Assembly (NCBI GenBank): GCA_033065855.1
Contig: JAVXUO010002345.1
Coordinates: 434,001-498,000 of the forward strand
From: Escallonia rubra
Taxonomy: Eukaryota > Streptophyta > Magnoliopsida > Escalloniales > Escalloniaceae
Length of the DNA: 64,000 bases
Direction: 5' to 3'
The stretch's first letter is position 1, and each line of letters opens with the position of its first letter. The translations under genes and the position numbers were made by a program. Shown piece by piece: positions 1 through 64,000 of the stretch. The notes beneath the pieces are model-generated. The model did not search any database. It worked only from the letters and a program-made list of their open reading frames with translations, and was not told where the DNA came from.

Positions 1-60
1 AGGCCGAGGCCGACCGCTTGGGGAGGCCGAGGCCGACCCTAGGGAGTGGCCAAGGCCAAT
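1..60. repeat. Short GC-rich tandem repeat
   Basis: The unit AGGCCGAGGCCGACC appears twice, separated by a short spacer, and a third degenerate copy (gtggccaaggcc) follows. The array is cut by the window start, so its full length is unknown. No coding potential is evident. Confidence 0.45.
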
Positions 61-519
61 GGCCAACTCCCATGAAGGGAGGCCAAGGCCACTCCCCTTT
101 TCCGTGAACTTCAGGCGCACCAACGGTAGGTGTTTTGATGAGCAATGGGAAATCCGAAAGTTGCGTTACGACGAACGTGTCGACGTGAATCGTACCCATG
201 TGACGAACGAGGTGTTAAAGTCACGTACGATGGCCAATGAGTATTCAATTTTCTTTCTCTTGGGGAGAAGAAAGGCATTGGGCGGCGGTGGTGACGATGG
301 TGGGTGGGTGGGGGGAGGACGGGGACGGGGGGGTGGGAACTCTTAAACCAAATTTACCTGGCGTGGGTGATGTATTTGAAATGGCGGAAAGAGCCCATAC
401 TTCTATTTTTTTAGTAAATTTTTATTCTCGTCTCCTAATCTTGCTAGAGTAATTGGGTCCGTGCGTTTATCATATTCATTTTTTATTTTTTTTAATGATG
501 ATAAAAGATATTCTTTTTT
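61..519. other. Intergenic, no gene recognised
   Basis: Two overlapping short frames cross 59-452, but they lie over a G-rich low-complexity run (about 285-340) and resemble no family I know. The rest is AT-rich. Confidence 0.5.
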
Positions 520-725
520 TGTGTACTTTTATAATTTTCTGTTTTCGTTTTGAATAAAATTACTCAAACAGTGACAAAAAATTAAAACATTTCAAGGTGT
601 TTTCAGCTTTTTTCACCCAAACTTAACCCAATTTAAAAAAAAAGTTGGTGAATTTTTTTGGTGAAAATGATAAAAGTACATGAGCGTATTTTTTAACTGA
701 ATATGAAAAATATGAAAATGAACAC
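520..725 (+). repeat. Dispersed repeat, copy A
   Basis: This stretch matches the reverse complement of about 40465-40660. Shared landmarks in order are CGTTTTGAAT, ATTACTCAAA, GTGACAAAAAA, a CCCAAACT box, TTTTTTTGGTGAAAAT and an ACATGAG box. The two copies differ at many sites but keep the same order and spacing. It could be part of a non-autonomous transposon. No ends or target duplication could be defined. Confidence 0.6.
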
Positions 726-788
726 CTTGTTTCAGAGAACTTACTAAAGAGACTCTGAACAAATTGTAAAAAGGTCATACTCGACCCT

Positions 789-1200
789 ACCTGTAATATC
801 CTGAAATTCGGGAGCTGGTTAGATAACCATTCAGGCTCCGAAAAAAATTAATAATAATAAACTGGTGATAAATTTAAGTAATGCTCGGGTATAGTATTAG
901 TAGCGCATTGGAGTTTAAAAGAATTTTGAGGCAAAATTGTAATTTTTTGAAATTTTTGGGGGCATTTTCATAATTTTGGAAAAACTTTGGGGCTTAATGG
1001 TAAATTAATATTTTTGGTGATGAAAATAATAAATGAGCGACAGTGTACGTTTTAGTAATACTTAGTTAAATTAATAAGCATTAGGAAAGTTTTGGGGCTT
1101 AAACGTAATTTTTAAAAGGTTGGGGGTTCTTTTGTAGATAGGTAAAGTGTGGGGCTAATAGTACAATTTTGGAAAAGAAGAACCTAGCGTAGGCTAGGTT
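789..1200 (+). repeat. Possible gypsy-type LTR fragment
   Basis: The stretch opens with CTGTAATATCCTGAAATTCG and then repeats phrases of the kind 'ggggcttaatggtaaatt'. I associate that pattern with LTRs of plant Ty3/gypsy elements. No matching second LTR, primer-binding site or coding body is next to it, so this is only a resemblance; I treat it as an old fragment. Confidence 0.25.
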
Positions 1201-2063
1201 TGAAAGGTGTTAGTTTTTGAGTAAAATGAATTAGGAACATGCCACCACATACAAGCTTATGGTGACTAAGCTGATTAAATAATAAAATAGGGAATAAGAT
1301 CATTACTCTCGGGTGAATGAAAGAGGAGGAAAAAGAAGAAAACAAAGAAGAGAAGAAGAAGAAACAGAGAAGGAAAAGGAACAGAGTATAGAGAACCAGA
1401 ACAGGGCTCGGGGAAGGGGAAAAACAAAAGAAACAGGGGATTTCTGCCATCTTTAGCAGGTAAACCTTCCTAAGCCTCGAGTATGTGTAAGATAGTACGT
1501 ATAAGTGGAATTTGTGAGTATTTCTTAACACTGTGGGGCGCAAGAGTTGGCCATGACCATGGCTGTGAAGCCATATTGGTTGGGGGGGGGAGGGGAAGGG
1601 GGGGATGTTTTCTGCGTAAGATAGTGTGTGTTGGGGTGATTAAATCCATAATCTGTGAGTTGGTGTGTGTTTGGGTGAAGGGAGAGAGAGTGTGCTTGAC
1701 TGTGAAGAGTGTGGGGGTTTGGGTATATGGGTTTAACAGTGGAATGGTGTATGGCAGTGTGCGAGGCTATGTGTGTTCATTTGTGTGCTTGTGACCGTGT
1801 GTGTGTGTTATGGAAATGGTGGGTGTGAGTATATGTTATATATGTGTGTGTAAATTTATATGTTAATTAAGGTATTAGAGTGCGGGTTAGGCCTATGAAG
1901 AAGTAGTGGTGTGTGGACAGTGTGTGCGTGTGATTGTGCAGTGGGTGGGTCATTTTAACCTACCCATGCAAACAAGACAGAGTGCAAACGAGCATTTAGG
2001 AATCTTGTCATGGCTCTCACTGGGTTAGCCCAGTCAACTTTAGGGGAATGATATCTGAGCACC
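1201..2063. other. Intergenic with GT-rich low complexity
   Basis: 1300-1440 is purine-rich (AG runs). 1570-1960 is G/GT-rich with repeated 'gtgtgtg' and 'gtgtgggtg' words. The frames here (1184-1543 minus, 1483-1794 plus) are translations of these biased tracts and match no known family. Confidence 0.5.
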
Positions 2064-2262
2064 TCATAGGCTAAGCGCACGGTGAAAGCACCACTTCCAG
2101 CAGGTAGGCAAGTAAGAAAATCTTAAGACGTCTCCTAAATGCGAGAGGCATGGGTCTATTGTTACTTCATAGAGATATTCACGGGTTGATATTAATTCGG
2201 AAGAGACATGGTGAAAAACGTATCTAAGAAGTCTCCTGAATGCGAGAGGCAACCAGCTACGT
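2064..2262. repeat. Pair of imperfect direct repeats
   Basis: GTCTCCTAAATGCGAGAGGCA near 2130 recurs as GTCTCCTGAATGCGAGAGGCA near 2232, each preceded by a similar 'atct(t)aaga' phrase. The units are about 100 bp apart. Their function is unknown; they may be subrepeats of an old LTR or leader. Confidence 0.4.
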
Positions 2263-2370
2263 ACATCATAAATTACCCTTTTTCCAAAAGCTTCTTCAAG
2301 AGGTCCAAGGGGGTGTCATGGGTCAGTCTATAGCCAAACCTTAGACAACCTGGTACCAATTTGTCACCTC

Positions 2371-3349
2371 GTATACCTTTGGCCAAACTTGAATATCACT
2401 AAACAAAAAAATAACAGAATCTTTATTCATAAAACATTTGTTTGTAATTATCCACAAAAGTAAACACGACCAGTAGCATATCTAAATGGGTGGTTCGTCA
2501 ATTTTCCTAATACCATCCTCACAGATTCCTTTCACTATATCGATGCCATCCATCACTCCCTTCAAAATGTGATTGTACACACAAATTTGTGTCTAAAGAC
2601 AAGAAACAATGCACAAAAATTCAATTTAATAAAATTTTAAAGTAAAGGTTGTGATTTATACTGAAAATAAATCTGGGTCGTCTGATTCGATCTCCGATTG
2701 TGGTCACGATCCAAGGGCTAAGACAGCTTATTCTAGAACTGCTGCGTTGACTTCTTCCTCGAGGGCGATTCTTGACTTGTAGAATCACCAAGATTTAAGA
2801 CGAATCTCTCTTTAATGTTTAGGATCAAAGAGAGGTTATTCCTCATCGTCGAGAATCCTCGATTGAAGAACAACATTAAATTAGTGCGTATTGTTCTTCA
2901 AATGAAGTGTAATTCTTGGGATATTGTATGCTTGTGACCGAATTTTGACAGAGCGCAGACTTGTTTGCAGAGACTCAGTGTGTCGTTCTTTCCTACCCGA
3001 AACCCTCTATTTATAGGCAAAACAATGAGATTAAATTTAGGAAACCCGTAATTTGAGGCTTTGTCTTTTAATTAAAGAGACTTTTGTTCCCCTTTAATTA
3101 ACTAAATGAATTTATTTTCATTTAATTTCTTTTAGTCAAACTTGACTTAATTGAATTTTCTTCTAGCAAGACCATAGGCCGGACCAAGCATTTTTATTTG
3201 GACTAGTCCTTCCAATTGTCTTTGACTTCGAGCTCGTTGTCTTGTTTGATTCCAAGTCAGTATCTTGGCCCGCATTTTCGCAGTGTTGAATAATTAACTA
3301 GTTACCAAAATAACTATTGACTGGTAAAAATATTTTAGTGTCTACGAAT
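2371..3349 (-). mobile_element. Possible solo LTR or LTR edge, minus strand
   Basis: Read on the minus strand, the segment starts near GTAGACACTAAAATA, carries a TATA-like CTATAAATAGAG (about 3005-3020) and an AATAAAG signal (about 2420). It ends at ATTGGTACCAGG (about 2350-2362), which resembles the common plant ATTGGTATCAGAGC primer-binding site. These are the usual parts of an LTR in order. No partner LTR or coding body is visible, so this is a tentative fossil call. Confidence 0.35.
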
Positions 3350-3746
3350 TATCTCCACTTTAAAGCTCGTGCAGTTTGTGCGGCACTTTTTGTTTTGTTT
3401 TTTTTTAATTACCGTTGCAAGGCTTAGTATTCATTATTTTTTTTTCTTTTTTCCTTTTTATGGGTTGTGGGCATCTGTTTGCTTTCTTGGGCTGAACCGT
3501 GAGGGCTTAGTCACAAATTTGGCACCAAACCAAGCCCAACCGTCGTCAATGATGTAGGGTGAAACTTAGGGTTTCGAACCTATATATAAGGGTGGCGCCA
3601 AGACATTGACCGTTATCCTTGACGGCTGGTTCCTTCGTTTTGGCGGCTGATCAGGGGTCTTGGCAGCTGACGGCTTGTCTCTTACCTTGGAGCTATAAGA
3701 TACCCATTAACAGGCACGCATATCTTCTCTTGTTATGTGTCCCATT
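3350..3746. other. Intergenic, nothing recognised
   Basis: The stretch is AT-rich, with a TATATATAAGG motif near 3583. The small frame at 3369-3557 has a T-run-derived hydrophobic translation and no recognisable homology. Confidence 0.4.
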
Positions 3747-4507
3747 TGTTGATGTTGGTGATAGATTGTTATGTAATGTGTTTGTATTATAAGTGAAGTT
3801 CAAGACCCAAAAGGTCATGTTCTTTGTCCCACGTTGAAGAGAAAATAAACTTTCTCTCTTTTTATAAGCAAGCACATAGTACATATAATTTGAATTGCTT
3901 TGAGATGTTTTGGAGGGAAGATTGGAAATGCTATTGTGTAATGCACTGTACTGCATACGCGTGAGCGCATGTGGCGCATTGTGTGCGCTTTAGTGGGCAC
4001 ACTTAGCACTTTGCACGTTTGCCGCAAGCGCGTATAGCGTGTTGATTTATATATGATCTAACGGCACATATTTTATCCATTTTTGAAATTATTTCTTTCA
4101 GTCATTTATTTTTAGTGACACTTTACTGACTTTGAAAGTAATTTCGGAAAGGCACCAGAAATAACAGTTATTTCTGATTGGTTGTGTCCCTTCATGAAGG
4201 GATGGCGGTTAAGTCTATATATAAGATTTTGAAATTTAGAATAAAAAATTACTTTTGCATTCTAATTTTCGAATATCATATTTCTCAGTTATATACGCAA
4301 TTTCGATGAGCAATTCTGAAACGAATCTTTAGAATTGCTATCTGCAAATTGTCTATTTGAGTAGTCCTTGAGGTAATTTGCCATTAAACCCAGTAGCAAA
4401 CTTGGATCTAGTGGGGACAAATAGCGCCTTAAAGGCAATGTCTTTAAACGCGCCTCAAGCCATAAAACTTATTCTTTCTTCTTCCTTTATGCGTTCTCTC
4501 TCCAACA
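3747..4507 (+). repeat. Left LTR of the first copia element
   Basis: The 761-bp LTR starts TGTTGATGTTGG and ends CTCTCCAACA. It contains TATATATAAGA near 4216-4226, which could be the promoter TATA box. It matches 8396-9201 along its whole length. Confidence 0.9.
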
Positions 4508-4543
4508 AATTTAAGGCGATATTTAGAAGGAAGGAGAAATAGC

Positions 4544-5400
4544 AATGACAACTTTTCAAGTGATGAATCAGGACTTCATGAAACTGGATAGGTTTGATGG
4601 AACGAATTTCACCAGTTGGCAAAACAATATGATGTTCTTACTCACTGCACTAAAGGTTCAGTATGTTTTGGATCATAATCTGCAACCACTTCTGGAAATT
4701 ACTGACAACGACTCCAATGAGACCAAAGCAGCGCGAAAGAAACGTGAAGAGGACGAACTAGTTTGCAGAGGACACATTCTGAACGCACTTTCAGATCGCC
4801 TCTATGATCTGTTTACATCGTCCAAGTGTCCAAGAGAAATCTAGAAGGCTTTGGAGAACAAGTACAAGAATGAAAAGCAAGGCGCAGATAAGTTCCTCAC
4901 TCTCAGGCATTTCGAATTTACTATGAATGATAGTGAATCTGTTGTGGATTAAGTTCATCAGTTGCAAATTCTTGTTTCTTGCAAATTCTTGTTTCCAAAC
5001 TCAAAGACCTAAAGGTCAAAGTTTTTGAACCATTACAAGTGGGGGCTATTATTTCTAAATTGCCTTGTAGTTGGAATGGTTACAGAAAGAAACTTCTGCA
5101 TACCACAGAAGATTTTACTATTGAACAATTTCATAAACACTTGCAAATTGAAGAGGAAACTCGGGTTCGCGATAAAAGTTTTTCGGTGAATTTTAACTCA
5201 AAAAGTAAAATTTGTGGATCAGAAAAATTCCTAGACTGAAAATTCTGGTAGAAACAAGAGGAAACTTTCGGAAACAAACAACTTTGGCAACTCCAACAAG
5301 AATAACAAGAAGAGAAAAACTTGTTATAATTGTGGGGAAAAGGGACATTTTAAGAAGGAATGCAGAAGCAGGAAAAGGCAGAAAACAGAAAATGCTGGAA
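4544..5400 (+). pseudogene. gag region of the first copia element
   Basis: The opening frame has the copia gag signature (KLDRFDGTNFTSWQNNM) and the region ends in a CCHC zinc knuckle, CYNCGEKGHFKKEC, near 5326-5367. In the family, gag builds the virus-like particle and the knuckle binds RNA. This copy is a non-functional fossil. Confidence 0.85.
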
Positions 5401-5417
5401 GTTCCCATAATGCAAAC

Positions 5418-7842
5418 GTGGTGGAAGACGACATCAATGAAGTGGGAGCCATGATTTCTGGATTGCAGATTGGCATGATTACTGAACTGCATATGGCAAC
5501 TTCGAGCAAACATTTTGATTGGTGGTATGAATCCGGGATTATAGTTCATGTTTGCAACAAGAAGTCTTTTTTCAAGGATTACAAAGAGGCAACGGATGGA
5601 CAAGTGGTGCAAATATGGAATCATAGTTCTGTCAAGGTTTTGGGCAAAAGGAGTGTTGAACTTCAGTTTACTTCAGGGAAGAAACTAGTTCTACTCAATG
5701 TGCTCCATGTTCCGGAAATTAGGAAAAATCTTGTATCTGCTAGTTTTCTTTGTAAGAAGGCGTTAAAGCCTTGCTTGAGTCTGATAAGTTCATCCTGTCT
5801 AAGAGTGGAGTGTTTGCTGGGAAAGGGTACTCATGTGATGGCATGTTTAAGTTATCTATTAATAAAAACATATCTGTTTTGGCTTACTCTGTTGACTCCT
5901 TTTCTTTGTGGCATGGTCGTTTAGCTCATTTAAATTTTAGATAATTAAAATTTATGTCTAAACATGGTTTGATTTCATATAATCATGTGAAAAATGCTAA
6001 ATGCCCAATCTGCATTCAAGTAAAGTTGTCTAAACAACATTTTCCTAAGGCTGAAAGAAATACACAATTGCTAGAACTTGTGCATTCTGACATTTGTGAA
6101 ATGAATGGAGTCTTAAGTAGAGGTGGCAATAGATATTTTATCACTTTTATATATGATTTCTCTAGATATACTTATGTGCATTTAATGAAACTCAAAAGTG
6201 AAGCTTTTGATACGTTCAAGCGCTATAAATCTGAAGTTGAGAAACAAAAGGAGAAAATGATTAAAAAATTTCGTAGTGATAGAGGTGGATAATTTTTTTT
6301 CTATTGAATTTGATTCTTATTGTGAAGAGCAAGACATATTCTGAAGCAATGGCTTTTTGAGATGTTGCTTTTTGGAAAGAGGCAATCAATGATGAGATGG
6401 ACTCAATATTATGTAATAACACTTGGGTGTTAGTTGACTTGCATCAAGGATCTAAAATTATTGGATGTAAATGGGTGTTCAGAAGGAAATATAATACGGA
6501 TGGGTCTATACAAACTTTTAAGGCCAGCGAAAGGTTTTAGACAAAGGGACGTCATAGACTATTTTGATACCTATGCACCTGTTGCACGAATAACATCCAT
6601 TAGAGTGCTTTCTGCACTGACATCTTTATATAAGTTGCATGTACACTAAATGGATGTTAAGATTGCATTTTTAAATGGTGACCTTGATGAAGAGGTGTAC
6701 ATGGAACAACCCGAAGAATTTGTTATGCCGGGAAATGAAAGGAAGGTTTGCAAATTGATTAAGTCTTTGTATGGCTTGAAGCAGACACCAAAACAGTGGC
6801 ATGAAAAATTTGACTCTGCTATTTTATCTCATGGATTTAGACATAATAATGCTGACAAGTGTATTTACTCAAAATTTACAGATGCATATTGTGTTACTTT
6901 ATGTCTTTATGTGGATGACTTGCTCATATTTGGTACGAATTTGGAAGGAATTTCTAAAACAAAAGAGTATCTTAATTCCAGATTTAAGATGAAAGATCTT
7001 AATGAGGTTGAAACTGTTTTAGGAATGAAGGTTAAGAAACATAGTGGGGGTTATGCTTTATCTCAATCACACTTCTTTAATTCCAGTATTTAGGAATTAA
7101 AGAAGTGAGTACCCCATATGATTCTTCTTCCAAATTGAGTGAAAATTCTGGTAGAGCAGTTCCTCAACTAGAATTTGTGAGTGCCATTGGTAGTCTAATG
7201 TATGCAATGCATTGTACTAGGCCCGATATCGCATTTTTAGTTTGCAAACTTTCTAGATATACAAGTAATCCTGGTGTTGATCATTGGAAAGCTATTTGTA
7301 GAGTCTTTGGGTTTCTTAAACGAACTATAAAATTAGGACTATTTTACAATCGCTTTCCTGTAATACTTGAAGGGCACACTGACGCTAGTTGGATAACTAA
7401 TGCAAGCGATAACAAGTCAACGTCAGATTGGGTGTTTACCCTCTCGGGAGGAGCTATTTCTTCGGTTTCAAAGAAACAAACTTGTATAACACACTCAATG
7501 ATGGAATCTGAATTTTTGGCGTTGGCGACCGCAGACAAAGAAGCATAATGACTGAGAAATCTGTTTTTTGATATAAAGTTGTGACCACAACCGGTGCCAT
7601 CAATTTCTTTGCACTGTGATAGTGAGGCGACTAAGTCTAGAGCATATAGTACCATTTATAATGGTAAGTCTAGGCATATAAGCTTACAACATGAGTATGT
7701 CCGAGAATTGATACTAAATGGTGTGATCACCATAGTGTATGTTAGGTCAAGTAATAACTTGGCGGATCCTCTAACTAAAGGTCTTTCAAGAGATCTGGTG
7801 AGGAGTACATCTAGTGGGATGGGTTTGAAACCTTTTATCTAG
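5418..7842 (+). pseudogene. pol region of the first copia element
   Basis: Recognisable parts in order are: a protease-like segment near 5515; a GAG-pre-integrase and integrase start around 5900-6290 (LVHSDICEMNG); reverse transcriptase around 6440-7100 ([20 protein letters not shown]-type motif, LYVDDLLIFG with the catalytic DD); and RNase H around 7340-7800 (GHTDASWI, MMESEFLALATA, NNLADPLTKGL). Integrase before RT marks it as Ty1/copia. It is broken in many places. Confidence 0.88.
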
Positions 7843-8395
7843 ACCACCAGTAATGGAAACCCGACCATAAGCTAGTCTTATGGTTTAATGGGTAATAACA
7901 AGTTACTGATAAGTGGTTGAATGAGCACTTAATTATTTGTTTGGTAACGCAATCCAGGATGTGAAAGTGCTGACTGTTACGATATAGAGGGTGAGTTATA
8001 AACTTTTAATGAAGTTTAATTAATTTCCGTAAGAGTGTTCAAGTAACAGGGTCACGCATGAAACTTCACCTATATGAACATAAGAAGTGGAGCCGCTTCT
8101 AGCAAAAGTTAAGGGTTTATTTTTGTAAATGTTCATGAACTCCAGGATGAGGCAAATGGATGTGTTAATGCATTATTTATTTGGTGAATTGCTCACTGAA
8201 ATTGGATATCGTTATCTGTGCAACATATTCGGTTCTAATATCAATGAATCCAGGTTTAAGCTTAGGCCACCATGGATTTAATTAGAGCTTTGATGTGTTT
8301 GTACTAAGTAAGGGTTTAAATCGAGAGATACCTTTACTAAGCATGACAATATCAGTATGTAGTTGAGGATCGACATAACAATCTAAGTGGGGGAT

Positions 8396-9201
8396 TGTTG
8401 GTGTTGGTGATAGATTGTTATGTAATGTGTTTGTATTGTAAGTGAAGTTCAAGACCCAAAAGGTCTTATTTTTTACCCACGTTGGAGAGAAAATGAATTT
8501 TCTCTCTTTATAAGCAAGCACATGGTACATATAGTTTGAATTGTTTTGAGATGTTTTGGTGAGAATATTGAGAATGTTATTGTGCGGTTTGAATTGTTTT
8601 GAGATGTTTTGGTGGGAATATTGAGAATGCTATTGTGCGGTGCACCGCACACGCACTCGTGTACGTGCATGTGGCGCATTGTGTGCGATTTAGTGGGTGC
8701 ACTTTGCACGCTTGCTGCGAGCACGTATAGCACGTTGATTTATATATGATCTAACGACACATATTTTTACCAATTTTTAGAATTATTTCTTTCGGTCATT
8801 TATTTTTAGTGACACTTTAGTGACTTTGAAAGTAATTATGGAAAGGCACCAGAAAAAACAGTTATTTATGATTGGTTGTGTCCCTTCATGAAGGGATGGC
8901 TGTTATGTCCATATATAAGATTCTGAAATTCAAAATAAAAAATTACTTCTGCATTCCAATTTTCGAATCTCATATTTCTCAATTATATACACAATTTCGA
9001 GGACTAATTCTGAAATGAATGTTTAGAATTACTTTTTGCAGATTGTCTCTTTGAGTAGTCCTGGAGGTGATTTTCCATTAAACCCGGTAGCAAAGTTGGA
9101 TCGAGTAGGGGCAAATATCGCCTTAAATACAGTGTCTTTAGACGCGCCTCAAGCCATAGAACTTCGTCTTTCTTCTTCCTTTTTGCGTTTTCTCTCCAAC
9201 A
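8396..9201 (+). repeat. Right LTR of the first copia element
   Basis: This 806-bp match to the left LTR is longer mainly because a roughly 53-bp segment, TTTGAATTGTTTTGAGATG through TATTGTGCGG (about 8535-8640), occurs twice in tandem. It ends CCAACA, followed by ctatt. Confidence 0.9.
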
Positions 9202-10259
9202 CTATTCCCTTTTCTTTGCAAACTTGTTTCCACACAATTTGTTGTCTATAATATGGTGTACTAGTCTTAGCCACAATAGCAGACCTGCCACATGCAACTA
9301 CCATGCAGATTTATTCTATCACCGCAAACCACTGCCATTAGAAGACGGACTCTCCATCACCGCAGGAAGGACTACCAATTAGTAGACAATATTGCCATCA
9401 TAATTAGAACGAACTTTGTATGCGACCACAAGGTTGCAACGTGGGCATTAAAAATTTAGGAATGAAAACTCGGCTTTTGATTAGGTGGAACAAATTTACT
9501 GATCGGATGAATTAAGGTGGTGTGGATTGACAATACCCGAGTCGGGATCGGCCTCATCGTTCACTTGCCGTCGGGCTATGTTGTAGCCGCCGGTGGTGGG
9601 ACATGACTGCCGCCATTTGTTTTTGGGCCATGGCTGCCGTTTTCCGTCACCCTATTCCCCTGCACCAACCAGTGATACCCAGCGTTTTTGGCGCCATTGA
9701 GGCTGCTGACATCTAAAACCGATCAAATTGCCATCGCCGACGTCTGTCATTTTTTTTTCATAAATCTGATCCACTAATAGCTAGAATCGCCGCCCGGCGT
9801 TCTTCGAGGCAGTCACCGGTGGGCCGTCGCCGTTTGCCGCGATACCCTGATCTTCTGCCGTCGTCGCCCTTTCTCTTTAGTTTCTTTCTGTCATGGATTT
9901 GTCATCCAGACGACTATTAAAATTCAAGATAAAGAGGAAGACAGCAGCTCAGGCAATGGAGGGAAGCAACTCTAATGGAAGACAAGCTGAGCAAGTGAAA
10001 TACACACAGGAAAGTCTATAGGAAATTGGCGCGTGTGGTCAGTTGGGCTGAAGTAAATGCACAGGCGCGTGAGGAGCGTGACAACGCTAATTACCATGAA
10101 GATCTTGTTGAGTTGGAAGTATTAAGGCAAAGAATTAATGAAGGAAATCTTTGCTTAAGACATTAATAACAAATTAGTTATAGCCGTTACAACTGATTGC
10201 AATTAGGCTTTTAGAGTTCCAGAAATTTCCTTTCTTTTATTTTCATTTTCCATTTTCAA
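9202..10259. other. Intergenic; no gene recognised
   Basis: The stretch is CG-moderate DNA with degenerate 'gccgtcgccg' words around 9540-9870. A short ATG-started frame near 9893 (MDLSSRRLLKFKIKRK) runs for about 40 codons and has no homology I recognise. Part of this stretch, roughly 10130-10259, may be the worn 5' LTR of the gypsy element that follows. Confidence 0.4.
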
Positions 10260-13200
10260 TTCTCTGAGTGGGAGGTTGTTAGCATCTTTCGGTTGTAACC
10301 TCCTTATAAGAAGATGATCATGAAATAAGGGTATCCAATGAAAAATCTATGCAAAGTTTTCCCCTCCAATTCTTCTCTCTGAAATTTTTGAATACTCTTT
10401 CTTCTTCCAAATTGAATTCTCTGAAATCTGTGAGTATCCATGAGTAAGGCCAACTAAAGTCTTACAAATTGGTTTTCAGAGCAGTGTTCGAATCCTCACA
10501 TGGGGTACAATACCAGGCAAGGCAAGCAACACCAATTGGATGAGCACGTGAGCCTAATGGAGGCTCAATTTACAGATCACTTTGGAGCGATAGACGATCA
10601 ATTGGTGGGATTGAAGGAGACAGTCTCAGAAATCTCAGACCAAATGTCATCAGTAGACCAATTGAATGATGAACTGCCTGTGGTGAGACAAAGCTTAAAT
10701 GAACTACAGAAAATGATGCACCAGCTGATTAATCTTAAGGATGGAGAAAGCTTTAGCTCGGGGTCAAGACAGTCTAAATCAGGTAAGGGATATGAACAAT
10801 TACACCAGGAATATCATTACACTACTGTAAACCCTTCTAGTCCAAAATTACCTAAGTTAGAGTTTCCAAGGTTTTGGGGGGAAGACTCATATGGGTGGGT
10901 ACGAAAAGTAGAGAAGTATTTCGAGTTTAACCCTGTGGATGAGCAGTATAAAGTGAGCTTTGCCTCAGTCCACTTTGATGGGCGGGCAGGATTTTAGTAT
11001 GGGACCTACAGTAAAGCCAGATGGAAGGTCTCATGGGTTAATTTTGTCAGGGACTTACATGTTAAGTTCTGTAGTTTGTTTAGAGAAAGTATTATTCGGG
11101 AATTCCACAAGTTAAGACAAAACACCACAGTAAAGCAGTACTACAATGACTTTGAGACTCTCAGATCCATATTAGTGAGTGAGGGGAGCAAGTTTGAAGA
11201 AGGTTATTTCATTCAGAGTTTCATAAGTGGCCTAAAGGATGACATTAGGCTTGAGGTGGAAAAATTTGATGTGGGGGATCTCTCTCGAGCCATCTTCCTT
11301 GCAAGAAAGTAGGAAGCCAGCTTGAGCAATGTATGGCACCACCCCAGGACCATGACCAGGACACAGTCTACCCCTAATAATACTAGTCCAGCCAAGCTCC
11401 AAAACCCAAATTCTAGCTGGAAGACTAAACCTATATAAGCTAACCCACTTGCTTTCCACAGCCAACATACACCTGCCCCACCACAAAAGGCCTTACTACC
11501 TACACCAAACCAAGCACCCATCCAAAGATATAATAGGGGTTTTTCTTATGAGAGAAGAAAAATGGGGCTTTGTTACTGGTGCGATAAGGTGTTCTCACCA
11601 GCTCACACACGTAAGCATAGACAGGTTTCCATGCTAGTAGTTGGTGAAGAAGAAGGGGAGGACACACCCCCTGTCTATGATGAAGAGTTACCTGCACAAG
11701 AGGAACCTGTTGTGGAAAAGGAAGAGGACAGAGTTGAAATTACAGTGCATGCCATTACTAGAACTCCCTCAAATAACACTTTTAAGCTGTGGGGCAGACA
11801 TGACAACAAGGTGTTTTGTATACTCATTGATACAGGATCAACCCACAACTTCCTTGACCCCAACACTGCTAACAAATTAGAATGTGTAGCAGTGGCTACG
11901 ACCCCAATGACCATTCTGGTGGCTAATGGCAATAGGGTCACCGGTGACTCCATGTGTCAAGATTTTGCTTGGACCTTACATGATCAAACATTTAATTATG
12001 ATATGATGATATTGTCATTGGGAGGCTGTGACTGTGTTTTAGGCCTGCAATGGCTCAAGACACTAGGCCAAGTTCAGTTTGATTTTAAGGCAATGACAAT
12101 GACAATCACAAAAGAAAGGAAAGCCATCACTTTCCAAGGAGGAAATAGGAAGACTCAGGTTAAATTACTGTCAGCTGAAGGAATGTTCAAGTATTGGGCA
12201 CACAATGAAGGGGCCTTACCTTCAGGTAATAACCAAGATCCTCAGCTTACAACATTACTTCATACATTTGCTGATGTTTTTAGGGAGCCCAAAGGATTAC
12301 CTCCTGTAAGACCACAAGACCATCACATTCCCCCCATTCCTAACTCATAACCTATGATTATTAGACCTTATAGAATGCCATATAACCAGAAAGTGAAGTG
12401 GAAAAGATAGTCCACGAAATGCTTGATTCAGACATTATCCAGCCTAGTTCATCTCCCTTCAGCTCATCAGTGCTATTAGTTAAGAAGAAAGATGGCTCAT
12501 GGAGAATGTACATTGATTACAGGGGACTAAATAAACTCACAGTTAAGAACAAATACCCTATTCCAGTTCTGGATGACCTCCTAGATGAGCTTCATGGGGC
12601 AATGGTGTTTTCCAAGCTAGACCTCAGGAGTGGGTGTCACCAGGTGTGGGTGAACCCTGATGATGTTCACAAGACAGCATTTACAACCCACTTTGGACAC
12701 TTTGAGTTCAAAGTGATGCCATATGGGCTAACAAATGCACCAGCCACATTTCAGTCGATCATGAATGATGTTTTCAAACCTTCTTTAAGGAGCTTTGTGT
12801 TATTTTTCTTCGATGACATTTTGGTGTACAACAAAAGTTTTAAGGAACACTTACAACACCTTGGTACAGTGCTGCAAACACTAAGGTAGCACCAACTCTT
12901 TGTGAAGTCTTCCAAATGTACTTTTACTATTGGAAAAGTGGAGTATCTAGGCCGTTTGATCTCTAGAGAAGGGGTTTTTGCTGATCCCAACGAGATAGAG
13001 GCCATGGTCAACTAGCCCTTGCCTAAAACTCTCAAGCAATTGAGGGGCTTTTTAGGCCTAACTGGTATTATAGAAAATTCATTCAGAACTATGGCATAAT
13101 TAGCAAGCCTCTCACCAAACTCTTGCAGAAGAATAATTTTAATTGGGAACCAGAGGCTTTAGCAGCTTTTGATAAGCTCAAGGCAGCTATGGTTAGTGCT

Positions 13201-13728
13201 TCAGTTCTAGCCTTGCCAAACTTCTCATTACCTTTTGCAGTGGAGGTTAATGCAAGTGATCAAGGAGTAGGGGCAGTACTTATGCAGGAGGGAAGACCAT
13301 TGGCTTTCTTTAGCAAGGATTTTGGACCAAGGGCCTTGTCCCTTTCCACTTATGAAAAAGAACTAATGGCAATAGTGCAAGCAATTATGCACTGGCATAC
13401 CTATCTCAGCATTCAACCTTTTTTAATTATGACTGATCATTGTAGCTTGAAGTACCCGTCGGGGCAGAGAGTTACTTCTTTACTTCAGAAGAAGTGTCTT
13501 TCCAAATTATTAGGATTCACATTCACTATACATTACAAGTCAGGGGTTGAAAATAGAGCAGCAGACGCTTTGTCAAGGTTGCCAAATTCTGATGATGACA
13601 ATGGGGAACGCAGAGCTATGACATGTATCACACTAGTGTGGTTGACTGAGGTCAAGAAGAGTTATCAAGAGGATCAATTCATCATAGAACAAATTCAGTT
13701 GCTTACCCTGGATCCTTATGCAACTTCT
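10260..13728 (+). mobile_element. Ty3/gypsy LTR retrotransposon body, broken fossil
   Basis: A primer-binding-like motif, TTGGTTTTCAGAGC (about 10470), precedes gag (10500-11310, with the LPKLEFPRFWG and YFEFNPVDEQYKVSFA type segments). An aspartic protease (LIDTGSTHNFLDP, about 11822-11862) follows. Then comes reverse transcriptase (12390-12890: [49 protein letters not shown]) and RNase H (about 13120-13590: FSKDFGPRALSLSTYEKELMA, NRAADALSRLP). The recognisable sequence ends near 13728, where a copia fragment on the other strand begins. It is broken several times; no matching LTR pair was found, so its age cannot be set. Confidence 0.9.
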
Positions 13729-14844
13729 GAATTCACTTCCCTTTACCATGCTTCTTGCCATATTGAGAATCGTGCGATTCTTTCTTTCTGCAATGCCATT
13801 TTGTTGTGGCGTATAAGAGTCTATCAATTAATGAATGATTCCTAGCTTTTTATAGTAATCTTCAAATAACTTTGAGGTGTATTGGCCTTCTTTGTCAGAC
13901 CTGAGTATCTTCAGATGTTGTCCACTTATTTTTCAGCCATTTCTTTGAATTCCATGAATTTATCAAATGCTTCCGATTTTTCTTTAAGAATATACACCCA
14001 ACTCTTTCTACTGAAATTATCAATAAAAGCAAGGTAGTACCTGTTTTCGCCAAGTGTTGACCAGTTATATCAGAGTGCACAATCTCTAGTGGCCTTCTAG
14101 CTCTCCAGAATTTTCCAACTTCAAAACTTTGTATGTGTTGTTTTCCTTTAACGCTAACGCAAGCTTCATATAACTGATCTGGTTCATTAATTTCTGGCAG
14201 ACCATTCACCATCTTTGTTCTCGATAACAACTTTAAACCGGTAAAACCAAGATGACCAAATATTAAATGCCATAACCATGAATCATCTTTAATGAAAGAC
14301 TTCATGCATTTCATCATTTATGTTCAGGTATCAAGTGTGAAAAGACGGTTCTTTATCATTTCAACTTCGGCAATTAATTCTCTATCTCTGTTTCTGATAA
14401 CAAGAGAACAATCTTTCATGTGTATGTCGCACCCTTTTTCTAATAGCTGACTCAGACTGATAATATTGCTCTTTAAGGCTGGTACATAATAAACATCTAA
14501 TATATATTTTTTGTCTCCATTCTTTAAGGTAATCATAAGTTTACATTTGCCTTTAGCCGGAATCTTTGACAAGTCTCCGAAAGTAACTTCTCCTCTAAGT
14601 GTCTCGTCCAAATCTGTGAACAACTCCTTTCGGCCACACATATGGTTGTTGGCACTAGTATCGAGATACCAAACATTTTTCCTGTACTCTTCATTTCCTC
14701 TGTAAGTGAGAAAAATAGCATCTCTCACATTTTTCTCTTCAACTATTGCAAAATTATTTTTTTCCCTCTATCTTAAGGTTGATGTGCACTCGTAACTAAA
14801 ATGATCATATTTATTGCAATTATAGCATTTCAACTGAGATTTAT
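13728..14844 (-). mobile_element. Ty1/copia internal fragment, minus strand, fossil
   Basis: Read from 14844 downward, it shows a CCHC knuckle (CYNCNKYDHFSYEC, about 14785-14826), a protease start (WYLDTSANNHMCG, about 14640-14680), a GAG-pre-integrase segment (LWHLIFGHLGFTGLKLLS), an integrase start (PLEIVHSDITG) and [14 protein letters not shown] (about 13765-13810). No LTRs are present. It abuts the gypsy body on the left and the CACTA end on the right. It is old and broken several times. Confidence 0.88.
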
Positions 14845-15175
14845 CACTACAAGGAATAAGGTCTTTAGCGACGGATTTTCCCGTCGCTCAAGGCCTATAT
14901 TCCGTCGCTAAAAGTTTTAGCGACGAAATTACCGTCGCTAAAAGTCCCTCGTATAAAAGGCCGTTGCTAAAAGTTTTGCGACGGAATTATAAAATCCGTC
15001 GTCTAATATAGAACTTTTGGCGACGGATTTATTACTGAATTAGCGACGGAATATCCGTCGCTAATTATGTTTTACGTACTTTAATTTATTTTCTTTTTTA
15101 CGAAATTAGCGACGGGATAAAATATTTAGCGACGGAATTAATCCGTCGCTAAAAGTTAAAGTCATTTTTTAATTT
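14845..15175 (+). mobile_element. CACTA (En/Spm) DNA transposon terminus
   Basis: CACTACAAGG at 14845 is the canonical CACTA terminal sequence. It is followed by about ten copies of TAGCGACGG or its complement CCGTCGCTA, in both orientations, up to about 15150. In this superfamily such subterminal repeats are the binding sites of the element's own regulator protein. The orientation puts the element's interior to the right. I could not find the partner end (…CTTGTAGTG) or a transposase in the window, so this is a one-ended or non-autonomous copy. It appears to have inserted at the edge of the minus-strand copia fragment. Confidence 0.85.
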
Positions 15176-15430
15176 TTTTAAAATTTTTTAATGCCCAAAC
15201 CTGTAATAAAAAATTCAAACCAATTGAGTCCCATCCTCCGTCAACAATCTCAGTATATCAAATGCACGATTAACAATCTAAAATCATCAATTAAAAATCA
15301 TCGATCAATAATCACAATTAACAACCTAAAATTATCAAACAAATAGTCAATGTTCACAACATTGTTCAAAATGTACATATCCGATGCGATTAATTTAAAA
15401 TATTGTCTAATTACACCTTAGAGTTCAACA
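15176..15430. other. AT-rich spacer inside the CACTA element
   Basis: The spacer has repeated 'atcaatcaaaaatcatc / caattaacaacctaaaattatc' phrases (about 15255-15350) and no coding potential. It links the subterminal repeats to the B3 remnant. Confidence 0.45.
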
Positions 15431-15865
15431 TTAGGGGAAAGGCTTTTCACAAGTGCTTTCATCCAACACGCTGACTTGAAAACGCATTTGCTCCATGTGT
15501 TGAAAGACTACAAAGTCTCCTAGATGGAGGTCATGTTGTTGCACGACTTCGTTCCAACCCTCTTAGAAGCAAAGAACCTCTTGGCCAACCTTCTTCTTCA
15601 ATTTAACAAGCCATGACCCCTTACGGCTGGTTAAAGTTGCTTCAAATCTCAATGTGGTAAGCAATCGCCAAAATGCTACCGGTATGGCCTAACATATTCA
15701 TAATACAGTAAGACATGTAAGTTTTTAACCAAAGATAAAACTTTTAACACACGAAAACATAGAGAAAGCGGGATGACATACAAGTTCTGTATGAAAACCA
15801 GGCATCATGACCTTGAAGAAATGCCTGTTGACTGAAACGTCCCTGTTCACCGAAGCAGAAGCCAT
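15431..15865 (-). pseudogene. B3 DNA-binding domain gene remnant (REM-type), probably captured
   Basis: Two exons can be read on the minus strand. Exon 1 (15865-15782) encodes 28 residues from ATG, including NRHFFKVMMPGF, and ends at a GTATGT donor. A 93-nt intron ends in TTAG. Exon 2 (15688-15431) continues in phase with IPVAFWRLL, a SRKGSWLVKLKKKVGQEVL strand, EGWNEVVQQHDLHLGDF and FQVSVLDESTCEKPFP, then TAA. This is the plant B3 fold in order: strand 1 'FFKV', 'GSWLV', 'GW', 'HDL..GD..VF', C-terminal strand. B3 proteins bind DNA in the nucleus. An in-frame TAA at 15565-15563 (codon 70) interrupts the domain between LCF and EGW, so as it stands only the first half could be made. The full reading would be about 113 aa, a single B3 domain. 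It lies inside the CACTA-like element, so a transposon-captured gene fragment is the likeliest reading; a host pseudogene is the alternative. Confidence 0.82.
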
Positions 15866-16900
15866 TTAACCTACTTTAACATGAAAAACCAATCGATGAT
15901 TATTCAATCGACGAGCATCAATTTCATAGCTGAATTAAATCTATCAAATTATGTTAAAGTGATGCTAAAAAAACAGATCCACAGTGAGTTGTAGCTAAAA
16001 TGACTACCACAAAAATCTCAACTAAACACATCATCATTTGTCTCTAATGATGTCTGCAACAAATGTCACTAGCAATATCTACTTATAACTAGTGGTCACT
16101 GAATAGGGATTCGTAGGCTATTTCTCTCACAGAGGTTGCACCCAAAATCTTCCTAGTAAAATTGACACTCTCTCCCTCTCATTTTGAGTGTCTTGTTTGA
16201 CTTTACATTTTGATTAAGGAAGCAAAAATTAAATACGTTAGCAAGTCATAAAACTTACACATTTTCTGCAAAGGTCCCCTACAAGCAAAAGTTTCAAGAA
16301 AACGCATTAGATGTGATCACCCTATTTTTTAGGGATAATACATAAGAAAATGTAATGCACTAGCTTACTATATACTTTGGAACCGACTAAAGTCGAAAGC
16401 ATGACACTCAAAATGAGACGGCGAGAGTACATCAGAAGATCTCAAGCGCTCCTAGTCGTCGCTACTTGTTTTGTTCGTGTGTGTGTGTATGTGTGTGAAA
16501 GAAAGAGGGGGGGGGAGGGGAGGTGGGGCGGCTATGGGGGTTTGGTTGGTGGGAGGGATGGTGGGTGGGTGCACACAACACACTGCAAAGCTCGTGTTGG
16601 AGCTGCATGGGAATATGAAGGGTGTGGTCCAAAGTCCAAACTGCATATGAAACTACGATTACAACTAGTAGTAGTAGTAGTTTAATTGTTTTGAGATTCG
16701 AGCTGATGAATTGAAGAATGGAGGGCCCCCCAGTTTTATCTCCCTTTTTCTCTCTCTGCAAACGCAATGCAATGCCATGCCTCGGCATATCAAAAGCATC
16801 ATCCACAACATCCGCCATTGCTTCTGCTGCATCTCCCTCCACCATATGCGCTGAGGATCGATATGTGTCTCTCTCTTTTGTAACATTTTATTTATTTAAC
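15866..16900. other. Intergenic or element interior; weak ORF only
   Basis: The stretch contains a (GT)n/G-rich tract (16470-16580). A minus-strand ATG frame (16845-16462) starts MVEGDAAEAMADVVDDAFDM and passes through a hydrophobic LLLLLVVIVV run into low-complexity His/Pro/Thr. I recognise no family; the hydrophobic run is translated from GTA triplets. It could be a small first exon but is unsupported. Confidence 0.35.
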
Positions 16901-18940
16901 AGTATCCATTTGAGGAGGAGGATCTAATTAAATTGGCTTTCATGTTCAGCCTACGTCTTGCCATCTCTCAATCTTAACAAATAACCTTTGATTCGTGCAT
17001 AACCAAAACCCCTCTACAAAATTAAGCTTAGGGATCACCCAACTAACAACATGGCAATAATAGCAAGGAACCATGCATCAACCAGCCCAAGTTGCAGACT
17101 GCTAACAACGTGCTATGTGGGCAGAGGCAAAAAGCACACTCAATTCACTTGGTCTCTTCACGTTGAATTTCAGTTTGGGACAAGGGGGTGGGAGGTCTTA
17201 CATCCTACTGTTAAGACAGCATATCATGTTGGGCGATTGTCTTCATATTCTATTGATTTTGGGAGCTTGTTATGAGGATAATTGTGGCATATGAGTAGGC
17301 CGTAGGTACGAAATGTATGATTTTTGGTATGCAAACTGGGCTGTGGTGGGGGCAGAGGTTGGCAGGCATGAAGTGTTGAGCACCTCAATACCGTCTTGGT
17401 CACAGACATTTGGTCGGCTTATTTGTGGACTCGGTGTCCTTCCCCATATTCTTCTTGTTGTTTAAGAGGATCTGAATTTGGTTGCTAGGTCAACCTGACA
17501 AAAATTGTCACTTCAACTCAAGTTCAGGTCCAATTGCTTTTTCTTTTTTTTAAAGTCCTTTATTATCATTAAGCTACAACAACACTACTTACATGTCTTC
17601 AACCCAGTCAAATTTAAACAAAGATAACATCAAAATTCATCAAAGTTGCAAAACTGTGTTAGGCAGTTTCCAATCTTGGCGTAATTGCTGATTGGTTGGT
17701 GATCTCTGGACTTTCTTCTAGCTCAATAACCTTTGTTAAGAAGTAAAAAAAAGTTACCAACTTTAGATCGTAGCCCCCCACACCCCCCTCTCCTTTAAAA
17801 AAAAAACTAAAAATAAAATAGAGGGGGGTGGGGAAGGAACTGAACAAGCCTATTATTTCTGATAGTCTGACAGTGAGCTTGTAGCCTAACAATTAGAAAT
17901 ATTCACCTTTAACATTTGAGCTTCACAACAATCACCTAAACAATTATAGCACAACGATTAAAAGATGCTTAACATAGAAGTGAAAATCAAATAAGTAAGA
18001 ATGTACATCTAACATCATATTAAAAAAGAAAGTGTTTACCATATAAAAAGAAGGAAAGAGCACGGAAAATATAGATGTCCTTGACTTGTCAACAGTGGGA
18101 TTCAACCCGACTTGTCCTCGATCACTCATGTCTTGATCAATATCCTTATTCTTGTCTTCAACTTTTAAAATAGTGGAACAGGAAAGTCACAAAGTTGTAC
18201 CAGCTTGTGAACATGACCCATTTTTCAGTCAACTTACATTTTTCCACAAGACAACCCGTGCTTAAGTGCTAAATGCTCAAAACCTCAACATGTGAGTACA
18301 CAGAGAGAACAAGAGAATGGACAATCCAACACTATCTTTCTGGTTTCTGTTCATTCTCAATTTCCTAGTGATCCTCACCACCCCCCAGCCAAGTTTGCTA
18401 TACAACCACTGTTCAACTGGTGGCAACTACACCGCCACCAGCACCTACGCAGCCAACCTGAAAACCCTCATTTCCTCCATCTCCTAATTCATCACATTCG
18501 TGATAAAATTCTTACATACTTGACTAACTGATCTCAAATATCCATTTGCTAAACTAATTTGTGGCTTCAATTGTGAAATTATGTTTCTAAGTAAACGAGA
18601 ATGAATTTGCCTAGTCAAATCCCTTGCCCAACCAAGAAATGGCTAAGGCTTATCAGTGGAACCTTACTCGATGCAAGGCATTTTTATGGACCTTTCCATG
18701 TCTTTTTCTAGCTTGACAACCTTTAGCATATTTATTGAATCCTTCATATCCCCGTCTCGGCCTCTGCGGAAAAGAATGAGCATGCCTCTGAATCGACTAC
18801 CTCATCTTTATTCTTTACACAAGATTGATGTGCTCCAGATGCTTTCATGCACTTTAGCCCTTACTTGCATACCTTAATGTTTACAAACACATCTAAGTGT
18901 TAATCCTTCAGGGATCCTCTAACACAATTTTTTGTTCATA
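16901..18940. other. Intergenic, no gene recognised
   Basis: I examined both strands and found no conserved domain. There is a pyrimidine/purine inverted pair around 17775-17830 ('ccccccacacccccctctcc' against 'gaggggggtggggaagg') that could form a hairpin. The short frames are not conserved-looking. Confidence 0.45.
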
Positions 18941-20617
18941 AAAAAAAATGTTGGGTAAACTACACTGTCTGAGTATCCCTTAGATTATGTCCTAATAACT
19001 CGTTACCCCTCCTCCATTTTGACAAATTACACTAACACCCCTGCCTTGGTGGATGGTGTTAGTGTTTTAGTTAAAATGACTTAAATAACCTTACCTGTGT
19101 AACCATACCAGCCACTACAAATGCACCATCAAGACCACCACAACCACAAAACCCACCACCACAGTTAATGCAAACCCACCATTATCCCACAAAGCCACTA
19201 CTATAGACAAACCACAAACTCACCACCCCCCACCGATTCTTCCACTACAAACCAATCAAAGCAAATCCATAAACCCGCGACTGTAGACCCACCACCATCA
19301 TAGATCCCCCCACCACCAACCAATCTCACCGTACACAAACGCACTACCCTCTAAACGATCCCACAACTACAGACCCCAAACCACCAACCGAGCCATTGCC
19401 ATAAAACCTTCACGTACACTAATCAATCTCATCGCCAACAATCAATCCCTTCCACCAAAACAAACCCACCATCACACTAGTGCCACCAACCAAATTTCAA
19501 CCACACACCACATTCACCGTTAACCCACTCTGAAGTGTGTGATGACGCTGACGCATGCATTTATGTGTGAATGCGTGGAAACTCGTGATGAGGTATAAGA
19601 GCTGGGCTGGTGTTGCTGTTTGTGGTGATTAGTAGTTGGGTGGAAGTCTTAGTGGTGGGCGGTGGTGGTGTTGATGTTGGTACTTTTTTTGAATTACTAA
19701 GGTAGTGCTAGTGGGCCTACTTTTGTTTTAAAATATCTTTAAGCAGAAATGGATGGGAAGACAATGGAAGGGTGTATGTGAGACGCTGAATGCAATGTGA
19801 ATGCAAGTTTTTAGAAGGAAGGGGTGGCAAGAAAAAACACAACCTCTTGAAGGGTTACCTAGTGTAATTTTCCTAAAAGTATCTATTGCTTGCAACTTGA
19901 CTTTCCAATGAACTTTTCTTTGTGGATTTTTTAAAAACTGAATGATTGGACCTCTCAAATCACTTTTATCCCAAAAAAATAAAGGCAGCTATCTCAACCT
20001 CTTGAAATCAATGCTAATTAAGTTGATGATAACTGTTTTATTAGTTTAATACGATGTTGTTCAATTCCATTAGGAATTTTAAGTCCTAATGCAACTCATG
20101 CCATACCCTTAGAATATGGTGACGTCACCATATTGTGTAAGCAAACATAGTTCATACAAGAAAGAAAATTTTAACCTAATGCACAACATTTAAAGTCCCC
20201 ACCAACTTGCTTTGAAATTACATTTCTCCAAAAATCTGAACTGTCGTTATATTCGTCTACTGACATATCTAAGCCAATTATGAAAGTTTCATGTTGCTAC
20301 AATTTTGATCAACCTAAAACGCAAATTAGTGAGAATTTCTAACATGAGAGCCTAATACTACTCAAGCTCTAGCTCTATTAACTGTTTTTGACCTATCAAT
20401 CATCAATTTCCATGATACAAGTAAATCCGCCAACAATTGACCTTTCACTGCTTTTTGTGAAACTATGCTAAGATGTATTTAATATTAAAGGAACAATACA
20501 TTTGTGATTATTGCTCTCAAGACTCGTTTAGTTAGCCTATACTTAACCAAGTCAGTTTGTTCGACTGCTTATAAAACATAAGGCAATATATATTGTATTA
20601 GCTTAACTGCAGTCAAA
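18941..20617. other. Intergenic with CCA-rich low complexity
   Basis: 19090-19520 is a long degenerate ACC/CCA-rich tract. GGGTAAACTACACTGTCTGAG at about 18953 resembles the MULE terminus at 22989, and a weak counterpart TACCTAGTGTAATTTTCC lies near 19856. A worn, unrelated non-autonomous MULE is possible but unproven. No gene is visible. Confidence 0.35.
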
Positions 20618-20740
20618 TCTATATAATATATAATAAGCGAAACGAGAAAGACATTGATAACTTCTTTGCGCAACACATCATCATTTCTTTATATGACACC
20701 TCACCAGATTAATTATCTTTTATATTAGTAAGTCCTATTT

Positions 20741-21795
20741 AATTTAAAAACTAACTCTAATCATTCTAAAATTCTGCTTAATCAATATACTAATCTATTA
20801 AGATTTCTTTTTGACAATTATGTCCTTAAATTCAAAAACTAATTCTAATAATTCTCAAACTCATCCTTATCATTATACTAACTTATTAGGACTTAATATT
20901 CACTATTGTATTTTCAAAACTACTCTCTAATATGAATATAAAAACTCATATATATAAAAAACAAAAATAATACTTTCGATTTAGAAGAAAAAAATTAATT
21001 TAAAAACCAATTCTAATCCTTCTAAAACTTTATCTAATCAACATACTAATCCATTAAGACTTTGTTTTGAAAATTATGTTCTTGAAAGTGTTTTTTAATA
21101 TGAAAATTAAAATCCATAGATCCAAAAAATAACTTATGAGATATAAAATAAAAATTTGATCTAATAATTAATTTAAATTTGGATAGAATCCTAATTTTTA
21201 TGTCTAAATAAATTTGCAGAGTACTCTTAACCTAACTTTTCAAGTTAATAGACTTGGTTTTTAAATGAATCAAATTGGGCCACTAAAAGAACATAATAAT
21301 AATATAATCTTGACAAGTTACTTGAAACTGTTACAAATAAAGTATTAAAAATTTCTTACTAACTGCAATTATAGTTTTAGCAAAAGTAGAATTTTTTCCC
21401 ATAAGATGTAAATCTCTTTTTGTTTCTTGAATGTGGTATTCATTCATACATTTTTTGTAACTTTTTAAGCAATTTTACTAACTTACTCGAGTTTGACTCG
21501 AAATCCTGAGCTATAATAATTAATAACTGAGGCGAGAAATGCAATCGTGACACCTTATTGCATTGTGTTTCTAATTTAATAAGAGTTATAAAAACTAATG
21601 TTAAACACATTAATATTACAAAAGATCTCCAAACATTATTTTGAACGGAGTCCCTAATTTTGCAATTAATTAAATCAACAAATATAGTAGACATTTAAAT
21701 AATTAGCCTTATGCAATTCAAAAATCAATTCAAAATATTTAAAATTTTCTAACCAATATAGTAATATATTATGACATTATTGGAATATTATATAT
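20741..21795 (+). repeat. Degenerate internal repeats of the Helitron
   Basis: A unit of about 75-95 bp, recognisable by 'aaaact/caattctaat..ttct.aaa..ttatctaatcaatatactaat..attaagact', occurs near 20741-20830, 20831-20905, 20997-21090 and, more worn, 21717-21795. No coding function is visible. Internal tandem or dispersed subrepeats are common in non-autonomous Helitrons. Confidence 0.55.
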
Positions 21796-22988
21796 CGAAA
21801 AAGTTCTCTAACATGAAAAATTAACCTGTAAAAAAAATTACTTAAGAGATTTAATAAGAAAAATTAGGTTCTATTTCAAATTCATAATGAAGTTTTCTCT
21901 AAATTCAAATATGAATCTAACTCAATAACTATTTTGATTAAAAATATTGGTCAATAATTTCCTTTACTCTAAAGTTTTGCGGTATCCTATTTAGTCACAT
22001 TGGTTAAATGTAAAAATACCATAATATGCAGATTCTATATGAGATACATTAAAAAAATAGTGTAAACTTAAAAAACCTTAATTATGTAAGCTTTTCTTAA
22101 ATTCAACTAATTTTATGTTGAAAAAGTTTTGAACTAATTTTTTATGGTATTTTTATTGTGAATAATTAACTATTAAGCATTCTAAATTCTACATTAGCAA
22201 TATACCATTTTTTATTTTAATTATGTAAACTTTTATAATTTTGAATAGAATTGCATATAAAATCTAAAAACATATTAGTTATTGTGTGATGAATGTATAC
22301 TGAAACTTGGATTGAAATTCTTATTATATCTGAAGCTAAATCTTACTTAGTAAGCATGCTTATTGTATACTTTGTGAAATGTTGGTTAAATTTTGTTCAG
22401 CAATTTCCTTACTACGAGGGTTTGAGGTATTGTATATAGTCATGTTGGTTAAACTTTTTAAATTTTATATAATTACTTCATGCACTGATTACTATTTTCT
22501 CTTCTTCTTAAAATGTCACACCATCCTTACTTTATTAGTTGTGTTGATTAACTTTTATAACATGCTATAAACAAATATATGGACCAAAATTTTCTCTATC
22601 AAAATTAAACTAATGTATAACTAATCTTATGGACAACCCATTCAAAGGTACAATTTATTTTTAAAAGATAAGTAGAAAAATAATAAAATGTCTTATGTAA
22701 TAGCAAGTTGATCTCAATATGTTCTCCGCATATTTTTATCTATAAAATTTACTTTTTCTTTTTTGTGTACTAAATAAGCTTTTAATTTTTGTACATCTAT
22801 AGAGTTACCCAATGAGAATTAGCAGATATGCACAAGGATATTGCTTAATGATATTTGACCAGAAATGTTAATTTATTTTATTATAATAAATTTCAAACCA
22901 AAATTAAAGTAACTCTTTCTCATAAATTATAAAATTGTGCAAGATATTTTATTATGCATTTTAAGACTACTAAGATAAATTATTGTTA
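21796..22988. other. AT-rich Helitron interior, no gene
   Basis: The sequence is roughly three quarters or more A+T. The frames are short and hydrophobic by composition. The last nine bases, TTATTGTTA (22980-22988), are the left copy of the MULE target duplication. Confidence 0.5.
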
Positions 22989-23066
22989 GGGTAAATTACA
23001 CTAAAACCCCCTGAGGTTTTACATAATTACACTCAACTACCGCTATCTTTAAAAATTACACTCCGC
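22989..23066 (+). repeat. MULE left terminal inverted repeat
   Basis: This 78-bp repeat is identical in inverted orientation to 28743-28820. It has two ATTACACT words spaced like protein-binding sites. In Mutator elements the TIR carries the transposase binding site and the promoter. Confidence 0.95.
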
Positions 23067-23327
23067 TAAATTTTTTTTTTTTCTCTTACGGTGTTAACGT
23101 TGGAATGCAAAAAGACATGAATACCCTCCTACGGTTTTCTTGAGATTTTGGAGGGAAAACCTGTTCTTGGGAATTGGAGGGAAACTTCTTCTCGGGAAGG
23201 AGGAAAAACAGGTTGGCAGAGAAGGAGGTAGGGGGTCACTGTGCGATCGGGGGAAGGGAAGCCTAGAAAAAAATCAGAGCCAAACATTTCACAACCCTAA
23301 TCTCATAAAAAAGACGACGCAACCAAT

Positions 23328-23445
23328 TCCGGTGTACCTGTGCTGCGGGACGACGTAACCACTTCCGGTGAACCTGTGCTGCGGGACGACGCAACATTTT
23401 CGGTGTACCTGTGCTGCGGGACGACAACCACTTCCGGTGAATCTA
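23328..23445 (+). repeat. 35-bp tandem repeat in the MULE 5' region
   Basis: The unit TTCCGGTGTACCTGTGCTGC plus GGGACGACGYAACCA starts at about 23328, 23363 and 23398, with a partial fourth copy at 23432. Its GC content is far above the surroundings. It lies in the probable leader or promoter of the transposase gene. Confidence 0.75.
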
Positions 23446-23599
23446 CTTGAAGGTATGTTTTCCTAACTCCTTCATGTCTTTCACGTTTTTCTCGTTATTT
23501 CCCATTTCTGATCTTTCTTCTTTTGCATGATTTCCTTAGTTGATAGCATAATGTAACCTGTAATTAGAGCCTGATTTAGGCCCTAATTCACGTAGACAC

Positions 23600-24290
23600 A
23601 TTTTGAACCCTAATTGGACCGTAATTGAACCAAATGAACTCTAATTGAACCATAATTGAACCGTAATGTAACCAATTGAACCCTAATTGAACCGGAATGT
23701 AACCAATTGAACCCTAATTGGATCGTAAGTGAACCAATTGAACTCTAATTGAACCGTAATGTAATCAATTGAACCCTAATTGGACCGTAATTGAACAAAT
23801 TGAACCCTAATTGAACCGTAATCGAACCAATTGAACTCTAATTGAACCATAATTAAACCGTAATGTAACCAATTGAACCCTAATTGAACCAATTGAACAA
23901 ATTGAACCCTAAATGAACCTTAATTGAACAAAATGACCCTAATTGAACCAATTGAACTCTAATTGAACCCTAATTGGACCCTAATTGAACAAATAGAAAC
24001 CTAATTGAACCAATTGAACTCTAATTGAACCCTAATTGGACCCTAATTGAACAAATTGGACCCTAATCGAACCCTAATTGAACAAATTGAACCCTAATTG
24101 AACCCATTGAACTCTAATTGAACAAATTGAACCCTACTTGGACCTTAATTGAACCAATTGAACCTTAATTGTACCAATTGTACTCTAATTGAACAAATTG
24201 AACCCTAATTGAATATCCTAATTCACTTAACCCCAGCTGATGAACCCTAAATTGAATGCCCTAATTGTAGCCCTAATTTAACCCCCTAAT
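23600..24290 (+). repeat. Degenerate decamer array (TAATTGAACC) in the transposase leader
   Basis: About 700 bp is built almost entirely of variants of a 10-base word, CCTAATTGAA / CCAATTGAAC, with dozens of copies and scattered point differences. It ends just before the TACAG acceptor-like site next to the transposase ATG, so it probably forms the 5' untranslated leader or its intron. The ACCCTAATT words recall plant telomere repeats, but the period is 10, not 7. Confidence 0.85.
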
Positions 24291-24311
24291 TATTTTTCCT
24301 TGTACTACAGA

Positions 24312-26834
24312 ATGGGCATTGAAAGGATATATAAACTGAGGGTCCACTACTGTAACATTGTTGATAGCATAGCTGATGTGGATCCTGACAGATACAACTA
24401 TATGGATCTGCTTACCGATGTAAATGATCTTATGTTGAAAGACCTCCCCTCTAGTTTAGGTATAGTTATTGCCCTATACTATACTTTGCCTGGAACTCAT
24501 GTCAGGGAAGAAATAACATCTGATAGGTCCTTACTTGACATGTTTGCGCTGTATGAGAATTCAGAGGAGATTCATGTGTTCTTAGAAACTGTTGGGGTAG
24601 AACCTACAGTAGTTAGTTATCCAGAACCAAATGTAGAGGCAGCTAGAAATGACAGTAGACCTGGGACTAGTAGGGCACCTGAGAGTGAGAGTGAAGATGG
24701 CAGTGATGAGGAGTTGCACCACACTAGTGATGATTCTGATTCTGAGGATAATGATTGGGAATTAAGGGAAGAATTAAGTGAGACTGATGAAGAGGAAAGT
24801 GATGAAAGTGATGAAGAGCCTGTGACAGAGGATGATCAATTAAGTGAACATGAATTGTCCAACTGTGATGATGAAGATGAAAATCCTATGTACAAGAGTG
24901 ATGATAACTTGGATGTTGAAGCAGTAAATGTAGACAAATATATGAGGGGAGAGCTATTTGAACATAGGCCAGGTGAAACTATTCAACTGTACAAGGGTTT
25001 GTTGTTTGAAGATGTCAATCATTTTAGGAATACTCTGAGAGATTATTGTATTCAGACTGGGTTTAAGCTGGTCAGAGATAGGAATGAAAAGAACAGGGTT
25101 GCTGCCCACTGTGGCAATCCTGGATGTAGTTGGAGGATATTTGCATCACCTATTTCTGATGGGAAAACTTACAAAATCAAGAGCTTAGGTCCTAAACATT
25201 CTTGTGTAATGGGCATTTCTAACAAGGAGGCCAATTCCACTTGGATTGCACAGAAGCTACTTGGGCACATTAGGGGAAATCCTGATATTACCATAAATGG
25301 GCTGCAAGAGCTTTTGCTAGAAAACTATGGTGTAGAGGCCCATGGAATGCAGTTGTACAGGGCAAAAAAGAAGGCACTAGAAAAGATTGAGGGGTCTCAT
25401 GCTGAGTCATATAAGAAGCTGTGGATGTATGGGCATGAGGTGATGAAGACTAACCCTGGGAGCTTGTTCAAGCTTGAAACTCAAAGAGTTCAACCTAACC
25501 TGGATTTGCCTCACTTCCATAGTCTGTTCTTTTCATTTGCAGCTGTGCAAAATGGCTTTAAGGATGGTTGTAGGCCATTTCTTGCAGTTGATGGATGCCA
25601 TCTTAAAGGGCCTTATGGAGGTGTATTATTGTCTGCTGTGGGCTTAGATGGGAACAATGGGTTATTCCCTATGGGATTTGCTGTTGTTGAGAGTGAGAAC
25701 ACACAGAGTTTGAGGTTTTTCCTACATCACCTTTATACCATCATAGGTGATGGTCCTGATCCAAAGCCATGGGTGATCATGTCTGATGGACAAAAGGGTA
25801 TTGAGATTGCCCTAGCAGACATTATACCACATGCAACTCATAGAAGGTGTTGTAGGCATCTTTTCTGTAATTTTAGGTCTAGATACCCTGGCATGAAGCT
25901 TAAAAGCTATTTTTGGTCTGCTGCCAAGGCATACAATGTGGATGACTTTAAGCTAGCTATGAGACAGATGGAAGACTTGTCACTAGAAGCAGCTGAATGG
26001 TTAAAAGGTCATAAAGTAGAGAGCTGGGCTAGGTATACATTTGACCCTGCTGTTAAGAATGACCAGGTAACCAGTAATATGGTGGAGTCCTTCAATAACT
26101 GGCTAGGGAAATTGAGGGGAAAACCTGTGCTATCCATGATTGATCACATTAGAACTAGGCTGATGGTAAAGGTACATGAAAGGTTTAAAAAGGCTGCTTC
26201 TTGGGAAGAAGTAGTAACTCCAAGGATAATGAAAAAATGCAAACTGGCAGTTGCTGAATCTAGATGCTGTAAAATAGTCATGGGTTCTGGGGGTACAGAG
26301 TTTGAGGTATCTGACCTTGGAAAGGTGCATGTTGTGAACTTAGTGAGGAGAAGTTGTTGTTGTAGGGTTTGGGATCTTACAGGCATACCTTGCAAGCATG
26401 CAGCAGCATGCATCAACACTAGGAGATTGGATGTGGTTGAGTTTGTGGATAGGTGCTACAGCAGGGATACTTATTTGAAAGCTTATGGTCATGTTATGCA
26501 CCCACTGCATGATGAGACCCACTGGAGGCCAGCTCCAGGGGATCCTTTGCAACCTCCCCCTTTTAGGAGGTTGCCTAGAAGACTAAGAAAGGAAAGGAAG
26601 AGGGCAGCAGATGAACCTGCTAGGGAAGGAAAAAGGTCATGCACTCTAAAGTGTGGAAATTATAAGCAATTTGGGCATAATAAAAGGACCTGCCAACGGG
26701 CACCAGTGGGAAGCAATAGAAATGCCAATGTTGCAAGACCAGTGAGGGGGGGGGGGGCAGTCAAGGTAGGGGCAATCAAGGCAGAGGCAGTGAAGCTGGG
26801 TGCAGTCAGATTGGGTGCAGCCAAGTTAGCATGA
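24312..26834 (+). CDS. MULE transposase (MURA/MuDR type)
   Basis: This enzyme cuts and joins the MULE ends in the nucleus. I chose ATG 24312 because it directly follows a TACTACAG splice-acceptor-like site; the open frame starts four codons earlier without an ATG. The 840 residues contain an N-terminal PB1-like MuDR domain (1-90) and a strongly acidic Ser/Asp/Glu stretch (about 130-210). Next is the MuDR DNA-binding domain (about 225-297) and the MULE DDE domain: D427 in AVDGCHL, D492 in MSDGQKG, a CRH pair near 515, and E592 in MVESFNNW. A SWIM finger (CCCRVWDLTGIPCKHAA, about 681-697) and a CCHC knuckle (about 778-795) follow. In the knuckle the second Cys is Tyr (CGNYKQFGHNKRTC, codon TAT). 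A 12-G run at 26746-26757 precedes an odd Ala/Val/Lys tail. In the neighbouring frame the tail reads GSQGRGNQGRGSEAG and runs to a GT (26843)…AG (26931) intron and TGA at 26976. The G-run has therefore probably shifted phase. Confidence 0.93.
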   Translation: MGIERIYKLRVHYCNIVDSIADVDPDRYNYMDLLTDVNDLMLKDLPSSLGIVIALYYTLPGTHVREEITSDRSLLDMFALYENSEEIHVFLETVGVEPTVVSYPEPNVEAARNDSRPGTSRAPESESEDGSDEELHHTSDDSDSEDNDWELREELSETDEEESDESDEEPVTEDDQLSEHELSNCDDEDENPMYKSDDNLDVEAVNVDKYMRGELFEHRPGETIQLYKGLLFEDVNHFRNTLRDYCIQTGFKLVRDRNEKNRVAAHCGNPGCSWRIFASPISDGKTYKIKSLGPKHSCVMGISNKEANSTWIAQKLLGHIRGNPDITINGLQELLLENYGVEAHGMQLYRAKKKALEKIEGSHAESYKKLWMYGHEVMKTNPGSLFKLETQRVQPNLDLPHFHSLFFSFAAVQNGFKDGCRPFLAVDGCHLKGPYGGVLLSAVGLDGNNGLFPMGFAVVESENTQSLRFFLHHLYTIIGDGPDPKPWVIMSDGQKGIEIALADIIPHATHRRCCRHLFCNFRSRYPGMKLKSYFWSAAKAYNVDDFKLAMRQMEDLSLEAAEWLKGHKVESWARYTFDPAVKNDQVTSNMVESFNNWLGKLRGKPVLSMIDHIRTRLMVKVHERFKKAASWEEVVTPRIMKKCKLAVAESRCCKIVMGSGGTEFEVSDLGKVHVVNLVRRSCCCRVWDLTGIPCKHAAACINTRRLDVVEFVDRCYSRDTYLKAYGHVMHPLHDETHWRPAPGDPLQPPPFRRLPRRLRKERKRAADEPAREGKRSCTLKCGNYKQFGHNKRTCQRAPVGSNRNANVARPVRGGGAVKVGAIKAEAVKLGAVRLGAAKLA

Positions 26835-26842
26835 ATGAGCAG

Positions 26843-26976
26843 GTAACCACTGATTTCTTTAACTTGTTTTTCAGACTTTAACTTATTATTGTTTTCCTCA
26901 AGTTTTCCCAATCTATTTTTTTTTTTAACAGGGAGGACCTGAGGTGGTGACTCAAACCCAGGAGTCACAGCCTTGA
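26843..26976 (+). other. Probable last intron and exon of the transposase gene
   Basis: GTAACC at 26843 and a pyrimidine-rich TTTTTTAACAG ending at 26931 form a good plant intron of 89 nt. Joined to the alternative frame after the G-run, the next exon (26932-26976) reads GGPEVVTQTQESQP and then TGA. The fit of frame, splice sites and hydrophilic composition supports it as the original C-terminus. Confidence 0.6.
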
Positions 26977-27007
26977 AGCTGCAGAGAAGGGTGAGGGTAT
27001 TTGTAGA

Positions 27008-27240
27008 TATGAAATGACTTTTGTGAAGCTGTGAATGAAGATTCTTTTGTGAAGCTAGTTGAAGACAGATTGAAGATTATTTTGTGAAGCTGTGAATGAT
27101 GATTATTTTTGTGAAGCTAGTTGAAGATAGATTGAAGATTATTTTGTGAAGCTAACTGAAGATATTGTGAAGATTATTTTGCGAAGCTGAATGAAGAAAT
27201 TGTGAATACCTTGTGACTGCATACAAGTTTTTGAAGTTGA
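27008..27240 (+). repeat. Imperfect tandem repeats after the transposase
   Basis: Repeats of 'gaagctgtgaatgaagattattttgtgaagctagttgaagatagatt', with a period of about 30-60 bp, make four to five copies. They probably lie in the 3' untranslated region of the transposase transcript. Confidence 0.65.
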
Positions 27241-28048
27241 AGTCCAAGGAATATGTTAGCTTTAGGTCCCAAATATGTGACAGACAATGTGTACACTTTT
27301 TAAAGTTTAGGTTACAGTCAACACATGCACAAGTTTGGATTATGTAAGCTTAGATCTTGGGGATGATGTAAACTGTCTATTTTTGGATAATGAAACCATG
27401 GTTGTATTAAATCTCAGTGCTTTTTGTAATTTACCAATTAGTTTGTGGGCACATTGCAGTTTGGTGCAATGTGTTTGTGTATTTGATTTGTTGCACTTGG
27501 TTGTCTTCATTTGGTCTGTTGCATTGAGTTTATGCAGTGTGTTGCAATACAGCAGTGGGTTGCACTGTGTTGGTGCATACTGCTGTGGTGGTGCATTTTG
27601 TTTATGGAGTTGGTTGCAATATGTTGGTGATACCCTGGCATGATTTGGGTGTAGTTTGTTTGTTCACTAGTTTTGAGCAGGGTCACTCCAATTCAACAAT
27701 TCAGCAGTTTGTTTATTCACATGATTTGGTGATACCCTGGCATGATTTGGTTGCAATATGTTGATCATGTCCTGATTTGCTGATTTGCATCATATTCATC
27801 CACAGCATGTCATGTCATGCGCAAAAATAGTTACTTTTCAAATTACACAGAACTCCCATGAGGTTTGCATTAATTACACTGAGCTCCAATTACGAAAAAG
27901 ATCAGAGAAGGCCATACAGAGAAAAACCTAGAACATCACATTCATTCACCTTCTTCATACAAAGTCATTACAAAATATTACAAAAGAGCTCTGGAAAGGA
28001 AAATGAAGCCCACATTACTTGCAGTACATAAACACACACCCAAATTCC
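27241..28048. other. MULE spacer between the two genes
   Basis: The spacer is rich in TTGCA/TGTTG words. A 20-bp phrase, GATACCCTGGCATGATTTGG, occurs at 27629 and 27731. At 27838-27890 the sequence AATTACACAGAACTCCCATG plus AGGTTTGCATTAATTACACT resembles the TIR core (CCCTGAGGTTTTACATAATT). The two genes converge here, so both polyadenylation sites should lie in this spacer. Confidence 0.5.
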
Positions 28049-28471
28049 TCATTTGCGGACAACAAAAAACATCACCATAATACACATCCATGAGGAAATT
28101 AGAGAAATAATAACCAACAACTTCACCATTGTCTGATTAGCTTCAATCAACTGTAATTTTTGACCGGTTACAACTCCATTTCCATCAAAAGAGTGCATCT
28201 TTGCCTCTTCATTGATCTCGGGCCTTTGAATCTCGTCAGAAAACTCAGATGAACATTTCATTAACCTTCCACTTGGCTTCATTGTTGCTCTATCAGGTGT
28301 GCACCAAGTGAACATTTTACATCCACCACTTGCACAAGAGAAGAACAACTTACCTTTACTTGGCTTCTCATCAGATTCAACAATCCTCAAGTTTGCCCTC
28401 TTTCTACACCAACAATTCTTGTACCTAAACCTTAGATCCAACCACTCTTCATTACTTTCTGACCAAGACAT
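28049..28471 (-). CDS. GRF zinc-finger protein with C-terminal membrane segment (second MULE gene)
   Basis: This 140-residue frame starts at a true ATG (28471). Residues 20-57 form a GRF-type zinc finger: CWCRKRANLRIV, then KGKLFFSCASGGC, then FTWCTPD. These give the four metal ligands and the central 'F-F-x-C' typical of the family, with Lys-Gly-Lys in place of the usual Gly-Arg-Arg. The C-terminus (about 114-138, LLVIISLISSWMCIMVMFFVV) is one hydrophobic helix ending in RK. GRF fingers bind nucleic acid in other proteins. Small GRF-plus-helix proteins are widespread and uncharacterised in plants. Here the gene lies inside the MULE, converging on the transposase and about 270 bp from the right TIR. 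It may be a second transposon protein, a position comparable to mudrB in maize MuDR, or a captured host gene. Its function is unknown. Confidence 0.8.
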   Translation of the reverse strand: MSWSESNEEWLDLRFRYKNCWCRKRANLRIVESDEKPSKGKLFFSCASGGCKMFTWCTPDRATMKPSGRLMKCSSEFSDEIQRPEINEEAKMHSFDGNGVVTGQKLQLIEANQTMVKLLVIISLISSWMCIMVMFFVVRK

Positions 28472-28742
28472 TGTTACCCTTTAAATTGATGGGTCTGATT
28501 TTACTTTAGGGATAAAAGGGCATGAGCAGAAAGTGGAGGAAGGGAAGAACCTGCTGTGGAGTTGGCTGAAATTATGTAAAAACCCACATTACAAGAAGAT
28601 CACACAAGGGAGTAAAGGACAAAGAGGGGGTATTTTGGGTATGAAAATTGCATAAAAGTGTGTGTCAGGGAATCTCCTCACGGAGTTGGACGGCCCGTTA
28701 AATCTGTGTAATTGAGTGTAATGCGGGTACAAACCTCAGGGG
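28472..28742 (-). promoter_or_regulatory. Leader and promoter region of the GRF gene
   Basis: Between the GRF ATG and the right TIR, the minus strand carries a partial second copy of the TIR core. CCCCTGAGGTTTGTACCCGC followed by ATTACACTCAA lies at about 28705-28742, directly inside the TIR. Doubled TIR cores could be extra transposase binding sites or promoter elements. No clear TATA box was identified. Confidence 0.4.
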
Positions 28743-28820
28743 GCGGAGTGTAATTTTTAAAGATAGCGGTAGTTGAGTGTAATTATGTAAAACCTCAGGG
28801 GGTTTTAGTGTAATTTACCC
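28743..28820 (-). repeat. MULE right terminal inverted repeat
   Basis: This is the 78-bp inverted copy of 22989-23066, ending GTGTAATTTACCC and followed by the TTATTGTTA target duplication. Confidence 0.95.
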
Positions 28821-28867
28821 TTATTGTTAATAAATTGTCCCGTGCTTGGCACAGGATTCTGGGCTAG

Positions 28868-29167
28868 TACAAGTTAAATATAATATTCTACAGGGAAATA
28901 TCAACCTTTTGCTGAATTTAAACTCCAACTAACGTAGTAAACTACTATTCAAAGCCTTGAACATTCTGCTATGAAAGCAAACTACCAAGCGATTGATCCA
29001 CAATAGACACATCTATAATATTAATGCCTTCCTTGCCTAGGTGGCATCATAACCGAAGGCTTAGTCTAGTAATCCTTTATTGCATGAAAAGTATGTTGGT
29101 GTTCCTATTCCCGGAGATACTCGAAATCTTCTTTTAGTTTTAACAAAAATGAAAAAATTATTACTTA
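28868..29167. other. Intergenic, nothing recognised
   Basis: This is the stretch right of the Helitron end, with no coding potential. Confidence 0.4.
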
Positions 29168-29200
29168 CTAGTTTTGATCCCGCGCGTTACACACGAGAAC
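29168..29200 (-). mobile_element. Helitron-like 3' end, minus strand
   Basis: On the minus strand a GC-rich imperfect hairpin (CGTGTGTAACGCGCGGG) is followed by ATCAAAA, CTAG and T, which is the Helitron 3' layout. The element would extend to higher coordinates. No convincing 5' TC end was found before 30000, so it is probably incomplete. Confidence 0.45.
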
Positions 29201-29812
29201 AACAACTATCAAATTACTTATTGAGATATCTTGTATTTATATGCTTAATAAGAATTACAAAATTGATAGTGACAATAAGATAATCAAAATTTTATTTTTA
29301 ACTTTAAAGGAAGTTCTCCTACCAATTTTATCGTTAGAAATGAACAATTGGGTAATAATTGTTCATTTTTAGTGAAAAATAAAGATGAAAAATAGTATAT
29401 AAAATAATAAAAATAGTCTCTCCTAACTAATAACAATTGCAGTGATAATACTAACAACAATAATCCGTGTGTTGAGGTTGTATTACTCAAGACCACCAAA
29501 AAAAGAGTAAGAGTACATAATAAATGATTGAAAAAAAAGGAGCATAAACTATATATAAAATTTGCAATTCAACAAAAGGAAGGAGATTACGGTAGTTTAA
29601 GAGAAAAACTGATGAAGAATATTGTGTTTTCCTAAACAACAAAAAAAATTAAGATTAAAAAGGAATATATAGAGAATTACTTTTGTCAAAATCTAGGAAT
29701 TAATGGAATTGTAAAGATATAAATAAATTTTTTTAGTAGAGTATGTTGACATAGAAGAGAGAAATTTAAAATCGATATAATTGGTTGAATTCCAAATGGA
29801 GAGAAGGAATTC

Positions 29813-29818
<6 letters not shown>
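29201..29818. other. AT-rich stretch, no gene
   Basis: This is probably the interior of the Helitron-like fragment. The frames here translate to Lys/Asn/Ile-biased or hydrophobic strings without homology. Confidence 0.4.

Positions 29819-29851
<33 letters not shown>
29819..29851. repeat. (GA)n microsatellite
   Basis: Uninterrupted GA dinucleotides, about 16 units. Confidence 0.95.
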
Positions 29852-29854
<3 letters not shown>

Positions 29855-29991
29855 GAATGAATTCAAATCATTATTAAAAAGGTAAGAAAATTTAAAAATT
29901 TTTAAAATTTTAAAATAGGAAAGTCTATATAGCGAACGACGAAAGTGTCCAAGTGTGCGATGACTAGATAACATTCTCTTAGCTTCGGCTT

Positions 29992-29993
<2 letters not shown>

Positions 29994-30029
<36 letters not shown>
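29994..30029. repeat. (TA)n microsatellite
   Basis: Uninterrupted TA dinucleotides, about 17 units, adjoining the left edge of the next TIR element. Confidence 0.95.
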
Positions 30030-30033
<4 letters not shown>

Positions 30034-30042
30034 AGAGAATAT

Positions 30043-30120
30043 AAGGCTAGCCTTACGCAACTTACGTGAGACTAGCGACTAAAACGACGTAATTTTGGTC
30101 AAATAAACATAAGCAATCTA

Positions 30121-30154
<34 letters not shown>

Positions 30155-31003
30155 CCCCCCCCCCCTTCCCGTTCCCGTTCCCGTTCCCCCTGTATTCCTC
30201 TCCTCCTTGTCTCTCAGTCGAAGGCAGGCTGGCCGTAGCAACCCACTGCCGCCGTCACACCTACCATCCCTACCATAAATCACCCATCTTCCTGCCACAA
30301 CAGTGTACACCACCAACCCCATAGACGATCAACACAGCTTCCATCGTCACAACCACCGTAGACTACCCATCTTCCATTGCCCACCGCCGTAGACCACCAG
30401 CCTTCCATCGCCGGCCGCCGTAAACAGCCATTCCTACCTCAAACGGTCTCCAACGTCCATTACCTTACAAGCTTTGCGACTGTTTGTCAAAATTCGGCCA
30501 CCATCACAAGTCACCGCCGCCACCATCAGACCCACCATCTCTAATGCAGGCAACCACCACCATCACACCGTCAAAATCCGGTCACCGTCACAAGTCGCAG
30601 TAACCAATCACCGTCACAATCTTAGATTTTAAAAATTGAAAAGCTGATTTCTTAATTTTGAATTGAATTTTCATAGATGATAGTCTTCACTGAATTTCTT
30701 AAATTAGGGATCTTCGAATTGGGATTCTTGTTTCAAACTAATTATGGCAGACTGGTGGAGGAAAATGGGTGGCCTTGATAGTTGTGTGTTATCGACGGTG
30801 GAAATGGAAGGTCGCCGGCGACAAAGGCTGACCGACGCTGTGACAGAGATTTGACATGTGTAGGGGAGAAAGAGAAAAAGAGTTATTAGGGAGGAGGAAG
30901 AAAACAGAAAAAGAAGAACTAAATTTTTTTTTTTTTTTTTTTTTTTTGTAAAACTACGTCGTTTTAGTCGCTAGCCTCATACAAGTTGCGTGAGACTAGC
31001 CTA
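30043..31003. mobile_element. Non-autonomous TIR DNA transposon
   Basis: Inverted ends of about 54 bp (30043-30096 and 30950-31003) share GGCTAG, ACGCAACTT, GCTAGCGACTAAAACGACGT and the following T-run, with roughly 85% agreement by eye. The interior carries (CT)n and C tracts (30118-30165), degenerate 'ccgccgtagaccaccatcttcc' phrases (30230-30600) and a poly-T of about 25 (30923-30947). It encodes no transposase. I could not see a clear target duplication, so the superfamily is open. Confidence 0.65.
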
Positions 31004-31283
31004 TGGCCTTAATCGTATCCTTGTTGATTACAATGCCCCTTTTGTGCACTAGAAATCCTTGAAAAGTCTACGTGAAAACTCCAAAAGCACACTTCAATGA
31101 ATTTATTTTAAAGGCACGTCGTCTCCTTCTTTGGAAAGCAACGTATTCTAAATGATGTGAGTGCATTTCTTGATAATCTGATTTAACCATTACATTATCC
31201 TCTATAATTTTCTAATTATGCCACGCAAAATCAAATTCATTGGCCTTTGATATGTTGTTATAGTATTTTTAAATCAAAAGGCA
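31004..31283. other. Intergenic, nothing recognised
   Basis: Short AT-rich spacer. Confidence 0.4.
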
Positions 31284-31404
31284 TTATAACGTATTCGAAG
31301 ATTCCAATTGATCCGAGGCATCTATATGCAGTTTTGGGTACAAGTTGTACCCAAAACTGCATATAGATGCCCCGGATCAATTGGAATCTTCCAATACGTT
31401 ATAA
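31284..31404. repeat. Near-perfect foldback (two 60-bp arms, 1-nt spacer)
   Basis: Arm 31284-31343 and arm 31345-31404 are reverse complements with only two mismatches, meeting at a single G (31344). The arm reads TTATAACGTATT at its outer end and TTTTGGGTACAA at the centre. A transcript would form a long, almost unbroken hairpin; the DNA could extrude a cruciform. Confidence 0.95.
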
Positions 31405-31419
31405 AAACTTTTTATGACC

Positions 31420-32560
31420 AGTATTTCATCCGTAAATGACATTATAGCATAATTAAGAGTAGCAGTATTTAAATTCTTAAAGTCTATCCAAACTCTCAAT
31501 TTTTCAGTTGTCATTGATACAGGCACATTATGTAACCATTCAAGATGCATGCTAGTTCTGATAAACTTTTTCTTGCAGCAGCCTTTCTGTTTTTTTTCTT
31601 TTTTTCAGTAACCAACAAAGTGACCTCAACTGACATCTTCCTTGGTGTCAGCATAAAAGGTTTAAAACCCTCATTGGTTGGAAATTTATGTTCCACCAAT
31701 TTCCTGTTTAAACCTAACCTATCGTCATAACTCCAAACAAAACAATCCTTAAAATTTACTACCAATCCTTAAATATTTCTACCAAATCAATCACTTGACT
31801 TTGAACTGTGTCATCAAGGCAAGTACTAACAATAATAGGTCATTAATCAGCCTCAAAGACTAAGTTTACTTCTAGCAAAGGATCTTGAACCTCTGTTCTC
31901 AGGTCATTAAACTTTGGTGGAGCTAATTTCAACTCTTCTAAACAAATTCTCACTGACTTAAGTGGACTATTCCCTTACGCATTTGGCCCAATCGACAGCT
32001 GATAACTTTTTTACTCTATTTTTTACTGCACTAACAACTTAGGAAGAGTAGCAGTTATAGCAGTTTAGCCTAATTTCCTTTTTTCTTCACTTATTCCTAA
32101 TTTTTCGTTCTTTCCCGCAAAGAAAACATCTTTGGTTGCAACCAATATATCCAAGTCAGAATGTTTTTCAACAAATTTTTAACTCATTCCTTCATCAGGA
32201 GCAAAAAGCAGTTGGTTTGTAGAATTGTTTAGATGGTTTAGACCCATTCCAATTAGATCATACTACTATTTATCTTTGTACAGTTGTTCTTCATCAACTA
32301 CACTCTTTAACCAGCTATAGATATGATCACAACCAATCCCCTCGCAGCAGACAACTTCCAAAGGTCTCATTTCCTGTTGGTAGAATTGTGCTTCAACACA
32401 ATTAGATTTTGTAACAAATAGTTTATCATTTGCCCGCACCTGTTCTGAAACCTTACGTCCATCGGCTTCTTCTATCCAAAAGTTTAACACTTGATGGAGG
32501 GAATAGACACAACCATTCACATGCATCCAGACTGTTCCTAATAGTCGTTAACATACAAAG
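31420..32560 (-). mobile_element. Ty3/gypsy fragment (Tat/Athila-like), fossil, minus strand
   Basis: Read on the minus strand, it shows LHQVLNFW and ADGRKVSEQVRANDKLFV segments (32520-32380), of the kind found before the reverse transcriptase in this lineage. FVWSYDDRLGLNRKLVEHKF then ends the linker (about 31735-31670), followed by an RT start with EWLHNVPV and LRVWIDFKNLN (about 31545-31470). No LTRs are seen. It is heavily worn, with many breaks. Confidence 0.75.
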
Positions 32561-32642
32561 GAGACATCTTGAATTATCTTTCCTACAGTCAACTCAACTT
32601 GTAACACTTTTTTCATGTCGTAATCCCCCCCAACAAGGTTAC

Positions 32643-33098
32643 TGTTAATAAATTGGGTCAATGGACCCATTATCTGCCCACTAACAAATAATGTGTATTT
32701 GTTAGTCTGGATAATTACAGTTAATTGGAGGATATTTATCTCCTAAGTGTTTGAGGTAAATACATCTTTATCTCTTAAGAGTTTGAGGTAAAGTCAGTCT
32801 CTAATTATATCTTTATATAAAGGCTAGAGATATCCCAATAAATCAGAAGTCATAGCAATAAGTCACAAGACAGTCCCTCTCTCTATAGCACTCTCTCTAG
32901 AGCAATCACCAAGCTGTAGGATTTGGTTTGTGGACGAAGAACTCGACTCTAATAGCTGTTTTCATACCTACGATAAACATCAAGCGTGTTGGAGGCTCGT
33001 AACAACAAGGATCCAGCATCAGAAAATTCGGAGACTTCGTACGGTATGTTTCCGAACCCATTACGTTATGTGGTAAGTGCATTAATCGTTATTCAACA
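32643..33098 (+). repeat. Left LTR of the second copia element
   Basis: The LTR is 456 bp. It contains TATATAAAGGCTAGAG near 32812-32827, a plausible TATA box. The GTTAC just outside would be the left target-duplication copy. Confidence 0.88.
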
Positions 33099-33539
33099 TT
33101 GGTATCAGAGCATGATTACTTGTTGATTCGCCTTTAACATGCTAGTATAATTATGTGCATGTTGCGATTTTTTCCGAATACATGATCGAGACCCATTACA
33201 AAAATTCAAAATTTATTGAGCATGTTTTCTAAAAAATAATTATATGGTTTTGTTCTCCTATGGTTGAGGATGAACTTCATAAAATTTCGTCATTTTTGGA
33301 TGCATGGTTTGTGAGAAATCACGATTTTATCTTTTCAAGAAAACTGTGTTTTTTTCGAGTTTTAGGACTCAAATTCGGAGCATGATATTCAGTTTTTATC
33401 ATGATCAGTTGATACATAATTAATCTATGTCGCATATGCTTTCCAACGATATATCGTACGCATTATTTGGCTTAAAAACGAGAGAGATGTGGCTTTCGAA
33501 AGTTGGCATCGCGACATGGCGGCGCTGAAAAAAATTAGG

Positions 33540-33790
33540 GTTTAACGAAGAAGATGAACAGTGTTACACGCGTGCCACGCTCCCAAGCCGAGCCGCAGAT
33601 GCGCTCCACTCGCCAAGACGCGCCGCACGCGCGAGTCACGCGCCGAGTCAGCCGAACACACGCCGCACGCGCGCCAAGCCGCGCCGTGACGAGTCGTCAC
33701 GCGCCAGCCAAGTCTGCTGTCCCACGCGCCCCAGGCGCGGCTGAGTCTACGCGCCACTTGCGCGCGTGTATGCCATGCGCCTTCACCAGA
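33540..33790 (+). repeat. GC-rich island in the copia leader
   Basis: About 250 bp is dense in CpG and built of CGCCGCACGCGCG / ACGCGCC-type words, set in AT-rich DNA. It lies between the primer-binding site and gag. The overlapping Arg/Ala/His-rich frames on both strands come from this composition and are not supported as genes. Confidence 0.7.
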
Positions 33791-34909
33791 AGCTCCAGAT
33801 TGAGTCCCACGCACAGTGGTGGCACGTGGAAGAGCGTGCGACGTGTTTTTTGGTCGGTGTTTGTCACCGTCGACGAGTGGAGCTCAACCATGGCCCGCTG
33901 ATTTTTTCTATGGTGTTTAAATTTTACCTTTATACCCTCTGTGTGTGTTCTGTTTAATTTTTAAACGACTTTTTCTATTGAAATTAGGTTTAAAAATTTG
34001 TTTTATAGACACATAATTTTTTCTTTAAATTCAGAGGGTATATTAGGGTTAAATTTATTATTTTTCATCTTTTAAAAATTATCTCTCATTTTTGGGCTAT
34101 TTGTGAGTATTTTTGTGATATTTTTTATGGTCCCAAAAATTACGAATAATGTGTAAATAAATATTTTTACACTTTATGGGTAGCAATAAATATTTTTGGA
34201 GAGTTATATGACCTAGATAAATTCTGTTTTAATTATTTGCCTTGATTAGTATTATGGCTTAAATATGCTTTTGCATGAGGTATTTTTTGTTGGGTTTTTG
34301 GTAAGCCCACACCTTATTAAACCAATTTTTATTTTCAAGGCCTTAACGCCCGTTTTTCTTGGGAGGAGAATGTGGCCTATTTATTCATTTTATTACCCTT
34401 TAACTTGTTATTTGAGCATGCTAATTTTAGGTTAAATGGATGGATATTAGATTGGCATTCTAAAGAAACTTATGTTTAATGTGTTTACTCTTATTTTAAG
34501 AAAATCCTTTTGAGAATAATGTGTTGTGCGGCATCTCCATTTGTTTTATTGGAGTAGTTTGTACGCACATTATTCAAGCCAGAATTTTCTTAGCATAAGT
34601 TATTAGAATGTCAATAGGGCTCAATGGAGTCCTTGCACACTTAATTGCATGGTGCAATCTTATATTGTTCTAAATTATCATGTGGATGATTTATTATATT
34701 GTGGCTTATATGATGATGGAATTTATTGCGCAAAATTACTTGAAAAATATTTTTCCCAACTCACATACATGGGAGATGATTACGAGCTTAGCAGATTTTC
34801 GATTTCATGATGTGAGGAAGGATTATGTTTTTCATTTGAATTTTTTGAAATAAATAAAAGGATGTATAATTAATGTCTTTTCCTTGCGCAATCTAATGTA
34901 GTGAATATA

Positions 34910-35740
34910 ATGGCCACCAAGAATGTCATAGCTGATCTCGTTAAGGGTGAGAAACTTAACGAAGATAATTATGACGTTTGGCACAAAAAGATGAAATTCA
35001 TGCTGAACGAACAAGAGCTCGAGGAGTACTTGACCAAGGAAATGGTCGCGCCAACTGAGGCGCAACCCCTAAGAGACCACACTGCCTACCAGAAGTTGAA
35101 TCAGAAAGATCGTAGTGTGCGCTACACCTTGTTGATCAGCTTGCAAAATGATCTAATTGGGCAGTATGATGAATTTCCAACTTGCAAAGTTTTATGGGAT
35201 CAGCTCAAGTTCTCTTTTGGTGGAACCTCAACCACGCGGCTTCGTAGCCTTGTGATCAAGTTTGAGGAGTACACAAAAGACCCTAAGCATACCATGAGTG
35301 AGCATCTAAGGGTGATGTCCAATATGATTGGTAAGCTGAGGGATACTGGACATGCGCTCACAGATGAGCAGCAAGTCAGAGCTGTCATAAGGTCCCTTCC
35401 TGCCTCATGGGCCAATATGAAACAGATATTGACCCACAGTGAAAACATCAAGAACTTTTCTGATGTTTCACAACATGTCATCCTTGAGGCCGAAACTCGA
35501 GACGCTGACAAGACTCTAACTTATGTCGCCCAAGAGGGATCGCGTAATGCAAATGGCAAGCACGGAAGACAAAGTAAGAAAGGCAAGAGAGGCGAGGCTA
35601 GCATTTCTGCGCCAAAAGAAGGGAAAATGAAATGCAAGAGAGGAAAACGTGGTGGGAAAAAGGATCTGTCTAAAGTTAAATGCTTCAACTATTAATAGAA
35701 AGGACACTTCGCTCGTGATTGCACTGAGCCGAAGAAGGTA
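34910..35740 (+). pseudogene. gag region of the second copia element
   Basis: It starts MATKNVIADLVKGEKLN with the EDNYDVWHKKMKFML signature of copia gag (UBN2-type). It then has a basic Lys/Arg/Gly-rich tail and a zinc-knuckle-like KCFNY…HFARDC. It is part of a broken fossil. Confidence 0.85.
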
Positions 35741-35779
35741 CTTTTTGAATCTCTCTCTCAGTTATATGTTTCATCACAT

Positions 35780-38700
35780 GTGATGGTTGTTCATTCACAA
35801 CCTGTGTGGTTTGTGGATACAGGTGCAACAAAACATGTAGCACGTGATCGAGAGGGGTTCGTAGATTACCACCGGATTCCAGTAGGAAGCAAACATATCT
35901 TCATGGGAAACAATAGCTCCAAGGAGGTGCTAGGGTTTGGTTCTTACCAGCTCAAGTTGCGCACTGGGCACACATTGATTCTTGAGGATGTGCGATATGC
36001 ACCAACTGTTCGGCTTAATCTACTTTCAGTTACTGCTTTATTAGACAGTGGTTTTTCCTTTATTTTTAGGGGTAATATGTTGGACATCTTTTTGGATGAT
36101 GTTTTGTTCGGACATGGTTTTCGCATGGATAGTCTTTTTCATTTGGATTTAATTGATTCTCAGTTATCTTATTCTTATGTTGTGAATGATAATATAATGA
36201 ATGATTCTACCACCTGGCATGCGAGGCTGGGCCACATAGGCCAAGATAGAATGACTCGTTTGGTTAGAGAAGGCCTTTTAGGCCCACTCGCAAAAGTCAA
36301 TCTACAAACTTGTGAGGCTTGTTTGGCCGGTAAAGCATGCAGGAAGCCTTTTGGAAAGGCTGTGAGAGCAACTCAACCACTTGAGCTAGTTCACTCTGAC
36401 ATATGTGGACCTATGAGTGTAAAGGCAGGCCATGGCGCCTCTTATTTCCTTACACTGATAGACGATTATACGCGATATGGTTATGTGTATCTGATATCTC
36501 ACCGCTATGAAGCTTTGGACTGTTTCAAACGCTTTGTAGCAGAGGTTGAGAATCAGAAATAGAAGAATTTAAAAACTCTTCGCACTGACTGGGGACGCGA
36601 ATATTTGTTAGATCACTTCAAATAGTTTTGTGAGGAAAAGGGGATACGCATGCAACTTACTATTCCTAATACTCCACAACAAAATGGTGTTGTGGAAAGA
36701 AGGAATAGAACATTGTTAGACATGGTTAGGTCTATGATGGCGCAAGCAAACCTTCCAATATTTTTTGGGGGGATGCCCTTTTGACTGCAGCCTATATACT
36801 TAATCGTGTGCCTTCACAGCCAGTCAAATCCACCCGTTATGAGCTTTGGAATGGCCAAAAGCCAAATTTGGATAACTTGCGCCCATGGGGCTTAGCAGGT
36901 TATGTTCGCAGTACTTCTCATAAGTATGGGAAACTAGGGCCTAGAGCAAAGAAGAGTATCTTTCTAAGGTATTCTGAAAACTCTAAAGGCTATGTGATGT
37001 ATGGTGAACATCCAAATGGTGGAAGGACTGAAATAGAGTCTCGTGATGTCGATTTCATAGAGAGTGATTTTCCTAGCATTGGAGACGCGAGTAAGAATCT
37101 TGACCTCTATGAGTTAGAGGAGGTTGAACTCACTTTACCATCTCCAAGCGAAGGTGGGAATTAGTTCATCATCCAGTTGTCGCTGAAGATAGTGTAAGTG
37201 ACCTTCAACCTAGTGGGAGTATCCCAGACAGTTGAAGCGCACCACAAGGACCATTAGGTCAACAAGATTCTCAACTGCGTAGAGATGCACAAGGAAGAGT
37301 TCCATATCGTTGTTTTGAGATTGACGGAGAAATTCTTATGTGCACTCCAAATGATGAAGACGAGCCTACTTTTGTGGAAGAAGCCTTATCTTCATCTGCT
37401 AGTAATGAGTGGATGGCTGCAATGAAGGATGAGTTGATCTCAATGGAAAAGAATCAGGTCTGGGAGTTGATTGACCTTCCGCCAGGGCGCAAGACTATTG
37501 GAAACAAGTGGGTTTTAAAAGTCAAGCGCAAGGCAGATGGGTCAATTGACAAGTATAAGGCACGTCTTGTGGCGAAAAGCTATACCCAATTGCGGGGTGT
37601 GGACTATAAAGACACTTTCTCACTAGTGGTGAGATTTGCTTCAATTCGCCTGATCCTAGCTATTCTCGCCCAGCAAGATTTAGAACTTTTTCATATGGAT
37701 GTTAAGACTGTGTTTCTCAATGGAGAACTAGACGAAGAGATTTATATGGCTCAACCCGAGGGTTTTGAAGTCAAAGGACATGAGTGCAAAGTTTTCCGTC
37801 TCAAACGTTCTATATATGGTCTCAAACAATCGTCTAGGCAGTGGTACTTTAGGTTTCATCATGCCATTACCTCTATAGGTTTTGAAATGATTGAACAAGA
37901 CCATTGCGTTTACATAAAACGATCTAAGAAAAATATTCTAATCATTTCTTTGTATGTGGATGACATTCTTTTAGCTGGGAATGACATGAGTTCCATTGTC
38001 ACCACTAAGCAGTGGTTGTCCTCAACTTTTGAGATGAAGGACATGGGAGAAGCTAATTATGTGCTCGGGGTTAAAATCGTACGTGATCGTTTAAAGAGAC
38101 TTCTCGGTTTGTCTCAAGAGACATACATCAAGAAAGTCATTGAACGATTTCATACGCATAACTCAAAACCCATAGACACTCCAATGGACAAGGCGTGTAC
38201 TTTGACCACAGACCAATGCCCAAAGAATGATGAGGAAAAGAATCGGATGTCCAAAGTGCCTTACGCGGCTGCAGTAGGAAGTCTGATGTATGATATGCTG
38301 TGTATGCGTCCAGACATCTACTATGTTGTTGGACTGGTGAGTCGTTATCAGAGTAATCCTGGACCCACTCATTGGAATGCGGTGAAGAGGATCCTTCGAT
38401 ACTTACATGGAACCGCTGATCTCGTCTTATGTTATCATGGTGGAGACTTGAGACTGAGAGGATTGGGGCGCTGATAGAGATGAGCGCGCATATCCACTTC
38501 AGGTGGAGCTATCTCTTAGTACAACAAGAAAAAGTCTTGCATCGCCCTATCCACGATGGATTCAGAGTATGTTGCTTGTTCAGCAGCAGTCCAGGAATCT
38601 GTTTGGTTGAGGTCATTCATACAGGCTCTAGGGGTTACAGCTCATATAGATGAAGTTGTCGCTGTTCACTGTGAAAATATAGCTACCCTAGATTTTGTAA

Positions 38701-38895
38701 AGGACCCCAAATATCATGGGAAGGCTAAACGCATTAGCCTTCGTTATCACTTCATTAGAACTTTAGTTGAGCAAGGAGAGGTGTCCATGAAGCATATACC
38801 TACTGGCAGAATGGTGGTTGATCCTTTGACCAAGCCTATTGCTAGAGATGTTTTCCTTTCTCACATTAGGAGTATGGGACTCCGTAGGTTTTGAT
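35780..38895 (+). pseudogene. pol region of the second copia element
   Basis: The parts in order are: protease (VWFVDTGATKHVARD, about 35805); GAG-pre-integrase (TTWHARLGHIG, CEACLAGKACRKPFG); integrase core (LELVHSDICGPM, LIDDYTRYGYVYL, TPQQNGVVERRNRT near 36670); reverse transcriptase (WVLKVKRKADGSIDKYKARL, FHMDVKTVFLNGELDEEIY, LYVDDILLAG, 37430-38160); and RNase H (DSEYVACSAAVQESVWL, GRMVVDPLTKPI, to 38895). Broken, with several breaks. Confidence 0.88.
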
Positions 38896-39982
38896 ATGTT
38901 TATGACATCTTATGTACTTGACATTTATTATACTAAATTTTCATTCCTTGATTTGAGTTTATTTTGGAATGAATGGATAATCTTTGTGATTACATATGCA
39001 TCCTTATTGAAAGTGTCACCAGGCTCGAATTGACCCACTCACACGGGCAATTCACCTTGGCGCTAAGATAGTGAGCAAGATGAGACATAATTGTCTTAGG
39101 CGCCAAGTGGGCGAATAAGATGATACAGTTTGTAATGCAAACATGTCGCCTTAGTTAGAGCTAAGATGAGATCTAAAAATGTAGGTCAATCATAGAGTAT
39201 CTCCACAACTCTATGTAGCCTGTTTATAGCCGAATGTGAGATTTCAGGCAGGCACTATGAGAGTGACTGGGCTGAAAAACTCAGGTTAGACGCTTATACA
39301 GCGACTAGACTTAGATTCGTATGGCGTATTTCATTATACATTTATGTGACACGCCCTTGCGGGTTACGCCATAGCATGCAAATCATATTGCATGTGCTAA
39401 ATGCAGACCGACAGTGGGAGTGATGAATGAATCCCTGCTTTGTCACTGTGTGAGCCACTTGGATCGAAATACTTTTGATCTTATGTAGTACCCTTCTCAC
39501 CTTAGACTATGTCATGAAGAGGATACTCAATGTCGCTACTTTAGCATGTACCCTTGGATCATGGATGATGCGGTCTCGCGGGGCATGTCTAGGAAAGCGG
39601 TTGGGTCTAATTGGAATGACACGAGGGCTTTGGGAAGAAAGTTCAATATTACACCATGTTGTGTGATTCATAGCCCGGGCGACTTTGTCGATTTTCGTTT
39701 GGATATGAGTCATGAATACATAACATACGAAAGGTTTAACACTGCTCATTATGAGGGATTTGAGAGTGTTTAATCTTGTGTATTTGAACTATTTGGGGTA
39801 CATACGAGATTTTATTGGACTGATGTATTGTGTTTGTTTGGTGATAACTTAATACAGTACTCCTCAACTAGACATCCTTTCTCGTAGGTTGCACGTTCCA
39901 TTTCTTGTATGAGGAGATGAGTGGATGAGAGATAAAAAGGGACTGTACGATTTATTTGCCCTGTGTGTGGGCGAGTGGGAGC
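38896..39982 (+). other. Non-coding 3' region of the second copia element
   Basis: About 1.1 kb lies between the RNase H end and the polypurine tract. No conserved domain is visible in any frame. Confidence 0.5.
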
Positions 39983-40100
39983 TGTTAATAAATTGGGTCA
40001 ATGGACCCATTATCCGCCCACTAACAGATAATGTGTATTTGTTAGTCTGGATAATTACAGTTAATTAGAGGGGTGTTCTGTAGTGGACGATGAAAAAAAT

Positions 40101-40150
40101 GGCCGTCCACGCTCGCGATCTAACCGTCCACATCTCACGCGTGGACGGCC
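40101..40150. repeat. Short perfect inverted repeat
   Basis: GGCCGTCCACGC (40101-40112) and GCGTGGACGGCC (40139-40150) are exact reverse complements around a 26-nt loop. TCGCGATC and GATCGCG next to them pair in an overlapping way. It lies just right of the copia boundary. Confidence 0.8.
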
Positions 40151-40464
40151 AGATCGCGCTCGGTACAATTACCAACACTACGTCTTTATGCACCATTACC
40201 ACCACTATTAAGACCTTTCAGCAACGGCCGCGGCTGCCACGGCCGCCATTATTACTCCATCATTATTGCCACCACCACCATTAACACAGTTTTGACAAAA
40301 AAAGATTATGAAGTATATAAAACCATAATTTTGCTAGATGGATAATTTTTAACGGGAACAATTTCCAGACATTTACTTTTGGTTTATCAAACATGTTAAA
40401 TTCACTTGCTTAAACTTTTCAGTTTTACAAATTTAGGAGCTTTATGTTTAGCATTTTTGTTTTG
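40151..40464. other. Intergenic, nothing recognised
   Basis: The stretch has a CCA/CAC-rich patch at 40190-40290, then AT-rich DNA. No gene. Confidence 0.4.
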
Positions 40465-40660
40465 TGCTTTCATTTTTATGATTTTCGTATCCAGTTAGAA
40501 AATACACTCATGTTCCTTTTATTATTTTCACCAAAAAAAATTTAACTACTTTTTTTGACATTAGGTTGAGTTTGGGCAGAAAAAGTTAAAAACGCATTTG
40601 AGGTGTTTTCACTTTTTTGTCACTATTTGAGTAATTCCATTCAAAACGTACACAAAAAAA
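40465..40660 (-). repeat. Dispersed repeat, copy B (inverted relative to copy A)
   Basis: The reverse complement matches 520-725 in order and spacing, with scattered differences. See copy A for the shared landmarks. Confidence 0.6.
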
Positions 40661-40954
40661 AATACACATACACAAAAATGGTAAACATACACAAAAAAAA
40701 ATATTTTTTTATCATTATTGTAACAAAAAAAAGGGATAATTACAGCAATGTCCCTGAGATTAGGGTGAAATTACAGTCAAGGATAGTAAGTTTCGAAATT
40801 TAACATACCGTGATAAAAAACTTTGAAAATGTATCAGTCGTGTCCATCCATCTCAGATTCGTTAAAGGAATGTACTTTTTTGGCTGATGTCATCTATGTG
40901 TATATTCTAAATGGCAATATTATCCTTATACCATATATATACATATACACTGTA

Positions 40955-40985
40955 CTAGTATTGAGCACGTGCGTTGCACGTAAAT
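40955..40985 (-). mobile_element. Helitron-like 3' end, minus strand
   Basis: The minus strand reads ACGTGCAACGCACGT, a perfect 6-bp stem with an AAC loop, then GCTCAATA, CTAG and T. This matches the Helitron 3' layout. The body would extend to higher coordinates; the 5' end was not found. Confidence 0.5.
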
Positions 40986-42769
40986 ATAATCGGGAGTAAT
41001 TTTTGAATTGATATCATTAATTTTTTTGGAATTAAAATAATATAATATAATTATTTTCATATTTCTTTTTGGACTTGTTTTAGAATAAATGTATATATGA
41101 TATTCGCAATTATAATCCATTCAATGTTTGAAAATCTTCTTTCTAAGTTTCTGGATTGAAAAAAATGTTTGATGATACTGCTGAAAAGAAAAGTAAACAG
41201 AGAAATTAAAAGAATGAATCTACGTCTTATATTTTTGTAATCAGTTAAATTGTTTTGTGGTATACATTTAAGAATTGTAATTTTCAAGAACACGTGTGTA
41301 ACTGAATAGATTTTCAGTTCAAATTGACGTCATATTTAAGCCTTATTTTTACCCCCATTTTTATGCATATTTAACCCTTTTTTTTTTTTTGTTTTTCTAA
41401 TAGTCTTTTGTTTCTTAACTGATATTTCATGTATTTCAATTTTTTTGTTTTGCTTTTGTTTTTTAGTTTGTCAATTGGTTAATTGTTTGCTAACCTAAAA
41501 ATGTAACGAAAAATAATCACAGTTCTCACTACCCAATTCATGTTCAATATTTATTTCATTTCAACTAAATAAGCAATGGAGTAATAAAGAAGTTTCTTTG
41601 TTTTGTTTTTCTTTCTCATATGACTTTTCATTTCCTAATGTTTATAATTAGATTCATTATCCAATGTTCATTTATTTTCAACCAAATTTAATAAGGAGTA
41701 ATAAATGGAGGGCAAAAGTGTTATTGATATAGTGGCGGTGGTGGCAACAGCGCCGAAAAGGTGTCAATGGTGGCAATAACGGTGCATGAAGACGTGGTGT
41801 TAGTAATTGTGATGATAGCGATAGGCGATGACATGACGGTCATGGCGGTGGTTATAGTGTGGTGGATCTTTATGTGATTTTGGCGTAAATAGACGTAGTG
41901 ACAACGACGAAGGTATGGTGGAGGTGGAGGTGGAGGTGGCGGTGGCAGTGTCCTTGTGATATTATTGGTGGTAGTGGTAATAGTGGTTAGGTCTTGGTAA
42001 TTATGGTAGTGGTAGTAAAAGGAAATAATGGTTGTGGACTACAACCATTAAAAATATGTTAATTATCATATTTTTTTATATAAAAATATGTTAAATAACT
42101 TTAGTCATGCCATTTAGAATTAAGTGATGAACATTAAGTAAGTCCATCATGACTTAAAATTTTAGTCTATTTTTTGTAAGAATTAATTTTTTAAGTGATA
42201 CAAGGTTTAGCGTTATCAAACGCACTTAATTGAAAATCATTAAAAATTTTAAGTTTTAAGTACTTAATTGCGTTATCAAACACACCCCTTGAAAAAGTTA
42301 TTGTACCATAAGCACGAATGTGAGATTGTACGTGCGTTTAATTTAAATAAGTAATAAACAACTTTTGTAGGTGGGTGAAAATAACTTTTCAATAATTTAT
42401 TTGTTTATTATAGTTATTTATAAATGAAAGTTATGTTAACATTACCTTTTAAACGGATATAGAAATTTGTTTATTAAATGTCTTTTATGATTATTTTGTC
42501 ATAATGGAGCTGATTTAAGCACTTTTTATTCAATCACTTTTTGTAACTTTAAGCTAGTTTATAACTACTAAACAACACAATAATTCTGCTTATAGTAAAT
42601 TAAATCTGAATTTGAAAAACTGATTAAGATTTAAGCTAAAATATGCTTTCTAAAATCAATCCCAATCAGAGTCTTGGTATTATCAAATACACTTAATTAA
42701 AAAGTACTCAAAATTTTAAATTTTTTTAAGTGATTGATAATTAAGCCTCAGAGAGGCGACTGTACCGAA
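40986..42769. other. Spacer with GGT-rich tract and MITE-like words
   Basis: 41730-41990 is a degenerate GGTGGC/GGTGGT tract. 'gttatcaaacgcacttaatt' phrases recur near 42205, 42265 and 42680 in the style of plant MITE ends, but I could not delimit an element. A small palindrome, TAATGGTTGT…ACAACCATTA, lies at about 42027-42051. No gene. Confidence 0.4.
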
Positions 42770-43275
42770 AAATCATCTTCCCCAAAACTTTCTCCCTCCT
42801 TGTCCCGTCTTCGTCGCCACCGCCGGGTTTTTCGACGGGCGAGACGTGGTAGTTTAGTTGATGTTTAGGTTGAGACTTCATGTGAGATCTTGGGGGGTTT
42901 GGTGAGCTAGACAGTGTTGCCGTCGTCGCGCCGGATAGTTTTGATTAGGTTTGATTCTCCTTATTTTTTGGTGCTGGAGATTGGTGGGTAAAAGATGAAA
43001 GGAAAGTTGTCGGGTCCTGGTTGCTTTGGCTTCTTGGGATTGGTTGTGGTGGCTTTGAGTGAAGCTTGATTCGATGGTCGGGGTTCGCCGTCTGGCTATC
43101 TTGGGTTAGAGATAGGTCGTATAGGGTTGTACCTATCGAATGAAGTTGTCATCCATTTTGCATGATTTATTAAGCTTGTTTTGTTTTGTAACCCGAGAGG
43201 CTAGGATGTTGGCCTTTTTTAATATCTTATTGGTATATATTTCTCATAATTCTCCAAAAAAAAAAAAAGATTAAT
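42770..43275 (+). repeat. Possible retroposed segment with A-tail
   Basis: A moderately GC stretch starts near 'ccgaaaaatcatcttccccaaaac' and ends in an A-run of about 13 (43256-43269). No frame resembles a known protein. The A-tail suggests a LINE or SINE 3' end or retroposed transcript, but no other hallmark is visible. Confidence 0.25.
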
Positions 43276-43479
43276 TATGTTATCAAACAAGGCTTAAGGC
43301 TCAGCACGGTTAAAAAAGTTAGATGGAGGAGGCACAAATAAAAGCGAGAGAAGCAAGACCTTGGATTGTTATCATCGTGGCATTTCAACCGTTGATTTGT
43401 TTTTTTAAATTTTTCTTCCACAACATCGTAAACCAAATTATTAAAAGGAAAAAACACAAAACCCCATATCCCCATTCTA

Positions 43480-43672
43480 TCCATTGTGTTGCTGCTGTGC
43501 ACTGTGCCTCGCCGCCCACGGCTGTTCACCTCGCTGCCGGCTGCTACTCCCGTCGCCGCCGTCTGCTGCTCCAGTTTCCACCGGCTGCTGCTCCCACCGT
43601 CGGGGCCGGCTCTTGGTCTCAGTGCTGCCGGCTGCTAGTCTGCTACTCTTGCCGCCGACCACCACCAGGTTC
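43480..43672 (+). other. Possible 5' untranslated exon of the APO2-like gene
   Basis: The segment is GC-rich with CTGCTGCC-type words, set in AT-rich DNA, and followed by CCACCACCAG/GTTCATT (a fair splice donor) and a CT run (43678-43692). Such segments often mark plant first exons. If it belongs to the gene at 47555, an intron of about 3.9 kb holding a LINE would follow. No transcript evidence is available. Confidence 0.28.
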
Positions 43673-44209
43673 ATTGCTCTCTCTCTCTCTCAATGTGAAA
43701 TCACTATGATTTTTGTACCAATATTGTGGAATTGGTTCGTAGTATCTGACTTCTAGGTGTTGTTGAGGGCGAATTTTGCATACTTATTCTGTAAAAAGAC
43801 GCGCACACGCGCTCTGGGTACATTTATTTAGTTTGAAGTATGTATGCCACGAGCTAATACCTGAAGTTTGTTGAAACTTGAAACAAAGATCTAGTAAATT
43901 GAAACCAAGTATGTACTGAGTAGACCGCAGACAAAGAAGAAGACGATAAGGAGGAATCTCTATCAGACATGGAGCCTATGGTTCCCTTTGAAGAAAGCAT
44001 TGGTGCCTTGGCTGTTACTGTTGATGAAGATGACAGTGTCATGTTCAAAGTACTCACTACTTCTCGTCGGATTTGACACTTTTTTCTCGTGTTTGAAGTT
44101 TTCCAACACTTTTTTCTAGTGTTTGAAGTTTGTTAAATTTCCGTATCCAAGAAATTTTTTAGGTGATTTTATTGGTTTAATGCAATAATATCTACTTATT
44201 ATTATTTTG

Positions 44210-44285
44210 CGCCTCTCTTCGAAAAGGTGTGCCCAGGCTCCAGGTATCCTTTGCGCCTTAGGTGCGCCTCTGCCTTTAATAAACA
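44210..44285. repeat. AGGCGC-type dispersed repeat fragment
   Basis: It reads TTTGCGCCTTAGGTGCGCCTCTGCC with a GTGCCCAGGCTCCAGG box. It is similar in words to 49120-49300 and 50465-50765. Confidence 0.45.
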
Positions 44286-45129
44286 ATGGGTATGTTAGTG
44301 TCATGCTATCTGATTAAAAACTTAGCCATGCCGAAATTTTGGGGTGGACATCGTTATGGTTTATGTTTGATGTCATTTTTCCGTATAGGTACTGTGGTAA
44401 TTTTGTGTGCAAATTTAACCATTTTAGTGTCGTAGTTGTGGGTAACATATCAGGAAGTTTGAAACCAAAGTGTAATAAGGCTTGCTAGAAGGAATTATGT
44501 ATCTCTCAATTTTAGGCAAAATTGGCCATCACTTTAGATAGAAATTTTGGAGATATGAATTTTGCTCAGAAGGGAAAGCTTTTAGTTAGTGGGGAACTTT
44601 GTTTCCGTTTTGGGATGTATTTTGCTAATTTAAGAAGATTGAGTATTTATTAATGGAAGCCTTAGGTATCAGAATATGTTCATTTTAAAACCCAAAATCG
44701 TTGTTTGTCCCGTGTGACTACCATTGACGATTAAGTATCATCATGGTTGATAATGTTTGTACTAATTATGATAGTTGTCACGTACCCCTCTGTTTAACAT
44801 GTAAACATTGAGTTTAGTCGTTGTTTACCATATCTTGACATGCAAATCAATACTTATTTACCTATGATTCTTTTTTGAACTGACTTCAATTTTTACATGT
44901 ATCTTCAATCTTAGGAATTCGAAAAATGTCAAAGGAGAAAATCCAGTGACACGGAGGGAGTAAGAGTGTGTGTGTCTACGCATGCACTTTTGTATGCATG
45001 TTGCAGGGATTATAGGGTATTCTCGCTTCGTATTTGACTAATATGTCAAAAGTCTGTCCATTAGAGCTCGTGTACAATCATCCTCTGCACTACCTATCCT
45101 TGTTGGTTGTCCAATTCTAAAGAGGGTGG

Positions 45130-46745
45130 TAAAAGGATCGACAAGCTAGATAAGGTAATAGAAAGGAGAAGCATAAACTTGAACCATTTAAAGCGTATCA
45201 AGGACGAGAATCAGGGGTAATTAGTGAAAGAAGATGAGGTAGAGAAATATTGTTAGGATACTTGGATAGGCTAGTTAACGAAGAAAATGATGATAATCAA
45301 TATGAACTACATAACTTGTTTGGTGATACCAATCAGTGGTTTGGTACGTAGAATTGAAACATCTGAAGTGAAAAGTGCAGGAACCTTTGAAAAGGTTGGA
45401 AGTAGGGAAAAGGCTATAGGACAAAACGGTATCCCGTACTGAGGTTTGGGGAAGCTTACTTGATATGGGCATAGATTTGATGACTGTTGTCTAACAAATC
45501 TTGTGTTGTCTGAAATTGCATTCGGAGTGGAAGAAAATACTTTAACACCTATATATAAGAATACATGAGATATCTAAAGTTGCAACAACTAGAGAGGGGA
45601 TCAAGCTCACAAGCTTTTGGAGAGGGTATAATTAGAAGGGACTAAAGTATATGAGAATCAATTTGCTATCATGCAGGGGAGATCCATTATGGGGAACTAC
45701 TTTTAAAGTTCCAACGCAAATTATGTGGTGGGATCTGTAGAGGAAAGGAGTGCCTATTAAGTTGAATTAAGGATATGTGTGATGGAGCGAGTACTATTGT
45801 GAGAACAACCGATGGAATGACTAGGAGTTTGCAAGTACGATTGGATTTCACCAACCGTTAGCTTTAAGCCTATATGTCTTCACTTTGGTTATAGATGAGC
45901 TTCCTTTAGAATATTTGGGATAAGGAAGGTCCCATGGTGTACATTATATGCGGATGGTATAGTTTTAATTCATGAGACTGGATATGGCTAGACTTCGAGT
46001 TAGAGTTACGCAGGAGTACTTTAAAATCCAGACTTAAGGTTAAGCAGGACAAAGCTGAAGTCCCTGGAATGCAATTTTAGTAACACTACGAGGAGGTCTG
46101 GGGAGAAAGTAAAATGGGATGGTCAAACAGCACCTAAGAAATATAACTTTATATGTCTTGGAAGACTAATGCAAATGGAGGGACAGCTTGACGAGGATGT
46201 TGCCTCTTAAGATAAGAGTGTGTCGGATAAAGTGGAGGTCTGTTTCTGTGGTGTTCAGTGATTGTAACATTCCTCTCTAAGTTGAAGGGAATCTTGTATA
46301 GGATGACAGCGAGACCAACAATGTTCTATCGTTTTAGACTGTTGGGCAACGAAGAAACACGATCCACATACAGTGAGTGTAGCTGAAAAGGAAATGCTTA
46401 GGTGGATGTGCGGCCACAAAAGGAGTGATAGAATAAAAAGTGAGGATATCTGCAACAAGGATATGGTGGCACCAAACGAGGAAAAGATGTGGGAGCATCA
46501 GTGGAGATGCTTTGGTCATATCCAACGTAGGCCTTTATATGCCCAATAAGAAGTGGTTTATGCCAAGTCGACGGTGTAAGACGGCGTAGGGTTCAAATGA
46601 GGATAACTTGGGGAGGAATAGGGAAAAAGACTTCAATGCCTGGATTTTATCAGAAATGTGTCCTTTGATGCCTGTGGAATGGAAGAAAAGGATTCATGTA
46701 GCTGAACAGCTTGAGACAAAAGCTTGGATAATGATGATGATGATG
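45130..46745 (+). mobile_element. RTE-type LINE, worn 3' portion
   Basis: Across shifting plus-strand frames, landmarks of plant RTE LINEs appear in order: RSINLNHLKRIKDENQG (about 45165), VRRIETSEVKSA (45340), LTPIYKNT (45545), VYENQFAIMQGRSIM (45650) and RDMCDGASTIVRTTDG (45775). VPWCTLYADGIVLIHETG then carries the RT active site, with Gly for the second Asp of ADD (about 45935). C-terminal LGRLMQMEGQLDEDVA, LRWMCGHKRSDRIKSEDI and MWEHQWRCFGHIQRRP follow. The element ends at a GATGATGATGATGA tail (about 46730-46745), the short-repeat tail usual for RTE. Many frame changes and stops make it inactive. The endonuclease part is missing. Confidence 0.82.
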
Positions 46746-47552
46746 AGGAAGAGGATTGGTATAAATTAGGTCAGTTGCTAGATGCAAAGTCTTATCATTT
46801 GATACTACTAAGTATTCTGATTCCCACAAGGTTTGAAACTCTCGCCACATCATTATCCTTTGTATTCCTAAAGGGAAGGGGATCCTGAAACACCATTCGG
46901 GACGCAATTCACTTGTTTATGATCTTAGAGCTAGTAAGTCGTATTTTACTTGTAGAAAAATATATAGTTACTGAAAAACTCCACTTCGGAGCCATTGAAA
47001 TTTCCATGCATCACGTGTAAGAAATTTTGCCTACTGTTTTCACAACATAGTAAGTAAAATTTGCGGTACTTTGGGAAAGAAAAAACATGGCAGTTGAGTG
47101 TCTCTTCCCCGTTCATCCAAGTAGATTTTTGTTGGATCGGTTAGGTTTTCTTGCTTCTTTGGCAGGTGTGTTATTGTTGGCAGATATGTAAAAAAATTAG
47201 CACTGCTGCATGTTTGTTAGTTGAAACCATAATGCTCTTGCATTATGTCACTTAAAACAAACTGTTATTGATGAAATATTAAGCATTTGAAACTTAAAAA
47301 TCATCAGCCCCTAGCCATTGTTACTCCTACATATAGCTCTATGCATGTAGATACTCTATAAATGTTTCAATGCGTAGGTGCCCAACTTCAGTTGCACCTT
47401 TCATCCTTTGCAAATTTGCATGTACGCTTTTTGCAGGTCTTCATCTTATTTCCCCTTATGCAACTTTTGTCAACTTCCAGTTTGGCATGTTAAATGTGAG
47501 CTATATGTGTGAAAGTCACAAAATTTCAATCTGTATATGCTTCTGATTTCAG
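46746..47552. other. Upstream region or intron of the APO2-like gene
   Basis: The stretch is ordinary AT-rich sequence. It ends in CTGATTTCAG (to 47552), a splice acceptor just 2 nt before the proposed APO2-like start codon, so at least one untranslated exon should lie upstream. No other feature was seen. Confidence 0.45.
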
Positions 47553-47554
47553 GA

Positions 47555-50500
47555 ATGCACTGTGGCTGTAGCTATTCCCAGTTTGGCGCTACACTTCTGT
47601 TGAATAGTAGAGGATGGAATCTACCCAATAAGATGGAAATATTGACATGCAGACCACGTCCGGGCCTTGCTCTGCTTGACACTTTGAAGGTATGCCATTT
47701 TTAAAGCTGCACCTAGTTGCCTTGCCTCACAAGCACTAAGTGGCTTGCTGATGATTGCAAAATTAAGACCGGATGTTGGTTATCTTATCTGGAGTAAAAT
47801 GTGCGTCAACTAAATGAGTGTGAATCCTTCACTAGCAAGTAACAACCCCAGCAATTTCTTAGTTGTGGTTTGGTAAGAGATAATGACAAAACTGTCCATG
47901 AATTATACAAGTTTTTGCTGCCAGTCCGCTTGATACCCGCCTCGACTCATAAGTCCCTGTAATTGCAGTTTCAGTTAGAAATCAGTCCAAAAGCTAACTT
48001 CTGTTCAAAAACCACAGTTAAGTGGTCATGTGCAAGACACATGCCACTTCGTTGACCAAATAAAGGGTAAATAGACACATGCCCTTTCGTTGACCCAAAT
48101 GAAGGGTAAATTTGTTATTGTGTCAACTAACCTAAAAAAAAAAAAAGAAATAAACATACTCTGATGTCAGATGCTTGTTTCCCTTTCTCCTTCTCACTAT
48201 TACAGTTAGACACCGACGACCAACCACCAACACCTATCTCTGTCTCTTTCTTTTTCCCTGATTCTCTGTTGCTACAATGATTTTCTTTACAAGATCCACC
48301 TCTTTTTTCTGTTTCTCTCTGCCACTACCATCACCCTCACGGCCTTGCCTCCTCGTTACCATGACGTCACACTCATCTGCTATTTTACCACCCTACCATG
48401 TTTCCCCCCCACCCCTCACTGTAGTCCCAACCCAATTCCACCACCTGAACTCGCCCTCGCTGCATGCATGACCCACCCAACCAATACTTAATTTCATCAT
48501 AGATCTAAAACACACACTAATCACGAAATGATCTCCCAGAATACATCTAAATTGTTATTGAACGCCATTGGGGAGTAAAAAACCCAATTTTTTCCAGGAC
48601 CAAGCCTCCCATTTACCATAGGGTTTTAGTTTCCATACCCTTAGTTATAGTCTCGATATGTTGGATAAACATCCAATGGTTAAGGTTTGGTAGAGAGACA
48701 GAGCCATGGCGTGCGGGCTTGGTTTCCGTAATTGCCATGGTGGTGGTGATGTTGGAGTGAATTTGCACCAAAGAGCAATCCACATACTGAAGTGAACTAA
48801 TCTGTATAAAACGCTGACTTGGCCCAATTAGAATTTGGATACCAATTGCTTTGCCGCGTAATCTGAATTGGCAATTATGCCCTTAGTTTAAGGTCTTGCA
48901 CATGACTACTTAACAGTGGATTTTGAACGGAAGTTAGCTGTTGGACTGATTTGCAACTGAAAGTGCAATTACGCAGATTGACCTGCAAAAATACATATAG
49001 TTCAAGGACCGTTTCATAATGTGATTTAAATTGATAATTCCATTGATCGGTTCTGCCTGTACTCGTGGCCTAAAAGGTGTTTCTTGGGGTAGTAGTAGTT
49101 AAAATCGAAATCTTGCTTTCTTTAGTTGTTAAAAGTGTGCCTAGGCAGAAAGCCCATTGGACCCCACATGCAGCGCCTTGCCTAGGGCTAGGCGATGCCC
49201 TTTCGAGAAAGCACGTGACTTTTGCAGTTAGCGCAAGGTGCAAAGCCCTTTTGAGGCGTGCTTTCTTCAGGCTGGGCGCATCTACTAGGCTCTTCTCCAT
49301 TACATTTTCCGTCCAACTTCCCCTAATATGGTGTGAGATCACTGACACATGTGAACTTTATAGGTCGAGATGGTGCCGGCTCATAAAAGGTCTTTAAAGT
49401 GTCTAACTATGGTTACTCGGTAATTAAAAGGATTAACAATTACCCCCTCGACATTTGCAACTCTTACAGCCGCCAGTTGAATGCCGACTCTCCATCTCCA
49501 AGTGAAGAATTCAAGTTAAGCCAGTAAAATTTTCTTTTGCCAAATTCTCGTTCATTGAACATATCTAGAAACACTATTGGAACCTTCCACTTCGCTTCTG
49601 TTCGATATGAGACCAAATCACCGGCGTTTTTGAAACAAGTACCATGAGATTATTGAAAATTTTCAAAGACTCCTGTGATGATGGTGTTTGTGATCCATAT
49701 TATTTACGTGTGAAGATAAACGACATAGGTATTGAGAAAGAGATTTGAAAAAGATAGGGCAGGATTGTGCTTCTGTGGCTTGGTGAGTAGTGCTGAGAAC
49801 TTTGCTGGTGGTAGTCGTGGAGGCAGAGATGTACAGAAAGGAAAGCCAACGAGAAACTAATTTCATCCATCTAAGTTATAAACGAGATGGCAAGATCTTA
49901 TCCTCAATGCTAAAAAGTCGCAAAGTGCCATTAATGTAGACGGGAAATTGGGTAGAACAGGTAAGGGAGGGGTTCCTAGTCTTAGGCACACTTAACTTAT
50001 AATACCATTGTCTTTTATGACCTTTAGAAATTTGTGGACCAAAAGATGCACAAAACAGTGACCGCAGAAGATGTAATCATCAGGACAAAAGCACTTGCTT
50101 TTGTGCCTAGGGCCTGCAGCAATCTTTTCGGTCTTTGCTGCTTCGCGCCCACACCAGTTTCTCTCTATTGGCAGTCATTTCGAAGAAGAATAAGGAGAAG
50201 AATAGGGGGAAAGGAAGAGGAAGAAGAGAAGAAGGAAGAAGAGAAGAACAATCTGTTTGTCTAGCATTCTTAGGATTTATAACTTCTATCTTGGGTGCCT
50301 TTCTCGTTTTACCCTTTGAACACGTGTTAAATCTTGGATGCTTTCTCTTTTCCTCCATTTATTTCTTTCTAGGCTATGTATTTTAAATGATGAGTGGGAA
50401 CGGTTATATTTATGGAGGTACAGCTGGATCTGTTGGTGTTGATGGATTAGTTTCTTTGATTTAGTGCGGGACTGCCCTCTGCCCTTTGCACCTAGGTTCC

Positions 50501-53500
50501 AGGTACCCTTTGCGTTTACAAGCTCCATTAACTCAAAAATCTTATGTAAAATGCACTACAGCTTATCTATTGGACATTGGCTCAATTTTTGTTACAAGAC
50601 ATCTAAGATGCATGCAAAGATGCCTAACATATGCAACTTGTCGGTTGATCAATCTCATAAACAGTTAGCATTTTAATGCCCTGTTTTTTCTTCTCTGCTT
50701 AGTTCGTTTAACAGGCGCAAAGGGCTTCTACAGTCTAGGCGGAAGGCAAGGCTCGCGTTATCGAAAAAAAGTCGTAGAATATAAAAATAAGGAAAAACTT
50801 CCGTTAAAACAGAACGTTATTGTAAATTCTTGACATTTTATTGCAAATTGAGCGAAATAGTCACGAATAAATAGCATTCTGTAGCAAAATTATTGAAGCC
50901 GGTGTGTCCAAACTAAGCAATTTCCTATCTCGTTTGGACTTTTCTCAAACACCTCTAAAGTGTTTCAATGGGTTAAGATAGGGAGGGAAGCTGATTAAAG
51001 GGTCTTGGGAAAGAAGAAATTGAAGACTACTATGTAGTCATATGTAATGTTTATGTCTTGGCTCTTTATTGTTGTCTATTTAGGCATCACATTTTTTGCC
51101 TCATTTTCTTGTTTTGATTCTATTACAGAAGTGAATGGGTGATTATTGATTATGTGAATGGCGGCCTCTTAATATGACCTTCCTCCCTGTTTCTGCAACA
51201 GCTGCAACCTTTTTTTTTTTGTTTTGATTCTTTTGTTTCCCCTTAATCTGAACTGTTTTCAAGATTTTAGTAAGGATCCTGTAACATGAAGCAATGCTGG
51301 ACCAATTCAGTTTTAACTTTTAACTTTCTGGTTTCTTTACCTCTTCAGTCAGCCTCGTACTGCTTCAAACTCTATTTTATTTCAGAACGTTCGACTCTGA
51401 ATACTTTGATCTCTAGGCATAACTTTTACACTTCCGGTGGGTAACACAAGCTGATATAGCAGATTGTAGTATGTAACAGCAATGAAAGTCTGACCAATGG
51501 TTTTCCTCATCACTGTTGTATTTGTTAATTAAAACTTGGGCTATGCGACTGTTTCCGAATGGAATTAGAAGCATAGTGAGGGAATGTTAAATTTAGTCAA
51601 GAGTACTTTATCCAGCGTGCTTAAGTTTCTTATGCCCCTTCGCCTACCCTGCTTTGGAAACGAAAGGGCTAGCTTAGCTTCGGAGGGACTTTCTTATGGG
51701 TGGTCGCGGAGATGGGTTCTAAATGACCTTTTGGAGGTAAAGAAGGTTAGCGTTCTATGGGGGCAGGCAGTTTTAGTTATCTCCTCACTGACGCGATATC
51801 AGGTTCTTCTTTGGAAGTGATTGTGGTGGTTTGGTGACAAGAGGCTGTGTATGAAGAGAACACTTTAGTTTGCCTTGCACTGGAGGGTTGTGTATCTCAT
51901 GGAGTGAACATATTAGAGAAGCATTAAGAGGCTTCGTACTTGTCTAAAACAATCTATCCTGTGGTCACGATTGGTTGTAAGACTGCAGGTTTAGCTTGAG
52001 CAACAAAATGCAACTTCCTGGTTGGAGAATGCTGTTTTAGCTTGAGCAATGGTCTGCAATTTCACTCTGTTTTTGAGGATAATAAGGCTGTAGGGCGAGT
52101 TTCGGTGTAGCCAATTTTTTTTATGTTCGGAAAATTACCCCCTCCATGAACTCAATTATGCTATTCTTTCTTCTCTTATTAGTTCTTTTTTTTTTTTTGA
52201 CCTTGCCATTGAACCGACATGAACTTGTGAAGAATGCCAGAGCTTATAGTAATTTGTTGTACTTAATTGGTAGGCCATTCACGAATCTTCATGTCAGACA
52301 TTTAATTTCACGCTACAACATTTATTCCGGTCCTCTTATTTCATGTTGCATATTCACTACCTTATTGTAATTTATTTTTTTTGTCATACCAGCAAATGTA
52401 CTTTGACATGTAAATCCTCCTTAATCCTTAAAATAACTGCATTCTTAAATTCTTTTGCTTATTCCTTTCTATGAGTTGGACATGGTGTTTTCTATTGTTT
52501 TGTTTTTGTTCTAATTTTGTGAATGACGGTATTTCAGTAACTTTGTATACTTTTGCAGTATGCTGGCAGTACATTCAGACTTGAACCAAAGTTGAGAATT
52601 GCATTACAATATCCATGTCAGCCTTCCTCCTTGGGTGTTAGATGCAATGATCCTCAAAATGCTGATTTTCCTCGGTACTATTCGAAGAAAGAGAAGAAGC
52701 CCTTCCCAATACCTATTGTGGAGTTACGACGAGCTGCTAGGGAGAGGCTGAAGAACAGGAAAGACCAACCTAAAAGAAGAGTCCCTCCACCAAAGAATGG
52801 ACTGGTGGTGAAAAGATTAATTCCTGTTGCTTTCGGCGTGTTTAATGCAAGAGTGACATTAATTAACAACCTCAAGAAGCTACTGAAAATGGTGCCTGTT
52901 CTTGCCTGCAGGTAAATCTGTGTCTAGTTATTCTATTAACGCTTTGGCTAAGGGAAAAACCTAATTATGGGAGCTGTGCGAGCTGGAAACCAATGTCCTC
53001 GCTAGAGTTAGAATATTGCCAAAAGCCATGTCCTAGTTTTGAAGTAAAGTTGCATTTTTCAGTCTCTAAAGAGGTTCACTATAAGTCCCAAAAGAGGAGA
53101 CAGTAAAGTTTTTCTGAACCATTCTGTCATTAAGATCTTTGCTGTTTTTTCTTCGTAATATGTCTGAAGGGCACGTGCTTGTAAAGATGTCCAAGTGACG
53201 ATGTACCACTACACTTTCGTAGGTGGTGTAATGAAATCCACGTGGGACCCATTGGGCATCCCTTCAAGTCATGTAGAGGCCAAAATGCTTCCGTCCGCAA
53301 GGGCCATCATGAATGGGCAGATGCAGTTGTTGAAGACATATTGGTGCAGGTCGAAGCCTACCACCTTTTTGATCGTCTGGGAGTACGTATTCCTCATGCA
53401 GAGAGATTTTCAATCCCTCGAGTTCCAGCGGTTGTTGAGCTATGCATCCAAGCTGGGGTTGATTTACCTGAATTCCCCACAAAGAGACGAAGAAAACCAG

Positions 53501-54054
53501 TCATTCGCATTGCAAAAAGTGAATTCGTTGATGCAGATGAAAGTGAATTACCAGACCTTGAGCCAGAATGTCCAAAGATACCCTTATTAGCTGAAATACC
53601 CAATGCTGAAATAGTGCCCCCGTCCGGTGCACAAGCAACAGCCCTCCTAGCTGAGGAAACCCTTCAAGCATGGGAGAAAATGAGGGGAGGAGCTAATAAG
53701 TTGATGAAGATGTACCCAGTGCGGGTTTGTGGCTATTGTCCAGAGGTTCACGTGGGCCCTTCCGGTCACAAAGCACAGAATTGCGGTGCCCACAAACACC
53801 AGCAGCGGAATGGTCAGCATGGTTGGCAGACAGCGGTGCTCGATGACTTGATACCACCAAGATATGTGTGGCATGTTCCTGATTTGGGTGAACCAGTGTT
53901 GAAGCGGGAGCTTAGGAATTTCTATGGCCAGGCGCCTGCTGTGGTGGAAATTTGTGTGCAGGGCGGTGCTGTGGTGCCTGAGCAGTACAAGCCAACGATG
54001 AGGTTGGATGTAGGGATTCCTATAGATGTTAGAGAAGCTGAAATGGTTGTTTAG
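47555..54054 (+). CDS. APO2: APO2-like chloroplast RNA-binding protein, three coding exons
   Basis: Coding exons are 47555-47689, 52559-52911 and 53223-54054; all junctions are GT/AG and the phases agree. They give 439 residues, about the length of Arabidopsis APO2. The APO family (ACCUMULATION OF PHOTOSYSTEM ONE) acts in the chloroplast stroma; APO1 promotes splicing of plastid introns and is needed for photosystem I. Two APO motifs are present: CRWCNEIHVGPIGHPFKSC (about 162-180) and CGYCPEVHVGPSGHKAQNC (about 332-350). Each has paired Cys and His residues that bind zinc. The segments PFPIPIVELRRAARERL, FPTKRRRKPVIRI and HGWQTAVLDDLIPPRYVW favour APO2 over APO1. The first exon (MHCGCSYSQFGATLLL) is rich in Ser, Leu and Arg with few acids, consistent with a transit peptide. 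The start was chosen as the first ATG after the acceptor. Intron 1 is 4.87 kb and carries transposon sequence; intron 2 is 311 bp. No defects were seen. Confidence 0.93.
47883..49020. mobile_element. Non-autonomous TIR transposon in APO2-like intron 1
   Basis: Long imperfect inverted ends (about 47883-48050 and 48865-49020) share CAGTTTCAGTT..AAATCAGTCC, AGCTAACTTCYGTTCAAAA, CAGTTAAGTRGTCATGTGC and further words, roughly 80-85% alike. The 1.1-kb body includes a pyrimidine-rich centre without a transposase. Ends and target duplication could not be fixed. It lies in an intron and splices out. Confidence 0.65.
49120..49300. repeat. AGGCG-rich dispersed repeat in the APO2-like intron
   Basis: It is rich in GCCTAGG, GGCGATGCCC and AAGGCGC-like words, for example GCGCCTTGCCTAGGGCTAGG at 49171. 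This word family recurs in several plant non-autonomous repeats. No precise ends. Confidence 0.4.
50465..50765. repeat. Second AGGCG-type repeat in the APO2-like intron
   Basis: CCCTTTGCACCTAGGTTCCAGG (50480) and AGGCGCAAAGGGCTTCTACAG (50714) are partly complementary and bracket about 230 bp. A related word set is at 50095-50150. It may be a small element with inverted ends. Confidence 0.35.
50766..52558. other. Remainder of APO2-like intron 1
   Basis: No conserved frame was seen. T-runs and an acceptor TTTTGCAG at 52551-52558 end the intron. Confidence 0.5.
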
Positions 54055-54593
54055 TGTCACATTCTCTCTTTTGCAAGTGTAAAGGGCATGTAAAATCTTG
54101 TAATCACACACTCTTTGTTCTCCAAAAAGAAATGAAAGCAATTGTCTTTTATAGTTCACGCCTGAACCCTTTATCTGAGTGGAGAAGACAGTAGTCAGTT
54201 GTTGCTCTCCATGTACTGCAACAAGAGCTATCAACTACTGGTCTTTTGTGAGTCACAAGGGCAAAGATTCTTCAGAAATGTTCTAGAATTGCTTCGGTTA
54301 TAAAAGAAAAAACTAAGTTTATTGGCACTGCATTCCAGCAACTCTTGGCGACATTCATTTATAAATCTGATCGTAGAAAGGGATTCTTAGCTAATTAGGT
54401 GCAGAATCAAAATAAAATACCATAGACTATAGTCTTCAATCAGTGTAGCAGCAGAATTGAGCTAGTGTCGATCAATCAGTGTACTTCAAGAGTATCTACT
54501 CAAGGACGTAATGATAATTATAATAGCTATTGATTGCAAATCACAACTACATAATTAGGTAAAAAAAGTTAATTCTAGTTCCCACTTTATGTG
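54055..54593. other. Tail-to-tail spacer between the APO2-like gene and the TNL relic
   Basis: It holds the 3' untranslated regions of two convergent genes. AAATGAAAGCAATTG near 54131 could serve as the APO2-like polyadenylation signal region. Nothing else was seen. Confidence 0.45.
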
Positions 54594-55434
54594 TTATTGT
54601 AGAAGGAACAACTTGTGGAAAATTACCATAGAATAGACTATAGAGTCTTCAAATAAGACACTCCCCCAATGGTAACTCTTCTTCTTTGCCAAGCCTTGAT
54701 GGCCAAGGAAATCGTACTGACATAGGAAGTAGGAGCCCGTGGTCCTAACCTGATAGGCTGGCAAATCCCCGCCATCAATTACTGTCTGATTGGTGATGCT
54801 GTTTTGGGTACTATTCTCTTCTTGCTCATACACAACATGATTGCGAATCCCGACTGTCCACATACCCACTGAGACTCTCACTTCATCCCCACTTTTCATT
54901 ATTTGATTCGCGATAGTCCAATGGCATAACCACATCATATCTTTGACATTCTCTGGAAAGCATATGAAGGTCGGGCTATAGGTCCATCTCCGGCCATCAG
55001 TCTTGTTGGTGACTTTAATGTATTCTGAGATTTTATGTTGCACGGGTAAACACAGATATTCAAAGACAAGACACACGTTGAAGTTGCGGATCTTCAGGTT
55101 TGGAGTAGAAGGCACTGTAAAAGAAATCTCGGGCTCCTTGGTCTTCACGCTATACCAAGTCAGAATCTCTCTCCCAGGTAAGAAAGTGCTCAGTATGCCA
55201 AATTCATACAGTCCCTACATCATGCAAAGTCAATGTAATGAGTGCCATTGTGCCAGCTAGTTTAGCAGGTAAACTATACCAAGAGTCCCGGTGGCTTCAA
55301 AGGGATGGAAAATTAGATGCAATGCGTGTCTCATACGTGGCATACCTGGATATGACAAGAATGAGGTAGCAAAAAGCTTTAGCATAGTTGGGAGAAACTA
55401 CAAAGAAGCCATTGTGTAAACTGATGTGATTTGG

Positions 55435-55461
55435 AAAAAAAAAAAAAAAAAAAAAAAAAAA
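55435..55461. repeat. Poly-A run in the last TNL intron
   Basis: About 27 consecutive A on the plus strand (T on the coding strand). Confidence 0.9.
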
Positions 55462-58400
55462 CCGTCATCGTTTTAGGTTCGAGGTCCACCAAAGTTGCAA
55501 GTTAGCTAGACAAGTGATTAGCCACTAATAGTTGAAAACAAATACGTCGAGTTAACCCTTGCAACTCCTGAAGACGTGGATATCTCATTCCACTATTCCA
55601 GACACACCATGCACGTTTTTTTAAGTGAGACATATATGAACTTACTAATCACATGTATGACGCACGAGCACAAAATGAAGGAAGAAATGCATACCTGGAG
55701 TGGACGCTTCTCAACTACGAATGTCATATTATTGTACAATATCACCTGAAGGTTTCCCCTGGATTCCAAATCAGTCAATCCCAAATCGTTCATCGTTTCT
55801 GCATCAAAGTTCCCGATAGGTTCTAATTTGTACATATGCTGAACCTCAACTAATTTTCCACACCCATATCGGTCAAAAAACAGCGATGTTAACAAGTTTG
55901 GTAGATTTCTTATTGTATGCAGTGACGTGCAATTTTTAACAGCCAGCCTCGTTAATCTTGTTGGAAGCTCTGGAAGCAATTTGGTCATTCTGCATGAATC
56001 TAAGTAAAGTTCTTTGAGCCCAATAAGGTCCTTGATGCTCCCTGGTAAGCCATGTATTGGATTTCCACTTAAATGCAAAGCCTGCAATGAGCCCAGGCTA
56101 CCAAAATCCTTTGGAAAAGAACCATCCGATAAATGGCAATTTGAAAGGTTTAAGGTAACTAAAGAGCTAGGTAAAGAAGCAAATGAAAAGCGAAAAGACT
56201 CAGGATTCTTTCTCAGTTTTGTTGCTACCCATGATTTCACCTGCATTAAAGTAGGTTTCCAACTGTCCAGATGATGTGCATGTGACTCGTCAAGAAGCTT
56301 AGAGCAACCAGAGAGAATGAGTTTCTCAAGTGATTTTAGCTGATGAATGCTCGTCAGGAGCTTTATGAGGTTTTGGCATCCTTTAAGATTCAGCAAAATG
56401 AGCCTCTGCAGAACCCCTATTGATTCATGAACTTCAATCAAGTTTATGCAGTGTTTTAGAACTAGTCTCTCAAGATTCGGGACAAGAGAAAAGTCCAAGA
56501 TATCAGAAACTAGGCCATGAGAATGACTGAGATCAAGCACTTTCAATAATCTGAGCAGCCGTAATCACAAAGAGAAAAGTGATTAGTTTCTATCAATAAA
56601 GATTGGCAAACCAGTGCATTTAACCATTCAATTCTACATCTTGAATCTTCGGTGGTCATGTTGCCATTTTTTTGTGATAAGCCACAACATTATTGAAGGA
56701 ATGAAGACTGGAACTGCTTTAGGGTCTTTTTTCTACTTAATCCTTAACAAAATAAAGAGGAAAGGAATCATAGTATACCTTGGTTCCTTTCCGAACTGTT
56801 TCCAAACTGCTGTAGCGCGTGTCAAGAGCAATCAGGTTCTGTAGAGAGAAAGCACTGGGTATTGTTCTTGACGGGAACCCATGCCAATACAACCATCTTA
56901 ACTTCTTTGGAAACTCATCATATCCTCCTGTAAGTCGTATATTGTAGAGCAGGAGTAGTTTCAACCTGTGCATCCTTGAAAGTGCACAAGTTTGTATGGT
57001 GAGTTGATCCGATGTGGAAAATGATTTTACCAATGCAGAACTCATGGGAAGCCAAGAAAGAAATCCTAGATGACTTCGCTCTGATAAATTGCCTTCTACA
57101 AGTAATGTTGATTTGTCAGCAAAATCTTCCCAATGGTATCTTCTTGGTGATTCAACCGAAATACTTTTCTTCGATTCCTGGAAGTTGAGGATGAGGCCTT
57201 CAATTGTCTCTGTACCCTAATCAAAAAGAGAGACAATTAATTCAAGGATACACCAACCAATAAGTGGACATAAGATAAATGATCCTTACAGTTCTCTCTC
57301 TAAGTACATTGAATGCGGCATGCCAGTCTGCTACGCTTTCCAGGTTCCTTAGTTGATTCCTGCCTTACAATTTCTCTTCCCATATCTTGAATGAAGTGAT
57401 GCATCATGAGTTTGTTATCATATGGGTTAACGCTTAGGAGACATCTATCAATTAGATTATGAATCCCAATTTTCGTAAAGAAACCAGGATAAACTTGTTC
57501 TGCACACAACCACACCCATCTCGTATTGTAATCGTCCGATCTTTGTCCTTGCCGACAAAGAGACAAGCAATATCGAGAAATAAGTTTTTGTCATGGTCAT
57601 CTTGCAAAGAATCGTAGCTTATTTTAAGCTTTTTTAGAATTTGACCATCCAATAGAATTGCTTCCAATTTCTCTAAAGCACTTTCCCATACATCTATGCT
57701 TTTCCCTCGTAGAGAAGAACCCAAAACTTGAAGAGCTAAAGGTAGTCCATCGCAGTAATGCACCACTCGTTCTGAGTAATCCATATGGCCTTCAATTGGA
57801 TGGTCTTGTCCAAAGGCATACCAACTAAAGAGTTCAAATGACTCAATATCATCCATTCCAATAACCTGATGCATCTCATAACCGTTAGAAGCCTTTAGTA
57901 ACTGCTTCTGCCTAGTCGTTATGATGACTTTACTTCCTGGATATAAGTAATCTCGCATTCCAAGCACTGCATCTAATTGGTCCACCTGATCAACATCATC
58001 CAGAACAACAAGAACTTTTCTACAGCACAGAGCTTCTTTAATCCTAACGATCCTTTGATCAACGTTATAAATCTTCTCCTTTTTCCCCTTCAAGATATCT
58101 GAAAGAAGTTGTCTTCATAACCGAATCAAACCATCGGGTTGTTCAGATACTTCTCTGACACTTGCAAGGAAGCTGCTACCTTTGAAGCTTTCAAAGTTTA
58201 AGTCGTACAAGTACTTGGCAATGGTCGTCTTTCCTATGCCACCTATCCCGCATATTGCTACAATCCCAACATCATTTGATTCATCTCGTAACCAAGAATT
58301 AATGTTTCTTGCACGCAGATCTATGCCAATTAGGTGAGGGGCAACATTCAACACAGTGCGCTTCAGTTTGTCCCCAACTACCTTGACAATTTTCTTGATA

Positions 58401-58896
58401 AACTTTGCCTCGTGCCTAAAGACCACGAAAGAGGTGGAAATAAGCATCCGGATTCATATGTTCAACGAGTTTGTGTGGACAAAAAATCAATAAATTAAGA
58501 AGTCATAGTTGAGATAGGGAAAGGAACTAGATAGCAAAACTAGCAGGTACCTCAAATTTGCTGAAGATATTCTTACACGAATATGCATTGAATTTTTCAA
58601 ATATCATTGTTTAACCAATATCTAATGCCATCTAGTTGAATGAGTCATCGAGTTTTACTGTCCTAATTTATATAGCAGCCAAATTCTCTGTGTATTACAT
58701 TGGATGGATTTACAACCAACGCCAGTGAGATAAAGAACCCTCCAGTCCATCAGCCACGCGAATGGCCATACTTGTATATATTTTTGACATTTTCTGCCCT
58801 CCCCTACTCCTTACCGCAAATTGTTGCGAGCGTACACCTCAACCGTCTGCAGCGAATGAATAGTAATATCAACACCCCATGTCCCGAATTGGTATT

Positions 58897-58958
58897 GAAG
58901 CCGTGATTACAGAAATAACGCTGAAATGAAGCCGTGATTACAGAAATAATGCTGAAAT
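58897..58958. repeat. 31-bp tandem duplication in TNL intron 1
   Basis: GAAGCCGTGATTACAGAAAT plus AACGCTGAAAT is repeated at once with one difference. It lies just left of an LTR-type primer-binding motif. Confidence 0.85.
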
Positions 58959-58959
58959 G

Positions 58960-59060
58960 AGCAATAGAAAAATGGAAAAATGAAACGGCCTTTTTTGTGG
59001 CATTGAGGTTGGGTCATCTCCATACACCATATGGTATCAGAGCCTTTGATGCATAATTGA
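58960..59060 (+). mobile_element. LTR-retrotransposon edge (primer-binding motif) in TNL intron 1
   Basis: TGGTATCAGAGCCTTTGATG at 59032 is the standard plant copia/gypsy primer-binding motif and follows a possible LTR end (…CATACACCAT). No coding body or second LTR is recognisable, so this is a small fossil remnant. Confidence 0.4.
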
Positions 59061-60294
59061 GCATCAAAATTTTGTTGATCTTCTCCGGATTGTGCCACTG
59101 GGAGTTTGTGTTAATTCTGGCAAGAAATTTGAAGTTTTACAGGGAATTTGATCCAGATACCGGGAAGTGAACTGGCCTGTGCGGAGTAAAACCTGCCAGT
59201 ACAACGTTTTTCATATACAAGGCTCTGCTGTACCGACCGGCACTGCCAAAAAGTATATTGCTGGTACACTCAATTTCAAGAACCTATTTTTTTTTTTCTT
59301 TTTTCCTGAACCAGCCAGTAAACTTCTGTATATTTTTGCAAAGTTTCTCTTGTTTATTTGGCCTAGTCGGGTACCTGTCCAATCTCAAATCAAACACGAA
59401 TTTGTTTCCCATTTCCCTAGTACATATGCACGTCATATCACATATCCACATTGCATGTCATGTATTTACATTTGGCATTGAGGGAAATAACCATGCATTA
59501 AGAAAACATCTAGATCCCACTTTCTATAGGGTTGTGATGGTTAGGCTGCGGAAAATTGGTGGTGGCAGATTCCAGGAGATGATGGTGAGGAGGCAAAAGG
59601 TGGTCAAGATTCATGGTTAGCGGCCGACACATGACATTAATGGGTTTTCTGGCAACGATGATAGCGGCTGACCAGATGTTTCTTCAATTCTGAACAACCA
59701 AATACAAAGTGACATATCTTGGCCAGTACATTAGTTTTGTCCGGTATGCGTACAAGCCGGTAATGCCAATATTGGCTGGTATATGGACTGGTACGGAATA
59801 GTGAAGTTGTCATACAGGGAGAATGCAAAGATGGTACGTATTAGCCCGTATTCCCAGTACAAGTACTGTATTTAAAACTGTGGATGGTTTGTCTAAGCCG
59901 CTTTCAATATTATGCAGTTTCGATGCTAAGATTTTACTTCCTCGCCTATTTTTTTGGAAAAGGGAATGTAGATCCAAAGTAATATCCTGTAGTGCTCTGG
60001 TGCCGATCTCACACTCATATATCTCTCTAGTGAAAGTGCAACATATATAGGAGAACCTTTGGAGTGAAAACCACAACGTAATCAACTGAGAATTCAGTGC
60101 CCAAAACCTTATTAGAAGCATATGCGGCCAAATGAACTTCCAAAATTTTCCCCGGCAAGCCTATCTCCTCTCATAAGCATTCTATCAAACACAAAGTAAG
60201 CAGAAAATTTGCAGAAACAGCTCATATAACATAAACAAACACGTTTTACTTTCCAGTACCAGAATGACAATTAATAGCACTTACCCATCAGCTT
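59061..60294. other. Rest of TNL intron 1
   Basis: Degenerate CCGGTA/GCCAGTAC words recur near 59190-59270 and 59700-59880, suggesting an unclassified repeat. No coding sequence recognised. Confidence 0.4.
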
Positions 60295-60774
60295 GATTAT
60301 TCAAGACCATGCCTGTCAAATCTGCAACTTGACGAAGTGCTGCTTTCCACCGTTTTACCCTTTTCTCCAATTCCATTCTTTTTTCATGGTCGCCTTCTGC
60401 CTCCACCTCATTTTCGTGCCCCAAAAGCGCCTCTCCAAAACTACCCACTTGCTTCCTAACTTCAGACGGCTCAGCGTCATAAAAGACGGGCAAAACAGCA
60501 TTTTCATGCGTCCTGTTACACTCCAAAATAGTTACAAGTTCGTCGCGTCCCCCTGACAAGACAACTATCGAGATTCTCGACCGTTTGATGGCTTTCGGGA
60601 GTTCCAAGTTGAGGTACTTTCCCCTCTCTATAGAATCGTTGTCTCTAAATGTTTGAAATCCCGCTTGTACCAGAGAGGTGTAGAGGTGATCGGTGAAAGT
60701 TTTGCGGGTGTACCTTCACCTCTGAAGCTCAAGAATACGTGATAAGCAAAGGGAGAACCGGAGGTGGTTGCCAT

Positions 60775-61902
60775 TGCACAAAGCTTAGGAATCGGAGAGG
60801 GACAGATTGAACAGAGCCAGTCAACGCATTATACCTGTGATGTCCACATATCTCAGTAAACTGCTATTATCACAACCTCAAAGTTTTGCGTGTCCTCACT
60901 CAACAATCATTTCATCCCTGTATTGGGCCACCATCGGTGTGTATGGCGTAAGAGTAAAGGGTCATCACTCCCCTTACTCTCAAGGAGCTGAGTAAATCAG
61001 CTTACTTTATCTCCCTATTCACGGACTTCTTGTCGGCATATGAAGGACAGGCTGGTAATCGCATCCAGTTTTTCAGATTCGCACCGTGATGAAACTCTTC
61101 TCTCGCCCAATTTTAGTCTCACACAGCCCCTCTACAAATAAATGGTTCTCCTTTTGGACTTTGAACCTCAATAGATCACATCAAATCCTCCTTTGTTCCC
61201 GCCTAATTTCTGACTCATCTCCTTTGTTCCCCGTGTTCTGGTTTTCTATTTAGGGAAAATTAGAATAAGAGGGGATTTAGAATTAAATATTTGTAGATGA
61301 GGGGTTTGTATTGGAAAATTGTGAAAAAGTGGGGTATAGTTTGAAAATCTCTGAAAAAGGGGGTTAGTTGGAAAAAAATGGGTTTTTTGAATCCATATAT
61401 TTTCCCATCCCCAAAATACCCCTCCCCCTGTTCGTCCCACATCAGACTTTTGGATTGATATTCTCAGCATTTACTTTCTTCTCTTTCCAGCCAAACTCTC
61501 TGGCTCCCTCTCTCTCCATTTCCATCTGCCAACGACTCCTCAACGCCGTCCACTTTCTGGCGACGACACGGCGACGCCGCATCCACCTTCCGGCGACGCG
61601 ATCTACATCCCTCTCTCCAAACCAAGTGTCTATATATATATATATATATATATATCTCTTTCCCCGGTTCCATCTGCCGGCGGCGACGACACCTCCACCT
61701 TCCGACAACGACAATCCATGGGTTTCAAAATCGATCTATAGTCGTCGATGACGACACCCTTTCTCTTCATGGGTGCTGAAATCGATCCATTGGCAGCGTC
61801 GACTCCCTCTCTCTCCTCCAAACCAAACCTTCCGGCGACGACATAGCTGGACAGCACCTTACGGCTGCATCACCTCCACCTTGATCACGCAAGTTTGGAT
61901 TG
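60775..61902. other. TNL upstream region and spacer
   Basis: The TNL promoter should lie just above 60774. 61250-61400 has repeated 'gggg.ttag..ttgaaaa' phrases. 61490-61860 repeats CTTCCGGCGACGACA-type words, and a (TA)n run of about 13 units lies at 61629-61655. No gene recognised. Confidence 0.45.
61629..61655. repeat. (TA)n microsatellite
   Basis: Uninterrupted TA dinucleotides. Confidence 0.93.
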
Positions 61903-62607
61903 TGCTGTCTATTTGTGGATTGCTTGGGTAAGCTATATTGTAACCTATCTGTTTTGAAGTTCATTAATCTGGCTGAACTTATTCCAGAACAATCAAGGGT
62001 AACAGAGGATGGAATGTACAGAGCCATCGATATTTTTCTGAAGGTGAGTCCTCTTATCGTGCATCTCTATTTTGGTTCTGAATATCTGATTTTAAACGCG
62101 TAGAGAAACAGTCATGTTTGGTGTTGTTCGTATGGTATGCTTATCTGAACCACCAGTTTGATTAATATAGAAAATCGTGATTTCATACTCCGTCTGCCCT
62201 TCCTGCCTGACTTGTACAGTTCAGACCACTATTCTTTGTCTAAGAGATAACATATTCTTGCTTCTGAAAATGACTTAATTGGTAATTTAAGTAGTTCCTT
62301 AGATCTGATCATGTAACTTGATCATTCAATGTAATAATCTTAAGGCATCTTGCCATTGATTTTTTAACCGCATACTGTTTTGAATATCAATTACTTCAAC
62401 AAAATGCTAAATATCCATGTTTTATTGCTATTCTCCTCAAAACATAGTTGAATGAATGAGACACTTATATGCCACTCTAGAGTAACATCATTCAGAAAAA
62501 TCCTTTTCTGATTAATCTTGCGTTCTCTATAACAGGCTCATCCTGCTTTAAGTGACATGGAGAGGAAGAAAGTTTGCTTTGTGTTGTCTGTGAAGCTTCT
62601 ATATTTG
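61903..62607 (+). pseudogene. NPH3-domain gene fragment, two exons
   Basis: The NPH3 domain belongs to BTB-NPH3 proteins, which act as CUL3 ubiquitin-ligase adaptors in phototropism and auxin signalling. The first part (about 61950-62043) encodes NLSVLKFINLAELIPEQSR and TEDGMYRAIDIFLK, closely matching the family's 'FxxLAELlPdxaRxxdDGlYRAiDiyLK' core. A GTGAGT donor (62044) and an intron ending TATAACAG (62536) lead in phase to AHPALSDMERKKVC, the family's next motif. After that Cys the sequence no longer matches the expected 'LMDCQKLS…ACxHAAQN' continuation, and the frame ends at about 62625. No BTB domain or other exons are in view. It looks like a piece of a gene left by duplication or capture. 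A live gene continuing past the window in an unusual form is unlikely. Confidence 0.75.
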
Positions 62608-64000
62608 GTTCTTATGAATGACCATTAAGATTAGTGCAATTTATTTATTGTTTTCTACCATGAGAATCCCTTGTTAGGTGAATAATCCATCTTTGTTGAG
62701 TTAATTATCTTCTGCTCTGCACATTGATTTATGGAGACTCAAAATTTTCGTTCCTATAATGTTCTTGGCATTTGCCATCCTGGTTCTAGTTAACTGGACA
62801 ACGGTGAACAGACTTACAACACCATTGATAAGCTTTCGATTTTTAACATTCCACCCAAATCACACAGGTCAGCAACCTTGTTTTGCTATCGATCTTCATA
62901 GCGTTCTACCTCATTTTCTGTCATCTACATCGGTAGTGTAACTAGCCTTTAATCCACTTAGTGTTGCCATTGTGAGTAATTCGATTATTTTGACATTTGT
63001 ACATTTGTTCCTATAATGTTCTTGGCACGTGCTTGTTGAAATTAAAGTGCCCGTCATAGTTGTTTTGGCGATATACATCTACTTAAGGGTGATGCTATCG
63101 ACACTTGAATAGTTTAATGTAAGGAAAAAGTATCGAAATTAGAGTGCGGCAACCAATTATAGAAATAAGAAATTGCAATATTAGCATTTTTAGGTGGGAT
63201 ACTACATCCTTCAGAGTACGGCAGTTCATACCATAAGACTAATAGTTAATTGGCTGATTGATGAGTAGAAATATTGGCAGCATCAATGTGGTACTGTATT
63301 GAACTAGCCACAGCAATTAAGGACTATCTTTTTCACAAGGTATTATTATTTAGGATCAAGTGATCACTAAAGTACCTGCTTGCAATGCATAATGTTCTTT
63401 CTGATGGCAGGTTTTGGACACATATAGTGATGGCATATGCCTTTACTTTTTGGATGTGCTTCGTGTTACAGTAGGAGTATGCAACAGTTGCATCGATGTG
63501 GTTGCACTTTCTTGCATCAGAAAGGCCCCGTCCTGATCAATTTACAGTATATCGCACTACTGCTCATGTTATGGCAATTTGTAAAGTGATGTATCATGTT
63601 ATAAATTTTCAGCACTATCAACAATGTCTAACACGTGAGAATATGTTACCTTTGTTATCCTTTGACTTTACTTATAAACATAGGATGGGAATGAGCTTGG
63701 TGGTATCTTCAAGGCTTGTTTAAAGCTGATTTGCTTGCAGTTTTGGTTGGAGAGATACAAGAATGTTTTTAGCATAAAGTAAGGATTGGACAGCTTTTTT
63801 CAGCTAGTTAGCCTAAACACAGATGGCGTGTGAGAAGTTGGGACACCCTGGCCTAACAACAGCATTTATCGAAGATTATGCACTGCTTTAGGGATTAATG
63901 AGGGAATAATGTCTCAAGGAAGTTGAATTTTTGTGTACTTGGCTGTATAGTTTTGATTATTAGTTGTGGATGATGATGTACAAAGAGTTAGGATTTTTAA
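62608..64000. other. Intergenic, nothing firm
   Basis: A phrase, TTCCTATAATGTTCTTGGCA, occurs at 62751 and 63009. The open frame 63496-63723 (ATG at 63496) has no homology I recognise. No NPH3 continuation was found. Confidence 0.4.

Follow-up and report, generated by a model that had tools for sequence, protein, structure and literature searches.

A MuDR-type MULE with a convergent GRF zinc-ribbon-like gene in Escallonia rubra

The window, a 64,000-nucleotide stretch of an Escallonia rubra contig, contains a structurally complete MULE of 5,832 bp with two genes (22989-28820). With high confidence, we interpret it as a TIR-bearing MuDR-type MULE with a probable GRF accessory gene; the window holds an older copy, a sister lineage was recently amplified, and TIRs of the family also flank Pack-MULEs. 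The second gene is unusual for a MULE and common to distantly related MULEs in the same genome. To judge from the family, the DDE transposase would bind the TIRs and excise or copy the element, and reinsertion with a 9-bp stagger would generate the 9-bp target site duplication (TSD). The convergent GRF zinc-ribbon protein, with its membrane-helix-like C-terminus, probably aids transposition or escape from silencing. A sister lineage within the window copy's family amplified very recently, and the family's TIRs also bound Pack-MULEs around host-gene fragments.

Structure of the element and its relatives

The first-pass annotation had described an apparently complete two-gene MULE with identical 78-bp TIRs and a perfect 9-bp target duplication, and all of these parts were found: the left and right TIRs agree at 78/78 positions, the TSD at 9/9, the transposase frame is open, and the second ORF is present (Table 1). 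A repeat search gives a 79-bp TIR, the extra base being a chance pairing of one TSD base.

Table 1. Features of the MULE, in window coordinates.
Feature	Position	Strand	Basis
Left TSD, TTATTGTTA	22980..22988	no strand	perfect 9 bp; present once at the empty C616 paralogue
5' TIR, 78 bp	22989..23066	+	ends compared; genome-wide matches
Probable 5'-UTR intron	23453..24310	+	putative, GT/AG read by eye
Transposase ORF, MuDR/mudrA-type, 840 aa	24312..26834	+	DBD_Tnp_Mut, MULE DDE, SWIM
D427 (VDGCH), presumed catalytic	25590..25592	+	motif position
D492 (MSDGQ), presumed catalytic	25785..25787	+	motif position
E592 (VESFNN), presumed catalytic	26085..26087	+	motif position
CCHC zinc knuckle, private Cys784Tyr in window copy	26652..26693	+	copies compared
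Internal TIR-like sequence, between both genes	27840..27885	+	36/50 in 50-base comparison (highest score among 5 shuffles, 25)
Second gene, GRF zinc-ribbon-like domain and C-terminal hydrophobic helix, 140 aa	28049..28471	-	convergent to transposase
3' TIR, 78 bp	28743..28820	-	ends compared
Right TSD, TTATTGTTA	28821..28829	no strand	perfect 9 bp

The transposase matches the Pfam domains MULE (PF10551, 1.1e-15), DBD_Tnp_Mut (PF03108, 3.1e-12) and SWIM (1.5e-5), and its DDE motifs follow in order at amino acids 427, 492 and 592, which we take to be the catalytic residues. The transposase domain, the ordered motifs, the 9-bp TSD and the long, family-shared TIRs are those of a MuDR-type MULE, a superfamily whose TSDs measure 8-11 bp and typically 9. 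The 840-codon frame (counted from the ATG) is open and has its DDE motifs, as the first pass stated, with two qualifications: the zinc knuckle of the window copy has lost a cysteine, reading CGNY where the complete motif of 19 of the 22 copies reads CGNC (L010 carries another change and L012 gives no match), and the last ~20 codons lie 3' of a G-run whose length, and hence the frame, varies among copies. Degenerate ATTGAACC-type tandem repeats fill the probable 5'-UTR intron. Within the window, tblastn with both proteins gave no matches besides themselves.

As proposed in the first pass, the genome was searched with the 78-bp TIR. Allowing up to 3 mismatches, there are 138 matches (65 + 73; reversed control, 0 + 0). 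Exact 9/9 TSDs flank 17 of the 20 copies first fetched, the others being L014 and L015 (8/9) and L010 (a 10-bp TSD); L024 and L025 share one insertion. The same TIRs bound Pack-MULEs that carry fragments of host genes for DnaJ (L031, L040) and callose synthase (L041), with near-identical TIRs and TSDs that are mostly 9 bp. L041 is 98% identical over 1,301 bp to the callose synthase sequence C3174, which has no similarity to L041 where the element ends would lie. C3174 is the likely donor of the L041 fragment, a direction of capture that we infer. The defining Pack-MULE arrangement, MULE TIRs around a host-gene fragment with a donor elsewhere, is found in L041 and not in the window element.

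Recent spread of the family and age of the window copy

Besides the window copy, eleven copies (L009, L011, L013, L016, L017, L019, L020, L021, L023, L026 and L030) make up a burst, with 0-20 substitutions in ~6 kb and, in seven of them, 0-3, counts that leave out indels. Together with paralogous empty sites and the Pack-MULEs, these near-identical copies bear out the earlier suggestion of a recently moved family and support a very recent spread of the family. For the window insertion, contig C616 has a paralogous site that, read base by base, lacks the element and shows TTATTGTTA only once; by parsimony, the insertion would postdate the duplication that gave this empty paralogue. For the burst, the sites are joined-flank matches, not read base by base, and the flanks match across the junction for four of the five copies tried (L009, L011, L023 and L026; not L013). 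A carbonic-anhydrase match spans the L011 junction, and this copy apparently sits inside a carbonic-anhydrase exon.

Haplotigs or segmental duplicates, as opposed to transpositions, are an extremely unlikely explanation of the near-identical burst copies. Such a pair does occur outside the burst (L024 and L025, with the same TSD and flanks 97-100% alike), whereas the ten burst copies compared, all except L030, whose TSD is a T-run, have differing TSDs and flanks that match only in short, partial stretches, and the paralogous empty sites also argue for separate insertions. The support for recent transposition does not extend to the window copy, which the first-pass annotation had taken to be young. 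A young, functional and still mobile element would fit the identical TIRs, the perfect TSD, the open frame and the empty paralogue, but we consider it improbable: the window copy differs from the burst (ten copies compared) by 2.1-2.3% and carries 67 private substitutions among 5,583 counted positions (1.2%), it has lost the zinc-knuckle cysteine, and the five private changes in its GRF gene are all nonsynonymous. In a separate count, 37 of 66 window-copy singletons are G>A or C>T. At this divergence, the chance that both TIRs (156 bp) stay unchanged is ~0.15-0.16 (0.165 with 5,832 as divisor). TIR identity is therefore weak evidence of youth, and we reject the inference that was drawn from it. 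The window copy is an older insertion; it has since drifted and is probably impaired, a case that shows short identical TIRs to be a poor clock.

A GRF zinc-ribbon-like gene convergent to the transposase

The window GRF protein scores 21.4 bits against PF06839, below the Pfam cut-off of 25.9, and five of its relatives score above it (28.3-32.5 bits). Among 10 aligned GRF proteins, C22, C46 and C51 are invariant and C20 is present in 9; the window protein retains all four, presumably the zinc ligands of the ribbon. A terminal hydrophobic stretch is found in 6/6 of the proteins examined. AlphaFold models of the GRF protein have low mean pLDDT values, 44 and 50, and score well in the C-terminal helix. 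In the same genome, 10 of the 11 sampled GRF loci are convergent to a MULE transposase; the neighboring transposases are ~28-67% identical, and the 10 loci make up only about five subfamilies.

Between the window copy and L058, dN/dS is 0.40 for the GRF gene (bootstrap 0.21-0.68) and 0.26 for the transposase, and the L061-L063 pair gives 0.28 for the GRF gene (0.14-0.52). By these ratios, the GRF gene is conserved by selection between diverged copies. Trees of the two genes recover the same four groups of loci, with deep branching that differs at one node (support 0.77 in the GRF tree). In the L061/L063 pair, the GRF gene is far more diverged than the transposase, which is not expected of simple co-descent.

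Because distantly related MULEs share the arrangement and selection acts between diverged copies, the GRF gene probably serves as an accessory factor, either in transposition or in the escape from silencing. That it is instead a captured host gene, a passenger with no role in transposition, seems rather unlikely. MULEs capture genes, as the TIRs of this family did elsewhere, and the TIR-like sequence between the two genes is what a nested capture could leave. Within the family, the pattern of the GRF ORF is neutral (22 nonsynonymous and 6 synonymous shared changes for 343 and 80 sites), with no constraint seen, and only 24/38 copies keep the full 140 aa. The within-family test is, however, low in power and uninformative, because the transposase looks about equally neutral (18 and 6 shared changes for 1910 and 502 sites, again with no constraint seen). 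Against a passenger stand the repeated arrangement beside such divergent transposases, the dN/dS ratios of the diverged pairs, which lie below 1, the conserved zinc-ribbon cysteines and the hydrophobic end.

More tentatively, a large plant MULE clade may be defined by this convergent GRF-zinc-ribbon/membrane-helix gene, which would be a selected accessory factor and an undescribed equivalent of mudrB and vanC. Its product might, for instance, bind ssDNA or counteract silencing as a partner of the transposase, perhaps at the nuclear envelope. To our knowledge, few types of MULE accessory gene are known, and a selected transposase partner of this kind would add a further one. Limited literature searches, with most subscription journals outside their coverage, found no GRF gene in any MULE; in the part of PMC8774480 covered, "GRF" is the name of a software.

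Comparison with known systems

GRF zinc fingers bind ssDNA and are carried by APE2 and TOP3A. The GRF zinc finger of NEIL3 (PDB 7omk and 7jl5) is matched by the related GRF of L059 (E 9.4e-5 and 1.2e-4). Unlike those of NEIL3, APE2 and TOP3A, the window GRF is a short ribbon that stands alone, ends in a hydrophobic helix at its C-terminus and is transposon-borne. The relatives L031, L040 and L041 are of the Pack-MULE type and differ from it in nothing essential. A single assembly contains autonomous near-identical copies, Pack-MULEs with like TIRs and a likely donor gene, which makes it possible to test both gene capture and the function of MULE accessory genes in one plant.

VANDAL21/Hiun, with its anti-silencing gene vanC, resembles the window element as a MULE with extra genes beside the transposase (PMC6446971). 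VANDALs are described there as including non-TIR elements, and VANC, unlike the window's second gene, is not described as a GRF protein in the portions of that paper covered, a difference of description. Dupeyron et al. 2019 (PMC6446971) place maize MuDR in their group 50, the MUDR clade, and a table of that paper gives a PMD motif or ORF in antisense for most of its members. The likeness of MuDR to the window element is one of shared features and not of placement in a tree with named MULEs: as far as MuDR is described there, both have a mudrA-type transposase with SWIM, TIRs, a 9-bp TSD and a second gene. By description, it is this second gene that sets them apart, mudrB or PMD in the MuDR group and a GRF zinc ribbon here.

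Structure and insertion site of the two-gene element

The window element was correctly recognized as a complete two-gene MULE in the first-pass annotation. Its terminal inverted repeats (TIRs) are identical at 78 of 78 positions and its 9-bp target-site duplication (TSD) is perfect. Its two convergent genes encode an 840-aa MuDR-type transposase (Pfam profile scan) and a 140-aa protein bearing a GRF zinc-ribbon signature whose Pfam score in this copy is below the cut-off. The C-terminus of the GRF protein is a hydrophobic stretch, a helix in the predicted model. The TIR-like sequence between the two genes recurs in full copies L009 (37/50), L012 and L027 (both 36/50), is weak at GRF locus L060 (29/50) and absent at GRF locus L058 (23/50), and is possibly a trace of GRF module acquisition. 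Frame shifts at the G-run in the transposase tail are either genuine or assembly errors.

Coordinates of the window element, its internal features and the related elements
Feature	Location	Size or score	Remarks
Two-gene MULE	window 22989-28820	5,832 bp	
Degenerate ATTGAACC-type tandem repeats	window 23603-24213		inside probable 5' intron
G-run and 15-bp repeats	window ~26748-26834		transposase tail frame differs among otherwise near-identical burst copies
TIR-like sequence between both genes	window 27840-27885	36/50	best of 5 shuffles, 25
Short Pack-MULE, reference	L031:201-1432		
L041 Pack-MULE	L041:201-2291	2.09 kb	callose-synthase fragment (PF02364, 6.2e-59) and GRF-gene remnant
Likely donor of L041 fragment	C3174:257419-258719	1,301 bp	98% to L041 interior

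The assembly searched comprises 566 Mb in 3,222 contigs, and its gene content points to a plant. An empty site for this insertion is found on contig C616, where the element's flanks joined with one TSD match continuously (94.7% identity in 3.47 kb, with 115 mismatches and 25 gaps) and TTATTGTTA is present once; it is a paralogous site, not an allelic one. The two loci differ by 3.3% substitutions, and the private divergence of the window copy (1.2%), doubled, is 2.4%, a smaller value that agrees with insertion after the duplication that made C616 a paralogue. Full copies L024 and L025, on different contigs, share one insertion and its TSD; the elements have diverged by 1.14% and their flanks agree at 97-100%, and the locus is either duplicated or allelic.

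Age and integrity of the family

The whole genome contains 138 matches to the 78-bp TIR with ≤3 mismatches, and we recovered twenty-one further full copies (twenty fetched, with L030 added later). Eleven of these form a burst, with 0-20 substitutions in ~6 kb (indels uncounted) and 0-3 in seven; the ten burst copies compared have only short, partial flanking matches in common. The window copy diverges from those ten by 2.1-2.3%; set against 11 other lineages, the burst counted as one, 67 of the 5,583 positions counted carry a substitution private to it. At plant substitution rates of 0.7-1.3e-8 per site and year, this private divergence would take about 0.9-1.7 million years to build up, and 0-3 differences per 6 kb no more than a few tens of thousands of years. 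The recent movement suggested for the window element is supported for its family but not for the window copy itself.

In a separate comparison, 37 of 66 window-copy singletons are G>A or C>T. Its private transposase changes number 26 (17 nonsynonymous, 9 synonymous), one of which removes a zinc-knuckle cysteine from a motif that is complete in 19 of the 22 copies; the burst lineage has just three, each synonymous. Of the 22 full copies, 16 have a transposase ORF of ≥816 aa and 18 have the GRF ORF of 140 aa; the first GRF stop falls at 140 aa in 24 of 38 sequences (the full copies plus 16 further GRF stretches). Across 12 lineages, pairwise divergence averages 1.23% for GRF, 1.69% for transposase, 2.0-2.9% for non-coding sequence and 2.8-3.7% for TIRs.

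Burst copy L011 appears to have inserted into a carbonic-anhydrase exon, judging from the translation across its joined flanks (PF00194, 3.1e-10), which have a 99% match elsewhere on the same contig. The flanks of burst copy L026 also contain a carbonic-anhydrase stretch.

The GRF gene across the genome

A PF06839 profile search of the genome returned at least 115 matches (150 scored of 345 candidates), many in equal-score groups. Eleven loci were sampled, six from equal-score groups and five, the top match among them, spread approximately by rank. At ten of them a MULE transposase is encoded convergently on the opposite strand; the top-scoring locus has no MULE transposase within the 7 kb fetched and probably represents a host gene. 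The nine larger transposase matches share ~28-67% identity with that of the window element, and L065 offers just a 233-residue stretch at 49%. The ten MULE-associated loci fall into about five subfamilies. Four of five elements tested (L058, L060, L061, L062) have 9-bp TSDs, and none was found for L059; inverted ends are present in L065, L066 and L067, and a search of L063 and L068 found none, or none suitable.

GRF dN/dS is 0.40 for window-L058, 0.37 for L009-L058 and 0.28 for L061-L063, with bootstrap values ≥1 in 0/300, 0/300 and 1/300, respectively; the window-L060 comparison (0.62/1.22) is near saturation. Four groups are identical in the GRF and transposase trees. However, the L061 and L063 GRFs are 84% identical though their transposase cores are ~98% alike (tree distances), which counts against simple co-descent, and second genes were possibly exchanged between MULEs.

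Gene capture and comparison with known MULEs

At least 23 TIR pairs among the matches listed span 1.22-1.67 kb. Nine such elements were fetched (1.22-1.23 kb), with TIRs two bases off that of the window element; eight are 97.2-99.8% identical to the reference, L031. Five have exact 9-bp TSDs, one an 8/9 match and one a 10-bp duplication; two have no clean TSD. Pfam scans found a DnaJ fragment in L031, the sole one of the nine scanned, and in the 1.67-kb L040. A second L031 fragment, without a Pfam match, appears LEA14-like. The L031 interior has full or near-full matches at ≥95% in at least 19 genome places. For the larger L041, contig C3174 is the likely donor, given its close match to the interior and the lack of similarity to L041 where element ends would fall; capture would then have run from C3174 to L041. 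A second 98% match, on C3034, adjoins a family TIR and is probably another copy. Other matches are two short blocks on C2477 (98-99%) and one along the whole length on C1475 (76%).

MULEs with second ORFs (mudrB, and PMD in antisense) and Pack-MULEs are already known (PMC6446971). "GRF" does not occur in the main text of that source, and our narrow literature searches found no GRF second gene in a MULE; since most subscription papers lie outside their scope, its novelty is provisional. The family is a TIR-bounded unit with 9-bp TSDs, paralogous empty sites and recent amplification, on whose TIRs the DDE transposase would act. Other GRF ribbons bind ssDNA, and by analogy the GRF protein may aid transposition. 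Alternatively, it may counteract silencing, as does VANC, the anti-silencing factor of VANDAL21/Hiun (PMC6446971).
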